Assembly: GCA_947457105.1 (NCBI GenBank) | Contig: CANGUP010000003.1 | Span: forward strand, 1-50,028 | DNA from: Flavobacteriaceae bacterium | GTDB lineage: Bacteria; Bacteroidota; Bacteroidia; Flavobacteriales; Flavobacteriaceae | Length of the DNA: 50,028 nucleotides | Direction: 5' to 3' | In this document: piece by piece, positions 1 through 50,028 of the stretch | Layout of the letters: every line of letters starts with the position of its first letter | Position numbering within the stretch: the first letter of the stretch is position 1 | Program-made: the position numbers and the translations under genes | Notes under the pieces: model-generated | The model's input: the letters and a program-made list of their open reading frames with translations, nothing else | Told to the model about the DNA's origin: nothing | The model's database searches: none

Positions 1-2
1 CA

Positions 3-203
3 ATTTATTTCTTAATTAAAAAAAGAATTAAATTATTAATTAAAATAATATCTTTTGTAATTTTATATGTTGTTGCAATTTCAGCAATTTCAAGTGATCA
101 AGGTGATAGATTCCATATTGTTATTTACCCATTAATCTTAATATTGACAGCAAATTTTCTTCATAATAAAACTAAACACTCCTTTGAACCACTTCAAAAA
201 TAG
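3..203 (+). CDS. C-terminal fragment of a membrane protein, cut by the window edge
   Basis: An open frame enters from the left edge and ends at a TAG at 201-203. It encodes 66 residues: a basic stretch (LIKKRIKLLIK), a hydrophobic segment, then GDRFHIVIYPLILILTA and a polar tail. A basic patch followed by a final membrane helix with an 'R(F/Y)H...YP' motif resembles the C-terminus of polytopic glycosyltransferases of the GT39/PMT type, but the fragment is too short to prove this. It converges on ftsE and the two coding regions overlap by 32 bp at their 3' ends. A real protein end is likely because the hydrophobic and polar pattern is coherent over all codons. Family assignment is inference only. 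Confidence 0.55.
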   Translation: MYFLIKKRIKLLIKIISFVILYVVAISAISSDQGDRFHIVIYPLILILTANFLHNKTKHSFEPLQK

Positions 204-855
204 CACCATCTTCACATTTAAGTGTTTTAGATGGAAATTTCATTAACAAAGCATAATCATGTGTTGCCATAATGATGGTTTTACCATTGGCATTGATGTT
301 TTTTAAAACCTCAAGCACTTCAGCACTTGTTTGAGGATCAAGATTTCCTGTTGGTTCGTCAGCTAAGATTAATTCTGGGTCGTTAAGTAATGCTCTTGCA
401 ATAGCAACACGTTGTTGCTCTCCACCAGAAAGTTGGTGAGGCATTTTATTGGCAAAACCTTTCATTCCTACTTTATCTAAAACTTCATCAATTTTGTTTT
501 GCATTTCGGTCATGTCAACCCAACCAGTAGCTTTCAACACAAATAACATGTTATCATTCACATTTCTATCTGGAAGCAATTTAAAATCTTGAAAAACGAT
601 TCCTATTTTTCTTCTCAAATAGGGAATGTCTTTTTCTTGTAGTGTCGCCAAATCATATTCCACAATATGGCCTTCACCTTCTGTTAAAGGCAAATCTCCA
701 TAAAGTGTTTTCATAAAACTACTTTTTCCAGTTCCGGTTTTTCCAATGATGTAAAGGAATTCGCCGTGATTTACTTCAAGATTCACCTGAGATAAAATGA
801 CTTTATTTTCTTGATAAATAGTAACGTCTTTTAAAGATAATACGGGTTGTGACAT
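172..855 (-). CDS. ftsE: FtsE, cell-division ABC ATPase
   Basis: ATP-binding subunit of the FtsEX complex, which in known systems couples ATP hydrolysis at the inner membrane to activation of peptidoglycan hydrolases during division. The 227-residue length is normal for FtsE. Visible motifs are Walker A GKTGTGKS (about 38-45), Q-loop Gln89, signature LSGGEQQR (142-149), Walker B LILADEP (162-168) and H-loop His199. It is MacB/LolD-like in general fold, but the short length and the FtsE-like segment '[16 protein letters not shown]' favour FtsE. No ftsX is adjacent; the divergent neighbour is the TPR gene. In Bacteroidetes ftsE and ftsX are often separate. The 3' end overlaps the end of the convergent membrane-protein gene. 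Confidence 0.9.
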
Positions 856-888
856 AGGAAATTTTGTTTATTGGGTAAAAGTAATAAA

Positions 889-921
889 TTTTAGATATTA
901 GATATAAGATTTTAGATATAT
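889..921. repeat. Short TTTTAGATAT direct repeat, possible element remnant
   Basis: The decamer TTTTAGATAT occurs at 889-898 and again at 910-919, with TAGATATAAG between. It resembles in texture the TAGA-rich ends of the S23 elements elsewhere in the window. It may be a degraded half of such an element, but no opposing end was found. Confidence 0.3.
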
Positions 922-1060
922 AAATTTTGAAGTTTCCTAATTTAAAAACTTAACAAGTTGATTTTTATTGCTTCCTATCTTAATAATTTCTAAAATTAGA
1001 TTGTTAAGAAAAATGTTTATAATAAAACCAAACGATGTCTCGTTATACTTAGTAGAATGG

Positions 1061-1068
1061 TAATTTTG
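1061..1068 (+). promoter_or_regulatory. Bacteroidetes -7 element for the TPR gene
   Basis: TAATTTTG fits the Bacteroidetes -7 consensus TAnnTTTG and lies 24 nt before the start codon at 1093. No clear TTTG -33 element is visible at the expected distance. Confidence 0.55.
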
Positions 1069-1092
1069 AATGATTATTAAAAAATATACGAA

Positions 1093-4000
1093 ATGCGTAA
1101 AATAACAGCTTTTTTATTTTTAAATGTATTGGTTTCTGGAGCTACAATTTCGGCACAGCAAACTGCTATTTATACCAACCAATTTTCTGAATTTGATAGA
1201 GCTACAGATTTATACAATGACAAACAATATTTAGCAGCTCAGATTTTATTCGAAAAAGTCCAACAAAATAACAAAGAACAAGAAGTTCAAGCTGATTGCG
1301 CTTATTATATAGCTAATTGTGCCATTCGTTTAAATCAATCCGGTGCGGATAAATTGATGGAAGATTTTGTAGCGGATTATCCAACAAGCACTAAGCAAAA
1401 TCAAGCTTACATTGGTGTTGCGACCTTCTATTTTGAAAACGGAAACTATCCACAAGCATTAGAATATTTTAATAAAGTTGACGAAAGTGCCTTGACTTAT
1501 GATGAGTTAGAACGTTATAATTTTCAAAAAGCATATGCTTTTTTTACAGCAAAAAATAAAAAAGAGGCTACTGCTTATTTTAATAAAGTTGCTAATTCTA
1601 AAGAATATGGTTCACAAGCCAAATATTACTTAGGATTTATGGCTTATGAAGGTGATGACTACAAAGAAGCAACTAAGTATTTCGATCAAGTTTCTGGTGA
1701 AGAGAAATACAAAGAAAAGATGTCTTACTTTCAAGCTGATATGAATTTTAAACTTGGAAATTTCCAAAAAGCAATCGATTTGGGTAAGGCTGCCATGGCA
1801 AAATCATCGGCGGTTGAAAAATCAGAATTGAATAAAATTATTGGAGAAAGTTATTTCAATTTGAAACAATATGGTGAAGCATTGCCTTATTTGAAAGAAT
1901 ATAATGGCAAAAAAGGAAAGTGGAGTAACACTGATTTCTACCAATTAGGATATACATATTACCAACAAAAAGACTACGAAAACGCTATTTCGCAATTCAA
2001 TAAGATTATTGATGGGAAAGATTTCGTTGCTCAAAATGCGTACTATCATTTAGGTGAAAGCTACATGAAAACCGACAAGAAGCAACAAGCATTAAATGCA
2101 TTCAAGATTGCATCTGAAATGGATTTTGATAAGAAAATTCAAGAAGACGCCAATTTGAATTATGCTAAAATCAGTTATGAAATTGGGAATTCGTATCAAT
2201 CGGTTCCTGACGTTTTGTCTTCGTTTTTGGCAAAATATCCAAATTCACCTAGCAAAAATGAAATTGAAAACTTATTGATTAACTCGTATATCACTTCTAA
2301 AAATTACAAAGAAGCGTTGACTTTGTTGGAAAAAAATAAAAATCCAGAAAACAGATTGGCGTATCAAAAAGTAACTTTTTATAGAGGTTTAGAATTGTAC
2401 ACAGACGGAAATTATCAAGAAGCTCAAAAGATGTTTGCTAAATCGTTGAAAGAGCAAAAAGATGCAAAATTCTCCGCAAGAGCAACATTTTGGAAAGCGG
2501 AAACCGAATTTACTTTAGATAATTTTAATGAAGCATTGTTAAGTTTCAAGCAATTTGAAGGAATGGCTGAAGCTAAGAACACTCCAGAGTTCAAAAATGT
2601 AAATTACAACATTGCATATTGTTATTTCAAGCAAAAAGAATATGAGCAAGCAGGAAATTATTTTCAAGCACAAATTGATGCTGTAAAAGACGATAAAATC
2701 CGATTGAATGATTCTTATTTGAGACTTGGAGATAGCCGTTTTGTTTCTTCCAAATATTGGCCAGCAATGGATGCTTACAATAAAGCTATCGAATTAAAAA
2801 GTGTTGACGCTGATTATGCTGCATTTCAAAAAGCAATTTCATATGGTTTTGTAAGCAAAAATGATAAGAAAATTGAAGATTTCAATAAGTTTTTGGCAAC
2901 TTTCAAAACCTCTCAATATCGTGATGATGCCTTGTTTGAATTAGGAAATACTTATGTTGCAGATAATAAAACTGATTTAGGAATTAAAACTTACGATCAA
3001 TTATTGTCAGAGTTTAAAAACGGTTCTTATTCATCAAAAGCTGTTTTACGCCAAGGATTGATTTATTACAATGCGAATAAAGATAATGAAGCAATAACAA
3101 AATTCAAAAAAGTAGCTGCCGATTATCCAAGAACTCCAGAGGCATTAGAAGCAGTTTCTACAGCAAGATTGATTTATGTAGATAACGGAAAAGTTGATGA
3201 GTATGCGACTTGGGTAAGAACTTTAGATTTCGTAGAAGTTTCCGATGCTGAATTAGATAATGATACTTATGAAGCAGCAGAAAAACAATATTTGCAAAAT
3301 AATACCAAACAAGCCATCGCAACTTTAAGTAGTTATGTTGCCAAATTTCCAAAAGGAATTCATGCTTTGAAAGCCAATTTCTATTTAGCTCAATCGTATT
3401 ATGCTGATGGATTGGAAGCTAATTCAGTTCCAAATTATGAATATATAATTGCACAATCAAAAAGCGAATTTACAGAACAATCGTTAGCTCGTTTATGCGA
3501 AATTCATTTGAAAAAAGATGATTTCACCAAAGCAATTCCAGTTTTAAAACGATTAGAAACAGAAGCTGATTTTCCACAAAACGTAACTTTTGCTCAAGCT
3601 AATTTAATGAGAGCTTACTATTCACAAAAAGATTATCCAAATTCGGTAGTTTATGCTGATAAAGTTTTGGCAAATCCAAAAACAGATAATAAAGTAAAAA
3701 GTGATGCTCAAATTATTGTAGCTCGTTCGGCAATAAAAGCTAATGACGAAGCTAAAGCAAGAACAGCTTATGCTAATTTATTGAAAATTGCGAAAGGAGA
3801 ATTAGCAGCAGAAGCATTGTTTTATGATGCTTATTTCAAAAATAAAGATGGAAAATTTGCTGAATCTAATAAAGTGGTTCAAAAAATTGCTAAAGACTAC
3901 TCGGGTTACAAATATTTTGGAGCTAAAGGTTTAGTGGTAATGGCGAAAAATTATTACGGATTGAAAGATAGTTTCCAAGCAACAGCAATTTTAGAAAGTG

Positions 4001-4107
4001 TTATAGAAAATTTTGCGGAATTCACCGATGTTGTTGAAGAAGCTAAAACAGAATTGAATGCTATTAAATCAGAGGAAAGTAAAACGAATTCTTCTATTGA
4101 GAAATAG
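1093..4107 (+). CDS. Large secreted tetratricopeptide-repeat protein
   Basis: This 1004-residue protein has a signal peptide (MRKITAFLFLNVLVSGATISA, cleavage before QQ; no lipobox) and is then built almost entirely of TPR-type helix pairs. Recurrent patterns such as 'YxxAxxxFxxV', 'AxYxLGxxYxxxxxYxxAxxxF' and 'SPSKNEIENLLINSY' run from about residue 35 to 980. It is expected in the periplasm as a protein-protein scaffold. It is followed by a four-helix-bundle gene and an outer-membrane barrel on the same strand. A TPR protein directly before a barrel protein is a recurring flavobacterial arrangement, which suggests the two work together at the outer membrane. The precise role is unknown. The start is supported by the signal peptide and the promoter element just upstream. 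Confidence 0.85.
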   Translation: MRKITAFLFLNVLVSGATISAQQTAIYTNQFSEFDRATDLYNDKQYLAAQILFEKVQQNNKEQEVQADCAYYIANCAIRLNQSGADKLMEDFVADYPTSTKQNQAYIGVATFYFENGNYPQALEYFNKVDESALTYDELERYNFQKAYAFFTAKNKKEATAYFNKVANSKEYGSQAKYYLGFMAYEGDDYKEATKYFDQVSGEEKYKEKMSYFQADMNFKLGNFQKAIDLGKAAMAKSSAVEKSELNKIIGESYFNLKQYGEALPYLKEYNGKKGKWSNTDFYQLGYTYYQQKDYENAISQFNKIIDGKDFVAQNAYYHLGESYMKTDKKQQALNAFKIASEMDFDKKIQEDANLNYAKISYEIGNSYQSVPDVLSSFLAKYPNSPSKNEIENLLINSYITSKNYKEALTLLEKNKNPENRLAYQKVTFYRGLELYTDGNYQEAQKMFAKSLKEQKDAKFSARATFWKAETEFTLDNFNEALLSFKQFEGMAEAKNTPEFKNVNYNIAYCYFKQKEYEQAGNYFQAQIDAVKDDKIRLNDSYLRLGDSRFVSSKYWPAMDAYNKAIELKSVDADYAAFQKAISYGFVSKNDKKIEDFNKFLATFKTSQYRDDALFELGNTYVADNKTDLGIKTYDQLLSEFKNGSYSSKAVLRQGLIYYNANKDNEAITKFKKVAADYPRTPEALEAVSTARLIYVDNGKVDEYATWVRTLDFVEVSDAELDNDTYEAAEKQYLQNNTKQAIATLSSYVAKFPKGIHALKANFYLAQSYYADGLEANSVPNYEYIIAQSKSEFTEQSLARLCEIHLKKDDFTKAIPVLKRLETEADFPQNVTFAQANLMRAYYSQKDYPNSVVYADKVLANPKTDNKVKSDAQIIVARSAIKANDEAKARTAYANLLKIAKGELAAEALFYDAYFKNKDGKFAESNKVVQKIAKDYSGYKYFGAKGLVVMAKNYYGLKDSFQATAILESVIENFAEFTDVVEEAKTELNAIKSEESKTNSSIEK

Positions 4108-4111
4108 ATTG

Positions 4112-4593
4112 TTTAGATAATAGACAAATAGATAATAGATTAAAAACATGAATGATTTTAAGAGACATAATTTCAAAAAATTAAAAATTTGGCAAATGTC
4201 AATGGAATTGACTAAAACAATTTTTGAGTTGACATCAAATTTTCCAAGTGCAGAAAAGTATGGATTGATTAGTCAGATGAATAGATGTTCAGTTTCAATT
4301 GCTTCAAATATAGCCGAAGGTTCAAGTAGAACAAATAAATCGTTTAGTCATTTTTTAGATATTGCATTAGGTTCATCTTTTGAACTTCAAACACAATTAT
4401 TAATAGCTAATACTTGTAACTTTATTTCTGATGACGTTTCAAATAGCATAGAACTTAAATTAGAAGAATTTCAAAAAGCAACAATGTCATTTCAAAATAC
4501 ATTAAATTAAAACATATGAATTTATCAAAAAATAGATCTCAATTCACAATATTCGAAAGTCCATTATCTATTCGTCTTTTATCTATTTGTCTA
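4112..4593 (+). mobile_element. S23 cassette bounded by TAGA-type inverted repeats
   Basis: Left end TAGACAAATAGATAATAGA (4121-4139) is matched in reverse complement by TCTTTTATCTATTTGTCTA (4575-4593), 18 of 19 positions. Both sides continue with further TAGATAATAG-like units (4112-4140 and 4563-4593). The S23 gene lies between them. In RNA the two ends could pair into a stem with the gene in the loop, as in rRNA intervening sequences. The right end lies inside the N-terminal coding region of the next gene. Mobility is inferred from related copies at 39.2-39.7 kb and 43.3 kb; no target-site duplication was identified. Confidence 0.6.
4148..4510 (+). CDS. S23-type four-helix-bundle protein (rRNA intervening-sequence family)
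   Basis: A small 120-residue protein of the four-helix-bundle family first known from ORFs in 23S rRNA intervening sequences. Hallmarks are F-x-x-L-x-x-W near the start (residues 8-15), 'EKYGLISQM...CSVSIASNIAEGS' (36-59) and 'SFSHFLDIALGSSFELQTQL' (65-84). The related Avd proteins of diversity-generating retroelements share the fold and bind nucleic acid; no reverse transcriptase or variable repeat is present here. The function of stand-alone members is not established. The gene interrupts the TPR/barrel pair, with 40 nt upstream and 5 nt downstream, and is enclosed by inverted repeats. That fits a cassette inserted into a pre-existing operon. Confidence 0.9.
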   Translation: MNDFKRHNFKKLKIWQMSMELTKTIFELTSNFPSAEKYGLISQMNRCSVSIASNIAEGSSRTNKSFSHFLDIALGSSFELQTQLLIANTCNFISDDVSNSIELKLEEFQKATMSFQNTLN

Positions 4594-6321
4594 ATTTTAG
4601 GAACTCAAATCACTTTTGCTCAAAAGAAAGACGAAAACATCGGAACAGAAGTTGTTAACGTTGTAAAACCATACACACCAACTATTTCAGATGCTTTTAA
4701 AGTGAAAGAAACACCATCTTTAGAAGACGATGATAATTCTAAAAAAGAGAATATTCAGTACAATATTTTCTCTTTCCCAGTAGCTTCAACATTTACACCT
4801 TCTAAAGGAAAAGCAGCTGGAGTTGATAAAGGAAAGCAAGAAAAATTGTATAGTAATTACGCTACTTTAGCAGCAGGAAACTACGGAAATATCAATGCCG
4901 AATTGTTTGTAACACAAACATTAGAAAGTGGTGATTATGTGGGAGCAATGTTACGTCATCTTTCCTCTCAAGGCGGAATTAAAGATTTGGATTTAGATGA
5001 TAAATTTTCAAACTCTTCAATAGATTTAACTTACGGAAGTAAATCTAGAAATCTATCTTGGAATGCAGATTTGGGTTATCAACATCAAATGTATAATTGG
5101 TATGGCTTGAATCCATTATTTTATGAAAATTTTATTCCTGCCGATAAGGATGCTTTTATTAAAGGAATCGATTCTAAACAAACCTATCAAACCATTTCAC
5201 TTGGTGGAAGATTAGCGCTTGGAGAAAGTGTTTTGAAAGAGGCAACAATCAAATTCAATCGTTTTTCAGATGCTTTTTCTTCTGGAGAAAATCGTTTGGT
5301 TGCAAAACCTTCTCTTGCATTTGATGTCATGGATGAAAAGATAAAAGTAGATTTTGTTTTCGATTACATCAATGGTAAGTTTGACAAAGATTATAACGGA
5401 ATAACTGAGTTGAAATATGGTTACACCAACGTAGGAATGAAACCAAGTTTCCAAATCAATAAAGATGATTTATCTGTAAATTTAGGTGTTGGATTCTTTT
5501 ACAGCATGGCAACAGAATCTGGAAAAAATAAATTCTTTATCTATCCAAATATTACAGCATCTTACAAAGTGGTTGGCGATTTAATGGTAGCTTATGCTGG
5601 AGCAGAAGGTGCTTTAAAACAAAATTCTTATCAAGAGTTCGTACAAGAAAATTTCTTCGTTTCACCAACATTAGGAATTGGACCAACCGATCAAAAATTT
5701 GACATTTATGTTGGATTAAAAGGTAAATTAGCAAATACTATAGGATACAACATTCGTGGTTCGTTGATGAATGAAGGAGGTAAACCAATGTTCTTAAGAA
5801 ATGAATTCTCTCATTACAATACAAATAAAAATGGTTACGCCTACGGAAATTCATTTGATGTTGTTTACGACAATGTTAAAACAGTTAGTTTTTATGGTGA
5901 ATTAAAAGCCGACTTCTCTAAAAACGTATCTTTTGGTGTTAACGGAACTTTTAGCAGTTACACAACCGATATTCAAGAAGAAGCATGGAATTTACCAGCT
6001 TTACAATTAGGGGTCAATTTAGATTTCAATATAACTGATAAATGGTATGCAGGAACAAGTTTTTTCTTTGTTGGAGAACGAAAAGATCTTAAGTTTGTAC
6101 AAACAGCTTTAGCAATTTTTCCACCAACATATACTACAGAAATAACAACACTTGATAGCTATTTCGATTTGAATGCTCATATTGGATTCAAATACAATGA
6201 AAGATTAACCTTTTTCTTAAAAGGAAATAATTTAGCTAACCAAAGTTACCAAAGATGGATAAACTATCAAGTGCAAGGTGTGCAAGGATTATTAGGTGCT
6301 AATTATAAATTTGATTTTTAA
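4516..6321 (+). CDS. Outer-membrane beta-barrel protein (TonB-receptor-like, no clear plug)
   Basis: This 601-residue protein carries a signal peptide (hydrophobic LLSICLILGTQITFA, then QKKD) and 'NIGTEVVNVVKPYTPTISDAF'. The rest is alternating amphipathic strands typical of an outer-membrane barrel ('GRLALGESV', 'LGVGFFYSMA', 'AYAGAEGAL', 'LTFFLKGNNLANQSY'). It ends in an aromatic residue (NYKFDF), as BAM substrates do. The last quarter looks like the C-terminal strands of TonB-dependent receptors, but it is shorter than most and a canonical plug is not evident. The start is unusual: ATG 4516 follows the S23 stop by 5 nt, and codons from about residue 17 to 27 are read through the right end of the S23 element. 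The element therefore supplies part of the signal peptide. Confidence 0.8.
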   Translation: MNLSKNRSQFTIFESPLSIRLLSICLILGTQITFAQKKDENIGTEVVNVVKPYTPTISDAFKVKETPSLEDDDNSKKENIQYNIFSFPVASTFTPSKGKAAGVDKGKQEKLYSNYATLAAGNYGNINAELFVTQTLESGDYVGAMLRHLSSQGGIKDLDLDDKFSNSSIDLTYGSKSRNLSWNADLGYQHQMYNWYGLNPLFYENFIPADKDAFIKGIDSKQTYQTISLGGRLALGESVLKEATIKFNRFSDAFSSGENRLVAKPSLAFDVMDEKIKVDFVFDYINGKFDKDYNGITELKYGYTNVGMKPSFQINKDDLSVNLGVGFFYSMATESGKNKFFIYPNITASYKVVGDLMVAYAGAEGALKQNSYQEFVQENFFVSPTLGIGPTDQKFDIYVGLKGKLANTIGYNIRGSLMNEGGKPMFLRNEFSHYNTNKNGYAYGNSFDVVYDNVKTVSFYGELKADFSKNVSFGVNGTFSSYTTDIQEEAWNLPALQLGVNLDFNITDKWYAGTSFFFVGERKDLKFVQTALAIFPPTYTTEITTLDSYFDLNAHIGFKYNERLTFFLKGNNLANQSYQRWINYQVQGVQGLLGANYKFDF

Positions 6322-6329
6322 TTTTATTG

Positions 6330-6501
6330 CCACAAAGCCACGAATTCACAAAGAAAATTTAAGATTAAGGTTCATTTTCTTTGATATTTTATAAAAATAA
6401 TTTTTTAAATCTTAATGAATCTTTATATCTCAATGCTTTTAAACTTTTTTTAATTTTCTAATATTTTTAATAATAAACTTCGTGCCTTTGTGTCTTTGTG
6501 G
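6330..6501. repeat. CCACAAAG-type inverted-repeat element, no gene inside
   Basis: Left end CCACAAAGCCACGAA... (6330-6353) is mirrored at 6478-6501 (CTTCGTGCCTTTGTGTCTTT and GTGG). The two ends are imperfect reverse complements and each is quasi-periodic (CACAAAG units). The AT-rich interior of about 125 nt has no credible ORF. It contains weaker nested complementarity (AAGATTAAGGTTCATT against AATGAATCTTTA). The right end abuts the start region of the next gene. From memory, similar repeats are widespread in bacterial genomes around small ORFs; that is not proven here. Confidence 0.6.
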
Positions 6502-6509
6502 TAAATTAT

Positions 6510-6953
6510 ATGAAAAAACAAATCCTTCAGCAACACCAACTATTACTTCAAGATAAAATCGATGTCTTCCGTGATATGATTTCAGGATTGACAGAAGATG
6601 CTCAAAACGATGCCAAAGGTTCGGCAGGCGATAAGCATGAAACGGCATTGTCAATGATGCACATTGAACAAGAAAAACTCAACCACAAGCTAAAAGAAAT
6701 CCTTGACCAAAAAGCGGTTCTAGATAAAATTGACGCTTCCTCAAATCATACTAAAATCGCTTTAGGAAGTTTGGTTCAAGCCAATGGAATGCTCTTATTT
6801 ATAAGTGCGGCTTTACCAAAAATAATTATTGAAGATAAAACGATTATTGCAGTTTCACCACAATCACCACTTGGAAGTAAGTTGATGGGAAATGAAGTGG
6901 GTTTTGAGTTTGAAATTAATACAACTAGATATAAAATTCAATCAATCCTTTAA
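6510..6953 (+). CDS. GreA/GreB C-terminal-domain-like protein
   Basis: A 147-residue protein with a helical first half ('QQHQLLLQDKIDVFRDMI', 'MMHIEQEKLNHKLKEIL') followed by a compact beta domain ending 'SPQSPLGSKLMGNEVGFEF' and 'YKIQSIL'. The 'SPLG..L.G...G' signature is that of the C-terminal FKBP-like domain of GreA/GreB transcript-cleavage factors. The N-terminal coiled coil is short, and its acidic tip is not clearly conserved. It may therefore act on RNA polymerase without cleavage activity; that is inference. Homologues are sometimes labelled 3-oxoacyl-ACP synthase, which this sequence does not support. I start at ATG 6510 (MKKQILQQ) rather than the in-frame GTG at 6498, because that GTG lies inside the upstream inverted repeat. 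Confidence 0.75.
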   Translation: MKKQILQQHQLLLQDKIDVFRDMISGLTEDAQNDAKGSAGDKHETALSMMHIEQEKLNHKLKEILDQKAVLDKIDASSNHTKIALGSLVQANGMLLFISAALPKIIIEDKTIIAVSPQSPLGSKLMGNEVGFEFEINTTRYKIQSIL

Positions 6954-6994
6954 AAATCTGCGTAAATCAGTAAAATCCGTTTAATCTGTGGCAA
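6953..6994. repeat. Quasi-periodic AATCTGCGTAAATC repeat
   Basis: Just after the GreA-like stop codon, the text runs as imperfect units AATCTGCGTA, AATCAGTAA, AATCCGTTTA and AATCTGTGGC. This texture is typical of dispersed intergenic repeats in many bacteria. Only one end is visible, so it may be a solo remnant. The remaining bases to 7214 are AT-rich and hold no gene; 7170-7206 has near-repeats of TTAAACTTTTATAAACTT. Confidence 0.4.
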
Positions 6995-7214
6995 ATGAAT
7001 TACAATCTCTAACCCAAAACCACAATTCAAAACAATTTTACTTTATAATTTTCATATAAAATCATTTTTTAGTTTCAATTTATAACTAATTATTCTTTTT
7101 TAGTTTTAATATTTGAAGTATTGCCTCAATTTTGCTTCATCAAATAAAGAATATAGTTTTTGAGATAAACTTATAAACTCTTAAACTTTTATAAACTTTT
7201 AAACTAGAAATAAA

Positions 7215-8888
7215 ATGTGTGGAATTGTATGCGCCTTTGATTTAAAACAAAAATCAGAATCATTAAGACCTCAAGTATTAGAAATGGCAAAAATCATCCG
7301 TCATCGCGGACCAGATTGGAGCGGAATTTTTAGTAACGATAAAGCTATATTAGCTCACGAAAGATTAGCAATTGTTGATCCAGCTTCTGGAAAACAACCA
7401 TTATTTAGCGAAGATAAAAAATTGGTTCTTGCAGCCAATGGTGAAATATATAATCACAGAGAATTACGCAAACAATTTGAAGGCAAGTATCAGTTTCAAA
7501 CTGAAAGTGATTGCGAAGTAATTCTTGCTTTATATAAAGAAAAAGGAGTTCACTTCATAGACGAAATGAACGGAATTTTTGGTTTTGCAATCTACGATGT
7601 TGAAAAAGACGAATATTTCATTGCTCGCGACCACATGGGAATTATTCCATTATACATCGGTTGGGACCAATATGGAACATTTTATGTAGCTTCAGAACTT
7701 AAAGCATTAGAAGGATATTGCACAAAAATCGAGTTATTTCCACCTGGACATTACATGTCAAGTAAAGATGGTGAATTCGTAAAATGGTACAACAGAGAAT
7801 GGACAGAATACGATGCAGTAAAAGATAACGCAACGAGTATAGAAGAAATTAAAACCGCTTTAGAAGCAGCAGTTCACCGTCAATTGATGAGTGATGTTCC
7901 TTATGGAGTTTTACTTTCTGGAGGTTTGGATTCATCAATTACTTCGGCAGTTGCAAAAAAATATGCACAAAAAAGAATTGAATCAGGCGATACAGTTGAT
8001 GCTTGGTATCCACAATTGCATTCATTTGCAGTAGGTTTAGAAGGCTCACCAGATTTAGCTGCAGCACAAGTTGTAGCAGATCATTTAGGAACAATTCACC
8101 ACGAAGTTAAATTCACTATTCAAGAAGGTTTAGACGCTCTTCGAGATGTGATTTATAATTTAGAAACTTACGATGTTACTACAATTCGAGCTTCAACACC
8201 AATGTATTTAATGGCAAGAGTTATTAAATCAATGGGTATCAAAATGGTGCTTTCTGGAGAAGGTTCCGATGAGTTGTTTGGTGGTTATTTGTATTTTCAT
8301 AAAGCTCCAAATGCAAGAGAATTCCATGAAGAAACTTTACGTAAATTAAGTAAATTACACATGTATGATTGCTTGCGAGCTAACAAAAGTTTGGCAGCTT
8401 GGGGAATTGAAGGACGTGTACCATTTTTAGATAAAGAATTTATGGATGTTGCTATGCGCATCAACCCACATGATAAAATGATTAACGGAGAACGCATGGA
8501 AAAATGGGTTTTGCGTAAAGCATTTGAAGACATGTTGCCAGCAAGTGTGGCTTGGAGACAAAAAGAACAATTCAGCGATGGAGTAGGTTACAGTTGGATT
8601 GACACTTTAAAAGGAATGGTTGGAAAAGAAATTTCCGACGAACAAATGGCGAATGCAAAATTCAAATTCCCAATTCAAACACCAACATCAAAAGAAGAAT
8701 ATTACTATCGTTCTCTTTTTACAGAGCATTTTCCAAGCGATACAGCAGCACTTTGCGTTCCACAAGAAGCTAGCGTTGCTTGTAGTACCAAAATTGCACT
8801 AGAATGGGATGAAGCTTTCAAAAACATGAATGATCCATCAGGTAGAGCCGTGGCAAATGTTCACGATGACGCCTATGTAAAAGCATAA
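7215..8888 (+). CDS. asnB: Asparagine synthetase B (glutamine-hydrolysing)
   Basis: Makes asparagine from aspartate, ATP and glutamine in the cytoplasm. It has 557 residues, close to E. coli AsnB (554). The N-terminal class II amidotransferase domain begins with the catalytic Cys2 (MCGIVCAFD). Arg49 (HERLAIVD) and the NGEIYNH segment at 75-81 bind glutamine. The synthetase domain carries the PPi-loop SGGLDSS at 235-241 and the 'LSGEGSDELFGGY' motif that closes the ATP site. The start is fixed because Cys must follow the initiator Met. A strong terminator follows at 8939, so it appears monocistronic. Confidence 0.95.
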   Translation: MCGIVCAFDLKQKSESLRPQVLEMAKIIRHRGPDWSGIFSNDKAILAHERLAIVDPASGKQPLFSEDKKLVLAANGEIYNHRELRKQFEGKYQFQTESDCEVILALYKEKGVHFIDEMNGIFGFAIYDVEKDEYFIARDHMGIIPLYIGWDQYGTFYVASELKALEGYCTKIELFPPGHYMSSKDGEFVKWYNREWTEYDAVKDNATSIEEIKTALEAAVHRQLMSDVPYGVLLSGGLDSSITSAVAKKYAQKRIESGDTVDAWYPQLHSFAVGLEGSPDLAAAQVVADHLGTIHHEVKFTIQEGLDALRDVIYNLETYDVTTIRASTPMYLMARVIKSMGIKMVLSGEGSDELFGGYLYFHKAPNAREFHEETLRKLSKLHMYDCLRANKSLAAWGIEGRVPFLDKEFMDVAMRINPHDKMINGERMEKWVLRKAFEDMLPASVAWRQKEQFSDGVGYSWIDTLKGMVGKEISDEQMANAKFKFPIQTPTSKEEYYYRSLFTEHFPSDTAALCVPQEASVACSTKIALEWDEAFKNMNDPSGRAVANVHDDAYVKA

Positions 8889-8938
8889 AGTCAAGCGTAG
8901 TTTCTTGACTTTAGATTGAAGTTTAGTTTGTTTGTTTA

Positions 8939-8972
8939 AAACGCTTGTCATTTATGATAGGCGTTTTTGTTT
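8939..8972 (+). terminator. Rho-independent terminator of asnB
   Basis: Stem AAACGCTTGTCA (8939-8950) pairs with TGATAGGCGTTT (8955-8966) over 12 positions including two G-U pairs. The loop is TTTA and a T-rich run follows. It lies 50 nt after the asnB stop. Confidence 0.8.
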
Positions 8973-8975
8973 ACT

Positions 8976-8999
8976 CTGAAAACTGCCAACTGAAAACTG
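8976..8999. repeat. CTGAAAACTG tandem pair
   Basis: CTGAAAACTG occurs at 8976-8985 and 8990-8999, separated by CCAA. It has the same quasi-periodic texture as the other dispersed repeats here. A weaker echo (GAACACTGAACACT) sits at the 3' end of ilvE near 21885-21898. Confidence 0.45.
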
Positions 9000-9053
9000 A
9001 ATACTTTTTAAAAGGAGCGAATGGTCAGTTATTTATCAGTAATCCATATTCCT

Positions 9054-9128
9054 GCTTTCCATTCCAAGTTTTTCTTTTGTTGCCTTCGAGTAACCTCAGG
9101 CAACAAAAGAAAAAGCTTTCCATTGCAA
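9054..9128. repeat. Perfect 17-bp hairpin bracketed by 14-nt direct repeats
   Basis: TTTTTCTTTTGTTGCCT (9069-9085) is exactly complementary to 9098-9114. The 12-nt centre can form a further 3-bp helix (GAG/CTC) with a TAAC loop. GCTTTCCATTCCAA (9054-9067) and GCTTTCCATTGCAA (9115-9128) flank the stem in direct orientation, 13 of 14 identical. This is too elaborate for a second asnB terminator and looks like a compact dispersed palindromic element. The rest of the 450-nt asnB-gyrB gap (8889-9338) holds the terminator, the CTGAAAACTG pair, a GCTAGCTAGC palindrome at 9133-9142 and the gyrB promoter. I see no gene in it. Confidence 0.75.
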
Positions 9129-9253
9129 TTAGTGCTAGCTAGCATTTGTCAGTATATCAATCAATTATAAAAGCAACTTTTGTTTAAACTTCAAAAAATC
9201 GTTTTAAATCAATTAAAATTTATTAAAAGATAAATGTTAATAACTTCTACGAC

Positions 9254-9278
9254 AAAATGCTTTAAAATGCTTTAAAAT
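9254..9278. repeat. 10-bp direct repeat AAAATGCTTT before gyrB
   Basis: AAAATGCTTT occurs twice in tandem (9254-9263, 9264-9273), followed by a partial third AAAAT. It lies immediately upstream of the -7 element, about where the -33 element would be. Its complement resembles the AAAAGCATTC repeats at 47750-47780. Confidence 0.5.
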
Positions 9279-9292
9279 CATCTTAATAATTA

Positions 9293-9300
9293 TATATTTG
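9293..9300 (+). promoter_or_regulatory. -7 element of the gyrB promoter
   Basis: TATATTTG matches TAnnTTTG, 38 nt before the gyrB start codon. No obvious TTTG stands 19 nt upstream; the 10-bp repeats occupy that place. Confidence 0.6.
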
Positions 9301-9332
9301 CGTGTTAGACAAAAATCATACATACGATATAA

Positions 9333-11279
<1,947 letters not shown>

Positions 11280-11304
11280 TAAGTTTTTAAAATATATAAT
11301 GATA

Positions 11305-11340
11305 GGGATTTGTCTGATTTTTTCGGGCAAATCCTTTTCT
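11305..11340 (+). terminator. Terminator of gyrB
   Basis: GGATTTG (11306-11312) pairs with CAAATCC (11328-11334), extended inward by TCTGA/TCGGG with wobble pairs. A T-run loop lies between and TTTTCT follows. It lies 26 nt after the gyrB stop. Confidence 0.65.
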
Positions 11341-11409
11341 CAATCTATACAAACTATCAGGTAGATACCAATTTAGCAAAATTTATGTTCAAACTTCATT
11401 TGCTTTTGG

Positions 11410-11417
11410 TAAATTTG
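11410..11417 (+). promoter_or_regulatory. -7 element of the mdh promoter
   Basis: TAAATTTG fits TAnnTTTG and lies 66 nt before the mdh start. The -33 region is not clear. Confidence 0.5.
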
Positions 11418-11483
11418 TAAACATAAATTTATCCATACAATACGAATTTTAATTTTTATCAATATAAATAAACATACAATACA

Positions 11484-12419
11484 ATGAAAGTTACCATAGT
11501 AGGAGCAGGAAACGTAGGAGCTACATGCGCAGACGCTATTGCTTACAGAAGAATTGCGAGTGAAATCGTATTATTAGACATTAGAGAAGGATTTGCAGAA
11601 GGAAAAGCTTTAGACATTATGCAAACGCAAACTACTTTAGGATTTAATACAAAGGTTTCTGGAAGTACAAATGACTATTCAAAAACTGCAGGAAGTGATG
11701 TAGTAGTTATTACATCTGGAATTCCAAGAAAACCAGGAATGACTCGTGAAGAATTAATCGGAATTAATGCAGGAATTGTAAAAGGAGTGGCTGAAAATTT
11801 ATTAGCACATTCACCAAATGCAATTGTTGTTGTAGTATCAAATCCAATGGATACAATGACTTATTTGACATTAAAAGCTACAGGTTTACCAAAAAATAGA
11901 ATTATTGGAATGGGTGGAACTTTAGATAGTTCACGTTTCAAAACTTATTTATCACTAGCTTTAGACAAACCAGCTAACGATATTCAAGGAATGGTTATTG
12001 GTGGTCACGGAGATACTACTATGATTCCTTTAACAAGATTGGCATCTTATAACGGAGTACCAGTTTCAGAATTTTTATCAGCTGATGAATTAGCTAAAGT
12101 AGCTGCAGATACAATGGTTGGAGGAGCCACACTTACGGCTTTATTAGGAACTTCTGCATGGTACGCACCAGGAGCTTCTGTAGCATTTTTAGTTGATTCT
12201 ATCTTAAATGATCAAAAGAAAATGATTCCTTGTTCAGTAATGTTAGAAGGTGAATACGGACAAAGCGATATCTGCATTGGAGTCCCATGTATCATCGGAA
12301 GAAATGGTATTGAAAAAATTGTGAATATTGAATTAAACGAAGAAGAAAAAGCAAAATTTGCTAAGAGTGCAGACGCAGTTAGAGCAATGAATGGTGATTT
12401 GAAATCGATTTTATCATAA
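11484..12419 (+). CDS. mdh: Malate dehydrogenase
   Basis: NAD-dependent malate dehydrogenase of the TCA cycle, of the LDH-like type, 311 residues. The Rossmann motif GAGNVG is at 7-12, and Asp32 binds the NAD ribose. The mobile loop 'GIPRKPGMTR' supplies Arg82 and Arg88; Arg at position 82 selects malate over lactate. 'TLDSSRF' (Asp148, Arg151) and catalytic His175 in 'GGHGDTTM' complete the active site. The gene is a single transcription unit between the gyrB terminator and its own strong terminator. Confidence 0.95.
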   Translation: MKVTIVGAGNVGATCADAIAYRRIASEIVLLDIREGFAEGKALDIMQTQTTLGFNTKVSGSTNDYSKTAGSDVVVITSGIPRKPGMTREELIGINAGIVKGVAENLLAHSPNAIVVVVSNPMDTMTYLTLKATGLPKNRIIGMGGTLDSSRFKTYLSLALDKPANDIQGMVIGGHGDTTMIPLTRLASYNGVPVSEFLSADELAKVAADTMVGGATLTALLGTSAWYAPGASVAFLVDSILNDQKKMIPCSVMLEGEYGQSDICIGVPCIIGRNGIEKIVNIELNEEEKAKFAKSADAVRAMNGDLKSILS

Positions 12420-12437
12420 ATTAAAATACAATAGATT

Positions 12438-12468
12438 AAAAAGACTGCATTTTTGCAGTCTTTTTTTT
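12438..12468 (+). terminator. Terminator of mdh
   Basis: GACTGCA (12443-12449) and TGCAGTC (12454-12460) form a perfect stem with a TTTT loop, extended by A/T pairs and followed by a run of eight Ts. Confidence 0.9.
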
Positions 12469-12487
12469 GATATTAATGTGTAAATAA

Positions 12488-12518
12488 TTTGTTAATCTTT
12501 AGGTTAATTATATATTTG
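12488..12518 (+). promoter_or_regulatory. Bacteroidetes promoter of secDF
   Basis: TTTG (12488-12491), a 19-nt spacer and TATATTTG (12511-12518) match the full Bacteroidetes -33/-7 consensus. The secDF start lies 122 nt downstream, so the 5' leader is rather long; no known riboswitch fold was recognised in it. Confidence 0.75.
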
Positions 12519-12640
12519 CACGTTTGAAAAAACGTGTAAAAAGGTATTTTTATTGATTTACATTGAAAATCAATGGCTTACTTTATATTTACTTGTTTTT
12601 TTAAACCCAACAAACAAAAATTAATTAATTTTTAGTAATA

Positions 12641-15616
12641 ATGCAGAATAAAGGACTTATTAAATTTTTCGCAATTCTATTTGCACTGGTAAGTATTTAC
12701 CAACTTTCTTTCACATTTGTATCTAATGGTGTTCAAAATGACGCTAAAGCATTTGCAAAAGGAAACCAAGATAAAGAAATAGAATATCTAAACGATATTA
12801 AAAACAAAAAGGTTTTTAGTATGTTTGGTCTTGTTGATTACACTTATGATGAGGTAGTCGGAAAACAAATCAACAAAGGTCTTGACCTTGAAGGAGGAAT
12901 CAACGTAATTCTTCAAATTTCGGTTAAAGATGTCTTGAAAGGTCTTTCTAACAATTCTAAAAATGCCGTTTTCAATAAAGCATTAGAAGATGCAAAGGTT
13001 AATCAACAAGGAAATCAATCTTATTTAGATGCTTTCTTTGTGGCTTTTGATGCTATCAAAGGTGATACAAAATTAGCTTCTCCAGATATTTTTGCAAACA
13101 AAAATTTATCTGACGAAATCAATTTTAAAATGTCTGATGATGAAACTAAAAAAGTTATCAGAAGAAAAGTTGATGAATCAGTTGAATCTGCTTTTGGCGT
13201 ATTAAGAAAGCGTATTGATAAATTTGGTGTTACTCAACCAAACATTGCTAAACTTGGACAAACAGGAAGAATTCTTGTTGAATTACCAGGTGCTAAAGAT
13301 GTTGACCGTATCAAAAAATTATTACAATCAACAGCTCAATTAGAATTTTGGGAAACTTACAAAATTGATGAAGTAGGTGGTTTCTTAATGGCTGCAAACG
13401 ACGCTTTGAAAGCTACTGAAAAGAATGCAACATCTCCAGAAGTAAAGACTGTAACAAACGATTCTATTAAAGATATGTTAGCTAATAAAGCTAATGATTC
13501 TGTTGCTTCTAAAAAAGGAAGTAATCCTATATTAGATAAATTTGTAGGTCAAGGTGGTGGACCAATTTTAGGTATTGTTTCAGTAAAAGATACAGCTAAA
13601 ATTAACTCTTATTTAAAAAGAGCAGATATTCGTTCTTTATTACCTGCTGACAAACGTTTTGCAAAATTTGTTTGGGGTAAACCAACTATTACTAAAGACG
13701 AAAAGACAAAAGCTGATATTGAAACTTTTGAACTTTATGCTTTAAAAGGAAATAAAGATGATGTTGCACCTTTAAGTGGTGGAGTTATCACTGACGCAAG
13801 AGATACTTTTGATCAATTAGGTAAGCCAGCTGTTTCTATGCAAATGAATGGTCAAGGTGCTAAAGTATGGGAGCAATTAACAGGAAATGCATTTACAACT
13901 AAAGGTTATATCGCTATTGCACTTGATGATGTAGTTTATTCTGCTCCAGGTGTTTCTACAGGACCAATTGCAGGTGGTAGATCAGAAATTTCAGGAAATT
14001 TTGATGTTACAGAAACTAAAGATTTAGCGAATGTATTAAGAGCTGGTAAATTGCCTGCTGCTGCTGAAATTGTTCAATCAGAAGTTGTTGGACCATCATT
14101 AGGAGAAAAAGCTATTCATGCTGGATTCATTTCTTCTATTGTAGGTTTTTTATTAGTTTGTTTATGGATGGTATTCTACTATGGTAGAGCTGGTTGGTAT
14201 GCAAATATTGCATTATTAGTAAACTTACTTTTCTTATTCGGAATTTTAGCAAGTTTAGGTGCTGTATTAACATTGCCAGGTATTGCAGGTATCGTTTTAA
14301 CACTTGGTACTGCTGTAGATGCAAACATCATTATATATGAAAGAGCAAAAGAAGAACTACGTGAAGGGAAAACGTTAGGTGATGCAGTCGTTGCATCTTA
14401 TGGTTGGAAAGGAGCTATGCGTTCTATTATTGATGCAAACGTTACTCACGTATTAACTGGAGCTATCTTATTTATTTTCGGAACAGGACCTATTCAAGGT
14501 TTCGCAACTACATTATTAATTGGTATTGTAACTTCATTGTTTACTTCAATCTTTATTGCAAGAATCTTTATTGATAAAGATATTGCTAATAATAGAAGTT
14601 TAACATTCACAACGCCATTAACTAAAAATTGGTTTACAGGTTTCCACTTTGATTTTATTGGAGTTAAAAAATGGACTTACTTGTTCTCTTCTGTAGTTGT
14701 AGTAGTGAGTTTAGTTTCAATCTTCTTTTTAAACGGTCTTGACGAAGGTGTTGATTTTGTTGGAGGAAGAACCTTTCAAGTAAAATTTGAAAAAGCAGTA
14801 GAGCCAACTCTAGTTTCTGAAGAATTATCTAAAGAATTTGGAACAGCTGTTGAAGCAAAAGTATTTGGTGATGATGATCAATTAAAATTGACTACTAAAT
14901 ATAAAATCAAAGAAGAAAGTGCTAACGTAGATGAAGAAGTAAATAAAAAGTTATACAAAGTTTTAGGTAAATATTATACTAATACTTCATATGAAAACTT
15001 TATCAATTCATACGATGGTAAACAATTAGGAGTTTTACAAGCTTCTAAAGTTGGAGCAGCTATCTCTGCAGATATCAAAACAAACTCTTTCTGGGCTGTT
15101 ATTGGTGCAATGCTAATTGTTGGACTTTATTTAGTAATTTCATTCCGTAAATGGCAGTATTCATTAGGAGCTATCGCTGCTGTATTACATGACGTTATCT
15201 TTGTATTAGGATTATACTCATTATTATATAAAGTGATGCCTTTCCACATGGAAATGGATCAACACTTCATCGCGGCAATCTTAACTGTTATTGGATATTC
15301 TATGAACGATACTGTAATTGTATTTGATAGAATTAGAGAGTTCTTAGCAGGAAATGTTAAAGGTACTTTCAAAGAAGTAGTAAATGCTTCTATTAATACT
15401 ACATTATCAAGAACATTGAATACGTCTTTAACCATGATTTTAGTATTGTTAATCATGTTTATTTTCGGTGGTGAGTCTATTAGAGGATTTATCTTCGCAA
15501 TGCTTGTTGGTATTGTTGTAGGAACATATTCATCTTTATTTATTGCAACACCAGTTTTAGTTGACTCAATGAATAAGAATGATATTAAAGAAATTGAAGA
15601 GCGTCACCATTCATAA
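12641..15616 (+). CDS. secDF: Fused SecD-SecF protein-export subunit
   Basis: A 991-residue fusion of SecD and SecF, which uses the proton gradient to help pull exported proteins through SecYEG. Residues 1-30 hold the first membrane segment. The large periplasmic P1 domain follows, including 'GLDLEGGINVILQI' and 'GVTQPNIAKLGQTGRILVELPG'. The SecD membrane core has 'GTAVDANIIIYERAKEEL'. The SecF half starts near residue 665 ('FDFIGVKKWTYLFSS') and has 'VDFVGGRTFQVKF', 'IGYSMNDTVIVFDRIRE' and 'NASINTTLSRTLNTS'. The fused form is usual in Bacteroidetes. The P1 domain carries an insertion rich in polar residues (about 260-300) compared with E. coli SecD. It is monocistronic. Confidence 0.95.
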   Translation: MQNKGLIKFFAILFALVSIYQLSFTFVSNGVQNDAKAFAKGNQDKEIEYLNDIKNKKVFSMFGLVDYTYDEVVGKQINKGLDLEGGINVILQISVKDVLKGLSNNSKNAVFNKALEDAKVNQQGNQSYLDAFFVAFDAIKGDTKLASPDIFANKNLSDEINFKMSDDETKKVIRRKVDESVESAFGVLRKRIDKFGVTQPNIAKLGQTGRILVELPGAKDVDRIKKLLQSTAQLEFWETYKIDEVGGFLMAANDALKATEKNATSPEVKTVTNDSIKDMLANKANDSVASKKGSNPILDKFVGQGGGPILGIVSVKDTAKINSYLKRADIRSLLPADKRFAKFVWGKPTITKDEKTKADIETFELYALKGNKDDVAPLSGGVITDARDTFDQLGKPAVSMQMNGQGAKVWEQLTGNAFTTKGYIAIALDDVVYSAPGVSTGPIAGGRSEISGNFDVTETKDLANVLRAGKLPAAAEIVQSEVVGPSLGEKAIHAGFISSIVGFLLVCLWMVFYYGRAGWYANIALLVNLLFLFGILASLGAVLTLPGIAGIVLTLGTAVDANIIIYERAKEELREGKTLGDAVVASYGWKGAMRSIIDANVTHVLTGAILFIFGTGPIQGFATTLLIGIVTSLFTSIFIARIFIDKDIANNRSLTFTTPLTKNWFTGFHFDFIGVKKWTYLFSSVVVVVSLVSIFFLNGLDEGVDFVGGRTFQVKFEKAVEPTLVSEELSKEFGTAVEAKVFGDDDQLKLTTKYKIKEESANVDEEVNKKLYKVLGKYYTNTSYENFINSYDGKQLGVLQASKVGAAISADIKTNSFWAVIGAMLIVGLYLVISFRKWQYSLGAIAAVLHDVIFVLGLYSLLYKVMPFHMEMDQHFIAAILTVIGYSMNDTVIVFDRIREFLAGNVKGTFKEVVNASINTTLSRTLNTSLTMILVLLIMFIFGGESIRGFIFAMLVGIVVGTYSSLFIATPVLVDSMNKNDIKEIEERHHS

Positions 15617-15636
15617 GTGAATTGCTTATAAATATA

Positions 15637-15668
15637 AAAGCTACCTTGTTTAAGGTAGCTTTTTTTTT
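15637..15668 (+). terminator. Terminator of secDF
   Basis: AGCTACCTT (15639-15647) pairs with AAGGTAGCT (15652-15660), with flanking A/T pairs and a T run. It lies 22 nt after the stop. Confidence 0.9.
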
Positions 15669-15750
15669 ATGGATTAAAGTTTAATATTTGGTCTTGGTTC
15701 AATGTGTTAGTTCTCAAATAAGTTTAAAAGCAATAATCGTTAAATCCATT

Positions 15751-16350
15751 TTATTTTATCCAACCAACTTTTCTTTTCCAAAGGATTATTTCTTTTTCTC
15801 TTTCATGAAGATTTTTTGGAACCCTCTGGTTTTCGCCTTCTGCTTGTAATCTTATGATTTGTGTTTGTTTTTCAAGAGTATTGAGTCCAATTTTTAATCT
15901 TCGATTGTTAACTTTTAAAAGATCATCATATTTATTAGGACTCAAGTTTCCATTTTTGTCCCAATCGAATTGAGTTCCGTATAATTGAGGCTTTCCCTCT
16001 AAAACACTTATTCTATCCATTAAAATTGCTAAATTCTTCTCATAATCTTTATTATCAACAGCTACATTTTCTAATAGTTTTAGGCACTTTTTCATAAACT
16101 CAGGTTTACTTATAGAATGTTGAATAATCAACCAAGCCGATTCACTAGCCTCAATTCCGACTTTTTCAATGGTTGGAAAACCAATTTCGTCAATAATTTC
16201 ATTTAGTTTTTCTGCATTTTTTATGTGAAGAGTTTCCATTTTATTGTTGTAACCTTCAGAGAGCTTTTTTTCTTTAATGAGTTTCTCTCGAAACTTTAAA
16301 TCAGCATCTTTTAATTCAATTATCAATTTAGCAATTTTTGGAAAATTCAT
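15751..16350 (-). CDS. DUF6624-type hypothetical protein
   Basis: A 199-residue, probably cytoplasmic protein without a signal peptide or membrane segment. The N-terminal two-thirds are helical with many charged residues. The second half has 'LYGTQFDWDKNGNLSPNK' and 'VNNRRLKIGLNTLEKQ', which match my recollection of the DUF6624 family (YGTQ...D..G...P...VN.RR..GL). No catalytic role is known to me. It faces secDF tail to tail, with the secDF terminator between. On its own strand it lies downstream of the IS relic and selO, but a 12-bp hairpin at 16432-16462 probably separates them. Confidence 0.65.
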   Translation of the reverse strand: MNFPKIAKLIIELKDADLKFREKLIKEKKLSEGYNNKMETLHIKNAEKLNEIIDEIGFPTIEKVGIEASESAWLIIQHSISKPEFMKKCLKLLENVAVDNKDYEKNLAILMDRISVLEGKPQLYGTQFDWDKNGNLSPNKYDDLLKVNNRRLKIGLNTLEKQTQIIRLQAEGENQRVPKNLHEREKEIILWKRKVGWIK

Positions 16351-16430
16351 TTTGTAGATAAATTTAAGTTTCGGATTAGGTAAAATAGAAACAAATTGTT
16401 TAATTTGATTATTGAGTCATTCCTTAAAAA

Positions 16431-16463
16431 GCCACTATTTTAAATTTCGATTAAAATAGTGGT
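16431..16463. terminator. Perfect 12-bp hairpin next to the IS relic
   Basis: CCACTATTTTAA (16432-16443) is exactly complementary to TTAAAATAGTGG (16451-16462), with loop ATTTCGA. It has A-rich sequence on the left and T-rich on the right, so it could stop transcription in both directions. It follows the transposase remnant's stop by about 40 nt and may be the original terminator of the insertion sequence. Confidence 0.6.
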
Positions 16464-16498
16464 TTTGTTTTTATTTAAAAGTTGAACAATAATTCAAG

Positions 16499-16943
16499 TC
16501 ATAAAATAATTTGTTCTTTTATTTGATTAAACCTTAGCTTTAGATTGTATCCAATTCCTGCCAGTAGTACATTATTGAGATCTCCAGCCACACCTTTAAG
16601 AAAGTTTAGTCCTAAAGAATGATTTCTTTTTAAGTGTGATATTGTAGGTTCAATATAGCAGCTATGGCTTTAAAAAATTATTATCCTGTAAAATATTGCC
16701 AATAAGCATTTTCTATCCAACGTTCCACTATTGATTCATCACTCTCTTTAAACATTTCTTTCAAGAGTAACATGCCTGCTATTTTTACGAATGGGAATAG
16801 AGGGTCTTCCATACTCTGAATATAAATTTTCGAACTCAACTTCCATTTTATCCCAAGAAATCTCTTGTGCTCATTTTACTAGTGGATGCCCAAGGTTAAT
16901 AAGGTCTGTAAGCCTAGTTTTGAATAAATTATGCTGTAAATCG
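16499..16943 (-). pseudogene. Decayed IS5-type DDE transposase
   Basis: Reading the minus strand from about 16943 gives DLQHNLFKTRLTDLINLGHP, LVK, a stop, then AQEISWDKMEVEFENLYSEY and GRPSIPIRKN. This is the recognisable N-terminus of the IS5/IS1182-type transposases, whose families have '...LF...L..IIN..HPLV.L...I.W......F...Y...GRPSIP.R'. Further on, in another frame, come 'ESIVERW.ENAYWQYF'-like codons. Nearer the end is 'LKRNHSLGLNFLKGVAGD' with 'NNVLLAGIGYNLKL', the family's C-terminal block. Several stops and frameshifts, and loss of the central catalytic part (about 445 nt remain from more than 1.2 kb), show it is dead. Together with the hairpin it fills the 608-nt gap between selO and the DUF6624 gene. 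Confidence 0.7.
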
Positions 16944-16960
16944 TTTTTTTTTTTTTTTTT
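16944..16960. repeat. Homopolymer of 17 T
   Basis: An uninterrupted run of 17 Ts at the junction between the IS relic and the selO stop codon; the stop uses its last bases. It may mark the decayed end of the insertion. Its length is prone to slippage and to sequencing error. Confidence 0.7.
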
Positions 16961-18545
16961 ACGAACTACAAGAGAGCATTGAGCATCCTATTTTTTCTCT
17001 TGCCCAATCAGGCCTTTTTGCATACCATTTTTCTGAATTTGGTTGTTCATGATATGGGTTTTTTAATAACTCGTGCAATTCTTTGATAATACTAAAATCA
17101 TCTTTGTTAGCTGCATCAATAGCCATTTGGGCCATATAATTTCTTAATACATATTTCGGATTTATAGCATCCATTTTTAGTTTACGATCTTCATCACTTG
17201 TGGATTCTCTTTTTAATCTTTTGATGTATTTTTTAAACCATTTCTCCCAATCTTCTAGTATATTTTTTTTGATTTCTTCCGGTTTGTAAAAGGCATCATC
17301 AATAATAGCAATTCCACAACCTGGCGTGTGCACTTTTTTTACCCTACTTAACTCTCTAAAGAAAATAGTCATATCAGTTTCAGATAATTTTAAAACATTT
17401 TCTAATTCTTCTATTATTTTGATATCCTCTTTTGAGACAATTTTTAAACCCAATTTATCTCGCATCATCTGAATATAATCTTTCGTGAATTTGGTTTGGA
17501 AATCATTCAAAATATTTTCTAAAGGAACAGCTATTTCAATTAATGGATAAAGTGCATTTGCTAATTGAAATAAATTCCAAAGAGCAACATCTCCTTGATT
17601 GCCAAATCGATATCTTCTGTGTTCTCTGTCGGTTGTATTTGGAGTCCAATCGGGATTATAATCTTCTGACCATCCGTATGGACCATAATCAATAGTTAGT
17701 CCTAAAATAGACATATTATCAGTATTCATCACTCCATGTACAAATCCAACTCTTTGCCAATGAACAATCATTTCAAGAGTTTTATTGGCTACTTTATGAA
17801 ACAACTGAATGTATTTTTCAACACCATCAGTTGTAATTTCTGGATAATAATATTTTATAGTAAAATCGGCTAATTTTTTTAAATTTTCTAAATCGTTTTG
17901 TGCAGAAAACAGTTCAAAATTTCCAAATCGTATAAAAGTAGGAGCAACTCTACAAACAACTGCTCCTTTTTCATAATCAGCATTTCCATCATACATCATA
18001 TCTCTCAAAACTTCATCGCCTGTCGAGATTAGAGAAAGTGAACGCGTAGTTGGTACGCCCAAATAATGCATTGCTTCGCTACACAAATGTTCCCTAATAG
18101 AAGAACGCAAAACAGCCAATCCATCAGCTCGACGAGAGTAAGGAGTACTTCCAGCGCCTTTTAATTGCAACATCCAATTTTGATCATTGTGTTGTACTTC
18201 ACCTAAAACAATAGCTCTTCCATCACCTAATTGTCCAGCCCAATTTCCAAATTGATGTCCAGCATAATTCATAGAGTAAGAACGAGAATTTGGTAAAGTT
18301 TTTTTTCCTGAAAATAGGTCTAAAAAAGCTACAGATGTGATTTCATCTTCGGTTATCCCAATCATTTGAGTAACTTCTTTCGTTGCATGAATTAGTTTTG
18401 GATTTGAAGGAACTCTTGGAGTAACATAAGAGAAAGAAGCATTTAGTACTTGTCTGGTGATATTAGTTTCATTAACATCGGCAGGTAATTCAGAACTATA
18501 TCGATTATTAACTTTTAATTGCATTTTACTATGTTTGTCATACAA
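16959..18545 (-). CDS. selO: SelO/YdiU protein adenylyltransferase (AMPylase)
   Basis: A pseudokinase-fold enzyme that transfers AMP to protein hydroxyl groups; in E. coli it acts in the oxidative-stress response. It has 528 residues. Conserved blocks are 'NYAGHQFGNWAGQLGDGRA' (93-111), 'LKGAGSTPYSRRADGLAV' (128-145), 'SEAMHYLGVPTTRSL' (156-170) and the catalytic 'HGVMNTDNMSILGLTIDYGP'. The C-terminus ends SCSS, the place where animal SelO has its selenocysteine (CUSS). The first Met used here is at 18545; an internal Met (MQLKVNN) seven codons on is an equally good start. It lies divergent from the S41 protease gene. Adjacent IS debris lies at its 3' end but the gene is intact. Confidence 0.92.
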   Translation of the reverse strand: MYDKHSKMQLKVNNRYSSELPADVNETNITRQVLNASFSYVTPRVPSNPKLIHATKEVTQMIGITEDEITSVAFLDLFSGKKTLPNSRSYSMNYAGHQFGNWAGQLGDGRAIVLGEVQHNDQNWMLQLKGAGSTPYSRRADGLAVLRSSIREHLCSEAMHYLGVPTTRSLSLISTGDEVLRDMMYDGNADYEKGAVVCRVAPTFIRFGNFELFSAQNDLENLKKLADFTIKYYYPEITTDGVEKYIQLFHKVANKTLEMIVHWQRVGFVHGVMNTDNMSILGLTIDYGPYGWSEDYNPDWTPNTTDREHRRYRFGNQGDVALWNLFQLANALYPLIEIAVPLENILNDFQTKFTKDYIQMMRDKLGLKIVSKEDIKIIEELENVLKLSETDMTIFFRELSRVKKVHTPGCGIAIIDDAFYKPEEIKKNILEDWEKWFKKYIKRLKRESTSDEDRKLKMDAINPKYVLRNYMAQMAIDAANKDDFSIIKELHELLKNPYHEQPNSEKWYAKRPDWAREKIGCSMLSCSS

Positions 18546-18625
18546 ATTTACTCATAAATTATCAAATTAGTATTAGAAATAAGTTAATATAATAGGTCAA
18601 AATCATATAAAACTGTAAATAAATG

Positions 18626-18633
18626 TATATTTG
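18626..18633 (+). promoter_or_regulatory. -7 element of the S41 protease gene
   Basis: TATATTTG fits TAnnTTTG, 29 nt before the start codon at 18663. Confidence 0.55.
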
Positions 18634-18662
18634 AAAGTTAGATATTAAAAGTTGTTATTTTT

Positions 18663-20270
18663 ATGAAATTTAGAACATTGAATGATTTATGTTTTCGTTT
18701 ATTTTTTACAATTATAGTTTCATTACTATTTTTTAGTTGTGTTTCTGTCGAAGAGTACAATAAAAAATTAGCACAACCAATTTCTGAAAAGGATTTAATA
18801 CAAGATGTAAATTTCGTTCAAAGAAAATTAGAAAAATACCATCCTAATTTATATACCTACATTTCTAAAGAAGAATTGAATAGAAAGTTTGATAGTATTA
18901 GAAATGTATTAAGCAAACCAATTTCAAGTCAAGATTTTTTCTTACTTATTAGTCCAGTTGTTGCATCAGTTAAGCAAGGACACATGAGTATGTCATCACC
19001 ATCAAAGAGAATTAGTAAAAAGCAACAAAAGCGATTAGCTAAATCTGGAACAGGTCCATTATCACAATTTGACTTTGAATGGATGAATGATAAATTGTAT
19101 GTTTTAAAAAATAAATCTAAACAAAAAGGTATTGTTTCTGGTGCAGAAGTTGTAAGTATAAATTCCATTACGCCACAACAACTTCACAATAAATATAGAA
19201 AAACATATGCTTCTGATGGTTTAAATAAAACTTATTTAAAGAGAGCTTTTTCAAAACGATTTTCAAATTATTTGACCAACGAAATAGGTATCAATGATAG
19301 TTTATACTATGTTTTTAGGCAAAATGACTCCTTGAAAGAAATTGTTGTAAGTCGTTTAAAAGCAGAAAAAAAAGAGAAGGTTAAAAAAGCAGAAGCAAAT
19401 CCGAAAGTAACTGAAACAAATCCAAAAACAGAAAAGAAAGTTGTTGATAGTAAGAAGGATAAGCGAATTTTCGGATATGATGAAACCACTAAAAGTTTAA
19501 GTAAAAAGTTAACTTTTGTATCTAAAGATAGTAGTATTGCTGTTTTGAAGATTAAAGATTTTTCTAAAGGTAAATTTAGAAAAGCTTACGATATAGTTTT
19601 TGAAAACCTTAAGCAGGAAAATGTAAAAACTTTAGTTTTAGATTTAAGAAATAATCCTGGAGGAAGAGTTGCTGATGCTGTCGATTTATATTCTTATTTA
19701 ACAAATAAAGATTTTCAAATGCTTGAACCAGCTCAAGTAGTTTCTAAAACAAGTTTGTGGAAATTGGGAATGTTTGATAAAATCCCAAAAATCACTTATC
19801 CATTTGCGGCAATTGGATATCCATTTTATATGACGTTTTCTTCTTTGAGAACTAAGAAAAATAATGACGGAACTTACACTTATTCATTGGTTGGTTCTAA
19901 AAAACAGCAAAATAAAACCAATTTTTTTTCAGGTAAGATTTATGTTTTGATTAATGGAAATAGCTTTTCGGCAGCTTGTTTGGTTTCGGCAGCCTTGAAA
20001 GAAAACAAGGATATTACTTTTGTTGGTGAAGAAACAGGAGGTGCTTTCAATTCTACTGTTGCTGGATTATTGCCAGTTTTGAAGCTACCCAATTCAAATT
20101 TATACCTTAGAGTTGGTCTTATGGATATTGGTACAATAAACAAGACTTCTGTTTTTGGTAGAGGTGTTTTCCCAGACCATGAAGTTATTCCAACATTGAA
20201 AGATAAAATTGAAAATAAAGATCCAGAAATGAAATGGATTTTAAATGATATCAAATTGAAAAACAATTAG
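18663..20270 (+). CDS. S41-family serine protease, lipoprotein
   Basis: A 535-residue secreted protease of the C-terminal-processing (S41/tail-specific) type. The N-terminus has a lipoprotein signal (LLFFSC, then VSVEE), so it should be anchored in a membrane of the envelope. A helical 'cap' region (about 40-120) is followed by a PDZ-like segment ('MNDKLYVLKNKSKQKGIVSG...VVSIN'). A Lys/Glu-rich linker of about 40 residues (near 235-275) comes next. The protease core has 'VKTLVLDLRNNPGGRVADAV' and the nucleophile Ser434 in NGNSFSAA. The catalytic Lys is not certain from inspection. The linker is unusually charged. It is divergent from selO and followed by a separate promoter, so it is probably transcribed alone. 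The substrate is unknown. Confidence 0.8.
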   Translation: MKFRTLNDLCFRLFFTIIVSLLFFSCVSVEEYNKKLAQPISEKDLIQDVNFVQRKLEKYHPNLYTYISKEELNRKFDSIRNVLSKPISSQDFFLLISPVVASVKQGHMSMSSPSKRISKKQQKRLAKSGTGPLSQFDFEWMNDKLYVLKNKSKQKGIVSGAEVVSINSITPQQLHNKYRKTYASDGLNKTYLKRAFSKRFSNYLTNEIGINDSLYYVFRQNDSLKEIVVSRLKAEKKEKVKKAEANPKVTETNPKTEKKVVDSKKDKRIFGYDETTKSLSKKLTFVSKDSSIAVLKIKDFSKGKFRKAYDIVFENLKQENVKTLVLDLRNNPGGRVADAVDLYSYLTNKDFQMLEPAQVVSKTSLWKLGMFDKIPKITYPFAAIGYPFYMTFSSLRTKKNNDGTYTYSLVGSKKQQNKTNFFSGKIYVLINGNSFSAACLVSAALKENKDITFVGEETGGAFNSTVAGLLPVLKLPNSNLYLRVGLMDIGTINKTSVFGRGVFPDHEVIPTLKDKIENKDPEMKWILNDIKLKNN

Positions 20271-20286
20271 TTTCATCATTTTTTAG

Positions 20287-20320
20287 TTTGCCAAATAATT
20301 GTCAAAAATCCGTATATTTG
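20287..20320 (+). promoter_or_regulatory. Promoter that fixes the start of the aminotransferase gene
   Basis: TTTG (20287-20290) and TATATTTG (20313-20320), 22 nt apart, match the Bacteroidetes consensus. The -7 element lies downstream of a possible TTG start at 20299, so translation must begin later, at ATG 20338. Confidence 0.65.
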
Positions 20321-20337
20321 AACACAAATTAAACGCA

Positions 20338-21825
20338 ATGATTTCAACGGAAACTACAACAGCATTAGAACTTTATTTTCAACAGTTTCGAGATAATATC
20401 ATCGGAATTGATCAGGAGTTTGAATCTGCTTTTGGAAAGAAGAAAATTATTTACACTGATTGGACTGCAAGCGGAAGATTATATCGACCTATTGAAGAAA
20501 AGTTGATGAATGATTTTGGACCTTTTGTTGCCAATACGCATACAGAAACTACAATTTCAGGTACAGCGATGACGATGGCTTATCATGAAGCAAAAAATAT
20601 CATCAAGCATCATGTAAATGCAACTGATAATGATATTTTAATTAATACAGGAACCGGAATGACAGGCGTTGTAAATAAGTTTCAACGTATTTTGGGTTTA
20701 AAACTTCCTGAAAATATTAGAGAATTTACTACCATTCCAAAAGAGTTGAAACCAGTAGTTTTTATTTCTCATATGGAGCATCATTCTAATCAAACTTCTT
20801 GGTTGGAAACCATTGCTGATGTTGAAATTATTCCAGCCAACGAAGACGGATTATTTTCAATTGAAAATTTAAAACTCCTTTTGGATAAATATAAAGACAG
20901 AAATTTCAAAATTGCTTCAATTACTTCTTGCTCAAATGTTACAGGAATTAAAACGCCTTATCATGAAGTTGCAAAGGTTATGCATCAGAATAATGGTGTT
21001 TGTTTCGTTGATTTTGCTTGTTCTGGGCCTTATGTTGAAATCAACATGCATCCAGAAGATTCAGAAAGTTATTTGGATGCTATTTTCTTTTCACCTCATA
21101 AGTTTCTTGGTGGTCCAGGAACTTCTGGTGTTTTAGTATTTAATAAAAATTTGTACAAAAATAGTGTTCCAGATTGTCCTGGTGGTGGAACTGTAAGTTG
21201 GACAAATCCTTGGGGTGAACATAAATATATCGATAATATTGAAGATAGAGAAGATGGTGGAACGCCTGGTTTTCTTCAAGTAATCAAAACCGCTTTAGCC
21301 ATTCAATTGAAAGAAAAAATGGGTATTCAAAATATTTTGGATAGAGAACACGAAATTGTTGATTATGTATTTGAAGAATTAGGAAGTATTGAAAATATCA
21401 AGATTTTAGCTAAAGAACATCAAGATAGGTTAGGAGTAATTTCGTTTTATATTGACGACTTACACTATAATTTAGGAGTAAAATTATTGAATGACCGATT
21501 CGGAATTCAAACGCGTGGTGGATGTAGTTGCGCAGGTACTTATGGCCATTTTTTGTTACATGTTGATAAAGAAACTTCAAGTGATTTGGTTTGTCTAATA
21601 ACTTCTGGTGATTTAATTAGGAAACCAGGATGGATTAGAATGTCTATACATCCAACAACAACTTCAGAAGAGATTAAGTTTGTTTGTGATAGTATCAAAG
21701 AGTTAGCAAAAAATCACAATGAATGGGAAAACGATTATGTTTACAATGGAAAAAGTAACGAGTTTGTTCACAAAAATGCTTCTCATTTAGAAAAAGAAAT
21801 GGTTCACAATTGGTTTAAAATATAG
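20338..21825 (+). CDS. Class V aminotransferase / cysteine-desulfurase-like enzyme
   Basis: A PLP-dependent enzyme of the class V (NifS/SufS-like) fold, 495 residues from ATG 20338. It has 'IYTDWTASGRLYRPIE' near the N-terminus, a glycine-rich phosphate loop 'NTGTGMTG', and 'ISHMEHHSNQTSWLE' (PLP-stacking His). 'VDFACSGPYV' (Asp pairing with the PLP nitrogen) and the PLP Lys255 in SPHKFLGGPGTSG follow. The 'RGGCSCAGTYGHFLL' segment puts Cys residues where desulfurases carry their active-site loop. It is longer than SufS or IscS (about 400) because of extended loops, and its true substrate cannot be read from the sequence. Cysteine or selenocysteine lyase activity is inference. No suf or isc genes are nearby. 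Confidence 0.8.
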   Translation: MISTETTTALELYFQQFRDNIIGIDQEFESAFGKKKIIYTDWTASGRLYRPIEEKLMNDFGPFVANTHTETTISGTAMTMAYHEAKNIIKHHVNATDNDILINTGTGMTGVVNKFQRILGLKLPENIREFTTIPKELKPVVFISHMEHHSNQTSWLETIADVEIIPANEDGLFSIENLKLLLDKYKDRNFKIASITSCSNVTGIKTPYHEVAKVMHQNNGVCFVDFACSGPYVEINMHPEDSESYLDAIFFSPHKFLGGPGTSGVLVFNKNLYKNSVPDCPGGGTVSWTNPWGEHKYIDNIEDREDGGTPGFLQVIKTALAIQLKEKMGIQNILDREHEIVDYVFEELGSIENIKILAKEHQDRLGVISFYIDDLHYNLGVKLLNDRFGIQTRGGCSCAGTYGHFLLHVDKETSSDLVCLITSGDLIRKPGWIRMSIHPTTTSEEIKFVCDSIKELAKNHNEWENDYVYNGKSNEFVHKNASHLEKEMVHNWFKI

Positions 21826-21831
21826 TAAAAC

Positions 21832-21865
21832 AAAAAAGCGATTTTAATATGAAAATCGCTTTTTT
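21832..21865. terminator. Bidirectional terminator between the aminotransferase gene and ilvE
   Basis: AAAAAAGCGATTTT (21832-21845) and AAAATCGCTTTTTT (21852-21865) are perfectly complementary, with loop AATATG. The A and T runs allow it to serve both converging genes. Confidence 0.85.
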
Positions 21866-21897
21866 ATAATTGATGTTTTAATTTTGAACACTGAACA

Positions 21898-22965
21898 CTA
21901 TATCTTCACTGTCCAACCAAAAGTATCTTCAGCCAATTTATACTGAATTTTAGTTAAATCTTCTTTTAATTGTAATGCGAAAGAATTTTCAATCTTTGGC
22001 AATTGATATTCAGTTCCTTGGTAAGCGAATGCTACAATTGGGCTAACAACAGCAGCTGTTCCAGCACCGAAAATTTCTTTCAAACTTCCGTCTTTGGCAG
22101 CATTTACCAGTTCTTCAACTAATACGGAACGAACTTCTACATTCATTCCATCACGTTGAGCTAATTCGATTAAACTTTTTCTAGTTACACCATCCAAAAT
22201 TCTTTCACTTGTTGGAGCCGTATATAATGTATCGTTTATTCTAATGAAAACATTCATGGTTCCAGCTTCTTCAAGTTTGGTATGCGTAGCATCATCAGTC
22301 CAAATGATTTGTTGGTATCCTTTTTCGTTAGCTAATTTCGTTGGATAGAATTGTGCCGAATAATTTCCAGCAGCTTTTGCAGCTCCAATTCCTCCATTTG
22401 CAGCTCTGCTGTAATGTTCAGCAATGATAACTTTAACTTCACCAGAATAATATGACTTAGCTGGAGAAAGAATTATCATAAAGCGATATTCGCTAGATGG
22501 TTGTGCAATTACCCCATGACCTGTAGCTATCATAAATGGTCGCAAATATAACGTGTTTCCAAGACCTTTCTTGACCCATTCTCTATCTAAATCTACAACA
22601 GTTTTCAAACCTTCCATGAAAATATTTTCAGGAATTTCTGGCATTGCCATTCTTTTAGCCGATTTGTTGAAACGTTTAAAATTTTCATCAGGACGAAACA
22701 ACCAAACATCATTATTTTCATCTTTGTAAGCTTTCATTCCTTCAAATATGGCTTGACCATAATGAAAAACTTTGGCTGAAGGATCTATTAAAAAAGGTTC
22801 ATAAGGAGTGATAATTGGTTTTTGCCACGCGCCATCTTTGAAATCACAAATTAGCATGTGGTCTGTGAAAATATTTCCAAAGGTTAAGTTTTCAAAATCT
22901 ACTGATGCAATTTTTGACGATGAAGCTTTAACTATATCGATTTCGATAGTGTTGTTTAAAGTCAT
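21898..22965 (-). CDS. ilvE: Branched-chain amino-acid aminotransferase
   Basis: Last step of leucine, isoleucine and valine synthesis and first step of their breakdown. It is a class IV, fold-type IV PLP enzyme of 355 residues, the longer BCAT2-like form. 'FHYGQAIFEGMKAY' (67-80), 'LFRPDENFKRFNKSAKRM' (89-106) and 'LYLRPFMIATG' match the family. PLP Lys197 lies in 'GIGAAKAAGNYSAQ', followed by 'EEAGTMNVFI' and 'ILDGVTRKSLIELA'. The start is supported by the long conserved N-terminus. The 242-nt gap to the next gene is AT-rich and holds only the DUF4920 promoter that I can recognise. Confidence 0.93.
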   Translation of the reverse strand: MTLNNTIEIDIVKASSSKIASVDFENLTFGNIFTDHMLICDFKDGAWQKPIITPYEPFLIDPSAKVFHYGQAIFEGMKAYKDENNDVWLFRPDENFKRFNKSAKRMAMPEIPENIFMEGLKTVVDLDREWVKKGLGNTLYLRPFMIATGHGVIAQPSSEYRFMIILSPAKSYYSGEVKVIIAEHYSRAANGGIGAAKAAGNYSAQFYPTKLANEKGYQQIIWTDDATHTKLEEAGTMNVFIRINDTLYTAPTSERILDGVTRKSLIELAQRDGMNVEVRSVLVEELVNAAKDGSLKEIFGAGTAAVVSPIVAFAYQGTEYQLPKIENSFALQLKEDLTKIQYKLAEDTFGWTVKI

Positions 22966-23175
22966 TTAATGTAAGTTTATTTTTCAATCAAATTTATAAA
23001 TAATTATTTTTCAGTCATTTATAAAAAGCAATTAAATGTTATTTAGTTTTTGCTAAACTAATAAAAAAATAGATTGAATTAGTTGCCTTCAAAATTTATT
23101 TATTCACTATTTATTGATATTATCAACTAATGAATTTTATCCATAAAATAGTATGAAAAATCACAATAAACTCCT

Positions 23176-23183
23176 TAATTTTG
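23176..23183 (+). promoter_or_regulatory. -7 element of the DUF4920-cytochrome operon
   Basis: TAATTTTG fits TAnnTTTG, 24 nt before the first start codon at 23208. Confidence 0.55.
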
Positions 23184-23207
23184 TTCTAATTTAAAATCTA
23201 AATCAAG

Positions 23208-23699
23208 ATGAGAAAAATAGTTTACGCAGCATTTGTTCTTTTGGCATTAGTAAGTTGCAAAAAAAATGAAGAAGAAAAAGTAGATGCAAAGCCAGTTTCT
23301 TATGCTGAATTTGGTAATAAAATTACGGCTGACAAAGCCATTTCGTCTAAAGAACTTCTTGAGAGATATAAAACAATGAAAGAAACCGATACGCTTCAAG
23401 TAAAAGTGACTTCTAAAATTCTTGATGTTTGCCAAAAGAAAGGATGTTGGATCAATTTAGATTTAGGAAATGACGAGTCTGCCTTTGTAAAATTTAAAGA
23501 TTACGGATTTTTTATGCCATTCAATACTGCTGGAAGCGAAGTTGTTGTAGACGGAAAAGCTTTTATAGAGCTAACTTCAATTGAAGATTTGAAAGAATAT
23601 GCAAAAGATGCTGGAAAATCGCAAGCAGCAATTGATAGTATTGTTACACCAGAAAAAAAGTATTCTTTCATGGCAGATGGTGTTTTAATTAAAAAATAA
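23208..23699 (+). CDS. DUF4920-type lipoprotein
   Basis: A 163-residue envelope lipoprotein (signal ...LLALVSC, lipid Cys17, then KKNEEE). The mature part contains 'SYAEFGNKITADKAISSKEL' and the diagnostic 'DVCQKKGCWINLDL' followed by 'ESAFVKFKDYGFFMPFN' and 'EYAKDAGKSQAAIDSI'. These define the DUF4920 family as I know it. The CxxxxGCW motif suggests metal binding or redox activity, but no function is established. A paralogue starts 10 nt after its stop, followed by a c-type cytochrome and mnmD, all same-strand and tightly packed. This indicates one operon. Confidence 0.85.
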   Translation: MRKIVYAAFVLLALVSCKKNEEEKVDAKPVSYAEFGNKITADKAISSKELLERYKTMKETDTLQVKVTSKILDVCQKKGCWINLDLGNDESAFVKFKDYGFFMPFNTAGSEVVVDGKAFIELTSIEDLKEYAKDAGKSQAAIDSIVTPEKKYSFMADGVLIKK

Positions 23700-23709
23700 A
23701 TTTATAAAA

Positions 23710-24222
23710 ATGAAAAAATTCAGACTACTATTATTAGTTGCTTTCGTTTCAATTGGGTTAAACGTAAATGCACAACAAACAGCTAAAAAAGTAAAAACAC
23801 AAACAACATTAAGTTCAAGTGATTATGTTTCTTTTGGAGATAAATTTGAATTGAATAAAGTAATCACTAAAGAGCAAATGTTCAAGAAATATAAATCATT
23901 GAAAAAAGGTGATTCGATTGCTGTAAAATTTGTTACTAAAATCAATTCCGTTTGTAAAAAGAAAGGATGTTGGATGAAATTAGATTTAGGTAACGGAGAA
24001 TCTGCCTTTGTAAAGTTTAAAGATTATGGTTTTTTTGTTCCACTCAATGCAGATGGAAGTGAAGTTGTTGTGAATGGTGTAGCTTTCATTGATGTTGTAT
24101 CGGTTGATGAATTGAAACATTATGCAAAAGATGCTGGGAAATCTCAAGCAGAAATTAATAAAATTAAAAAACCAGAAGTTACTTATTCCTTTACTGCAAC
24201 TGGAGTATTTATAAAGAAATAA
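23710..24222 (+). CDS. Second DUF4920-type protein, secreted paralogue
   Basis: A 170-residue paralogue of the preceding gene. It shares 'KKKGCWMKLDLGNGESAFVK', 'FKDYGFFVPLNADGSEVVV' and 'YAKDAGKSQAEI'. Unlike its sister it has an ordinary signal peptide (LLVAFVSIGLNVNA, cleavage before QQ) and no lipobox. One copy is thus probably soluble in the periplasm and the other membrane-anchored. The high similarity over the whole domain points to a tandem duplication. It lies 10 nt after the first copy and 6 nt before the cytochrome gene. Confidence 0.85.
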   Translation: MKKFRLLLLVAFVSIGLNVNAQQTAKKVKTQTTLSSSDYVSFGDKFELNKVITKEQMFKKYKSLKKGDSIAVKFVTKINSVCKKKGCWMKLDLGNGESAFVKFKDYGFFVPLNADGSEVVVNGVAFIDVVSVDELKHYAKDAGKSQAEINKIKKPEVTYSFTATGVFIKK

Positions 24223-24228
24223 TTTAAA

Positions 24229-24684
24229 ATGAGGAATTTTTTAATACTATCATTTTCTATTTTGCTATTAAGTTCTTGTCAGAATAAGCAAACTGAAAAG
24301 GCAGAAGATAAAGAAGCTTGTGCAAATGATTCTGTAAAAGAAAAGAAATTTGAGATGTATGAAATGTCAGAAATGGCATCGCTTATGGAGCAAATGTATG
24401 CACACAATCAACAATTGAGATTGCGAATTATTAAAGGAGATACCGTTGGAAAGTTTCCAGAATTTTTCAATAAAATTTATACTGCCAAATTCACAACGCC
24501 TAGTGATGACGATACCTTTTTTAGAGAAAACGCCGATAAATACATTGCAGCTCAAAAATTGATTTATTCAGAAACTGAAAATGTAAAAGAGAATTTTAAT
24601 AAAGGAGTTGATGCTTGTATAACTTGCCATAAAGGGAAATGTGGCGGACCAATTCCGAGAATTAAGAAATTGTATATTAAGTAA
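24229..24684 (+). CDS. Lipoprotein c-type cytochrome
   Basis: A 151-residue lipoprotein (signal ILLLSSC, lipid Cys17) with one haem-c motif CITCH at 130-134 close to the C-terminus, after a helical region ('MSEMASLMEQMYAHNQQLRL...'). Helices before a C-terminal CxxCH resemble class II (cytochrome c'-like) cytochromes. A CGGP segment follows the haem site. It is expected to carry electrons on the periplasmic side. Linkage with the two DUF4920 proteins suggests a shared redox or metal task, which is inference from context only. Confidence 0.8.
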   Translation: MRNFLILSFSILLLSSCQNKQTEKAEDKEACANDSVKEKKFEMYEMSEMASLMEQMYAHNQQLRLRIIKGDTVGKFPEFFNKIYTAKFTTPSDDDTFFRENADKYIAAQKLIYSETENVKENFNKGVDACITCHKGKCGGPIPRIKKLYIK

Positions 24685-24686
24685 TC

Positions 24687-25349
24687 TTGAAAAGAGAAAT
24701 CATAACCACAAACGATGGTTCAACAACCATTCATTTAATTGATTGGGATGAAAGTTATCATTCTAAGCATGGTGCAATTCAAGAGGCTTATCATGTTTTT
24801 ATAAAAAGCGGACTTTCTTTGTTTGAAGTAAAATCTGTTTCAATTTTAGAGATTGGCTTTGGTACTGGTTTGAATGCTTTTATAACCTATTTAGAAACTA
24901 AAAAAGTCAATCAAACTATTGATTATATTGGAGTAGAAGCTTATCCTGTTCAAGTAGAAGAAGCTTTGCAAATGAATTATGTTTCCGAATTGAATGCTTC
25001 CGATGAAATTGAAATTTTCAATAAAATGCACAAATGTAATTGGGAAGAGAAACAAAATATTTCTGATAAATTTTCATTGACCAAAAGAAAACAATTCTTT
25101 CAAGATGTTACAGATGAAAATGCTTTTGATTTGATTTATTTTGATGCTTTCGGATTTAGAGTACAACCAGAATTATGGTCGTTAGAAATTTTTAAAAAAA
25201 TGTATCTTGCGCTTAAACCTAATGGTATTTTGGTGACTTATGCTTGTCGTTCATCTATTAAAAACGCGATGTTAGAATGTGGTTTTAAAGTAGAAAAGTT
25301 ACCAGGAGCACCTGGTAAGCGAGAAATGCTTCGTGCAATTAAAATTTAA
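24687..25349 (+). CDS. mnmD: MnmD-type tRNA 5-methylaminomethyl-2-thiouridine methyltransferase
   Basis: A SAM-dependent methyltransferase that completes the mnm5s2U34 modification in tRNA, equivalent to the N-terminal domain of E. coli MnmC. 220 residues. It has 'TTNDGSTTIHLIDWDESYHS' near the start, the SAM motif 'ILEIGFGTGLNAF', the acidic 'IGVEAYPV', and 'FDLIYFDAFGFRVQPELWS'. The C-terminal 'KPNGILVTYACRSSIKNAML' and 'LPGAPGKREMLRA' are typical of the family. No FAD domain is attached, as in other stand-alone MnmD proteins. Translation seems to begin at TTG 24687, two bases after the cytochrome stop. No better ATG exists upstream, which suggests translational coupling. Confidence 0.85.
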   Translation: MKREIITTNDGSTTIHLIDWDESYHSKHGAIQEAYHVFIKSGLSLFEVKSVSILEIGFGTGLNAFITYLETKKVNQTIDYIGVEAYPVQVEEALQMNYVSELNASDEIEIFNKMHKCNWEEKQNISDKFSLTKRKQFFQDVTDENAFDLIYFDAFGFRVQPELWSLEIFKKMYLALKPNGILVTYACRSSIKNAMLECGFKVEKLPGAPGKREMLRAIKI

Positions 25350-25465
25350 CGTATTATTTTTATTTTGTATTTAAAAATAATTTAATTTTGAGAATACTAA
25401 AAAACCTAATATTTACGTTCTTATTAAATCTGTGATTTAAAAGTCTAACAATTTAACCACTAATT

Positions 25466-25663
25466 ATGTCAAGATTGATTTATGACTACACTAAATCTGT
25501 ATTGGAAAGAGTTAGCTTCGATGCGATACTTTTCTGTAAAGAATTAGATAAGGCAGTCAGAGTGCTTTTACCTTATGAAATTGAACAACTAACTGAATGG
25601 TTGCTCAATTTCACTAAAGAAAAGCCAGAGTTAAGGCAATGTTTACTGATTATGAACAAATAA
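25466..25663 (+). CDS. Small conserved hypothetical protein
   Basis: A 65-residue acidic-amphipathic protein (MSRLIYDYTKSVLERVSF..., then 'LLPYEIEQLTEWLLNFT'). It has no membrane segment. It has a clear ATG start and a strong terminator immediately after its stop, which supports a real gene. I believe homologues occur in other flavobacteria, but I know no function. It follows mnmD after a 116-nt gap. Confidence 0.6.
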   Translation: MSRLIYDYTKSVLERVSFDAILFCKELDKAVRVLLPYEIEQLTEWLLNFTKEKPELRQCLLIMNK

Positions 25664-25667
25664 AACT

Positions 25668-25695
25668 AAAAGGAACTTAAACGGTTCCTTTTTTT
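25668..25695. terminator. Terminator between the small gene and oxyR
   Basis: AAAAGGAAC (25668-25676) pairs with GTTCCTTTT (25684-25692), followed by more Ts. The two genes converge here. The hairpin overlaps the end of oxyR by two bases. Confidence 0.8.
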
Positions 25696-26635
25696 ATTTT
25701 GTGGCTTTTGGACTTACAATTTGAACATTTTGAAAGGCTATAGCTCCTTTTACAACACCACTTATTGAAGATCTTAAAGCATCAATTATGTGAATTTTTA
25801 ATTCGTTTTTCGGATAAATTAAACTTACTTCTCTTGCGGGTTTTGGCTCTTTAAATTGACGCAATTTTACTTGATCCTTTTCCTTTAAATCCAAAGTATG
25901 TAGATAAGGAAGTAGTGTAGTACCTAAACCTTCATCAGCCAGTTTTATTAATGTTTCAAAGCTTCCACTTTCTATTTGAAAATGATTTTGTTCAGAATTA
26001 GTATTGTTTTTACATAAATTTAAAACGCTATCTCTAAAGCAATGTCCGTCTTGAAGTAAAAGGATTTCATCTAAATTCAAATCAGAAATTTCAATTTCCT
26101 TCTTAGAAAAGCTTTCATGATTTTCAGGAATATAAGCTACAAATGGTTCAAAATAAAGTACAACTTCTTTAATTTTTTCTTCGTTTAATGGTGTTGCAGC
26201 AATGGCGGCATCAAGATGACCATTATTTAATTTGAAAATTATGTCATCAGTATTTAATTCTTCAATTATCAGCTTTACTTTTGGGTATTTTTTTATAAAA
26301 TTCTTCAAAAACATTGGTAAAAGAGTAGGCATGATTGTTGGAATTATTCCTAAACGGAATTCACCACCAATAAATCCTTTTTGTTGATGAACAATATCTT
26401 GAATTCTATCGGCTTCATTAACAATATTTTTTGCTTGATTAACAATTTTCTGACCAATTTCTGTTAATTGAATTGGTTTTTTACTTCTATCAAATATTTG
26501 AATATCAAGTTCATCTTCTACTTTTTGAATTTGCATACTCAAAGTAGGTTGCGTAACAAAACATTTTTCGGCTGCAAGAGTAAAATTTTTGTATTCAGCT
26601 ACTGCTAAAACATATTGAAGTTGTGTAATCGTCAT
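25694..26635 (-). CDS. oxyR: OxyR, peroxide-sensing LysR-type regulator
   Basis: A transcription activator of 313 residues that switches on catalase and peroxidase genes when H2O2 oxidises two cysteines to a disulfide. The N-terminal winged helix-turn-helix has 'FTLAAEKCFVTQPTLSMQIQ'. The effector domain carries the redox pair at positions 199 and 208 in 'LLQDGHCFRDSVLNLC'. This reproduces the E. coli OxyR spacing and even its residue numbers. 'IGGEFRLGIIPTIMPTLLP' and the 'SGSFETLIKLADEGLG' hinge are also family features. It is divergent from the small membrane protein/SulP genes across 125 nt. Whether it controls them is unknown. Confidence 0.93.
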   Translation of the reverse strand: MTITQLQYVLAVAEYKNFTLAAEKCFVTQPTLSMQIQKVEDELDIQIFDRSKKPIQLTEIGQKIVNQAKNIVNEADRIQDIVHQQKGFIGGEFRLGIIPTIMPTLLPMFLKNFIKKYPKVKLIIEELNTDDIIFKLNNGHLDAAIAATPLNEEKIKEVVLYFEPFVAYIPENHESFSKKEIEISDLNLDEILLLQDGHCFRDSVLNLCKNNTNSEQNHFQIESGSFETLIKLADEGLGTTLLPYLHTLDLKEKDQVKLRQFKEPKPAREVSLIYPKNELKIHIIDALRSSISGVVKGAIAFQNVQIVSPKATK

Positions 26636-26748
26636 TGTATAGTAAAATTTTATACAAATATAAAAACTATCAATTTAAGTTATGGATATAAGTATTAATA
26701 ATTTTTAGTTAAATTTTAACAATAACTTTTTTATTCTGCTTGAAAAGC

Positions 26749-26756
26749 TATTTTTG
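26749..26756 (+). promoter_or_regulatory. -7 element almost touching the start codon
   Basis: TATTTTTG fits TAnnTTTG and ends only 4 nt before ATG 26761. Transcription from it would give a leaderless or nearly leaderless mRNA. It also argues against an upstream start at 26740. Confidence 0.5.
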
Positions 26757-26760
26757 TAAT

Positions 26761-27051
26761 ATGAAGTTACTGGGTAAGATTTTGATCGTTCTTTTTATAG
26801 CTTTTCTATCAATGCCAGCAATAGTTACATTGATAGAAAAAAATACTGATGTCTCTTTGTTTTACAGCTATACAGAAGAAGAAATACATAAAGATTTAAA
26901 AGAAATTAAAATTGATTTGAAACAACAATTTGAGAATCCTTATAATTATTTAAAAGTCAAATTAAATTCTAAAATTATTTCAGAAAAATTGTCACATCAT
27001 GACAATGTAACTTTTATAATTATTTCTCCGCCGCCAGAGTTGATTAATTAA
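26761..27051 (+). CDS. Small membrane-anchored hypothetical protein
   Basis: A 96-residue protein with one N-terminal hydrophobic helix (LLGKILIVLFIAFLSMPAIVTLI) and a charged C-terminal part rich in Lys and Glu ('EEEIHKDLKEIKIDLKQQF'). The topology suggests an inner-membrane anchor or an uncleaved signal. I recognise no family. ATG 26761 is chosen over an earlier in-frame start because a -7 promoter element lies between them. The next gene, a SulP transporter, starts 61 nt downstream on the same strand, so it may be a partner or simply co-transcribed. Confidence 0.6.
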   Translation: MKLLGKILIVLFIAFLSMPAIVTLIEKNTDVSLFYSYTEEEIHKDLKEIKIDLKQQFENPYNYLKVKLNSKIISEKLSHHDNVTFIIISPPPELIN

Positions 27052-27112
27052 TTTCTGCTTTTCAGCTTTCAAATTGTTTGTAAGCATTCATGTATTAAAT
27101 TTATTTATTGGT

Positions 27113-28768
27113 ATGACAAAAAAAATCAACCTTTTTTCGAACCTAAAATCTGATTTTGCTTCAGGTTTAGTGGTTTTTTTGGTGGCGTTGCCATTGTGTC
27201 TTGGAATTGCATTAGCAAGTGGAGCACCATTATTTTCAGGTATTATTTCGGGCGTTGTTGGAGGAATTGTAGTTGGGTATTTAAGCCAATCTCATTTGAG
27301 TGTTTCTGGTCCAGCAGCTGGTTTAACAGCAATTGTTTTAACCGCTATAACCGATTTAGGTTCTTTTAATGCGTTCTTATTAGCAGTTCTAATTGCAGGA
27401 ATTATCCAATTGATTTTAGGATTTGTTAAAGCAGGAACAATTTCAAATTATTTCCCTAACAACGTTATCGAAGGAATGCTAGCTGGAATTGGTGTTATCA
27501 TTATTCTGAAGCAAATACCACACGCATTTGGCTATGATCCCGATTTTGTAGGTGATGAATCTTTTTTTCAACCCAATGGACAAAACACTTTTTCAGAAAT
27601 TTTTCATGTTTTTGATCATGTACAAATTGGTTCGATTGTAATTGCTTTAATTTCTTTGGCAATACTGATATTTTGGAATAAAGTAGATTTTTTAAAGAAA
27701 ATAAAGTTAGTTCCACCTGCGTTAGTTGCTGTAATTGTTAGTATTTTACTAAATGAGTTTTTTATTCAATCGGGAAGTAATTTAACTATTGCAAAAGAGC
27801 ATTTAGTAAGTTTACCAGTGCCAACAACCTTTGAAGAATTTAAAAACATTATAGTTTATCCGGATTTCGCTTCTATTTCTAATTCAAAAGTTTGGATTGT
27901 TGCTGTAACCATTGCTGTTGTCGCTTCTATTGAAACCCTTTTGTGTATTGAAGCATCAGATAGAATGGACGCTCAAAAAAGATATACAAACACTAATGTC
28001 GAACTTAAGGCACAAGGATTAGGTAATATTATTAGTTCACTTTTAGGTGGTTTACCAATGACTTCTGTTGTTGTAAGAACTACAGCTAATAATGCTGCTG
28101 GAGCAAAATCTAAAATGTCTGCAATAATTCATGGTCTACTTTTGTTAGTGAGCGTTTTAGCTATTCCATCAATTTTGAACAAAATTCCTTTAGCAACTTT
28201 AGCAGCGGTTTTATTATTAGTAGGTTATAAATTAGCCAATCCTAAAACAATTAAACATTTTTGGGAGAAAGATAAAATTTATCAGTTTATTCCTTTCATA
28301 TTTACTTTTGTGGCTGTTGTTGCTACAGACTTGCTTAAAGGAGTTGCACTTGGTATGGTTATCAATATTGTATTTATTTTGATTGGTAATTCAAAACGTG
28401 CATATAACTTTAAAGTTGAAGATTATCATGAAGGTGATATCATTCATATTGATTTAGCTCAAGAGGTTTCATTTCTAAATAAATCGTCTATTAAGGACAC
28501 TTTAAATAAGATACCTGAAAATTCTAAAGTAGTTATAAATGCGAGTGCTACTGTGTATATCGCTCATGATGTTTTAGATTTAATAAGAGAGTTTAAAAAA
28601 ATAAAAGCTAAAGAATTAAATATTAATGTTAAATTAGTTGGCTTTAAAGAAGGTTATAATCTTGAAAATAGCGATGGTTATCAAAATACTGTAACTATTG
28701 AACACAAGTATAACGTTCTTAAAAGAAAATTGGAAACCATTGAAAATAAAAATATAATATTTAAATAA
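27113..28768 (+). CDS. SulP-family anion (probably bicarbonate) transporter
   Basis: A polytopic inner-membrane transporter of the SulP/SLC26 family, about 551 residues. The signature near the N-terminus is 'ASGLVVFLVALPLCLGIALA', with 'GVVGGIVVGYLSQSHLSVSGPAAGL' following. About 12 hydrophobic segments run to residue 430. The core repeat has 'AVVASIETLLCIEASDRMD' and 'GGLPMTSVVVRTTAN'. A short STAS-like cytoplasmic domain follows ('DIIHIDLAQEVSFLNKSSIKDTL...'). Family members carry sulfate, bicarbonate or other anions. A beta-carbonic anhydrase gene starts 8 nt after the stop, so bicarbonate is the likely substrate (inference). I prefer ATG 27113 (MTKKINLF) to the earlier Met at 27074. Confidence 0.85.
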   Translation: MTKKINLFSNLKSDFASGLVVFLVALPLCLGIALASGAPLFSGIISGVVGGIVVGYLSQSHLSVSGPAAGLTAIVLTAITDLGSFNAFLLAVLIAGIIQLILGFVKAGTISNYFPNNVIEGMLAGIGVIIILKQIPHAFGYDPDFVGDESFFQPNGQNTFSEIFHVFDHVQIGSIVIALISLAILIFWNKVDFLKKIKLVPPALVAVIVSILLNEFFIQSGSNLTIAKEHLVSLPVPTTFEEFKNIIVYPDFASISNSKVWIVAVTIAVVASIETLLCIEASDRMDAQKRYTNTNVELKAQGLGNIISSLLGGLPMTSVVVRTTANNAAGAKSKMSAIIHGLLLLVSVLAIPSILNKIPLATLAAVLLLVGYKLANPKTIKHFWEKDKIYQFIPFIFTFVAVVATDLLKGVALGMVINIVFILIGNSKRAYNFKVEDYHEGDIIHIDLAQEVSFLNKSSIKDTLNKIPENSKVVINASATVYIAHDVLDLIREFKKIKAKELNINVKLVGFKEGYNLENSDGYQNTVTIEHKYNVLKRKLETIENKNIIFK

Positions 28769-28776
28769 TAGCTAAG

Positions 28777-29421
28777 ATGAGTAGTGATTTTTATAAAAAG
28801 ATTCTAGATAACAATAAGAAATGGGTTGAAAATCAATTAGCAATTGATACAGAATATTTTAAAGATTTAGCTAAAGGACAACAACCACCTTTGTTATGGA
28901 TAGGCTGTTCTGATAGTAGAGTTCCTGCAAATGAAATAATTGGTGCTAAACCTGGAGAAGTTTTTGTTCATAGAAATATTGCCAATATGGTAATTCATAG
29001 TGATATGAACATGTTAAGTGTTTTAGATTATGCTGTAAATGTTTTGAAAGTAAAACATGTTATAGTATGCGGTCATTATGGTTGTGGTGGTGTAAAAGCA
29101 GCAATGGGAAATCAGTCTATTGGTTTAATAGATAACTGGATTAGACATATAAAAGATGTTTATAGATTGCACGAACACTATCTAAACACTATCGAAGATG
29201 AAGAGGAGCGTTTTAATAAATTTGTTGAAGTTAATGCACAAGAACAAGTATTTGATTTGGCAAAAACTTCAATAGTTCAAAATGCATGGCGAAATGGTCA
29301 AGAGTTAACACTTCATGGATGGACTTATGGTTTAAATTCTGGTTATGTAACAGACTTAGGTGTAAATATGAGTTCTAATGAAGAGTTAGATGAAGTTTAT
29401 CAATTAAAATTTTCAAATTAG
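28777..29421 (+). CDS. can: Beta-class carbonic anhydrase
   Basis: Zinc enzyme interconverting CO2 and bicarbonate in the cytoplasm, 214 residues. Zinc ligands are Cys44 (with the Asp46/Arg48 dyad, in CSDSRVP), His100 and Cys103 (in CGHYGCGG). 'FVHRNIANMV' is also conserved. It lies 8 nt after the SulP gene, which strongly suggests co-transcription and a coupled role: bicarbonate brought in, CO2 and bicarbonate equilibrated for carboxylases. A hairpin follows it. Confidence 0.95.
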   Translation: MSSDFYKKILDNNKKWVENQLAIDTEYFKDLAKGQQPPLLWIGCSDSRVPANEIIGAKPGEVFVHRNIANMVIHSDMNMLSVLDYAVNVLKVKHVIVCGHYGCGGVKAAMGNQSIGLIDNWIRHIKDVYRLHEHYLNTIEDEEERFNKFVEVNAQEQVFDLAKTSIVQNAWRNGQELTLHGWTYGLNSGYVTDLGVNMSSNEELDEVYQLKFSN

Positions 29422-29430
29422 TTCTAAATA

Positions 29431-29461
29431 GAAAGACTACACTCTTAGAATGTAGTCTTTC
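29431..29461. terminator. Hairpin between the converging can and sbtA-like genes
   Basis: AAAGACTACA (29432-29441) pairs with TGTAGTCTTT (29451-29460). There is no long T run, so termination strength is uncertain, but its position between convergent genes fits. Confidence 0.6.
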
Positions 29462-29493
29462 AAACCTAAACATGAATGAAAAAAAATTAACTG

Positions 29494-30459
29494 TTAGTTA
29501 TTTATCTGAATTATTGATAAATAAATTGGCATTCCTAAAGTTATATTGAAAGGAAATGTGACAGCTAAAGCCATTGGTAGAAATAGACCTGGGTTTGCTT
29601 TAGGCACAGCAATTTTCATAGCCGCCGGAACCGCTATATAAGAAGCACTTGCCGCTAAAACAGATAGCATAAATCTATTTCCGATATCATTTGTTACAAA
29701 ATGGCTTAGTACTGCAACCAAGCATCCGTTTATTAAAGGTATTGCTACTGCAAAAATTACCGCAAACCATCCGCTTTTAAGAAAATCACCTAGCTTTTTT
29801 CCGCTTATAATTCCCATATCTAATAGAAAAATTGCAAGGAAACCTTTGAATAAATCATTTGTAAATGGTTTTATTCCCATTGCTTGTTCGTCACTGGCAA
29901 GTAAACCAATAATTAAACTTCCTAATATTAGAAGAACACTACCATTTGTAAAAGAATGTCTAACAATTGACAAAATAGAGGTGTTTATTTCTTTTTTGGT
30001 GTCAAACAATCTAATTAAAATTACACCAACAACTATGGCTGGTGCTTCCATCAAAGCCATTACCGCTACCATGTGTCCGCTAAAACTCATGTGTTGAATT
30101 TCTAAAAAGGAAGCTGCAGTTACAAAAGTTACTGCACTCACTGAGCCGTAAGCAGCTGCAATTGCACCAGAATTATATACACTAAATTTTCTTCTTAAAA
30201 TGAAATAAGAATAAATAGGTATAATTAATGCGATTAAAACACCAAACAACACAGACCAAACTATTTCTAGATTAAAGTGGCTGTGAGCTAATTCTTGTCC
30301 GCCTTTAAATCCGATTGAAAACAATAAATACAGTGAAATAAATTTTGACGAATTTGGTGGTATTTCCAAATCACTTTTTAGTTTTACTGCTATTATTCCA
30401 AGTAAAAAAAATAGTAATGCTGGATTGGTTAAATTATCTAAGAGTAAATTTAAGTTCAT
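29494..30459 (-). CDS. SbtA-like sodium-dependent bicarbonate transporter (DUF897)
   Basis: An integral membrane protein of 321 residues with about ten hydrophobic segments arranged as two similar halves. 'ISLYLLFSIGFKGGQEL' (first half), 'AAAYGSVSAVTFVTA' and 'ALMEAPAIVVGVIL' line up with the cyanobacterial SbtA blocks 'IGLTGG', 'FGAVSGST' and 'MDIPALV'. SbtA imports bicarbonate with Na+. No gene for the PII-like regulator SbtB is nearby. It is the last gene of a minus-strand run, 5 nt after Sua5, and converges on the SulP/carbonic anhydrase pair. Substrate is inferred from family and neighbours. Confidence 0.82.
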   Translation of the reverse strand: MNLNLLLDNLTNPALLFFLLGIIAVKLKSDLEIPPNSSKFISLYLLFSIGFKGGQELAHSHFNLEIVWSVLFGVLIALIIPIYSYFILRRKFSVYNSGAIAAAYGSVSAVTFVTAASFLEIQHMSFSGHMVAVMALMEAPAIVVGVILIRLFDTKKEINTSILSIVRHSFTNGSVLLILGSLIIGLLASDEQAMGIKPFTNDLFKGFLAIFLLDMGIISGKKLGDFLKSGWFAVIFAVAIPLINGCLVAVLSHFVTNDIGNRFMLSVLAASASYIAVPAAMKIAVPKANPGLFLPMALAVTFPFNITLGMPIYLSIIQINN

Positions 30460-30464
30460 TGAAT

Positions 30465-31424
30465 TTATTTTTTTGTAGCTCGTTCTAAACGGTCGTTAAT
30501 TGATTTTCCCAAATCGTTTTCAGGAAACTTCTCGGCTATAATGAGGTCTAAACCTTTTTTGTCTAATCGATGCATTGCAGCATATAGGTTGGATGTAGCT
30601 TCTTTTAAACTACCATTAATTGAAAGTATTTCTTTTTCAATATTTTCATCATTTATTTTTAAATCTTGAAATAATAAAACTCCAATTTTAGATATTGGAT
30701 AGTTTTTTATTTCATCTTCAATATTTTCTGACAATATCGTTTTGGTTTTTGGTGCGTAATGTCTTGAAAGCATTCCAGGAGCATTTGGTGAACTATCATT
30801 TTTATTGACAATTTCAATAGGTCCAATTATAGATTCTATATCTTCTTCAGAAATTGATCCTAAACGATAAAGAATTGCCTTTTCATTTTCAAAACCCACA
30901 ATCGTTGATTCTATGCCATTTTTACAGTTACCACCATCAAGAACCATTTCTAATGTATCTGTAAAATAATCGGCTACATGCTGAGAAGAGGTTGGACTTA
31001 TGGAGCCAAAAGGATTTGCACTAGGAGCAGCCAAAGGAAAATCAAGTTGTTTTAATAATTCTAAAGTTAAAGGATGATTGGGAACTCTTACAGCAACGGT
31101 TTCTTTTCCTGCTGTAATGCTATAGGGTATCGTTTCCTTTTTCTTTAAAACCAGAGTTAGCGAACCTGGCCAAAAAGCCTCTGCTAATTTTTTAGCTTTT
31201 TCAGGAATTTCTTGAGCGATATTTTCTAATAATTCTTTAGAATGTATATGAACGATTAGTGGATTGTTGAAAGGTCTATTTTTTGTTTTAAAAATTAAGT
31301 TTATTGCTTTTTCGCTGTATATATTTCCTGCCAAGCCATAAACGGTTTCAGTAGGAATAGCAACTAAATTTTCATTTTCGAGAATTTCTTTGGCTTTTAC
31401 TATGTCTTTGGATATTTGAATCAT
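30465..31424 (-). CDS. Sua5/TsaC L-threonylcarbamoyladenylate synthase
   Basis: Makes threonylcarbamoyl-AMP from threonine, bicarbonate and ATP, the first step of t6A37 tRNA modification. 319 residues: the YrdC domain (about 5-190) has 'NLVAIPTETVYGLAGN', 'KNRPFNNPLIVHI', 'FWPGSLTLVL', 'VAVRVPNHPLT' and 'AAPSANPFGSISPTS'. The Sua5 domain follows 'SSPNAPGMLSRHYAPKT', a linker that closes over the active site. The long Sua5 form is clear. The reaction consumes bicarbonate, which is interesting next to a bicarbonate transporter gene, though this may be chance. It is tightly packed between the DUF6671 gene and the SbtA-like gene. Confidence 0.9.
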   Translation of the reverse strand: MIQISKDIVKAKEILENENLVAIPTETVYGLAGNIYSEKAINLIFKTKNRPFNNPLIVHIHSKELLENIAQEIPEKAKKLAEAFWPGSLTLVLKKKETIPYSITAGKETVAVRVPNHPLTLELLKQLDFPLAAPSANPFGSISPTSSQHVADYFTDTLEMVLDGGNCKNGIESTIVGFENEKAILYRLGSISEEDIESIIGPIEIVNKNDSSPNAPGMLSRHYAPKTKTILSENIEDEIKNYPISKIGVLLFQDLKINDENIEKEILSINGSLKEATSNLYAAMHRLDKKGLDLIIAEKFPENDLGKSINDRLERATKK

Positions 31425-31432
31425 AATTATTT

Positions 31433-32269
31433 TTAAGGATTGCAGTTGTCACAATAAGTTGGGTCTTCAAATTTTATACCTCTAGGATAATGTAATTCTT
31501 TTTCATAGCAACATTTTTTACATTGGTATAAATAACTTAATGTAGATCGAGTAGGTAATAAACAATTTTCGCACGGTAAACCCGTATTTGCATGGACAAT
31601 ATCAAAACCTGGTAAGGCGCAATTCGGACATAAACTTTTAATTTTTTCAATTAATTTATGAGTCACTTGTTCAATTACTTTCATTCGAGTTGGATTGAAC
31701 ATAGCTCTCATATCTGTTTCAGCATAAACGCTATTGAATTCTTCTTTTAGTTCATTATAGCTTTTTAGTAAAACATCTTTGTCATTTATTCCTTTAATGA
31801 TTTTTGAATAATTTTTTTCTTCAGGTTTTAGAATTATCGCATGACTTGGGAAATTTACTTTTTCAGCAAATTCTAATAAATCTGCTTCATTAGTTATTGA
31901 TTTACCATTGAAATTGGTTTCCATGCTAATTTCTCTTGCAACAATTTCAATATCGTTTTTAAAATCTTTAAGCATCATCAACTCTTCATTGGCTTGTGCA
32001 AAAAATAGTGTTGGGTGTGCTCCAAAAGAACCTTCGCTTGCAACAACTAAATCACAATTGGTGGCTTTATTTGCTATGGTGCATTTTTCTCTTAATGTTG
32101 ATAGCGCATCTTCTTTTCGGTCTATTTCACCAGAAAAAGTGCCAAGCGAGTCGGTGTCAAAGGCATCAGAAGTGAAGTAGTAATTTCTAAATTCTTCCCA
32201 GAATATAGGTGCAATTACTGATTCCTTCTGATGTTTTGTTGCAATAAGAAGCTTTCTTTCTGTAAACAT
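31433..32269 (-). CDS. DUF6671-type protein with cysteine-rich C-terminus
   Basis: A 278-residue cytoplasmic protein. The N-terminal region has 'RKLLIATKHQKESVIAPIF', then 'DSLGTFSGEIDR' and 'CDLVVASEGSFGAHPTLFF'. The C-terminal 60 residues contain CPNC, CENC, CKKC and CDNC pairs, which look like two zinc-ribbon-like sites. This matches the DUF6671 family as I recall it. The function is not known to me; an enzyme with a zinc module is plausible. It sits 1-2 nt from the small gene upstream and 8 nt before Sua5 in a compact minus-strand run. Confidence 0.7.
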   Translation of the reverse strand: MFTERKLLIATKHQKESVIAPIFWEEFRNYYFTSDAFDTDSLGTFSGEIDRKEDALSTLREKCTIANKATNCDLVVASEGSFGAHPTLFFAQANEELMMLKDFKNDIEIVAREISMETNFNGKSITNEADLLEFAEKVNFPSHAIILKPEEKNYSKIIKGINDKDVLLKSYNELKEEFNSVYAETDMRAMFNPTRMKVIEQVTHKLIEKIKSLCPNCALPGFDIVHANTGLPCENCLLPTRSTLSYLYQCKKCCYEKELHYPRGIKFEDPTYCDNCNP

Positions 32270-32270
32270 T

Positions 32271-32549
32271 TTATTTTTCTAACTCAATTGAAATATTGCT
32301 TTTTATCACAAAATTTATATCTTCCGATTTTGAATTTTTAATAAGATTTTTAATTTGTTCTTTGGTTTCTGTAAGTTCTTGAATACGTTTTTTTGAATGT
32401 TCAATGTCTTTATTAAAACGAATATGATTACTAAAATCTTCTCTGTTATGATAATCTATTTTGTAGTTTAGTAATGTTGTTAAAACTCTGTCGGCATCTT
32501 CTGCAGAAAATGTTCCGTCGATAAGTTTAAATTCCTGATTGTTTTCCAT
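32271..32549 (-). CDS. Small coiled-coil hypothetical protein
   Basis: A 92-residue charged protein. The first half ('FKLIDGTFSAEDADRVLTTLLNYKID') is followed by a helical segment likely to form a coiled coil ('IEHSKKRIQELTETKEQIKNLIK'). I do not recognise a named family. Reality is supported by its packing, with gaps of one or two bases to both neighbours on the same strand. Confidence 0.7.
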   Translation of the reverse strand: MENNQEFKLIDGTFSAEDADRVLTTLLNYKIDYHNREDFSNHIRFNKDIEHSKKRIQELTETKEQIKNLIKNSKSEDINFVIKSNISIELEK

Positions 32550-32551
32550 TT

Positions 32552-32773
32552 TTATTTGTTTGATAGTTTCATAAATCCGTATCCGCCTGTTAGAATTCCT
32601 ATGCCAATAATTATTTCATTTGTAAATGTTTCACTGATTATCGATAAGTAAAACCCTGTTAGTATAATAATCATCGCAAATAGCATTAGTAGATTGTGAC
32701 TTGTTTTTGAATAAATTATGCTTTTTGTCAAGGTTTTATTGTCCTTGTCCGAGTGAGTAGGCTGGTTTTTCAT
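32552..32773 (-). CDS. Small two-helix membrane protein
   Basis: A 73-residue protein with a polar N-terminus and two hydrophobic helices ('LLMLFAMIIILTGFYLSII' and 'IIIGIGILTGGYGFM'). Its start at 32773 overlaps the 3' end of icd by 38 nt in another frame, a possible sign of translational coupling. A later start cannot be excluded but would leave little polar N-terminus. No family is recognised. Confidence 0.6.
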   Translation of the reverse strand: MKNQPTHSDKDNKTLTKSIIYSKTSHNLLMLFAMIIILTGFYLSIISETFTNEIIIGIGILTGGYGFMKLSNK

Positions 32774-34172
32774 TAAAATTGTATAAATTCTCTGTTTTTA
32801 TTGTGTCAATATTTTCTATCATTGCATCATTAAGAAGTCTTAAAATTTCATTTTTATCTAAAACTCCATTAGTTGAAGGTTTGAATCTACAACGCCAATG
32901 GTCTGTGCAAAATGTTTCACTAAATCCATCTGGCCAAACTTTGATCCCACGATTAGTTATCATGCTAAGCTTTACGTTATCATTATTCAGCTTTTGAATT
33001 TTTTCAGCTAGTTCGTTTGGATTAGTTCCATTCCAATGAACAAAAATATCAACTCCTACTAATTCTTTTTTGGCAGCAGGTTTTTTGATGTATTTCGGTA
33101 AATTTAAGGCTCCTTCTTTGGCATAAGATACTTCTTTTAGTAAAGAAGGTTTTTTACCTAAATTTGAAATTACTGCTTGCGCAAATTCTTTTGTACCCAC
33201 TTTTTCTTTACTAATTCCTTCTTTGTAAATATCATAGGTATGAATTCCGTCTTCAATAGTTTTTAACCATGCATTTTGAACTTTTTCGGCAATTTCAGTT
33301 TGTCCGATATGATTTAACATCATTACTGCTCCTTCTAATAGACCAGAGGGATTCGCTAAATTTTGCCCAGCTCTTCTTGGTGCTGAACCATGAATAGCTT
33401 CAAACATGGCACATTCTTCTCCAATATTTGCAGAACCTGCTAAACCTACAGAACCTGCAATTTGAGCAGCAATATCTGAAAGTACATCTCCATAAAGATT
33501 TAAAGTAACAATTACATCAAAAACTTCAGGTGTATCGCTCATTTTTGCAGCACCAATATCAATAATCCAATGTTCGTTTTCTATTTCTGGATATTCTGTT
33601 GCAATTTCATCAAATATCTGATGGAATAATCCATCCGATTGTTTCATGATATTATCTTTTGTAAAACAAGTTACTTTTTTTCTGCCATAAACTTTGGCAT
33701 ATTCAAAAGCATAACGAATAATTTTTTCACATCCAGGACGACTTATGATTTTTAAACATTGAACTACTTCATCAGTTTGTTGGTGTTCAATTCCGGCATA
33801 TAAATCCTCTTCGTTTTCTCTAACTATTACAATATCCATGTTAGGATGTTTGGTTTCAACAAATGGATGTAAACTCATACATGGACGAACATTTGAATAC
33901 AAACCAAGAAATTTTCTAGTAGTTACATTTAGACTTTTATAGCCACCACCTTGTGGAGTTGTAATTGGAGCTTTTAAGAAAACTTTATTTCTTCTAATTA
34001 TATCCCAAGATTCATTGGCTATTCCAGATGTATTACCAGACAGGTAAACTTTTTCACCTACTTCGATTTCATCATACTCTAGGTTTGCACCAGCAGCTTT
34101 AATAATGTCTAAAGTTGCATCCATTATTTCTGGACCAATACCATCGCCTTTTGCTATTGTAATTCGTGTCAT
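32736..34172 (-). CDS. icd: Isocitrate dehydrogenase, NADP-type with C-terminal extension
   Basis: TCA-cycle enzyme converting isocitrate to 2-oxoglutarate. 478 residues, with the beta-decarboxylating dehydrogenase core in residues 1-335. It has 'ITIAKGDGIGPEIMDATL', the phosphate-binding 'RKFLGLYSNVRPC', 'IVIVRENEEDLYAGIEH', the metal-binding 'LNLYGDVLSDIAAQIAGSVG' and the cofactor loop 'EAIHGSAPRRAGQNLANPSG'. A further 140 residues ('VDIFVHWNGTNPNELAEKI...') form an extra C-terminal domain, as in the Thermus-type enzyme. NADP preference is assumed from that subgroup. It lies 31 nt after the SPFH lipoprotein gene and heads the compact run to the SbtA-like gene. Confidence 0.9.
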   Translation of the reverse strand: MTRITIAKGDGIGPEIMDATLDIIKAAGANLEYDEIEVGEKVYLSGNTSGIANESWDIIRRNKVFLKAPITTPQGGGYKSLNVTTRKFLGLYSNVRPCMSLHPFVETKHPNMDIVIVRENEEDLYAGIEHQQTDEVVQCLKIISRPGCEKIIRYAFEYAKVYGRKKVTCFTKDNIMKQSDGLFHQIFDEIATEYPEIENEHWIIDIGAAKMSDTPEVFDVIVTLNLYGDVLSDIAAQIAGSVGLAGSANIGEECAMFEAIHGSAPRRAGQNLANPSGLLEGAVMMLNHIGQTEIAEKVQNAWLKTIEDGIHTYDIYKEGISKEKVGTKEFAQAVISNLGKKPSLLKEVSYAKEGALNLPKYIKKPAAKKELVGVDIFVHWNGTNPNELAEKIQKLNNDNVKLSMITNRGIKVWPDGFSETFCTDHWRCRFKPSTNGVLDKNEILRLLNDAMIENIDTIKTENLYNFNEKPAYSLGQGQ

Positions 34173-34203
34173 TTAATTTGTTATTTAGTTAGTTGTTAAT
34201 TTG

Positions 34204-34980
34204 TTATTCTTGATTAATTAAAAAAGGAGTTTTACCATCAGTTACAATTATTTTTGTGTTTGGTGATTTTGATAATTCATTGAAAGCATCAATACTTCTT
34301 AGCTTTATGATTTCATTTGTCAAACCTTCTGATAATATTTTTTGAGAATCTCTTGTACCTTTTGCTTCAATTATTTTTCTTTCGGCTTCAAATTTTTCTT
34401 GTTGTAAAACAAACTCCATTCTCATTGCATCTTGCTCTGCTCTAAGTTTACTTTCAATTGACTGCGATAGCCCAACAGGTAATTGTATACTTTTCATTAA
34501 AACAGATTCTATTATAATTCCTTTATTTTGCAGATTGCTAGACATTCTTTTCAATATATCTGCTTCTATTTCAGATCTTTTACCAGAATGCATATCTTTA
34601 GCAAAATATTGAGCACAAATATCTGCAGATGCAGAACGGAATACATTGGCAATAATTCCTTCATAATTTAGGCCAAGGTCATTTACAATTTTTACCACGT
34701 CAGTTTTTTCTAATCTGTAAAGAATAGAAATTTGAGAAGTAATACTAAGACCTTCTTTACTTGGTAAGTTTAAACTCAATTCTAAATTTCTTGTTTGAAT
34801 TGAGGTACGAACGATTTTTGAAGTAAATGGATTAAAAAATACTGGTCCTTGAGGATAAACTTGATCAGACAGTTTTCCAAGTTTTTGTTTTAAACCAACT
34901 TCACCAGGTTTAATAGTTACACAGCTTGTTAATGTAAAACTCGTAATTAGAATTGCGATAATTGTTTTCATAGTTTTCAT
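34204..34980 (-). CDS. SPFH/prohibitin-domain lipoprotein
   Basis: A 258-residue lipoprotein (MKTMKTIIAILITSFTLTSC; lipid Cys20) with an SPFH/Band 7 domain. It has 'VTIKPGEVGLKQKLGKLSD', 'QGPVFFNPFTSKIVRTSIQ' and 'LPSKEGLSITSQISILYRL', then a Glu/Ala/Lys-rich helical region ('LRAEQDAMRMEFVLQQEKFE'). Such proteins oligomerise on membranes and organise proteases or microdomains. A lipid anchor instead of an N-terminal helix is noteworthy. I start at ATG 34980; an upstream in-frame ATG would read the poly-A tract as a run of lysines before the signal peptide. It is followed 31 nt later by icd. Confidence 0.82.
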   Translation of the reverse strand: MKTMKTIIAILITSFTLTSCVTIKPGEVGLKQKLGKLSDQVYPQGPVFFNPFTSKIVRTSIQTRNLELSLNLPSKEGLSITSQISILYRLEKTDVVKIVNDLGLNYEGIIANVFRSASADICAQYFAKDMHSGKRSEIEADILKRMSSNLQNKGIIIESVLMKSIQLPVGLSQSIESKLRAEQDAMRMEFVLQQEKFEAERKIIEAKGTRDSQKILSEGLTNEIIKLRSIDAFNELSKSPNTKIIVTDGKTPFLINQE

Positions 34981-34995
34981 TTTTTTTTTTTTTTT
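34980..34995 (-). repeat. 16-nt poly-A tract at the SPFH gene start
   Basis: On the coding strand a run of A residues immediately precedes (and shares one base with) the ATG. A homopolymer of this length in the leader is a potential slippage site that could alter initiation or expression. It can also be mis-sequenced. Confidence 0.65.
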
Positions 34996-35010
34996 ACAAA
35001 ATTCTAATAT

Positions 35011-35038
35011 TTTGTTCATATATTTTTATTTATATTTG
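35011..35038 (+). promoter_or_regulatory. Promoter of the LysR-type gene
   Basis: TTTG (35011-35014) and TATATTTG (35031-35038), 16 nt apart, precede the start codon by 24 nt. The spacer is shorter than the usual 19 nt. Confidence 0.5.
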
Positions 35039-35062
35039 TAATGATATATATAAAATATTTTT

Positions 35063-35986
35063 ATGAATTATACACTGCATCAACTTCAAGTTTTTTTGAA
35101 AATAACTCAAACTAAAAGCATAACTAAAGCTGCAGAGGAGTTACATCTTACGCAACCAGCAGTTTCAATTCAATTAAGAAATTTTCAAGATCAATTTGAA
35201 ATTCCTCTCACAGAGGTTATAGGAAGAAAATTATATGTAACCGATTTTGGTAAAGAAATTGCTGCTGCTGCTGAAAATATAATTAATGAAGTTTATGCAA
35301 TTAATTATAAAACTCAAGCTTTCAAGGGACAATTATCAGGAAGGTTAAAGTTGTCTGTTGTTTCAACAGGAAAATATGTTATGCCATATTATTTGTCTAA
35401 ATTTATGAAAAATAATGTTGAGGTAGAGCTCGAAATGGATGTTACTAATAAAAGTAAAGTTTTAAAATCCCTAAAAAATAATGAAATAGATTTTGCATTA
35501 GTGTCAATACTTCCAAACGATATAGCTGTTGAATCAATACCTCTTTTGGATAATAAATTATTTTTGGTAGGGAATAAGTTTACCGAAATATATCAAGATT
35601 CAAGTTTATTAAAATATGTTTCAAATCAGCCTCTTATTTATAGAGAATTAGGTTCTGCAACAAGACTTTCAATGGAAACTTTTCTTGATAAAAAAGGTAT
35701 TATTCCTAATATGAAAATACAATTAACATCCAACGAAGCAGTAAAACAGTCGGTTATAGCAGGTTTAGGGCTTTCAATTATGCCGCTTATTGGTTTAAAA
35801 AATGAATTGGAAAAAGGTGATATTAAAATTATTCCGATAAATAAACTTCCTTTAGTATCAAGTTGGAGATTGACTTGGTTGAAAGGCAAAAAGTTGAGTC
35901 CAGTGGCAAAAGCTTATTTAGATTTTGTAACCAAAAATAATGAGGAAATTAAAAACAATCATTTTGCATGGATTAATAATTACTAA
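35063..35986 (+). CDS. LysR-type transcriptional regulator (CbbR/CysB-like subgroup)
   Basis: A 307-residue LTTR. The winged helix at the N-terminus has 'LHQLQVFLKITQTKSITKAA' and 'LHLTQPAVSIQLRNFQDQF'. The effector domain begins 'GRLKLSVVSTGKYVMPYYLS' and includes 'NNEIDFALVSILPN' and 'SNEAVKQSVIAGLGLSIMP'. The 'KYVMPYYLSKF' and 'GLGLSIMP' segments resemble CbbR, which controls CO2-fixation or carbon genes elsewhere, but here the target is unknown. It is divergent from the SPFH-icd run (which ends with the SbtA-like gene), so that run is the obvious candidate target. The 3' end overlaps the convergent LETM1-like gene by 4 nt. Confidence 0.82.
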   Translation: MNYTLHQLQVFLKITQTKSITKAAEELHLTQPAVSIQLRNFQDQFEIPLTEVIGRKLYVTDFGKEIAAAAENIINEVYAINYKTQAFKGQLSGRLKLSVVSTGKYVMPYYLSKFMKNNVEVELEMDVTNKSKVLKSLKNNEIDFALVSILPNDIAVESIPLLDNKLFLVGNKFTEIYQDSSLLKYVSNQPLIYRELGSATRLSMETFLDKKGIIPNMKIQLTSNEAVKQSVIAGLGLSIMPLIGLKNELEKGDIKIIPINKLPLVSSWRLTWLKGKKLSPVAKAYLDFVTKNNEEIKNNHFAWINNY

Positions 35987-37173
35987 TCCTCCAAATTCTC
36001 ATTAAAAGCTGAAGGTAATAATTGGGGAATAAATTTTATCAAAATAGGCAATAACAATCCGCCACCAGGAAGTAAAAAAATAGTTAAAGACGGAATGCTT
36101 TTGCAAATGTCGAGTAATTGTTTTTTTACTTTCTTTTTTTCTTCTGAACTTAAATCTTTTTGAGTTGATTTGGCTAGAAGTTTCATCAATTCTTTGCTTT
36201 CAGAAATTTCTTTAGTCAATCGTTTTTGATTTCTTTTAATCAAAACTTGAACTCCAGTGGTAGTTTGATCGTAAAAATGCTTTACCGGATTGGAATAATT
36301 AAAATACTGAATTTCTTTTTTGTGCAATGTTATAAATTCATTGGTTGCAATAACACTTTCAATAATAAAATCGCTAGATATTGACATGGCTTCTGCCAAT
36401 TTATGAAGGAAATACACTTCGTCATTTTCTACTTTACCATCATTCCAAAGTGTGATTCCTGCTAAATCTAATAAATAGAATTTTTCTAAATCATTTGTAA
36501 AGTAATCTAATGGTAATTCCTCTAAATTCTGAATACTTACTTTTGAAAATTTGGTATAACGAACCGACGCTTCAAATAATTTAATCAATAAATCATCGTG
36601 CTGCGACTTAATAGTCTTAACCTTTAATGCTAAAGAAACAATACTCATAATCGTTTCTTCCATGCGTTTCAAGTATTTTTCTCGAATCTCTCCTTTTTGT
36701 AGATATTGGTGAAATGCTAAAACATCAACAAACAATAGGGCATTTGTTACAATATGAGAGAAATTTTTACTAATGATATCTTTGTTAGTTTGAACGCGTT
36801 CGTTTATTAAAGTTTCCAATTTTGAACTCGAACTAGAAGTCATTATTTTATCAAAAAGCACAAAACCTTTTGGTGTCATTTCCTTGTAAAAGGCAACTGT
36901 TTTTTTGATAAAGTCTTCTGAATTTTCTTTTTGAAAAGTAAATAGATAAACATCAAGAAGTGATGTCAGTAAAGCAACTTTAGAAATTTCATCCGATTTC
37001 CATTGTGATATTTCTATTGTTGGATTGGAATTTATTGCAATAATATGGCCATAAATAAATCCAGTAGCTCTAATATTTTTATAAAACGATAATTCATCAA
37101 TAGTAGTGTCGAACAATGATTTTTGTTCCACAAAATACTTATCAATCCAACCGTGTGCAGATGGGTTTATCAT
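35983..37173 (-). CDS. LETM1-related protein
   Basis: A 396-residue protein whose last 60-70 residues ('KQLLDICKSIPSLTIFLLPG' then 'GGLLLPILIKFIPQLLPSAF') match the membrane-associated core of mitochondrial LETM1. LETM1 has been linked to cation exchange and ribosome binding. The long N-terminal part is mostly helical with no signal peptide, so it should be cytoplasmic with a membrane-inserting C-terminal hairpin. Similar flavobacterial proteins are annotated 'LETM1-related biofilm-associated'. Biofilm function is from that annotation, not from this sequence. It stands between a convergent LysR gene and the fad operon's terminator. Confidence 0.75.
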   Translation of the reverse strand: MINPSAHGWIDKYFVEQKSLFDTTIDELSFYKNIRATGFIYGHIIAINSNPTIEISQWKSDEISKVALLTSLLDVYLFTFQKENSEDFIKKTVAFYKEMTPKGFVLFDKIMTSSSSSKLETLINERVQTNKDIISKNFSHIVTNALLFVDVLAFHQYLQKGEIREKYLKRMEETIMSIVSLALKVKTIKSQHDDLLIKLFEASVRYTKFSKVSIQNLEELPLDYFTNDLEKFYLLDLAGITLWNDGKVENDEVYFLHKLAEAMSISSDFIIESVIATNEFITLHKKEIQYFNYSNPVKHFYDQTTTGVQVLIKRNQKRLTKEISESKELMKLLAKSTQKDLSSEEKKKVKKQLLDICKSIPSLTIFLLPGGGLLLPILIKFIPQLLPSAFNENLED

Positions 37174-37332
37174 AGCTTTATTTAGAGTTGCAAAGCTAGG
37201 TATTTTTAAGATAGTTCAAGATTATAAATGTTAAGATTTTATTGTCAATAATTTTTTTGTAAGTTTTAATATGATTATTAATTAACCAATTCAAGTATTT
37301 ATTCCTTTTTAATATTTATTCAATTTTTATAA

Positions 37333-37372
37333 TAAATACTAAAAAAAAACCACTCAATTTCTCGAGTGGTTT
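37333..37372 (-). terminator. Terminator of the fad operon
   Basis: Read on the minus strand, AAACCACTC (37364-37372 complement) pairs with GAGTGGTTT (37347-37355 complement) across an 8-nt loop, then a T run (complement of the A run at 37341-37349). It lies 27 nt beyond the fadE stop. Nothing else is seen in the 225-nt gap to the LETM1-like gene. Confidence 0.85.
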
Positions 37373-37398
37373 CTTCTAACAATTAACTTAACTAAAAA

Positions 37399-39189
37399 TT
37401 AAAAACAATAACTATTTTCGGCTACTAATTTTGCAGTGATTGTTTCTCTCAATCCTACAATATTAGGCATGTTGGTATATTTTGTAAAACGTCTTAATCC
37501 CATTAGCATCATACGTTGTTCATCGCCTTCTGCAAAAGAAATGATGCTTTCTTTTCCTCTAGAAGCTACGATATCAACGGCTTTGTATAAGTATAATTCA
37601 GCCATTGCAACTTGTTCTTTAACAGCCTCTTTACCTTTTGATTTTACTAATTTTTCAGTTCTTAAAATGGTACTTTCAGCCATATAAATTTCAATTAACA
37701 TATCAGCTGCAGCCATTAATAGTTGTTGGTGAGCATCTAAATCCATTCCGTATTTTTGAACAGCAGCACCTGCTACCATTAGGAACGCTTTTTTCAATTT
37801 GTCAACCATTTCTTTTTCTTCCGAAAATAATTCAGAATAATCTGGTGTGTCAAAGGATGGAATTCCCATTAATTCTTCTTGTACTTTCATTGCTGGTCCA
37901 AGTAAATCAACGTGACCTTTCATTGCTTTTTTGATTAACATTCCAACCGATAACATTCTGTTGATTTCGTTTGTTCCTTCATAGATACGAGCTATACGAG
38001 CATCTCTCCAAGCACTTTCCATTGGTGTGTCTTCTGAGAATCCCATTCCACCATAAATTTGAATTCCTTCGTCAGCACTGTTTTGAACATCTTCCGAAAC
38101 GGCTACTTTAAGGATTGAACATTCGATAGCAAATTCTTCAACTCCTTTTAATTCAGCTTCTTGATGACTTGCGCCTTCAGCTTCACGAAGTTTGATTCTG
38201 TTTTCAATGTCTTTTGCTGCACGATAAGTAGCGCTTTCACCTGCATAGGCAGATGTTGCCATTTCTGCTAATTTATATCTAATTGCTCCAAAAGAGGAAA
38301 TAGGAGTATTAAACTGAACTCTTTCGTTTGCATAATTAACTGCATTTGAAGTAACACGACGTTGTGCATCTAAACAAGCTGCTGCCAATTTGATACGTCC
38401 AACATTCAAGGCATTCATTGCGATTTTGAAACCTTCGCCACGAGCGGCTAACATATTTCCAACTGGAACTTTAGTATCAGCAAAGAAAACTTGACGAGTA
38501 GAAGAGGCACGAATTCCTAATTTATGCTCTTCTTCACCCATTGAAATTCCGTTGCTCGGATCATTTTCTACGATGAAACCTGTAATGTTTTTATCATCTT
38601 CAATTCGAGCGAAAACAATGAATACAGAACAGAAACCTGCATTAGAAATCCACATTTTTTGTCCTGTGATTTTATAATGCGTTCCATCTTCTGATAAAAC
38701 GGCTTTTGTTTTTCCAGAGTTGGCATCTGAACCTGCGCCTGGCTCTGTTAAGCAATAAGCTCCAAACCATTCACCAGTAGCTAATTTTGGTACGTATTTT
38801 TGTTTTTGTTCTTCCGTTCCGTATAAAGTGATTGGCATAGTTCCAATTCCGGTATGGGCACCAAAAGCAGTTGAAAACGAACCTGTTGCACCCGAAATAT
38901 AATCACAAACAAGGCAAGTATCTACAAATCCCATTCCCATACCTCCATAAGCTTCAGGTACAGCAACGCTCAAAAAGCCCATTTCACCAGCTTTACGCAT
39001 GGTTTCTTCCGTAAATGCATAGTCTTTATGCTCAAATCGGTCTTTGTTTGGCCAAATTTCTTTATCAACGAATTCTTTAACAGAATCACGCATCATGATT
39101 TGCTCTTCCGAGAAATCTTCTGGTGTAAAGACATTTTCACATTTGGTTTCTTTCACCAAAAATTGTCCACCTCTTGTTATATCTTCCAT
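37399..39189 (-). CDS. fadE: Acyl-CoA dehydrogenase (FadE type)
   Basis: First oxidation step of fatty-acid beta-oxidation, using FAD and passing electrons to ETF. 596 residues, nearly the length of Bacillus FadE (about 594). 'FSEEQIMMRDSVKEFVDKEI' begins the dehydrogenase fold. 'AYCLTEPGAGSDANSGKTKA' and 'GQKMWISNAGF' bind FAD and substrate. The catalytic glutamate lies in 'ARIYEGTNEINRM'. A C-terminal helical extension of about 150 residues ('LKKAFLMVAGAAVQKYGMDL...') is typical of this subgroup. It is last in the marR-fadN-fadA-fadE cluster; the gap to fadA is filled by a decayed S23 element. Confidence 0.9.
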   Translation of the reverse strand: MEDITRGGQFLVKETKCENVFTPEDFSEEQIMMRDSVKEFVDKEIWPNKDRFEHKDYAFTEETMRKAGEMGFLSVAVPEAYGGMGMGFVDTCLVCDYISGATGSFSTAFGAHTGIGTMPITLYGTEEQKQKYVPKLATGEWFGAYCLTEPGAGSDANSGKTKAVLSEDGTHYKITGQKMWISNAGFCSVFIVFARIEDDKNITGFIVENDPSNGISMGEEEHKLGIRASSTRQVFFADTKVPVGNMLAARGEGFKIAMNALNVGRIKLAAACLDAQRRVTSNAVNYANERVQFNTPISSFGAIRYKLAEMATSAYAGESATYRAAKDIENRIKLREAEGASHQEAELKGVEEFAIECSILKVAVSEDVQNSADEGIQIYGGMGFSEDTPMESAWRDARIARIYEGTNEINRMLSVGMLIKKAMKGHVDLLGPAMKVQEELMGIPSFDTPDYSELFSEEKEMVDKLKKAFLMVAGAAVQKYGMDLDAHQQLLMAAADMLIEIYMAESTILRTEKLVKSKGKEAVKEQVAMAELYLYKAVDIVASRGKESIISFAEGDEQRMMLMGLRRFTKYTNMPNIVGLRETITAKLVAENSYCF

Positions 39190-39231
39190 GGTTTTTATGT
39201 TTTTTTTAGTTTAATAGTTATTTTATTTTTT

Positions 39232-39692
39232 TAGAAAATAGAAAATAGAGAATAGAAAATAGACGGGATTATTGAGAAGATACTTTTCTTTAATCCATTT
39301 TGAACGACATTGTCATTCTTTGAAATTCTTCTATTTTCTTTTCTAATTTTTTGAAGGTTTCTTCATCAATATATTTTCTATGTTTTGCAACAATTAATTA
39401 TCTTATCAATTCAAAAGAAGAGCATAAAGCAATATCAACAAAATGACTAAACGATTTGTCCTTTAGAAATGAACCTTAAGTAATATTACTTGGAATAGAA
39501 ACAGAACAACAGCTCATTTGAGAACTTAAATCATATCTTTCATATTTTGGAAACTCTAATAAAATATCAGAAATATCATTTGCAATTTCAATTCCTAATT
39601 GCCATACTTTCAAATTTTTATAATTATGTCTCATACCTTTTAGATTAATTAAGCGTAAAGTACAAAGTCTATTTTCTTTATTCTATTTTCTA
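39232..39692 (-). mobile_element. Decayed S23 element with TAGA-type inverted ends
   Basis: One end is at 39232-39264 (units TAGAAAATAG, AGAATAGAAAATAGAC). The opposite, inverted end is at 39667-39692 (GTCTATTTTCTTTATTCTAT and TTTCTA). GTCTATTTTCT is an exact 11-nt inverted match of the inner ends. A dead S23 gene lies between. The whole 514-nt gap between fadE and fadA is this element. Confidence 0.65.
39290..39634 (-). pseudogene. S23 four-helix-bundle pseudogene
   Basis: The minus strand from ATG 39634 encodes 114 codons collinear with the intact S23 gene at 4148. It has 'MRHNYKNLKVWQLGIEIAND', 'YERYDLSSQMSCCSVSIPSN', 'KSFSHFVDIALCSSFEL' and 'EEFQRMTMSF'. Two in-frame TAA codons (positions 53 and 79) interrupt it. 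The first replaces the Glu of the family's SNIAEG motif; there are no frameshifts. The reading frame is otherwise fully preserved, so inactivation appears recent. Confidence 0.85.
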
Positions 39693-39703
39693 TACTCTTC
39701 AAA

Positions 39704-40885
39704 TTACAACAATTCATAAATACCCGCAGAACCTTGTCCAGTTCCAACACACATACTTACGATTCCGTATTTAGATTTTCTTAATCGCATTTCTTCAAAT
39801 AATTGTACTGATAATTTGGCTCCTGTACAACCTAATGGATGGCCTAAAGAAATTGCACCACCGTTTACGTTAATGATATCAGGATTTAAATTTAATTCAC
39901 GAGTTACTGCTAATGCTTGTGATGCAAATGCTTCATTTAATTCAATTAAATCAATATCATTTAATGTTAAACCTGCTTGTTTCAATACTTTAGGGATGGC
40001 TTTTACTGGACCAATTCCCATGATTCTTGGTTCAACTCCTGCAGATGCAAAATTTACTAATCTCGCAATAGGAGTTACACCTAATTCTTTTACCATTTCT
40101 TCGCTCATGATAAGTACAAATGCCGCACCATCACTCATTTGTGAAGAGTTTCCTGCAGTTACACTTCCATCAGCTGCAAATACAGGTTTTAGTTTTCCTA
40201 AAGCAGCAATATTTGTGTCGGCTCTTGGTCCTTCATCTTTATTTACAACGTAAGATTTGGTTTCTTTTTTACCATTTTCATTAATAAATGTTTGCTCTAC
40301 AGTAATTGGAACAATTTGTTTGTCAAATTTACCTTCGGACTGAGCTTTTAATGCTTTTTGATGTGAATTGTAAGCAAACTCATCTTGATCTTCACGAGAC
40401 ACGTTGAATTGTTTTGCAACAGCTTCAGCGGTTAAACCCATTCCCCAATAATAATCTTCATGACCTTCTTTTGCTATAGCGTAATCTGGTGTTGGTTTAT
40501 ATCCACCCATTGGAATAAAACTCATGCTTTCAGCGCCACCGGCAATGATACAATCTGCCATTCCACTTTGGATTTTTGCTGTTGCCATTCCGATAGTTTC
40601 TAATCCTGAAGCGCAGTATCTATTTACTGTTACTCCAGGAACGTCTGTAACTTTTAGTCCCATTAAGGAAATTAAACGACCTACATTTAAACCTTGCTCA
40701 GCTTCTGGCATTGCGTTTCCAACCATTACATCGTCGATACGCGTTTTGTCAAAATCAGGCAATTGAGCCATCATAAATTCGATGGTCTCAGCAGCTAATT
40801 CATCAGGTCTTTTGAATCTAAATACTCCTTTAGGAGCTTTTCCTACCGCAGTACGGTATCCTTTTACTATATATGCTGTTTTCAT
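39704..40885 (-). CDS. fadA: Acetyl-CoA acyltransferase (thiolase)
   Basis: Last step of beta-oxidation: thiolytic cleavage of 3-ketoacyl-CoA. 393 residues. Catalytic Cys91 lies in 'VNRYCASGLETIGMA'. The conserved 'ELNEAFASQALA', 'GGAISLGHPLGCTGA' (catalytic His) and 'SMCVGTGQGSAG' (second Cys) are present. It is 3 nt from the stop of fadN, so the two are translated together as subunits or partners of the beta-oxidation complex. Confidence 0.93.
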   Translation of the reverse strand: MKTAYIVKGYRTAVGKAPKGVFRFKRPDELAAETIEFMMAQLPDFDKTRIDDVMVGNAMPEAEQGLNVGRLISLMGLKVTDVPGVTVNRYCASGLETIGMATAKIQSGMADCIIAGGAESMSFIPMGGYKPTPDYAIAKEGHEDYYWGMGLTAEAVAKQFNVSREDQDEFAYNSHQKALKAQSEGKFDKQIVPITVEQTFINENGKKETKSYVVNKDEGPRADTNIAALGKLKPVFAADGSVTAGNSSQMSDGAAFVLIMSEEMVKELGVTPIARLVNFASAGVEPRIMGIGPVKAIPKVLKQAGLTLNDIDLIELNEAFASQALAVTRELNLNPDIINVNGGAISLGHPLGCTGAKLSVQLFEEMRLRKSKYGIVSMCVGTGQGSAGIYELL

Positions 40886-40888
40886 AGT

Positions 40889-43279
40889 TTAGTTTCTTAA
40901 CGGTTTCCCTTTAGTAAGCATGAATTGGATTCGTTCCAACGTTTTTCTTTCAGTACAAAGTGATAAAAATGCTTCACGTTCGATGTCTAATAAATATTGT
41001 TCACTTACTAATGTTGGTTCTGATAAATCACCTCCTGCCATTACATAAGCAAGTTTATTTGCAATTTTTAAATCGTGTTCAGAAATGTATTTTCCTGCTA
41101 CCATTTGGTTTGTTCCTACTAAGAACATTCCTAATGCTTGTTTACCTAAAACTTTGATATCAGTTCTCCTTACTGGTTGAGTGTAACCTTGATCAGCCAT
41201 TTGCAATGCTACTTGTTTTGCTACTGCAATTTGACGGTCTTTGTTTACGACTACAATGTCTTTTCCTTTTTGTAAAATTCCTAAATCGAAGGCTTCATAT
41301 GCTGATGTTGCTACTTTTGCCATAGCAATTGTTAAGAAATGCTCTTGCAATACATTTAATTCGACATCATTTTTACGGAATAAATCTGAAGCACGTAAAG
41401 CCATTTCTTTAGAACCACCACCACCAGGAATTACTCCAACTCCAAATTCTACTAAACCAATATAGGTTTCAGCAGCGGCAACAACTCTATCAGCATGCAT
41501 ACTCATTTCGCATCCACCGCCAAGCGTCATCGCATGTGGAGCAACAATCACAGGAATAGAAGAGTAACGTACTCGCATCATCGTGTCTTGGAACATTTTG
41601 ATAGCCATGTTCAATTCATCATATTCTTGCTCGACTGCCATCATAAAAATCATACCGATATTTGCACCAACAGTGAAATTTGTACCTTGATTAGCAATTA
41701 CTAATCCTTTGTAATCTTTTTCAGCTAAGTCAATTGCTTTGTTGATTGCGGTTAAAACGCCACCACCAATAGTATTCATTTTAGAATGGAATTCTAAGTT
41801 TAAAATGCCGTCACCTAAATCGATTACTGTTGCATCCGAATTACCCCAAACTTTGTGACTTTCCCTAATATTATCTAAATTGATAAAGGCATCTTGACCT
41901 GGTTTTTCTTCTTGAGATTTTGATGGAATGTTGTAGAAACATGTTTTACCATTTTTAACAGAGTAAAATGATTTATTTCCTGAAATCAACATATCCGTTA
42001 CCCAAGCTGCTGGTTTGTATCCTTCAGCTTCCATAATGGCAATGGCTTTTTCTACACCAATGGCATCCCAAATCTCGAATGGACCGTTTTCCCAACCGAA
42101 ACCAGCTTTCATAGCGTCGTCGATTTTGTAGAATTCGTCAGTAATTTCAGGAACTCTGTTAGAACAGTAAGCAAACATTGCTGAGAAATTTTTTCTGTAG
42201 AAATCACCAGCTTTGTCTTTTCCTTTTACTAAAACTTTGAATCTATCAATTGGTTTTTCGATAGTTTTTGTCAGTTCTAAGGTTGCGAACGAAGCTTTTT
42301 TAGCCGCTCTGTATTCTAAAGTATCTAAATCTAATGATAAGATTTCTTTACCTTCTTTTTTGTAAAATCCTTGTCCTGTTTTACTTCCTAACCATTTGTT
42401 GTCCATCATTTTGTTGATGAAATCTGGTAGTTTGAATAATTCGTGTGCTTCGTCATTTGGACAATTGTCATAAATTCCGTTAGCTACATGAACTAAAGTA
42501 TCTAAACCAACTACGTCAACAGTTCTGAAAGTAGCCGATTTTGGACGACCAATAACTGGACCTGTTAATTTATCAACTTCTTCAATGGTTAATCCCATTT
42601 CTTTCACTTGATGGAACAAACTTTGGATTCCGAAGATTCCAATTCTGTTTCCAATAAATGCTGGAGTATCTTTGGCAATTACTGAAGTTTTTCCTAAAAA
42701 TTTTGAACCATATTCGAATAAGAAATCCAATACTTCTTGTGATGTTTTTGGACCTGGAATGATTTCGAATAATTTCAAATAACGTGCAGGATTGAAGAAA
42801 TGCGTTCCGCAGAAATGTTCCTGAAAATCATTGCTTCTTTCTTCACTCATAAAATGAATAGGAATTCCTGAAGTATTTGAAGTTACCAAAGTTCCTGGTT
42901 TACGGAATTTATCGATTTGTTCGAACACCAATTTCTTGATGTCTAAACGTTCTACAACTACTTCGATAATCCAATCGCAAGTTGCAATTTTGGACATATC
43001 ATCTGTCGTGTTTCCTGTTGTAATTCGACTTGCAAATTTCTGACTGTAAATAGGCGATGGGTTGCTTTTTAAAGCATTTGCCAAATGGTCATTTACCACA
43101 CGATTGCGAACGACTTTACTTTCTAAAGTTAGTCCTTTCTTTTCCTCAATTTCAGTTAGTGCGTTAGGCACAATGTCTAAAAGGAGTACTTCCAATCCGA
43201 TGTTAGCAAAATGACAAGCAATTCCAGAACCCATGATTCCAGAACCTACAACTGCCACTTTTTTAATTGTTCGTTTCAT
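40889..43279 (-). CDS. fadN: 3-hydroxyacyl-CoA dehydrogenase / enoyl-CoA hydratase (FadN type)
   Basis: A bifunctional beta-oxidation enzyme of 796 residues. The N-terminal 3-hydroxyacyl-CoA dehydrogenase has the NAD motif GSGIMGSGIACHFA (12-25), 'CDWIIEVVVERLDIK', 'TSNTSGIPIH' and 'HFFNPARYLKLFEIIPG' (catalytic His). The C-terminal part (about 475 onward) is an enoyl-CoA hydratase with 'VIANQGTNFTVGANIGMIF' and 'APHAMTLGGGCEMSMHADR', the oxyanion-hole loops. Dehydrogenase-first order and length match Bacillus FadN rather than E. coli FadB/FadJ, where the hydratase comes first. Gene order fadN-fadA-fadE is the same as in Bacillus. Confidence 0.9.
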   Translation of the reverse strand: MKRTIKKVAVVGSGIMGSGIACHFANIGLEVLLLDIVPNALTEIEEKKGLTLESKVVRNRVVNDHLANALKSNPSPIYSQKFASRITTGNTTDDMSKIATCDWIIEVVVERLDIKKLVFEQIDKFRKPGTLVTSNTSGIPIHFMSEERSNDFQEHFCGTHFFNPARYLKLFEIIPGPKTSQEVLDFLFEYGSKFLGKTSVIAKDTPAFIGNRIGIFGIQSLFHQVKEMGLTIEEVDKLTGPVIGRPKSATFRTVDVVGLDTLVHVANGIYDNCPNDEAHELFKLPDFINKMMDNKWLGSKTGQGFYKKEGKEILSLDLDTLEYRAAKKASFATLELTKTIEKPIDRFKVLVKGKDKAGDFYRKNFSAMFAYCSNRVPEITDEFYKIDDAMKAGFGWENGPFEIWDAIGVEKAIAIMEAEGYKPAAWVTDMLISGNKSFYSVKNGKTCFYNIPSKSQEEKPGQDAFINLDNIRESHKVWGNSDATVIDLGDGILNLEFHSKMNTIGGGVLTAINKAIDLAEKDYKGLVIANQGTNFTVGANIGMIFMMAVEQEYDELNMAIKMFQDTMMRVRYSSIPVIVAPHAMTLGGGCEMSMHADRVVAAAETYIGLVEFGVGVIPGGGGSKEMALRASDLFRKNDVELNVLQEHFLTIAMAKVATSAYEAFDLGILQKGKDIVVVNKDRQIAVAKQVALQMADQGYTQPVRRTDIKVLGKQALGMFLVGTNQMVAGKYISEHDLKIANKLAYVMAGGDLSEPTLVSEQYLLDIEREAFLSLCTERKTLERIQFMLTKGKPLRN

Positions 43280-43293
43280 TTTTTTCTTTTTAA

Positions 43294-43375
43294 AGAGAAT
43301 AGAAAATAGAGAATAGAAAATAGACTTTACTGTCTAGTTCACCTCTATATTATTTATTCTATGTTCTATATTCTT
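43294..43375. repeat. Solo TAGA-type element, ends only
   Basis: The left array AGAGAATAGAAAATAG... ending TAGAC (43294-43325) faces the inverted array TCTATATTATTTATTCTATG and TTCTATATTCTT (43344-43375), with only 18 nt between. The left half matches the left end of the 39.2-kb element almost base for base. It looks like the same element without its gene: an internal deletion or a minimal form. It fills the marR-fadN gap. Confidence 0.6.
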
Positions 43376-43378
43376 AAT

Positions 43379-43813
43379 TTAAAATATTTTCTTCTCTGTT
43401 ATCAAATCATTTATCACATCGGTTACTTCCATAAAATGGTTTAGTTTTTCTTCAGTGATGTTTAGTTTTACTAATTCGTTGAATTTTAACACTGTAGTTT
43501 TTGAATGTTCGCGCATTTGTTTTCCTAAATCGGTTAGGTATATTAAAACGCCTCTGCCATCATCTGGATTTTTCTTTCTTATGATTAATCCTTTTTCTTC
43601 TAATGTTTTTAGTGTTCTGGTTAGCGATGTTGCTTCCATTCCCATTCGGTTGCTTATGTAAGTTGAAGGTGTTCCTTCTTCTTTGTCTATGCTAAGTAAG
43701 GCAAATCCAATTGCCATCGAACCGTCAAATTTAGATGCTTCCTCGTTATACATGCGTGAAACTGCTTGCCATGTCGAGCGTAGCACATAATCTATAGTTT
43801 TTTCTTTCATCAT
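43379..43813 (-). CDS. MarR-family regulator of the fad operon
   Basis: A 144-residue winged-helix regulator. 'GMEATSLTRTLKTLEEKGLI' is the recognition helix, followed by the wing 'IRKKNPDDGRGVLIYLTDLG', both diagnostic of MarR. MarR proteins bind palindromic operators as dimers and are released by a ligand, here perhaps an acyl-CoA or fatty acid. It is the first gene before fadN on the same strand, with only a repeat element between them and no visible second promoter. It is likely to be co-transcribed and autoregulated through the operators at 43862-43909. Start could be either of two adjacent Met codons. Confidence 0.88.
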   Translation of the reverse strand: MMKEKTIDYVLRSTWQAVSRMYNEEASKFDGSMAIGFALLSIDKEEGTPSTYISNRMGMEATSLTRTLKTLEEKGLIIRKKNPDDGRGVLIYLTDLGKQMREHSKTTVLKFNELVKLNITEEKLNHFMEVTDVINDLITEKKIF

Positions 43814-43842
43814 ATTTTACTATATCGTTTTAGTTTCGGATT

Positions 43843-43909
43843 CAAATATATAAAAAATTTATTATGCACGCATAGTATTTGTGTTAAATTTTATGCACGC
43901 ATAGTATTT
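43843..43909 (-). promoter_or_regulatory. Promoter and twin MarR-type operators
   Basis: On the minus strand, TATATTTG (43850 to 43843) is a -7 element 29 nt before the marR start. Upstream lie two identical 19-nt copies of TTATGCACGCATAGTATTT (43862-43880 and 43891-43909). Each contains the palindrome TATGC-AC-GCATA, and they are 29 nt apart centre to centre. The nearer copy covers the expected -33 site, so a bound repressor would block RNA polymerase. Confidence 0.75.
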
Positions 43910-44057
43910 TTTTAAGTTTGAGGTACGAAATACTAGGTACGAAGTTAGATATATGAAGTTTTTTTTGAAAAACTGATAAAGCGCAAAACCAACTAAAAGG
44001 ATATTTTTTTAATCTAGAGGTTTTGAATTCTTTAGATTATACTATTTTTATAACCAA

Positions 44058-44351
44058 TTGCAACTCACTACAGATGGAGTAAAAGTGCCAGAAGGTGCTA
44101 CAAGCGCTTGTTTTAAAGTAGTTATTTTGGAGTTCGATATTGATACCAAAGCCAGTACGCTGTGCGAAAGCGAGAACTACTTTTTTAATACAACTACTTT
44201 ATCAGAGAAAGTAACTCTATATCTACCAACGATGGAATTTTTTAGTGGTGTTTTATTTATCATTTTGGTAATTGCTTTTTATAGGCAAGAGGATGGTGTT
44301 TATGTTCCTTTGGAGGATGATAGGAGTAAAGTGGTTATCATTTTAAAATGA
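44058..44351 (+). pseudogene. Probable C-terminal remnant of a DUF6266-type protein
   Basis: An open stretch of 97 codons without an ATG start (first candidate is TTG). It begins 'TTDGVKVPEGATSACFKVVI' and ends 'FYRQEDGVYVPLEDDRSKVV'. The pattern 'GVKVPEGA...' and a final 'F.Q..NGV.Y.L......A..V' is how I remember DUF6266 proteins of flavobacteria ending. The usual first half (about 120 residues) is missing. It is most likely a truncated copy. It could instead be a small gene; base evidence for translation is weak. Confidence 0.4.
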
Positions 44352-44412
44352 TGTTGAATTTTTCTAAAATTTTATTCTTGTAACTAAGTCATGAGACTTT
44401 GTAGAGTCGGGT

Positions 44413-44446
44413 TATTTTTCACGAAGACAAAATGGCAAGCGCAAAC
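44413..44446. repeat. GCAAGCGCAA repeat, copy 1 (short)
   Basis: ATTTTTCACGAAGACAAAAT then GGCAAGCGCAAAC resembles the core TTTTCCA...AAATAGAAACGC and AAGCGCAA of the two longer copies at 45.4 and 47.5 kb. It lies 37 nt beyond the stop of the minus-strand lipoprotein gene. Confidence 0.4.
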
Positions 44447-44483
44447 TCGGAAATTGGCAAAACACGTATTAGTGGTTGACAAT

Positions 44484-45005
44484 TTATTCTTGTTGAATCC
44501 ATTCGTATTTTCCGTTTTTTAGATAAATTATTCCTCCACCACAACTTTCTTCACCGTGTATATATATTCCGTCATTTAAAAGTTTAATTTTATAAGATTC
44601 TTTTATTTCTTCTTCGGAAACTATTTCTCCTTCTTCATTTACATTATTCCAATAAATTTCATTTTTTGGTGCTTTTTCAAATATTTCTGCCCAATCAATT
44701 TCGTCGAAACCTTGCTTTAAAATATCATTCCCCATTCCGAAATAATCTGTTCTTTTTCCGTTTCCTAATAGTATTCGTAATCCGCTTTTTCCACTTTTAG
44801 TGCTTCTAACAATTTCAACAACTTCATTCAGTTTATCTCCATCTAAATCACATATAATTTTGTTGATTTTATGTTTTTTTGATATTTCAATAGTATCAAT
44901 ATTGTTTTTTTCGGTTTGTGTTTTCTCTATTTTCTTATGCTTATCGTTTTCTTTTTTACAAGAAATAAGAGTCATTAAAATCAGTGTTACTATTACAATT
45001 CTCAT
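44484..45005 (-). CDS. Hypothetical lipoprotein with a DxDGDxxNE repeat motif
   Basis: A 173-residue lipoprotein (MRIVIVTLILMTLISC, lipid Cys16) with a Lys/Glu-rich spacer and then 'IICDLDGDKLNEVVEIV', a calcium-binding-like motif as in FG-GAP/VCBS repeats. The remainder is acidic ('NNVNEEGEIVSEEEIKESYK') and ends with 'YLKNGKYEWIQQE'. The family is not recognised. It belongs to an accessory stretch of minus-strand genes with repeats downstream; the next gene upstream on the same strand is a small membrane protein 44 nt away. Confidence 0.65.
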   Translation of the reverse strand: MRIVIVTLILMTLISCKKENDKHKKIEKTQTEKNNIDTIEISKKHKINKIICDLDGDKLNEVVEIVRSTKSGKSGLRILLGNGKRTDYFGMGNDILKQGFDEIDWAEIFEKAPKNEIYWNNVNEEGEIVSEEEIKESYKIKLLNDGIYIHGEESCGGGIIYLKNGKYEWIQQE

Positions 45006-45049
45006 ACTTTTATTTTTTTATACTACCCAATACTCGTCTTCAAAAGTTC

Positions 45050-45292
45050 TTATAAGTTCTTAAATATTGATTTCAATTTTAAGGTTGTCAACAATGTCAA
45101 TATAATCAATATTAATGTAATTAATCCATAAACTATTTGAGCTTGTTCATTATAAACAACTAGAGAATCTTTATCTAAATAGGTGCCTTCTGAATTGTAA
45201 TCCATTTTTATTCGAGTATAAAATGACCAACTAAATAATGCCGTCAAAATAGCAAGGATAACGAGCAATAGTATAAGAATTTTAGCTTTCAT
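45050..45292 (-). CDS. Small two-helix membrane protein
   Basis: An 80-residue protein with an N-terminal helix ('ILILLLVILAILTALFSWSF'), an extramembrane loop of about 30 residues ('YTRIKMDYNSEGTYLDKDSL'), and a second helix ('YGLITLILIILTLLTTLKL'). No family is recognised. It is same-strand with the lipoprotein gene downstream and may share its transcript. Confidence 0.6.
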   Translation of the reverse strand: MKAKILILLLVILAILTALFSWSFYTRIKMDYNSEGTYLDKDSLVVYNEQAQIVYGLITLILIILTLLTTLKLKSIFKNL

Positions 45293-45346
45293 TTTAATTT
45301 ATTTAGTACGTCAATTCTGCGGTTTTTCGGTAGGCTTGCGACTCAT

Positions 45347-45502
45347 GTTATTCAGCTTCAAGTCAGTTGCTACTACAAGCACTGGACAAAACAAATCTTA
45401 TTAATTTTTTTTAAAGATGAAATTGTTTCCACCAGATTATTTTCCAGAAAAATAGAAACGCAAGCGCAACACTAAGTTTATTATTGCTTCGAAGTCAGGA
45501 GA
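45347..45502. repeat. GCAAGCGCAA repeat, copy 2
   Basis: The segment 45440-45502 (TTTTCCAGAAAAATAG... to ...GAAGTCAGGAGA) matches 47483-47546 at about 55 of 63 positions. The outer part (45347-45405, GTTATTCAGCTT...) aligns more loosely with 47404 onward (GTTACTCAGCTT...). It lies 51 nt beyond the stop of the minus-strand serine hydrolase gene. I see no gene in 45293-45553. Confidence 0.65.
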
Positions 45503-45553
45503 TCTCGAAAAGCTGTGAAAAGCAAATAAGGATGGTTAGCTTCCGTCTTTTCT

Positions 45554-47200
45554 TTATTTCGTTACTGCTGGTATTAAATATTCTTGCATCATCTTTTCAA
45601 CTTGTTTCTCTCCATATGGCGTATTGAATGCTGTGGCAGTAATTACAATAACAATTGGTTGGTCTTTGAAAATAAAAATTCTATTACCACCATTTCCGCT
45701 AGAATAGTAAACTTCATAATCTTTGCCTTTCAGTTTGTATGTTTTATTCCAAAACAGATATCCGTAAAATTCGTCTTCTGATATTGCCATTTGATGCGAT
45801 AAGCTTTCTGCAACCCATTCCTTAGATATAATTTGTTTGCCATTCCAAGTTCCTTGATTTTTGTATAATTGTCCAAACTTAGCATAATCTAAAGAACTTA
45901 ATTGCAAACTTCCAGCCGTATTTGCAACTTTTTGTGGTGTAAATTGCCATTTGTATTTAGTAATACCAAGAGGATGAAATAAATTTTTGTCGCCATATTT
46001 TTCTAAACCATTTGGAACAGATTTATGAATTATGTCGCCCAAAATTATGCATCCAGCAGTAAAATAATCCCACTGTTTGTTTAACTTTTTAGTTTTATCA
46101 ACTGTAAGATTTAGTGTAAAATCAACCCAGTTTTCAGAAGGATACATATTTTCTTCGTGTCCAGTTGATTCTGTATTCATATCCGATCCTTCAAGAGTTG
46201 AACTCATTGTCATTAAACTTTTTAAAGTAATACTGTCTTTTGCTGTTGAATAGTTTTGAAAGGATTTAAGGTCGTAAAATTCTTTAAGGGTTTGAGTTTC
46301 GTTTTTTATGTATTTGTCTTTTATTGCGATGCCTAAAAGAGTCGATACAAATGATTTACCAACTGAACGCGTGTCGTGAAGCGAGTTTCTGTTTGCTCCA
46401 TTGAAATATTCTTCAATAAAAATTTCACCATTTTTTACAGCGACTATACTTGTAACATTTTTAAAGGTTTGCTTTGCTATTTTTCTGTTCAATTCTTCAA
46501 TTAAAGCAATATCAATTTTCTCTTTTGAAATTTGCCAATCTTTAATTGGCTTTATGGATTGTACTTTAACTTGTTTTTCATCAATTTTAATTTCTGGAAC
46601 GATAATTTTTATTTGTCCTTCGGCAATTATGTTTCCAGCCAAAACTTCTGTCATTTTTAAATAAGGTCTGATTTCAATTTTAAGCAAATGTTCTCCATCT
46701 GAAAGTGCTTCTTGACCTCCATTGCCAAAAAATCTATTCCAAAGAAATTTACCCCAAGAATCTTCGTTGGTCGAACTTATTAATGGAACTCTGAAAATTG
46801 TTTTGTGGTTTTTACTATCGGCACTTCCTGCTCCAATATTTAAGTTTTCAACATATATTTTTTTGTTGTCAACAAAAAATGTAAATTGATAATTTCCGTT
46901 TTTAATTAGTTCGTCAGCAGTTAATTGTGGTGATAATAAATGAAGATAATTTGTCAAAGATTTGTCTAAAAAAACTCTGATATTTAAATCTGATTTCTCT
47001 TTTAATTCAAATGATTTTAGAATATCGGTTTCTTTGAAGTTTTCGATTGCAATTGCTTTTTCCATAAAAGCAATTTTACCAATGTTGGATTTGTGAATAG
47101 GATAAATTATGCTATCGCTTTTTATAAATTCCTTTTTTTGAGCAGCTACATTTAAGTAAGTCAAAATACTTAAAGCGATGCTTGTGATTTTTGATTTCAT
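45554..47200 (-). CDS. Secreted serine hydrolase (class C beta-lactamase/PBP fold)
   Basis: A 548-residue exported protein (signal to ...YLNVAA, then QKKEF). The first 210 residues form an extra domain of unknown type. The C-terminal 330 residues are a beta-lactamase-related serine hydrolase. The nucleophile is in SVGK of 'TRSVGKSFVSTLLGIAI' (SxxK), a Tyr in 'DYFTAGCIILGDII' stands at the YxN position, and 'YYSSGNGGNRIF' replaces the KTG box. The substrate is unknown; esterases and D-aminopeptidases share this fold, so antibiotic resistance should not be assumed. An 11-copy 10-bp tandem repeat lies in its leader, and related repeats bracket the gene. Confidence 0.8.
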   Translation of the reverse strand: MKSKITSIALSILTYLNVAAQKKEFIKSDSIIYPIHKSNIGKIAFMEKAIAIENFKETDILKSFELKEKSDLNIRVFLDKSLTNYLHLLSPQLTADELIKNGNYQFTFFVDNKKIYVENLNIGAGSADSKNHKTIFRVPLISSTNEDSWGKFLWNRFFGNGGQEALSDGEHLLKIEIRPYLKMTEVLAGNIIAEGQIKIIVPEIKIDEKQVKVQSIKPIKDWQISKEKIDIALIEELNRKIAKQTFKNVTSIVAVKNGEIFIEEYFNGANRNSLHDTRSVGKSFVSTLLGIAIKDKYIKNETQTLKEFYDLKSFQNYSTAKDSITLKSLMTMSSTLEGSDMNTESTGHEENMYPSENWVDFTLNLTVDKTKKLNKQWDYFTAGCIILGDIIHKSVPNGLEKYGDKNLFHPLGITKYKWQFTPQKVANTAGSLQLSSLDYAKFGQLYKNQGTWNGKQIISKEWVAESLSHQMAISEDEFYGYLFWNKTYKLKGKDYEVYYSSGNGGNRIFIFKDQPIVIVITATAFNTPYGEKQVEKMMQEYLIPAVTK

Positions 47201-47220
47201 TGATTTTGATTAATTTTGAT

Positions 47221-47330
47221 TGATGATGTTTGATGATGTTTGATGATGTTTGATGATGTTTGATGATGTTTGATGATGTTTGATGATGTTTGATGATGTT
47301 TGATGATGTTTGATGATGTTTGATGATGTT
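47221..47330. repeat. Minisatellite: 11 perfect copies of TGATGATGTT
   Basis: Eleven identical 10-bp units run without a mismatch and end 20 nt upstream of the serine hydrolase start codon. On the transcribed strand the unit is AACATCATCA. Perfect identity suggests recent expansion or contraction. A candidate promoter (CTTG ... TAATTTG on the minus strand, around 47355-47385) lies beyond it, which would put the array in the 5' leader. Confidence 0.95.
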
Positions 47331-47403
47331 TGATTGATACAAATAAGTACAAATTAATTCTAATTTGTTACATAGTTTCAAGTTTTTTAATATTGTAGGT
47401 AAT

Positions 47404-47546
47404 GTTACTCAGCTTTCGCTCTGATGCTGCTGCAATCACTGACCAAACAAACCTATAAAATTAGAATTGAAAATATATTAGTATTTTCCACAAATATAGA
47501 AATGCAAGCGCAAGCCTAGGTTTATTATTACTTCGAAGTCAGTAGA
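47404..47546. repeat. GCAAGCGCAA repeat, copy 3
   Basis: Partner of 45347-45502, same orientation, with strongest identity at 47483-47546 around AAATGCAAGCGCAAG and CTTCGAAGTCAG. It sits upstream of the serine hydrolase leader. Copies 2 and 3 thus flank the gene as direct repeats. Confidence 0.65.
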
Positions 47547-47634
47547 CATAGCAGAGCTGGGATTAATAAAAAAATCGGCGTAATTCTAACTTATTTGTCA
47601 AAGATACTATTCGATTTTCTGGTTTTGTTTTGGC

Positions 47635-47690
47635 TTTGTTCCTACCATGTTCGATAAAAGGTTAGTTTTTGCGAAACGCTTAGGAACAAA
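47635..47690. repeat. Inverted repeat TTTGTTCCTA/TAGGAACAAA
   Basis: A perfect 10-bp inverted repeat (47635-47644 and 47681-47690) with a 36-nt centre. Outside it the flanks are loosely complementary as well (GGTTTTGTTTTGG against CGAACCAAACACC). It could be an RNA hairpin or an element end. The 676-nt gap 47201-47876 holds only this and the other repeats; no gene was seen. Confidence 0.5.
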
Positions 47691-47720
47691 CTACGAACCA
47701 AACACCTATAAAATGGGTAG

Positions 47721-47780
47721 CAATCGTTCAAAATCGTTCACTCTATGTCAAAAGCATTTAAAAGCATTCAAAAGCATTCA
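47721..47780. repeat. 10-bp microrepeats AATCGTTCAA and AAAAGCATTC
   Basis: AATCGTTCAA is repeated once around 47722-47741. AAAAGCATTT, AAAAGCATTC and AAAAGCATTC follow in tandem at 47750-47779. Both have a 10-bp period, and the second motif is the near complement of the AAAATGCTTT pair before gyrB. Confidence 0.55.
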
Positions 47781-47876
47781 TATCCTACCAAATTTCTTTT
47801 GAGATAAAGAATATTACATTTTTTCAATTAATGATTATTTTCGTATCATTGTGGTAAGCGATTTATTACACAAAGT

Positions 47877-49244
47877 ATGAGTTTTATTCATTGTTATCAA
47901 TATCTAAAGATGTTAAATCCTCAATCGCTTTCGCATTTGGATTCGGAAACGATAGTCAAATATGAAAAGTTATTGAAGACCGAAGTTCGTATTGATAGAT
48001 CAAAATTCAATACTAACGATGTAGAGCGTTTTCTAGAAGCACTCAATAACAACAGCGCTTTACTTCGGTTTTTGCTAACCAATGAAGAATTCTATTCGTT
48101 GCTTTTTGAACGGTTTAATTTCTTGAAAGACTATGGCGTTCCCAATTTTGATTCCTACGAGTATAGTGCTTTAAAACAAGAAATTTCTACTAATTTATCT
48201 AACGAATTAAATCAATTTGTCATCACACGATTGGAGCAACAAGATTTTATTGCTTTGAAAGTGTTGCTAAAATACTTAGAGTTTCTTCCTATGGAAGTTA
48301 TTGATTTATTGACTTATCGCTTGGAGTTCAAGCTGGATGGCTACATTGTTGAAATGACTAGCAAAGGAAAGTTAAAACACGAAGACGAATTTAAAAAAGT
48401 ATCGGAATTAATTGCGCTTGTTCCTTCAGAGGTTTTGGTTAAGAAAGAAGCTAAAGTAAAACATTTGATGTATCAAGAAATGCGAGAAATAGCAAGTCAT
48501 ATTGACAAGCCAGGAATAGTATTCTTCTTTGAAACCATGTTTAAAGGTTTGCATTATTTGTTCTATGTACCAACCGATGCCTACGAATTAAAGATTCGGA
48601 ATAGAGTAATGGGCGATTTTAAATTCATGTTAGGGCTTCTAGGAATCATAATACTTATTATAGCTTTTGGAATAATGTTTTTAAAGAAAGACGAACCTTT
48701 AAGAAAGAGCGATTTAGAACCAAAAGGTTTCTATGAAAGTTTTGTAAAGCCTACGCAAAATAATGTGCTGCTTATTGGTAATTATTCAGATACTTTAAAA
48801 ACAGGTTTTGATTTTGTGAGTAGGAGTTATGTTAAAGCAAAATCAAAAGAAACGGTTATTATAGAAAATAAAACCGATTATGATTTAATAGTTTTCTCCG
48901 ATTTTGAAATTGTAAAAGCATTTACAAAACTCTACAAGGATAATGACTTTAAAGGTCGTTATATCTTCATTAAAAGCAGGGATTCCTTGACGATGGATAG
49001 TGTTATTTATCCTATGCATTTTTATTTTGGGCAAACGTTATTTAGTACTCAAGCACCCAATCAAATACCACCTAATTTACCGAGGTTTTTTCATGCTCAT
49101 AAAAACACAAGAAATCTGGTTGGGAAAACATTTGAATTGAAAAATGCTAAAGTAACTTTTGAAGGCGATAGAAATGGAATTAGTTTGAAATCTGATAAAA
49201 GCATATTTGTTAATAGTATTCCAACTACCAATATTGTATTTTAA
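47877..49244 (+). CDS. Single-pass membrane protein of unknown function
   Basis: A 455-residue protein. Residues 1-245 are helical and charged with no signal peptide ('LDSETIVKYEKLLKTEVRID...', 'QEMREIASHIDKPG'). One strong transmembrane helix lies at about 257-280 ('MLGLLGIIILIIAFGIMFL'). The C-terminal 175 residues ('NNVLLIGNYSDTLKTGF', 'TDYDLIVFSDFEIVKAFTKL') look like a folded periplasmic domain. The N-terminus would be cytoplasmic. I do not recognise the family. A later start at MLNPQSL (codon 12) is possible. A weak -7 element (TATTTTCG, 47836-47843) precedes it. It stands alone, downstream of a repeat-rich gap and followed by a terminator. Confidence 0.75.
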   Translation: MSFIHCYQYLKMLNPQSLSHLDSETIVKYEKLLKTEVRIDRSKFNTNDVERFLEALNNNSALLRFLLTNEEFYSLLFERFNFLKDYGVPNFDSYEYSALKQEISTNLSNELNQFVITRLEQQDFIALKVLLKYLEFLPMEVIDLLTYRLEFKLDGYIVEMTSKGKLKHEDEFKKVSELIALVPSEVLVKKEAKVKHLMYQEMREIASHIDKPGIVFFFETMFKGLHYLFYVPTDAYELKIRNRVMGDFKFMLGLLGIIILIIAFGIMFLKKDEPLRKSDLEPKGFYESFVKPTQNNVLLIGNYSDTLKTGFDFVSRSYVKAKSKETVIIENKTDYDLIVFSDFEIVKAFTKLYKDNDFKGRYIFIKSRDSLTMDSVIYPMHFYFGQTLFSTQAPNQIPPNLPRFFHAHKNTRNLVGKTFELKNAKVTFEGDRNGISLKSDKSIFVNSIPTTNIVF

Positions 49245-49267
49245 GAATAGGTAGAATTTAAAATCAA

Positions 49268-49293
49268 AAACCACGAGTTAAGCCTCGTGGTTT
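49268..49293. terminator. Terminator after the membrane-protein gene
   Basis: AAACCACGAG (49268-49277) and CTCGTGGTTT (49284-49293) pair perfectly with loop TTAAGC. It lies between two converging genes and can serve both. Confidence 0.85.
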
Positions 49294-49315
49294 GATTATC
49301 TATTTTATAAAAACA

Positions 49316-49708
49316 TTATTTTATTTTTCCGTTTACAATACCAATTACTGCACCAACAATGGCGCCACATAATACGGTTAACAGAACATCAAAAGTAATT
49401 ATTTTATAGTTTGGAGTTACTACTTCACTATAATGGAAAAAATTATGGAATAAGGTAAGGAATAATGAAATTACTGCTCCAGCTTTTAGTCCTGATTGCG
49501 CGGTTGAAATATTAGCCCATTTAGAAAAAATATAAGAAATTGTAAATCCAAATGTCATGCATCCCATAAAAATAAATGCCATATTCATTTGACTTTCATC
49601 TTTTGACTCAAAGAAGTCTGCAAACAAAATACCCCAAAGCAGCCAACCCAAAAGGAAGTCGACAATTCCACCAACTATTCCTCCGATAATAAAGTTTTTT
49701 AAATTCAT
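49316..49708 (-). CDS. Four-helix integral membrane protein
   Basis: A 130-residue protein with four hydrophobic segments ('FIIGGIVGGIVDFLLGWLLW', 'MAFIFMGCMTFGFTISYIF', 'GLKAGAVISLFLTLFH', 'VLLTVLCGAIVGAVIGIVNG'). The first and last have GxxxG-type packing. It resembles the small DUF1761-like membrane proteins of Bacteroidetes, but the match is weak. Function unknown. Confidence 0.7.
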   Translation of the reverse strand: MNLKNFIIGGIVGGIVDFLLGWLLWGILFADFFESKDESQMNMAFIFMGCMTFGFTISYIFSKWANISTAQSGLKAGAVISLFLTLFHNFFHYSEVVTPNYKIITFDVLLTVLCGAIVGAVIGIVNGKIK

Positions 49709-49835
49709 AATTAAAATAGTTTTATTGGTTAATGGAATAAAAATAGTAAAAATTAAGAATTGTTTAATATGATATTGGTTTAATTATTAACCATTTAAGA
49801 ATAGGAATTGTTTATAATTGAGGATTATTTACTAC

Positions 49836-50027
49836 TTACAATTGAATTTCATACAAGAAAACTTCACTTGTTTCTTCATTAACGAAATACATTGAACCTT
49901 GTGTAATTCCTTTCTCAATATAAACTTTTTGACCAACTTTTGGTGCGAACCATTTTGGTGCATCGTATGGCATACTATATACTCCAGTTGCTATTTGCAA
50001 ATCATTTAATTTTATAAAATCCTCAAT
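49836..50027 (-). CDS. C-terminal fragment of an unknown gene, cut by the window edge
   Basis: An open minus-strand frame enters from the right edge and ends at a TAA (49836-49838), giving 63 residues. It contains 'IATGVYSMPYDAPKWFAPKV', 'GQKVYIEKGITQGSMYFVNE' and 'TSEVFLYEIQL'. The composition is that of a soluble beta-rich domain. I do not recognise it. Confidence 0.6.
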   Translation of the reverse strand: MEDFIKLNDLQIATGVYSMPYDAPKWFAPKVGQKVYIEKGITQGSMYFVNEETSEVFLYEIQL

Positions 50028-50028
50028 C

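Follow-up and report, generated by a model that had tools for sequence, protein, structure and literature searches.

Our analysis of a 50,028-nucleotide stretch of Flavobacteriaceae DNA (called the window throughout) showed that a gene for an S23 four-helix-bundle protein lies there inside a pair of matched, inverted repeat arms, and that most S23 genes examined in two bacterial phyla are enclosed in the same way, an arrangement that likely marks a little-noticed mobile insert. We propose that the S23 gene and both arms form one cassette, which would lie in the sense direction between operon genes and whose parts have likely traveled together between at least two junctions of operons. The arms would fold the mRNA into a closing stem, a likely target of RNase III, whose cleavage would leave both neighboring messages functional, and the S23 protein most likely binds the repeat stem and would thus protect or spread the cassette. 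Such an element would be a relative in kind of the intervening sequences (IVS) of 23S rRNA, living in mRNA; it may be selfish or near neutral, since it sits between reading frames, and may sometimes become locked in place once an arm joins a host gene. For this reading as a whole, in which a sense cassette made of S23 and two arms has moved as a unit and its mRNA stem is likely cut by RNase III, we consider the balance to be about even.

The original prediction described 19-nt inverted ends enclosing an intact S23 gene between a TPR gene and an outer-membrane barrel gene (Table 1), and both points were borne out. On realignment, all but one of the 19 positions of 4121-4139 (95%) pair with 4575-4593, with an overlapping register (4114-4139 with 4560-4585) pairing at 88% over 26 nt, and the enclosed open reading frame (ORF) scores above the cut-offs of both PF05635 (119.9 bits; cut-off, 33.8) and TIGR02436 (105.1 bits; cut-off, 24), which makes it a member of the S23 family. 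The placement needs one correction: the layout stands, but the right arm lies inside the barrel reading frame (4516-6321) and not in an intergenic gap. A solved relative of the protein was identified by sequence (XCC0516, 2gsc; E = 2.7e-19), and dN/dS values of 0.01 to 0.28 in the 25 pairs listed indicate that the S23 protein is maintained by selection. The downstream gene, for which we adopt the name "barrel" from the original prediction as an assumption, is without a Pfam or NCBIfam match at E 0.001. Between the arms there is only S23, a transposase being absent, and no Rfam family fits the cassette: a search up to E 1 gave two matches, and each falls far short of its gathering score. In the 50-kb window, a scan for inverted repeats with loops of up to 600 nt gave its two highest scores to pairs that enclose S23 genes, one pair (4114-4136/4563-4585) being located at the intact cassette and the other (39238-39264/39667-39693) at the decayed one; the arm motif, with up to 3 mismatches, occurs three times in the window, always in this cassette, where shuffles lead one to expect 0.06 occurrences. 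The left arm starts a few bases past the TPR stop codon, and an RNase III gene is present in the same genome.

Table 1. Coordinates of the two S23 cassettes of the window and of the genes that flank them
Feature	Position	Strand	Remarks
TPR-repeat protein gene (upstream host)	1093..4107	+	TAG stop at 4105-4107 adjoins the left arm
Left arm	4114..4139	+	Best 19 nt, 4121-4139; units of 7-8 nt
S23 (23S_rRNA_IVP) four-helix-bundle gene	4148..4510	+	Intact, 120 aa
Right arm	4560..4593	-	4575-4593 (1 mismatch to left arm) plus a second, partial unit copy at 4560-4578 (3 mismatches)
Outer-membrane barrel-like gene (downstream host)	4516..6321	+	Right arm encodes its N-terminal hydrophobic leader
Acyl-CoA dehydrogenase-like gene (downstream host, second cassette)	37399..39189	-	Name presumed from sequence recognition
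Second-cassette arm, 3' relative to S23	39238..39264	-	Inverted-repeat scan score 18, period 7
Second S23 gene, decayed	39311..39619	-	91.8 bits; 2 in-frame TAA
Second-cassette arm, 5' relative to S23	39667..39693	-	Inverted-repeat scan
Thiolase-like gene (upstream host, second cassette)	39704..40885	-	Name presumed from sequence recognition

To compare S23 loci, the 150 nt upstream of each gene were locally aligned with the reverse complement of the 220 nt downstream, at a threshold of 12.5. Of 71 Bacteroidota S23 loci, 51 passed (13/13 in the window's own genome, 24/30 in the genus, and 14/28 in the phylum), as did 4 of 276 displaced placements in the same loci and none of 30 control loci of RsfS, a housekeeping gene of similar size; the genus, phylum, and RsfS loci, like the GxxExxY loci below, are the best-scoring matches of each search and no random draw, and many are kin, so that the counts are nonindependent. 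The 20 loci below the threshold include half of the phylum sample, and in one own-genome locus (L013) the passing alignment falls outside the arms visible by eye. Under a looser first scoring, L013 and three other loci of the own genome (L002, L004, and L008) were indistinguishable from controls; the stricter scoring and other flank lengths were adopted after this first result, and the displaced and RsfS controls were run under the stricter scheme. The S23 family itself is widespread, occurring in 119 of 121 Flavobacterium genomes and in 232 of 296 genomes across the phylum.

The own genome holds 13 PF05635 loci, and their arm sequences differ among them, with units such as AATAGAA, ATATTAG, GTTAGTC, GTTTAAA, and AATTACG. 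A further 394 kb of this genome contains 14 inverted repeats over a set score, 7 of them with loops longer than 300 nt; among these 7 (4 inspected), 3 surround a cargo gene, which is an additional S23 in two and a GxxExxY in one, and the long-loop repeat L222 has no ORF of at least 50 aa wholly inside. Whether the ends are tied to S23 genes genome-wide, a question raised by the original prediction, depends on how an end is defined. The exact sequence is not: the window's arm motif (up to 3 mismatches) is found at 12 places, compared to 5 for a reversed control, and only 3 of the 12 are at the S23 gene of the window cassette, for which reason we rejected it as a genome-wide marker. The layout does mark these genes, enclosing 51 of the 71.

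The arms consist of tandem, degenerate 7-8-nt units and in this resemble heptanucleotide (STRR-like) repeat arrays. Autocorrelation of the 51 passing left arms peaks at lags of 7, 8, 14, and 16 nt, with a best lag of 7 or 8 in 42 of them, and upstream coding controls are without such a peak. Across the 71 loci, the predicted duplex energy is -47.7 kcal/mol for flanks within a cassette versus -34.1 kcal/mol across cassettes, and in 16 cassettes no downstream flank is a better partner than the cassette's own, which ranks among the best three in 33; units are thus common to related cassettes and different between lineages. The left arms carry more G than C in 43 of the 51 cassettes and less in 4, a skew indicating that arms have polarity relative to the gene. 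In two loci at the TPR-barrel junction (L024 and L067), the right arms have grown into multicopy arrays in frame with the barrel gene, which has very long leaders there.

The placement of the genes is equally regular in Bacteroidota. S23 is codirectional with both neighbors in 65 of 71 loci, compared to 204 of 345 background ORFs of the own genome (Fisher p = 2.3e-8, with loci that are nonindependent), and the distance from the upstream stop codon to the start of the left arm has a median of 4 nt and falls within -15 to +30 in 42 of 47 cases. Cassettes of the own genome lie, for example, between nuoM- and nuoN-like genes and ahead of an ftsW-like gene; these names, like those of the pheS-, rpoN-, asnS-, and PhzF-like genes below and the thiolase and acyl-CoA dehydrogenase of Table 1, are presumptive and come from sequence recognition. 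In alignments to the empty sites L016, L017, L018, and L043, native sequence has been replaced and a target duplication is not visible. Arms differ among the 13 own copies and are shared within the window's subfamily; ends common to all copies, as in an insertion sequence (IS), are absent. An IS element was accordingly rejected as a reading, there being no transposase and the arms differing among own copies.

The window's S23 subfamily occupies two junctions. With the window S23 as query, 398 Flavobacterium genomes gave 31 listed hits at 66% identity or more, and of the 30 loci read, 14 are at the TPR-barrel junction and 16 at a thiolase-dehydrogenase junction, with no other site among them; in the latter group the dehydrogenase is present in 16/16 and the thiolase in 15/16, a contig end taking its place in the remaining one. 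The window's own decayed S23 occupies precisely this second junction. The two junctions have like arm units (TAGACGAATAGATAATAGAC with its complement), and 25 of the 29 loci with a testable flank reach 12.5. Three of the 29, all at the thiolase site (L238, L242, and L249), depart from this pattern: their near upstream repeat aligns better with the downstream arm as a direct repeat than as an inverted one, and 128 to 198 nt separate S23 from the thiolase match. In the S23 tree, the thiolase-site genes and the window's decayed copy form one clade (96*), with the TPR-site genes outside. From this separation of the two sites we infer, on sequence grounds, that there was likely one jump of the whole unit, gene and arms, between the two junctions, followed by inheritance, recombination, and loss. 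At the TPR-barrel site, S23 distances track host-gene distances (Mantel r of 0.58 and 0.49), as expected from inheritance, and movement at this site may be ordinary recombination.

The TPR-barrel junction was found both with and without the cassette among Flavobacterium relatives, as the original prediction had anticipated, and not in the state that would have spoken against it, with S23 in all relatives and no repeats. We compiled 134 rows for this junction (24 named records, 30 from a search, and 80 fetched), comprising 11 full S23 cassettes (9 after duplicates), 2 remnants, and 121 rows without S23, in 5 of which the upstream part is not readable; many rows without S23 have another gene between the TPR and barrel genes. 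The TPR stop codon is TAG in 12 and TAA in 1 of the 13 S23-bearing rows; of the 121 rows that lack S23, 92 have TAA and 24 have TAG, with 5 not determined. The scattered presence of S23 requires at least 9 changes on the barrel tree, which omits 1 row with a short or late barrel match and 7 duplicates and counts L015, L045, L154, L158, and L167 as empty. A near copy (L014, 98% barrel identity) is occupied, and the next relative with a readable junction (L016, 91%) is empty, its TPR end and post-leader region matching the window up to the cassette borders. In seven of the nine empty relatives displayed, the barrel begins with a similar leader (MKINFQYK and variants), with L022 and L031 differing more, and this likeness suggests that the empty state is likely ancestral.

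In all 8 distinct occupied rows displayed, the hydrophobic leader of the barrel protein (SSIRLLSICL-like) is encoded by the right arm, and in L052 and L060 most of S23 is deleted and the arm-encoded leader kept. Judged by these reading frames, the right arm is captured as part of the barrel host gene. Elsewhere at Flavobacterium TPR junctions (L151, L162, L165, L173, L176, L181, L184, L185, and L187), hairpin-like repeats of 7-nt units without S23 can be seen by eye between the TPR gene and a PhzF-like gene.

The layout extends to a second cargo family and to a second phylum. GxxExxY (PF13366) genes have it in 21 of 30 loci reaching 12.5, compared to 2 of 120 displaced placements; a 129-aa GxxExxY gene on contig C2 of the own genome (L209:3068-3635) has CACAAAG-like inverted arms and lies between rpoN-like and asnS-like genes. 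A plasmid search yielded 38 records with S23, mostly cyanobacterial, of which 10 were read: 9 of these 10 cyanobacterial loci reach 12.5 with 20 nt of the ORF ends included and 6 without, and in several the arms are G/C-richer. S23 is sense with both neighbors in 6 of the 10, faces both neighbors in L317, L318, and L319, and faces one in L320; L317 and L318 have it antisense between two codirectional genes (ribonucleotide reductase subunits and secretion genes, respectively). Three of the cyanobacterial plasmids (L316, L322, and L324) carry an armed S23 inside a CRISPR operon (cas6-S23-cas4, cas10-S23-cmr3), and in L316 the arm units are expanded as an array. The arms also occur bare: on contig C88 of the own genome (L330:1502-1580), a hairpin of the window cassette's arm unit, without S23, directly follows the stop codon of a pheS-like gene, and its RNA folds far better than shuffles (z = -5.85), though the inverted-repeat scan did not call it at its threshold.

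The original prediction regarded the window element as IVS-like, in an mRNA context. The recurrence of S23 with complementary ends as a unit in protein operons agrees with this, but three tests of pairing gave it no support. Among arm mismatches, the G.U type was not in excess of the A.C type (49 versus 64 for S23 loci and 20 versus 26 for the subfamily; elsewhere, 4 versus 5 in cyanobacteria and 22 versus 17 for GxxExxY), giving no sign that pairing in sense RNA is selected. For the 521-nt RNA of the window cassette, the folding energy is ordinary relative to shuffles (z = -0.80; 20 of 100 do as well), and its arms close the stem in both the minimum-energy and the centroid folds. Within one junction, the arms of a cassette match each other no better than they match the arms of sister cassettes: arm permutations gave values as low in 7092 and 4047 of 20000 for the two junctions and in 903 of 20000 for the whole subfamily. 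The energy permutation and mismatch tests used 28 and 27 of the 30 subfamily loci, respectively, near-copies or rows without a flank being omitted. The mismatch and sister-cassette tests could be underpowered, and in an AT-rich RNA of 521 nt most of the folding energy comes from the interior.

The negative pairing tests and the antisense cyanobacterial copies together make a role of the arms as DNA the chief rival. Arrays would then extrude or recombine as single-stranded hairpins, S23 or GxxExxY would be copied into junctions at replication or repair, and the RNA stem would be a by-product. We regard this as possible though on the unlikely side. It would account for the lack of a sense-RNA mismatch bias, the ordinary folding energy of the window cassette, the 3 of 10 cyanobacterial loci in which S23 faces both neighbors, the near repeats that are direct and not inverted in 3 of 29 subfamily loci, the expansion of 7-8-nt units as arrays (L316, L024, and L067), and an alternative cargo, GxxExxY, that is a nuclease-like family (Pfam PDDEXK_3); the antisense copies and direct-orientation repeats, in particular, raise it and lower the RNA-stem cassette. 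Yet 65 of 71 Bacteroidota S23 genes are sense with both neighbors and left arms have more G than C in 43 cassettes and less in 4, whereas a strand-blind DNA process would need later selection for expression to give a sense bias. An ordinary operon gene with a regulatory hairpin, in which S23 was inserted once per junction and inherited with the operon while the stem tunes the neighbors, strikes us as improbable. Selection on S23, the S23 distances that follow hosts at the TPR-barrel site, and the restriction to two sites among the 30 loci read (of 31 hits listed in 398 genomes with at least 66% identity) all fit it, but the scattered presence (a minimum of 9 changes on the barrel tree if the 5 unreadable-upstream rows count as empty), the occupied L014 (98%) beside the empty L016 (91%), whose leader resembles those of other empty relatives, and the same layout around S23 in unrelated operons of two phyla do not.

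Chance, or plain low-complexity tandem repeats in AT-rich DNA, is scarcely credible: units are indeed A/T-rich and degenerate, and one window placement scored 28 in the looser first test, but displaced placements (4/276) and RsfS (0/30) rarely or never pass, the window's two strongest inverted repeats both hold S23, and arms are G/C-richer in several cyanobacterial loci. The reading we prefer, a sense cassette moved as a unit with a stem in its mRNA, draws support from the arm survey, the lineage-matched arms and their 7-8-nt period, the sense orientation, the fit to stop codons, and the occupied and empty sites, and further from the one subfamily with its units at two junctions, the 96* clade, the L330 hairpin, the RNase III gene, and selection on S23. 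It is weakened by the negative pairing tests, the direct repeats (3/29), the antisense cyanobacterial copies, and the 20 of 71 loci below threshold, as well as by the absence of a visible target-site duplication and of a mobility enzyme in the cassette and by S23 distances that follow those of the hosts.

Three results go beyond the original prediction, namely, the lineage-specific 7-8-nt arm repeats, the second cargo family, and the absorption of the right arm by the barrel gene. If S23 genes are the cargo of inserts between operon genes, many of them are not host genes. If the insert reading is true, no functional explanation is required for the presence of S23 in cas and other operons, and the S23 ORF of rRNA IVS, a long-standing oddity, would be one special case among such inserts, open to testing in bacteria that are easy to grow. 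Capture of an arm as a host-protein leader, followed in two relatives by loss of most of S23, would be a route by which inserts become fixed parts of host genes. Tentatively, and with less than even confidence, we suggest a new class of transposase-free mobile elements: operon cassettes with lineage-specific, complementary 7-8-nt repeat arms and S23 or GxxExxY cargo, which would spread between stop and start codons in Bacteroidota and Cyanobacteria, perhaps also in Xanthomonas, with the 23S IVS as an rRNA-borne branch and S23 as the arm-binding protein.

Our search of the open-access literature (subscription papers and preprints being outside its scope) found no recognizable account of S23 or GxxExxY genes in cassettes with repeat arms; the available portions of two reports (PMC8934634 and PMC5524665) place GxxExxY or four-helix-bundle genes in other contexts only. 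Miniature inverted-repeat elements (MITEs) and IS elements share with S23 cassettes the inverted ends, the several copies per genome, and the bare derivatives, and differ in that the cassettes have no transposase, ends that are not common across lineages, and a mostly sense orientation in Bacteroidota. The accessory protein bAvd (PF22296) of diversity-generating retroelements (DGRs) has a distant profile similarity to S23 (23.5 bits versus a cut-off of 40). A DGR was rejected as a reading, on this score and because the genome's only two RVT_1 matches are on contig C42 and the window is on C3. On contig C42, a reverse transcriptase domain (PF00078) is part of a single open frame of 829 aa (C42:11973-12911), a possible helper in trans.

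As for the arms, heptamer arrays are known from Xanthomonas (GGGAATC) and Nostoc (GGGGA(T/C)T), with 70 oppositely oriented array pairs in Xcc according to the sections available (PMC4692102), and TAACTGA arrays are described in another report (PMC4679880). In Nostoc, P6b of the tRNA-Leu intron is, in the text available, a hairpin of degenerate heptanucleotide repeats in a transcribed RNA (PMC3488679). These are heptanucleotide arrays as here, but in what is accessible of these sources no array is linked to S23 or GxxExxY genes, and the accessible parts of PMC4692102 and PMC4679880 contain no mention of "four helix" or S23. As for the cargo, a 2013 survey reports, in its available text, 23S_rRNA_IVP genes near cas4 and cas6 and between cmr2 and cmr3 and takes this as a CRISPR-associated function (PMC3936711). 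These genes lie between operon genes, as do those studied here, and flanking repeats go unmentioned in that text. An insertion cassette would explain S23 in cas loci without a CRISPR role, and the arms around S23 in CRISPR operons may explain why it was listed among cas-associated genes.

The closest comparison is with the 23S rRNA IVS, which RNase III excises with no religation afterwards. The Coxiella IVS, as given in the part of the source available, has a 28-bp stem with one mismatch and a bulge, an S23 ORF, and cutting by RNase III (PMC4990558), and IVP ORFs occur in rRNA insertions of CPR bacteria according to the accessible text of another study (PMC11270868). Insertion in a 23S rRNA gene does not apply here, whereas complementary ends around S23 and a patchy presence were both found. 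The cassettes differ from 23S IVS in their host, which is a protein operon (TPR-barrel), in arms made of lineage-specific 7-8-nt repeats, and in having a second cargo family, and they resemble 23S IVS in a size of ∼0.4 kb, an S23 ORF, complementary ends that close a stem, and a patchy distribution.
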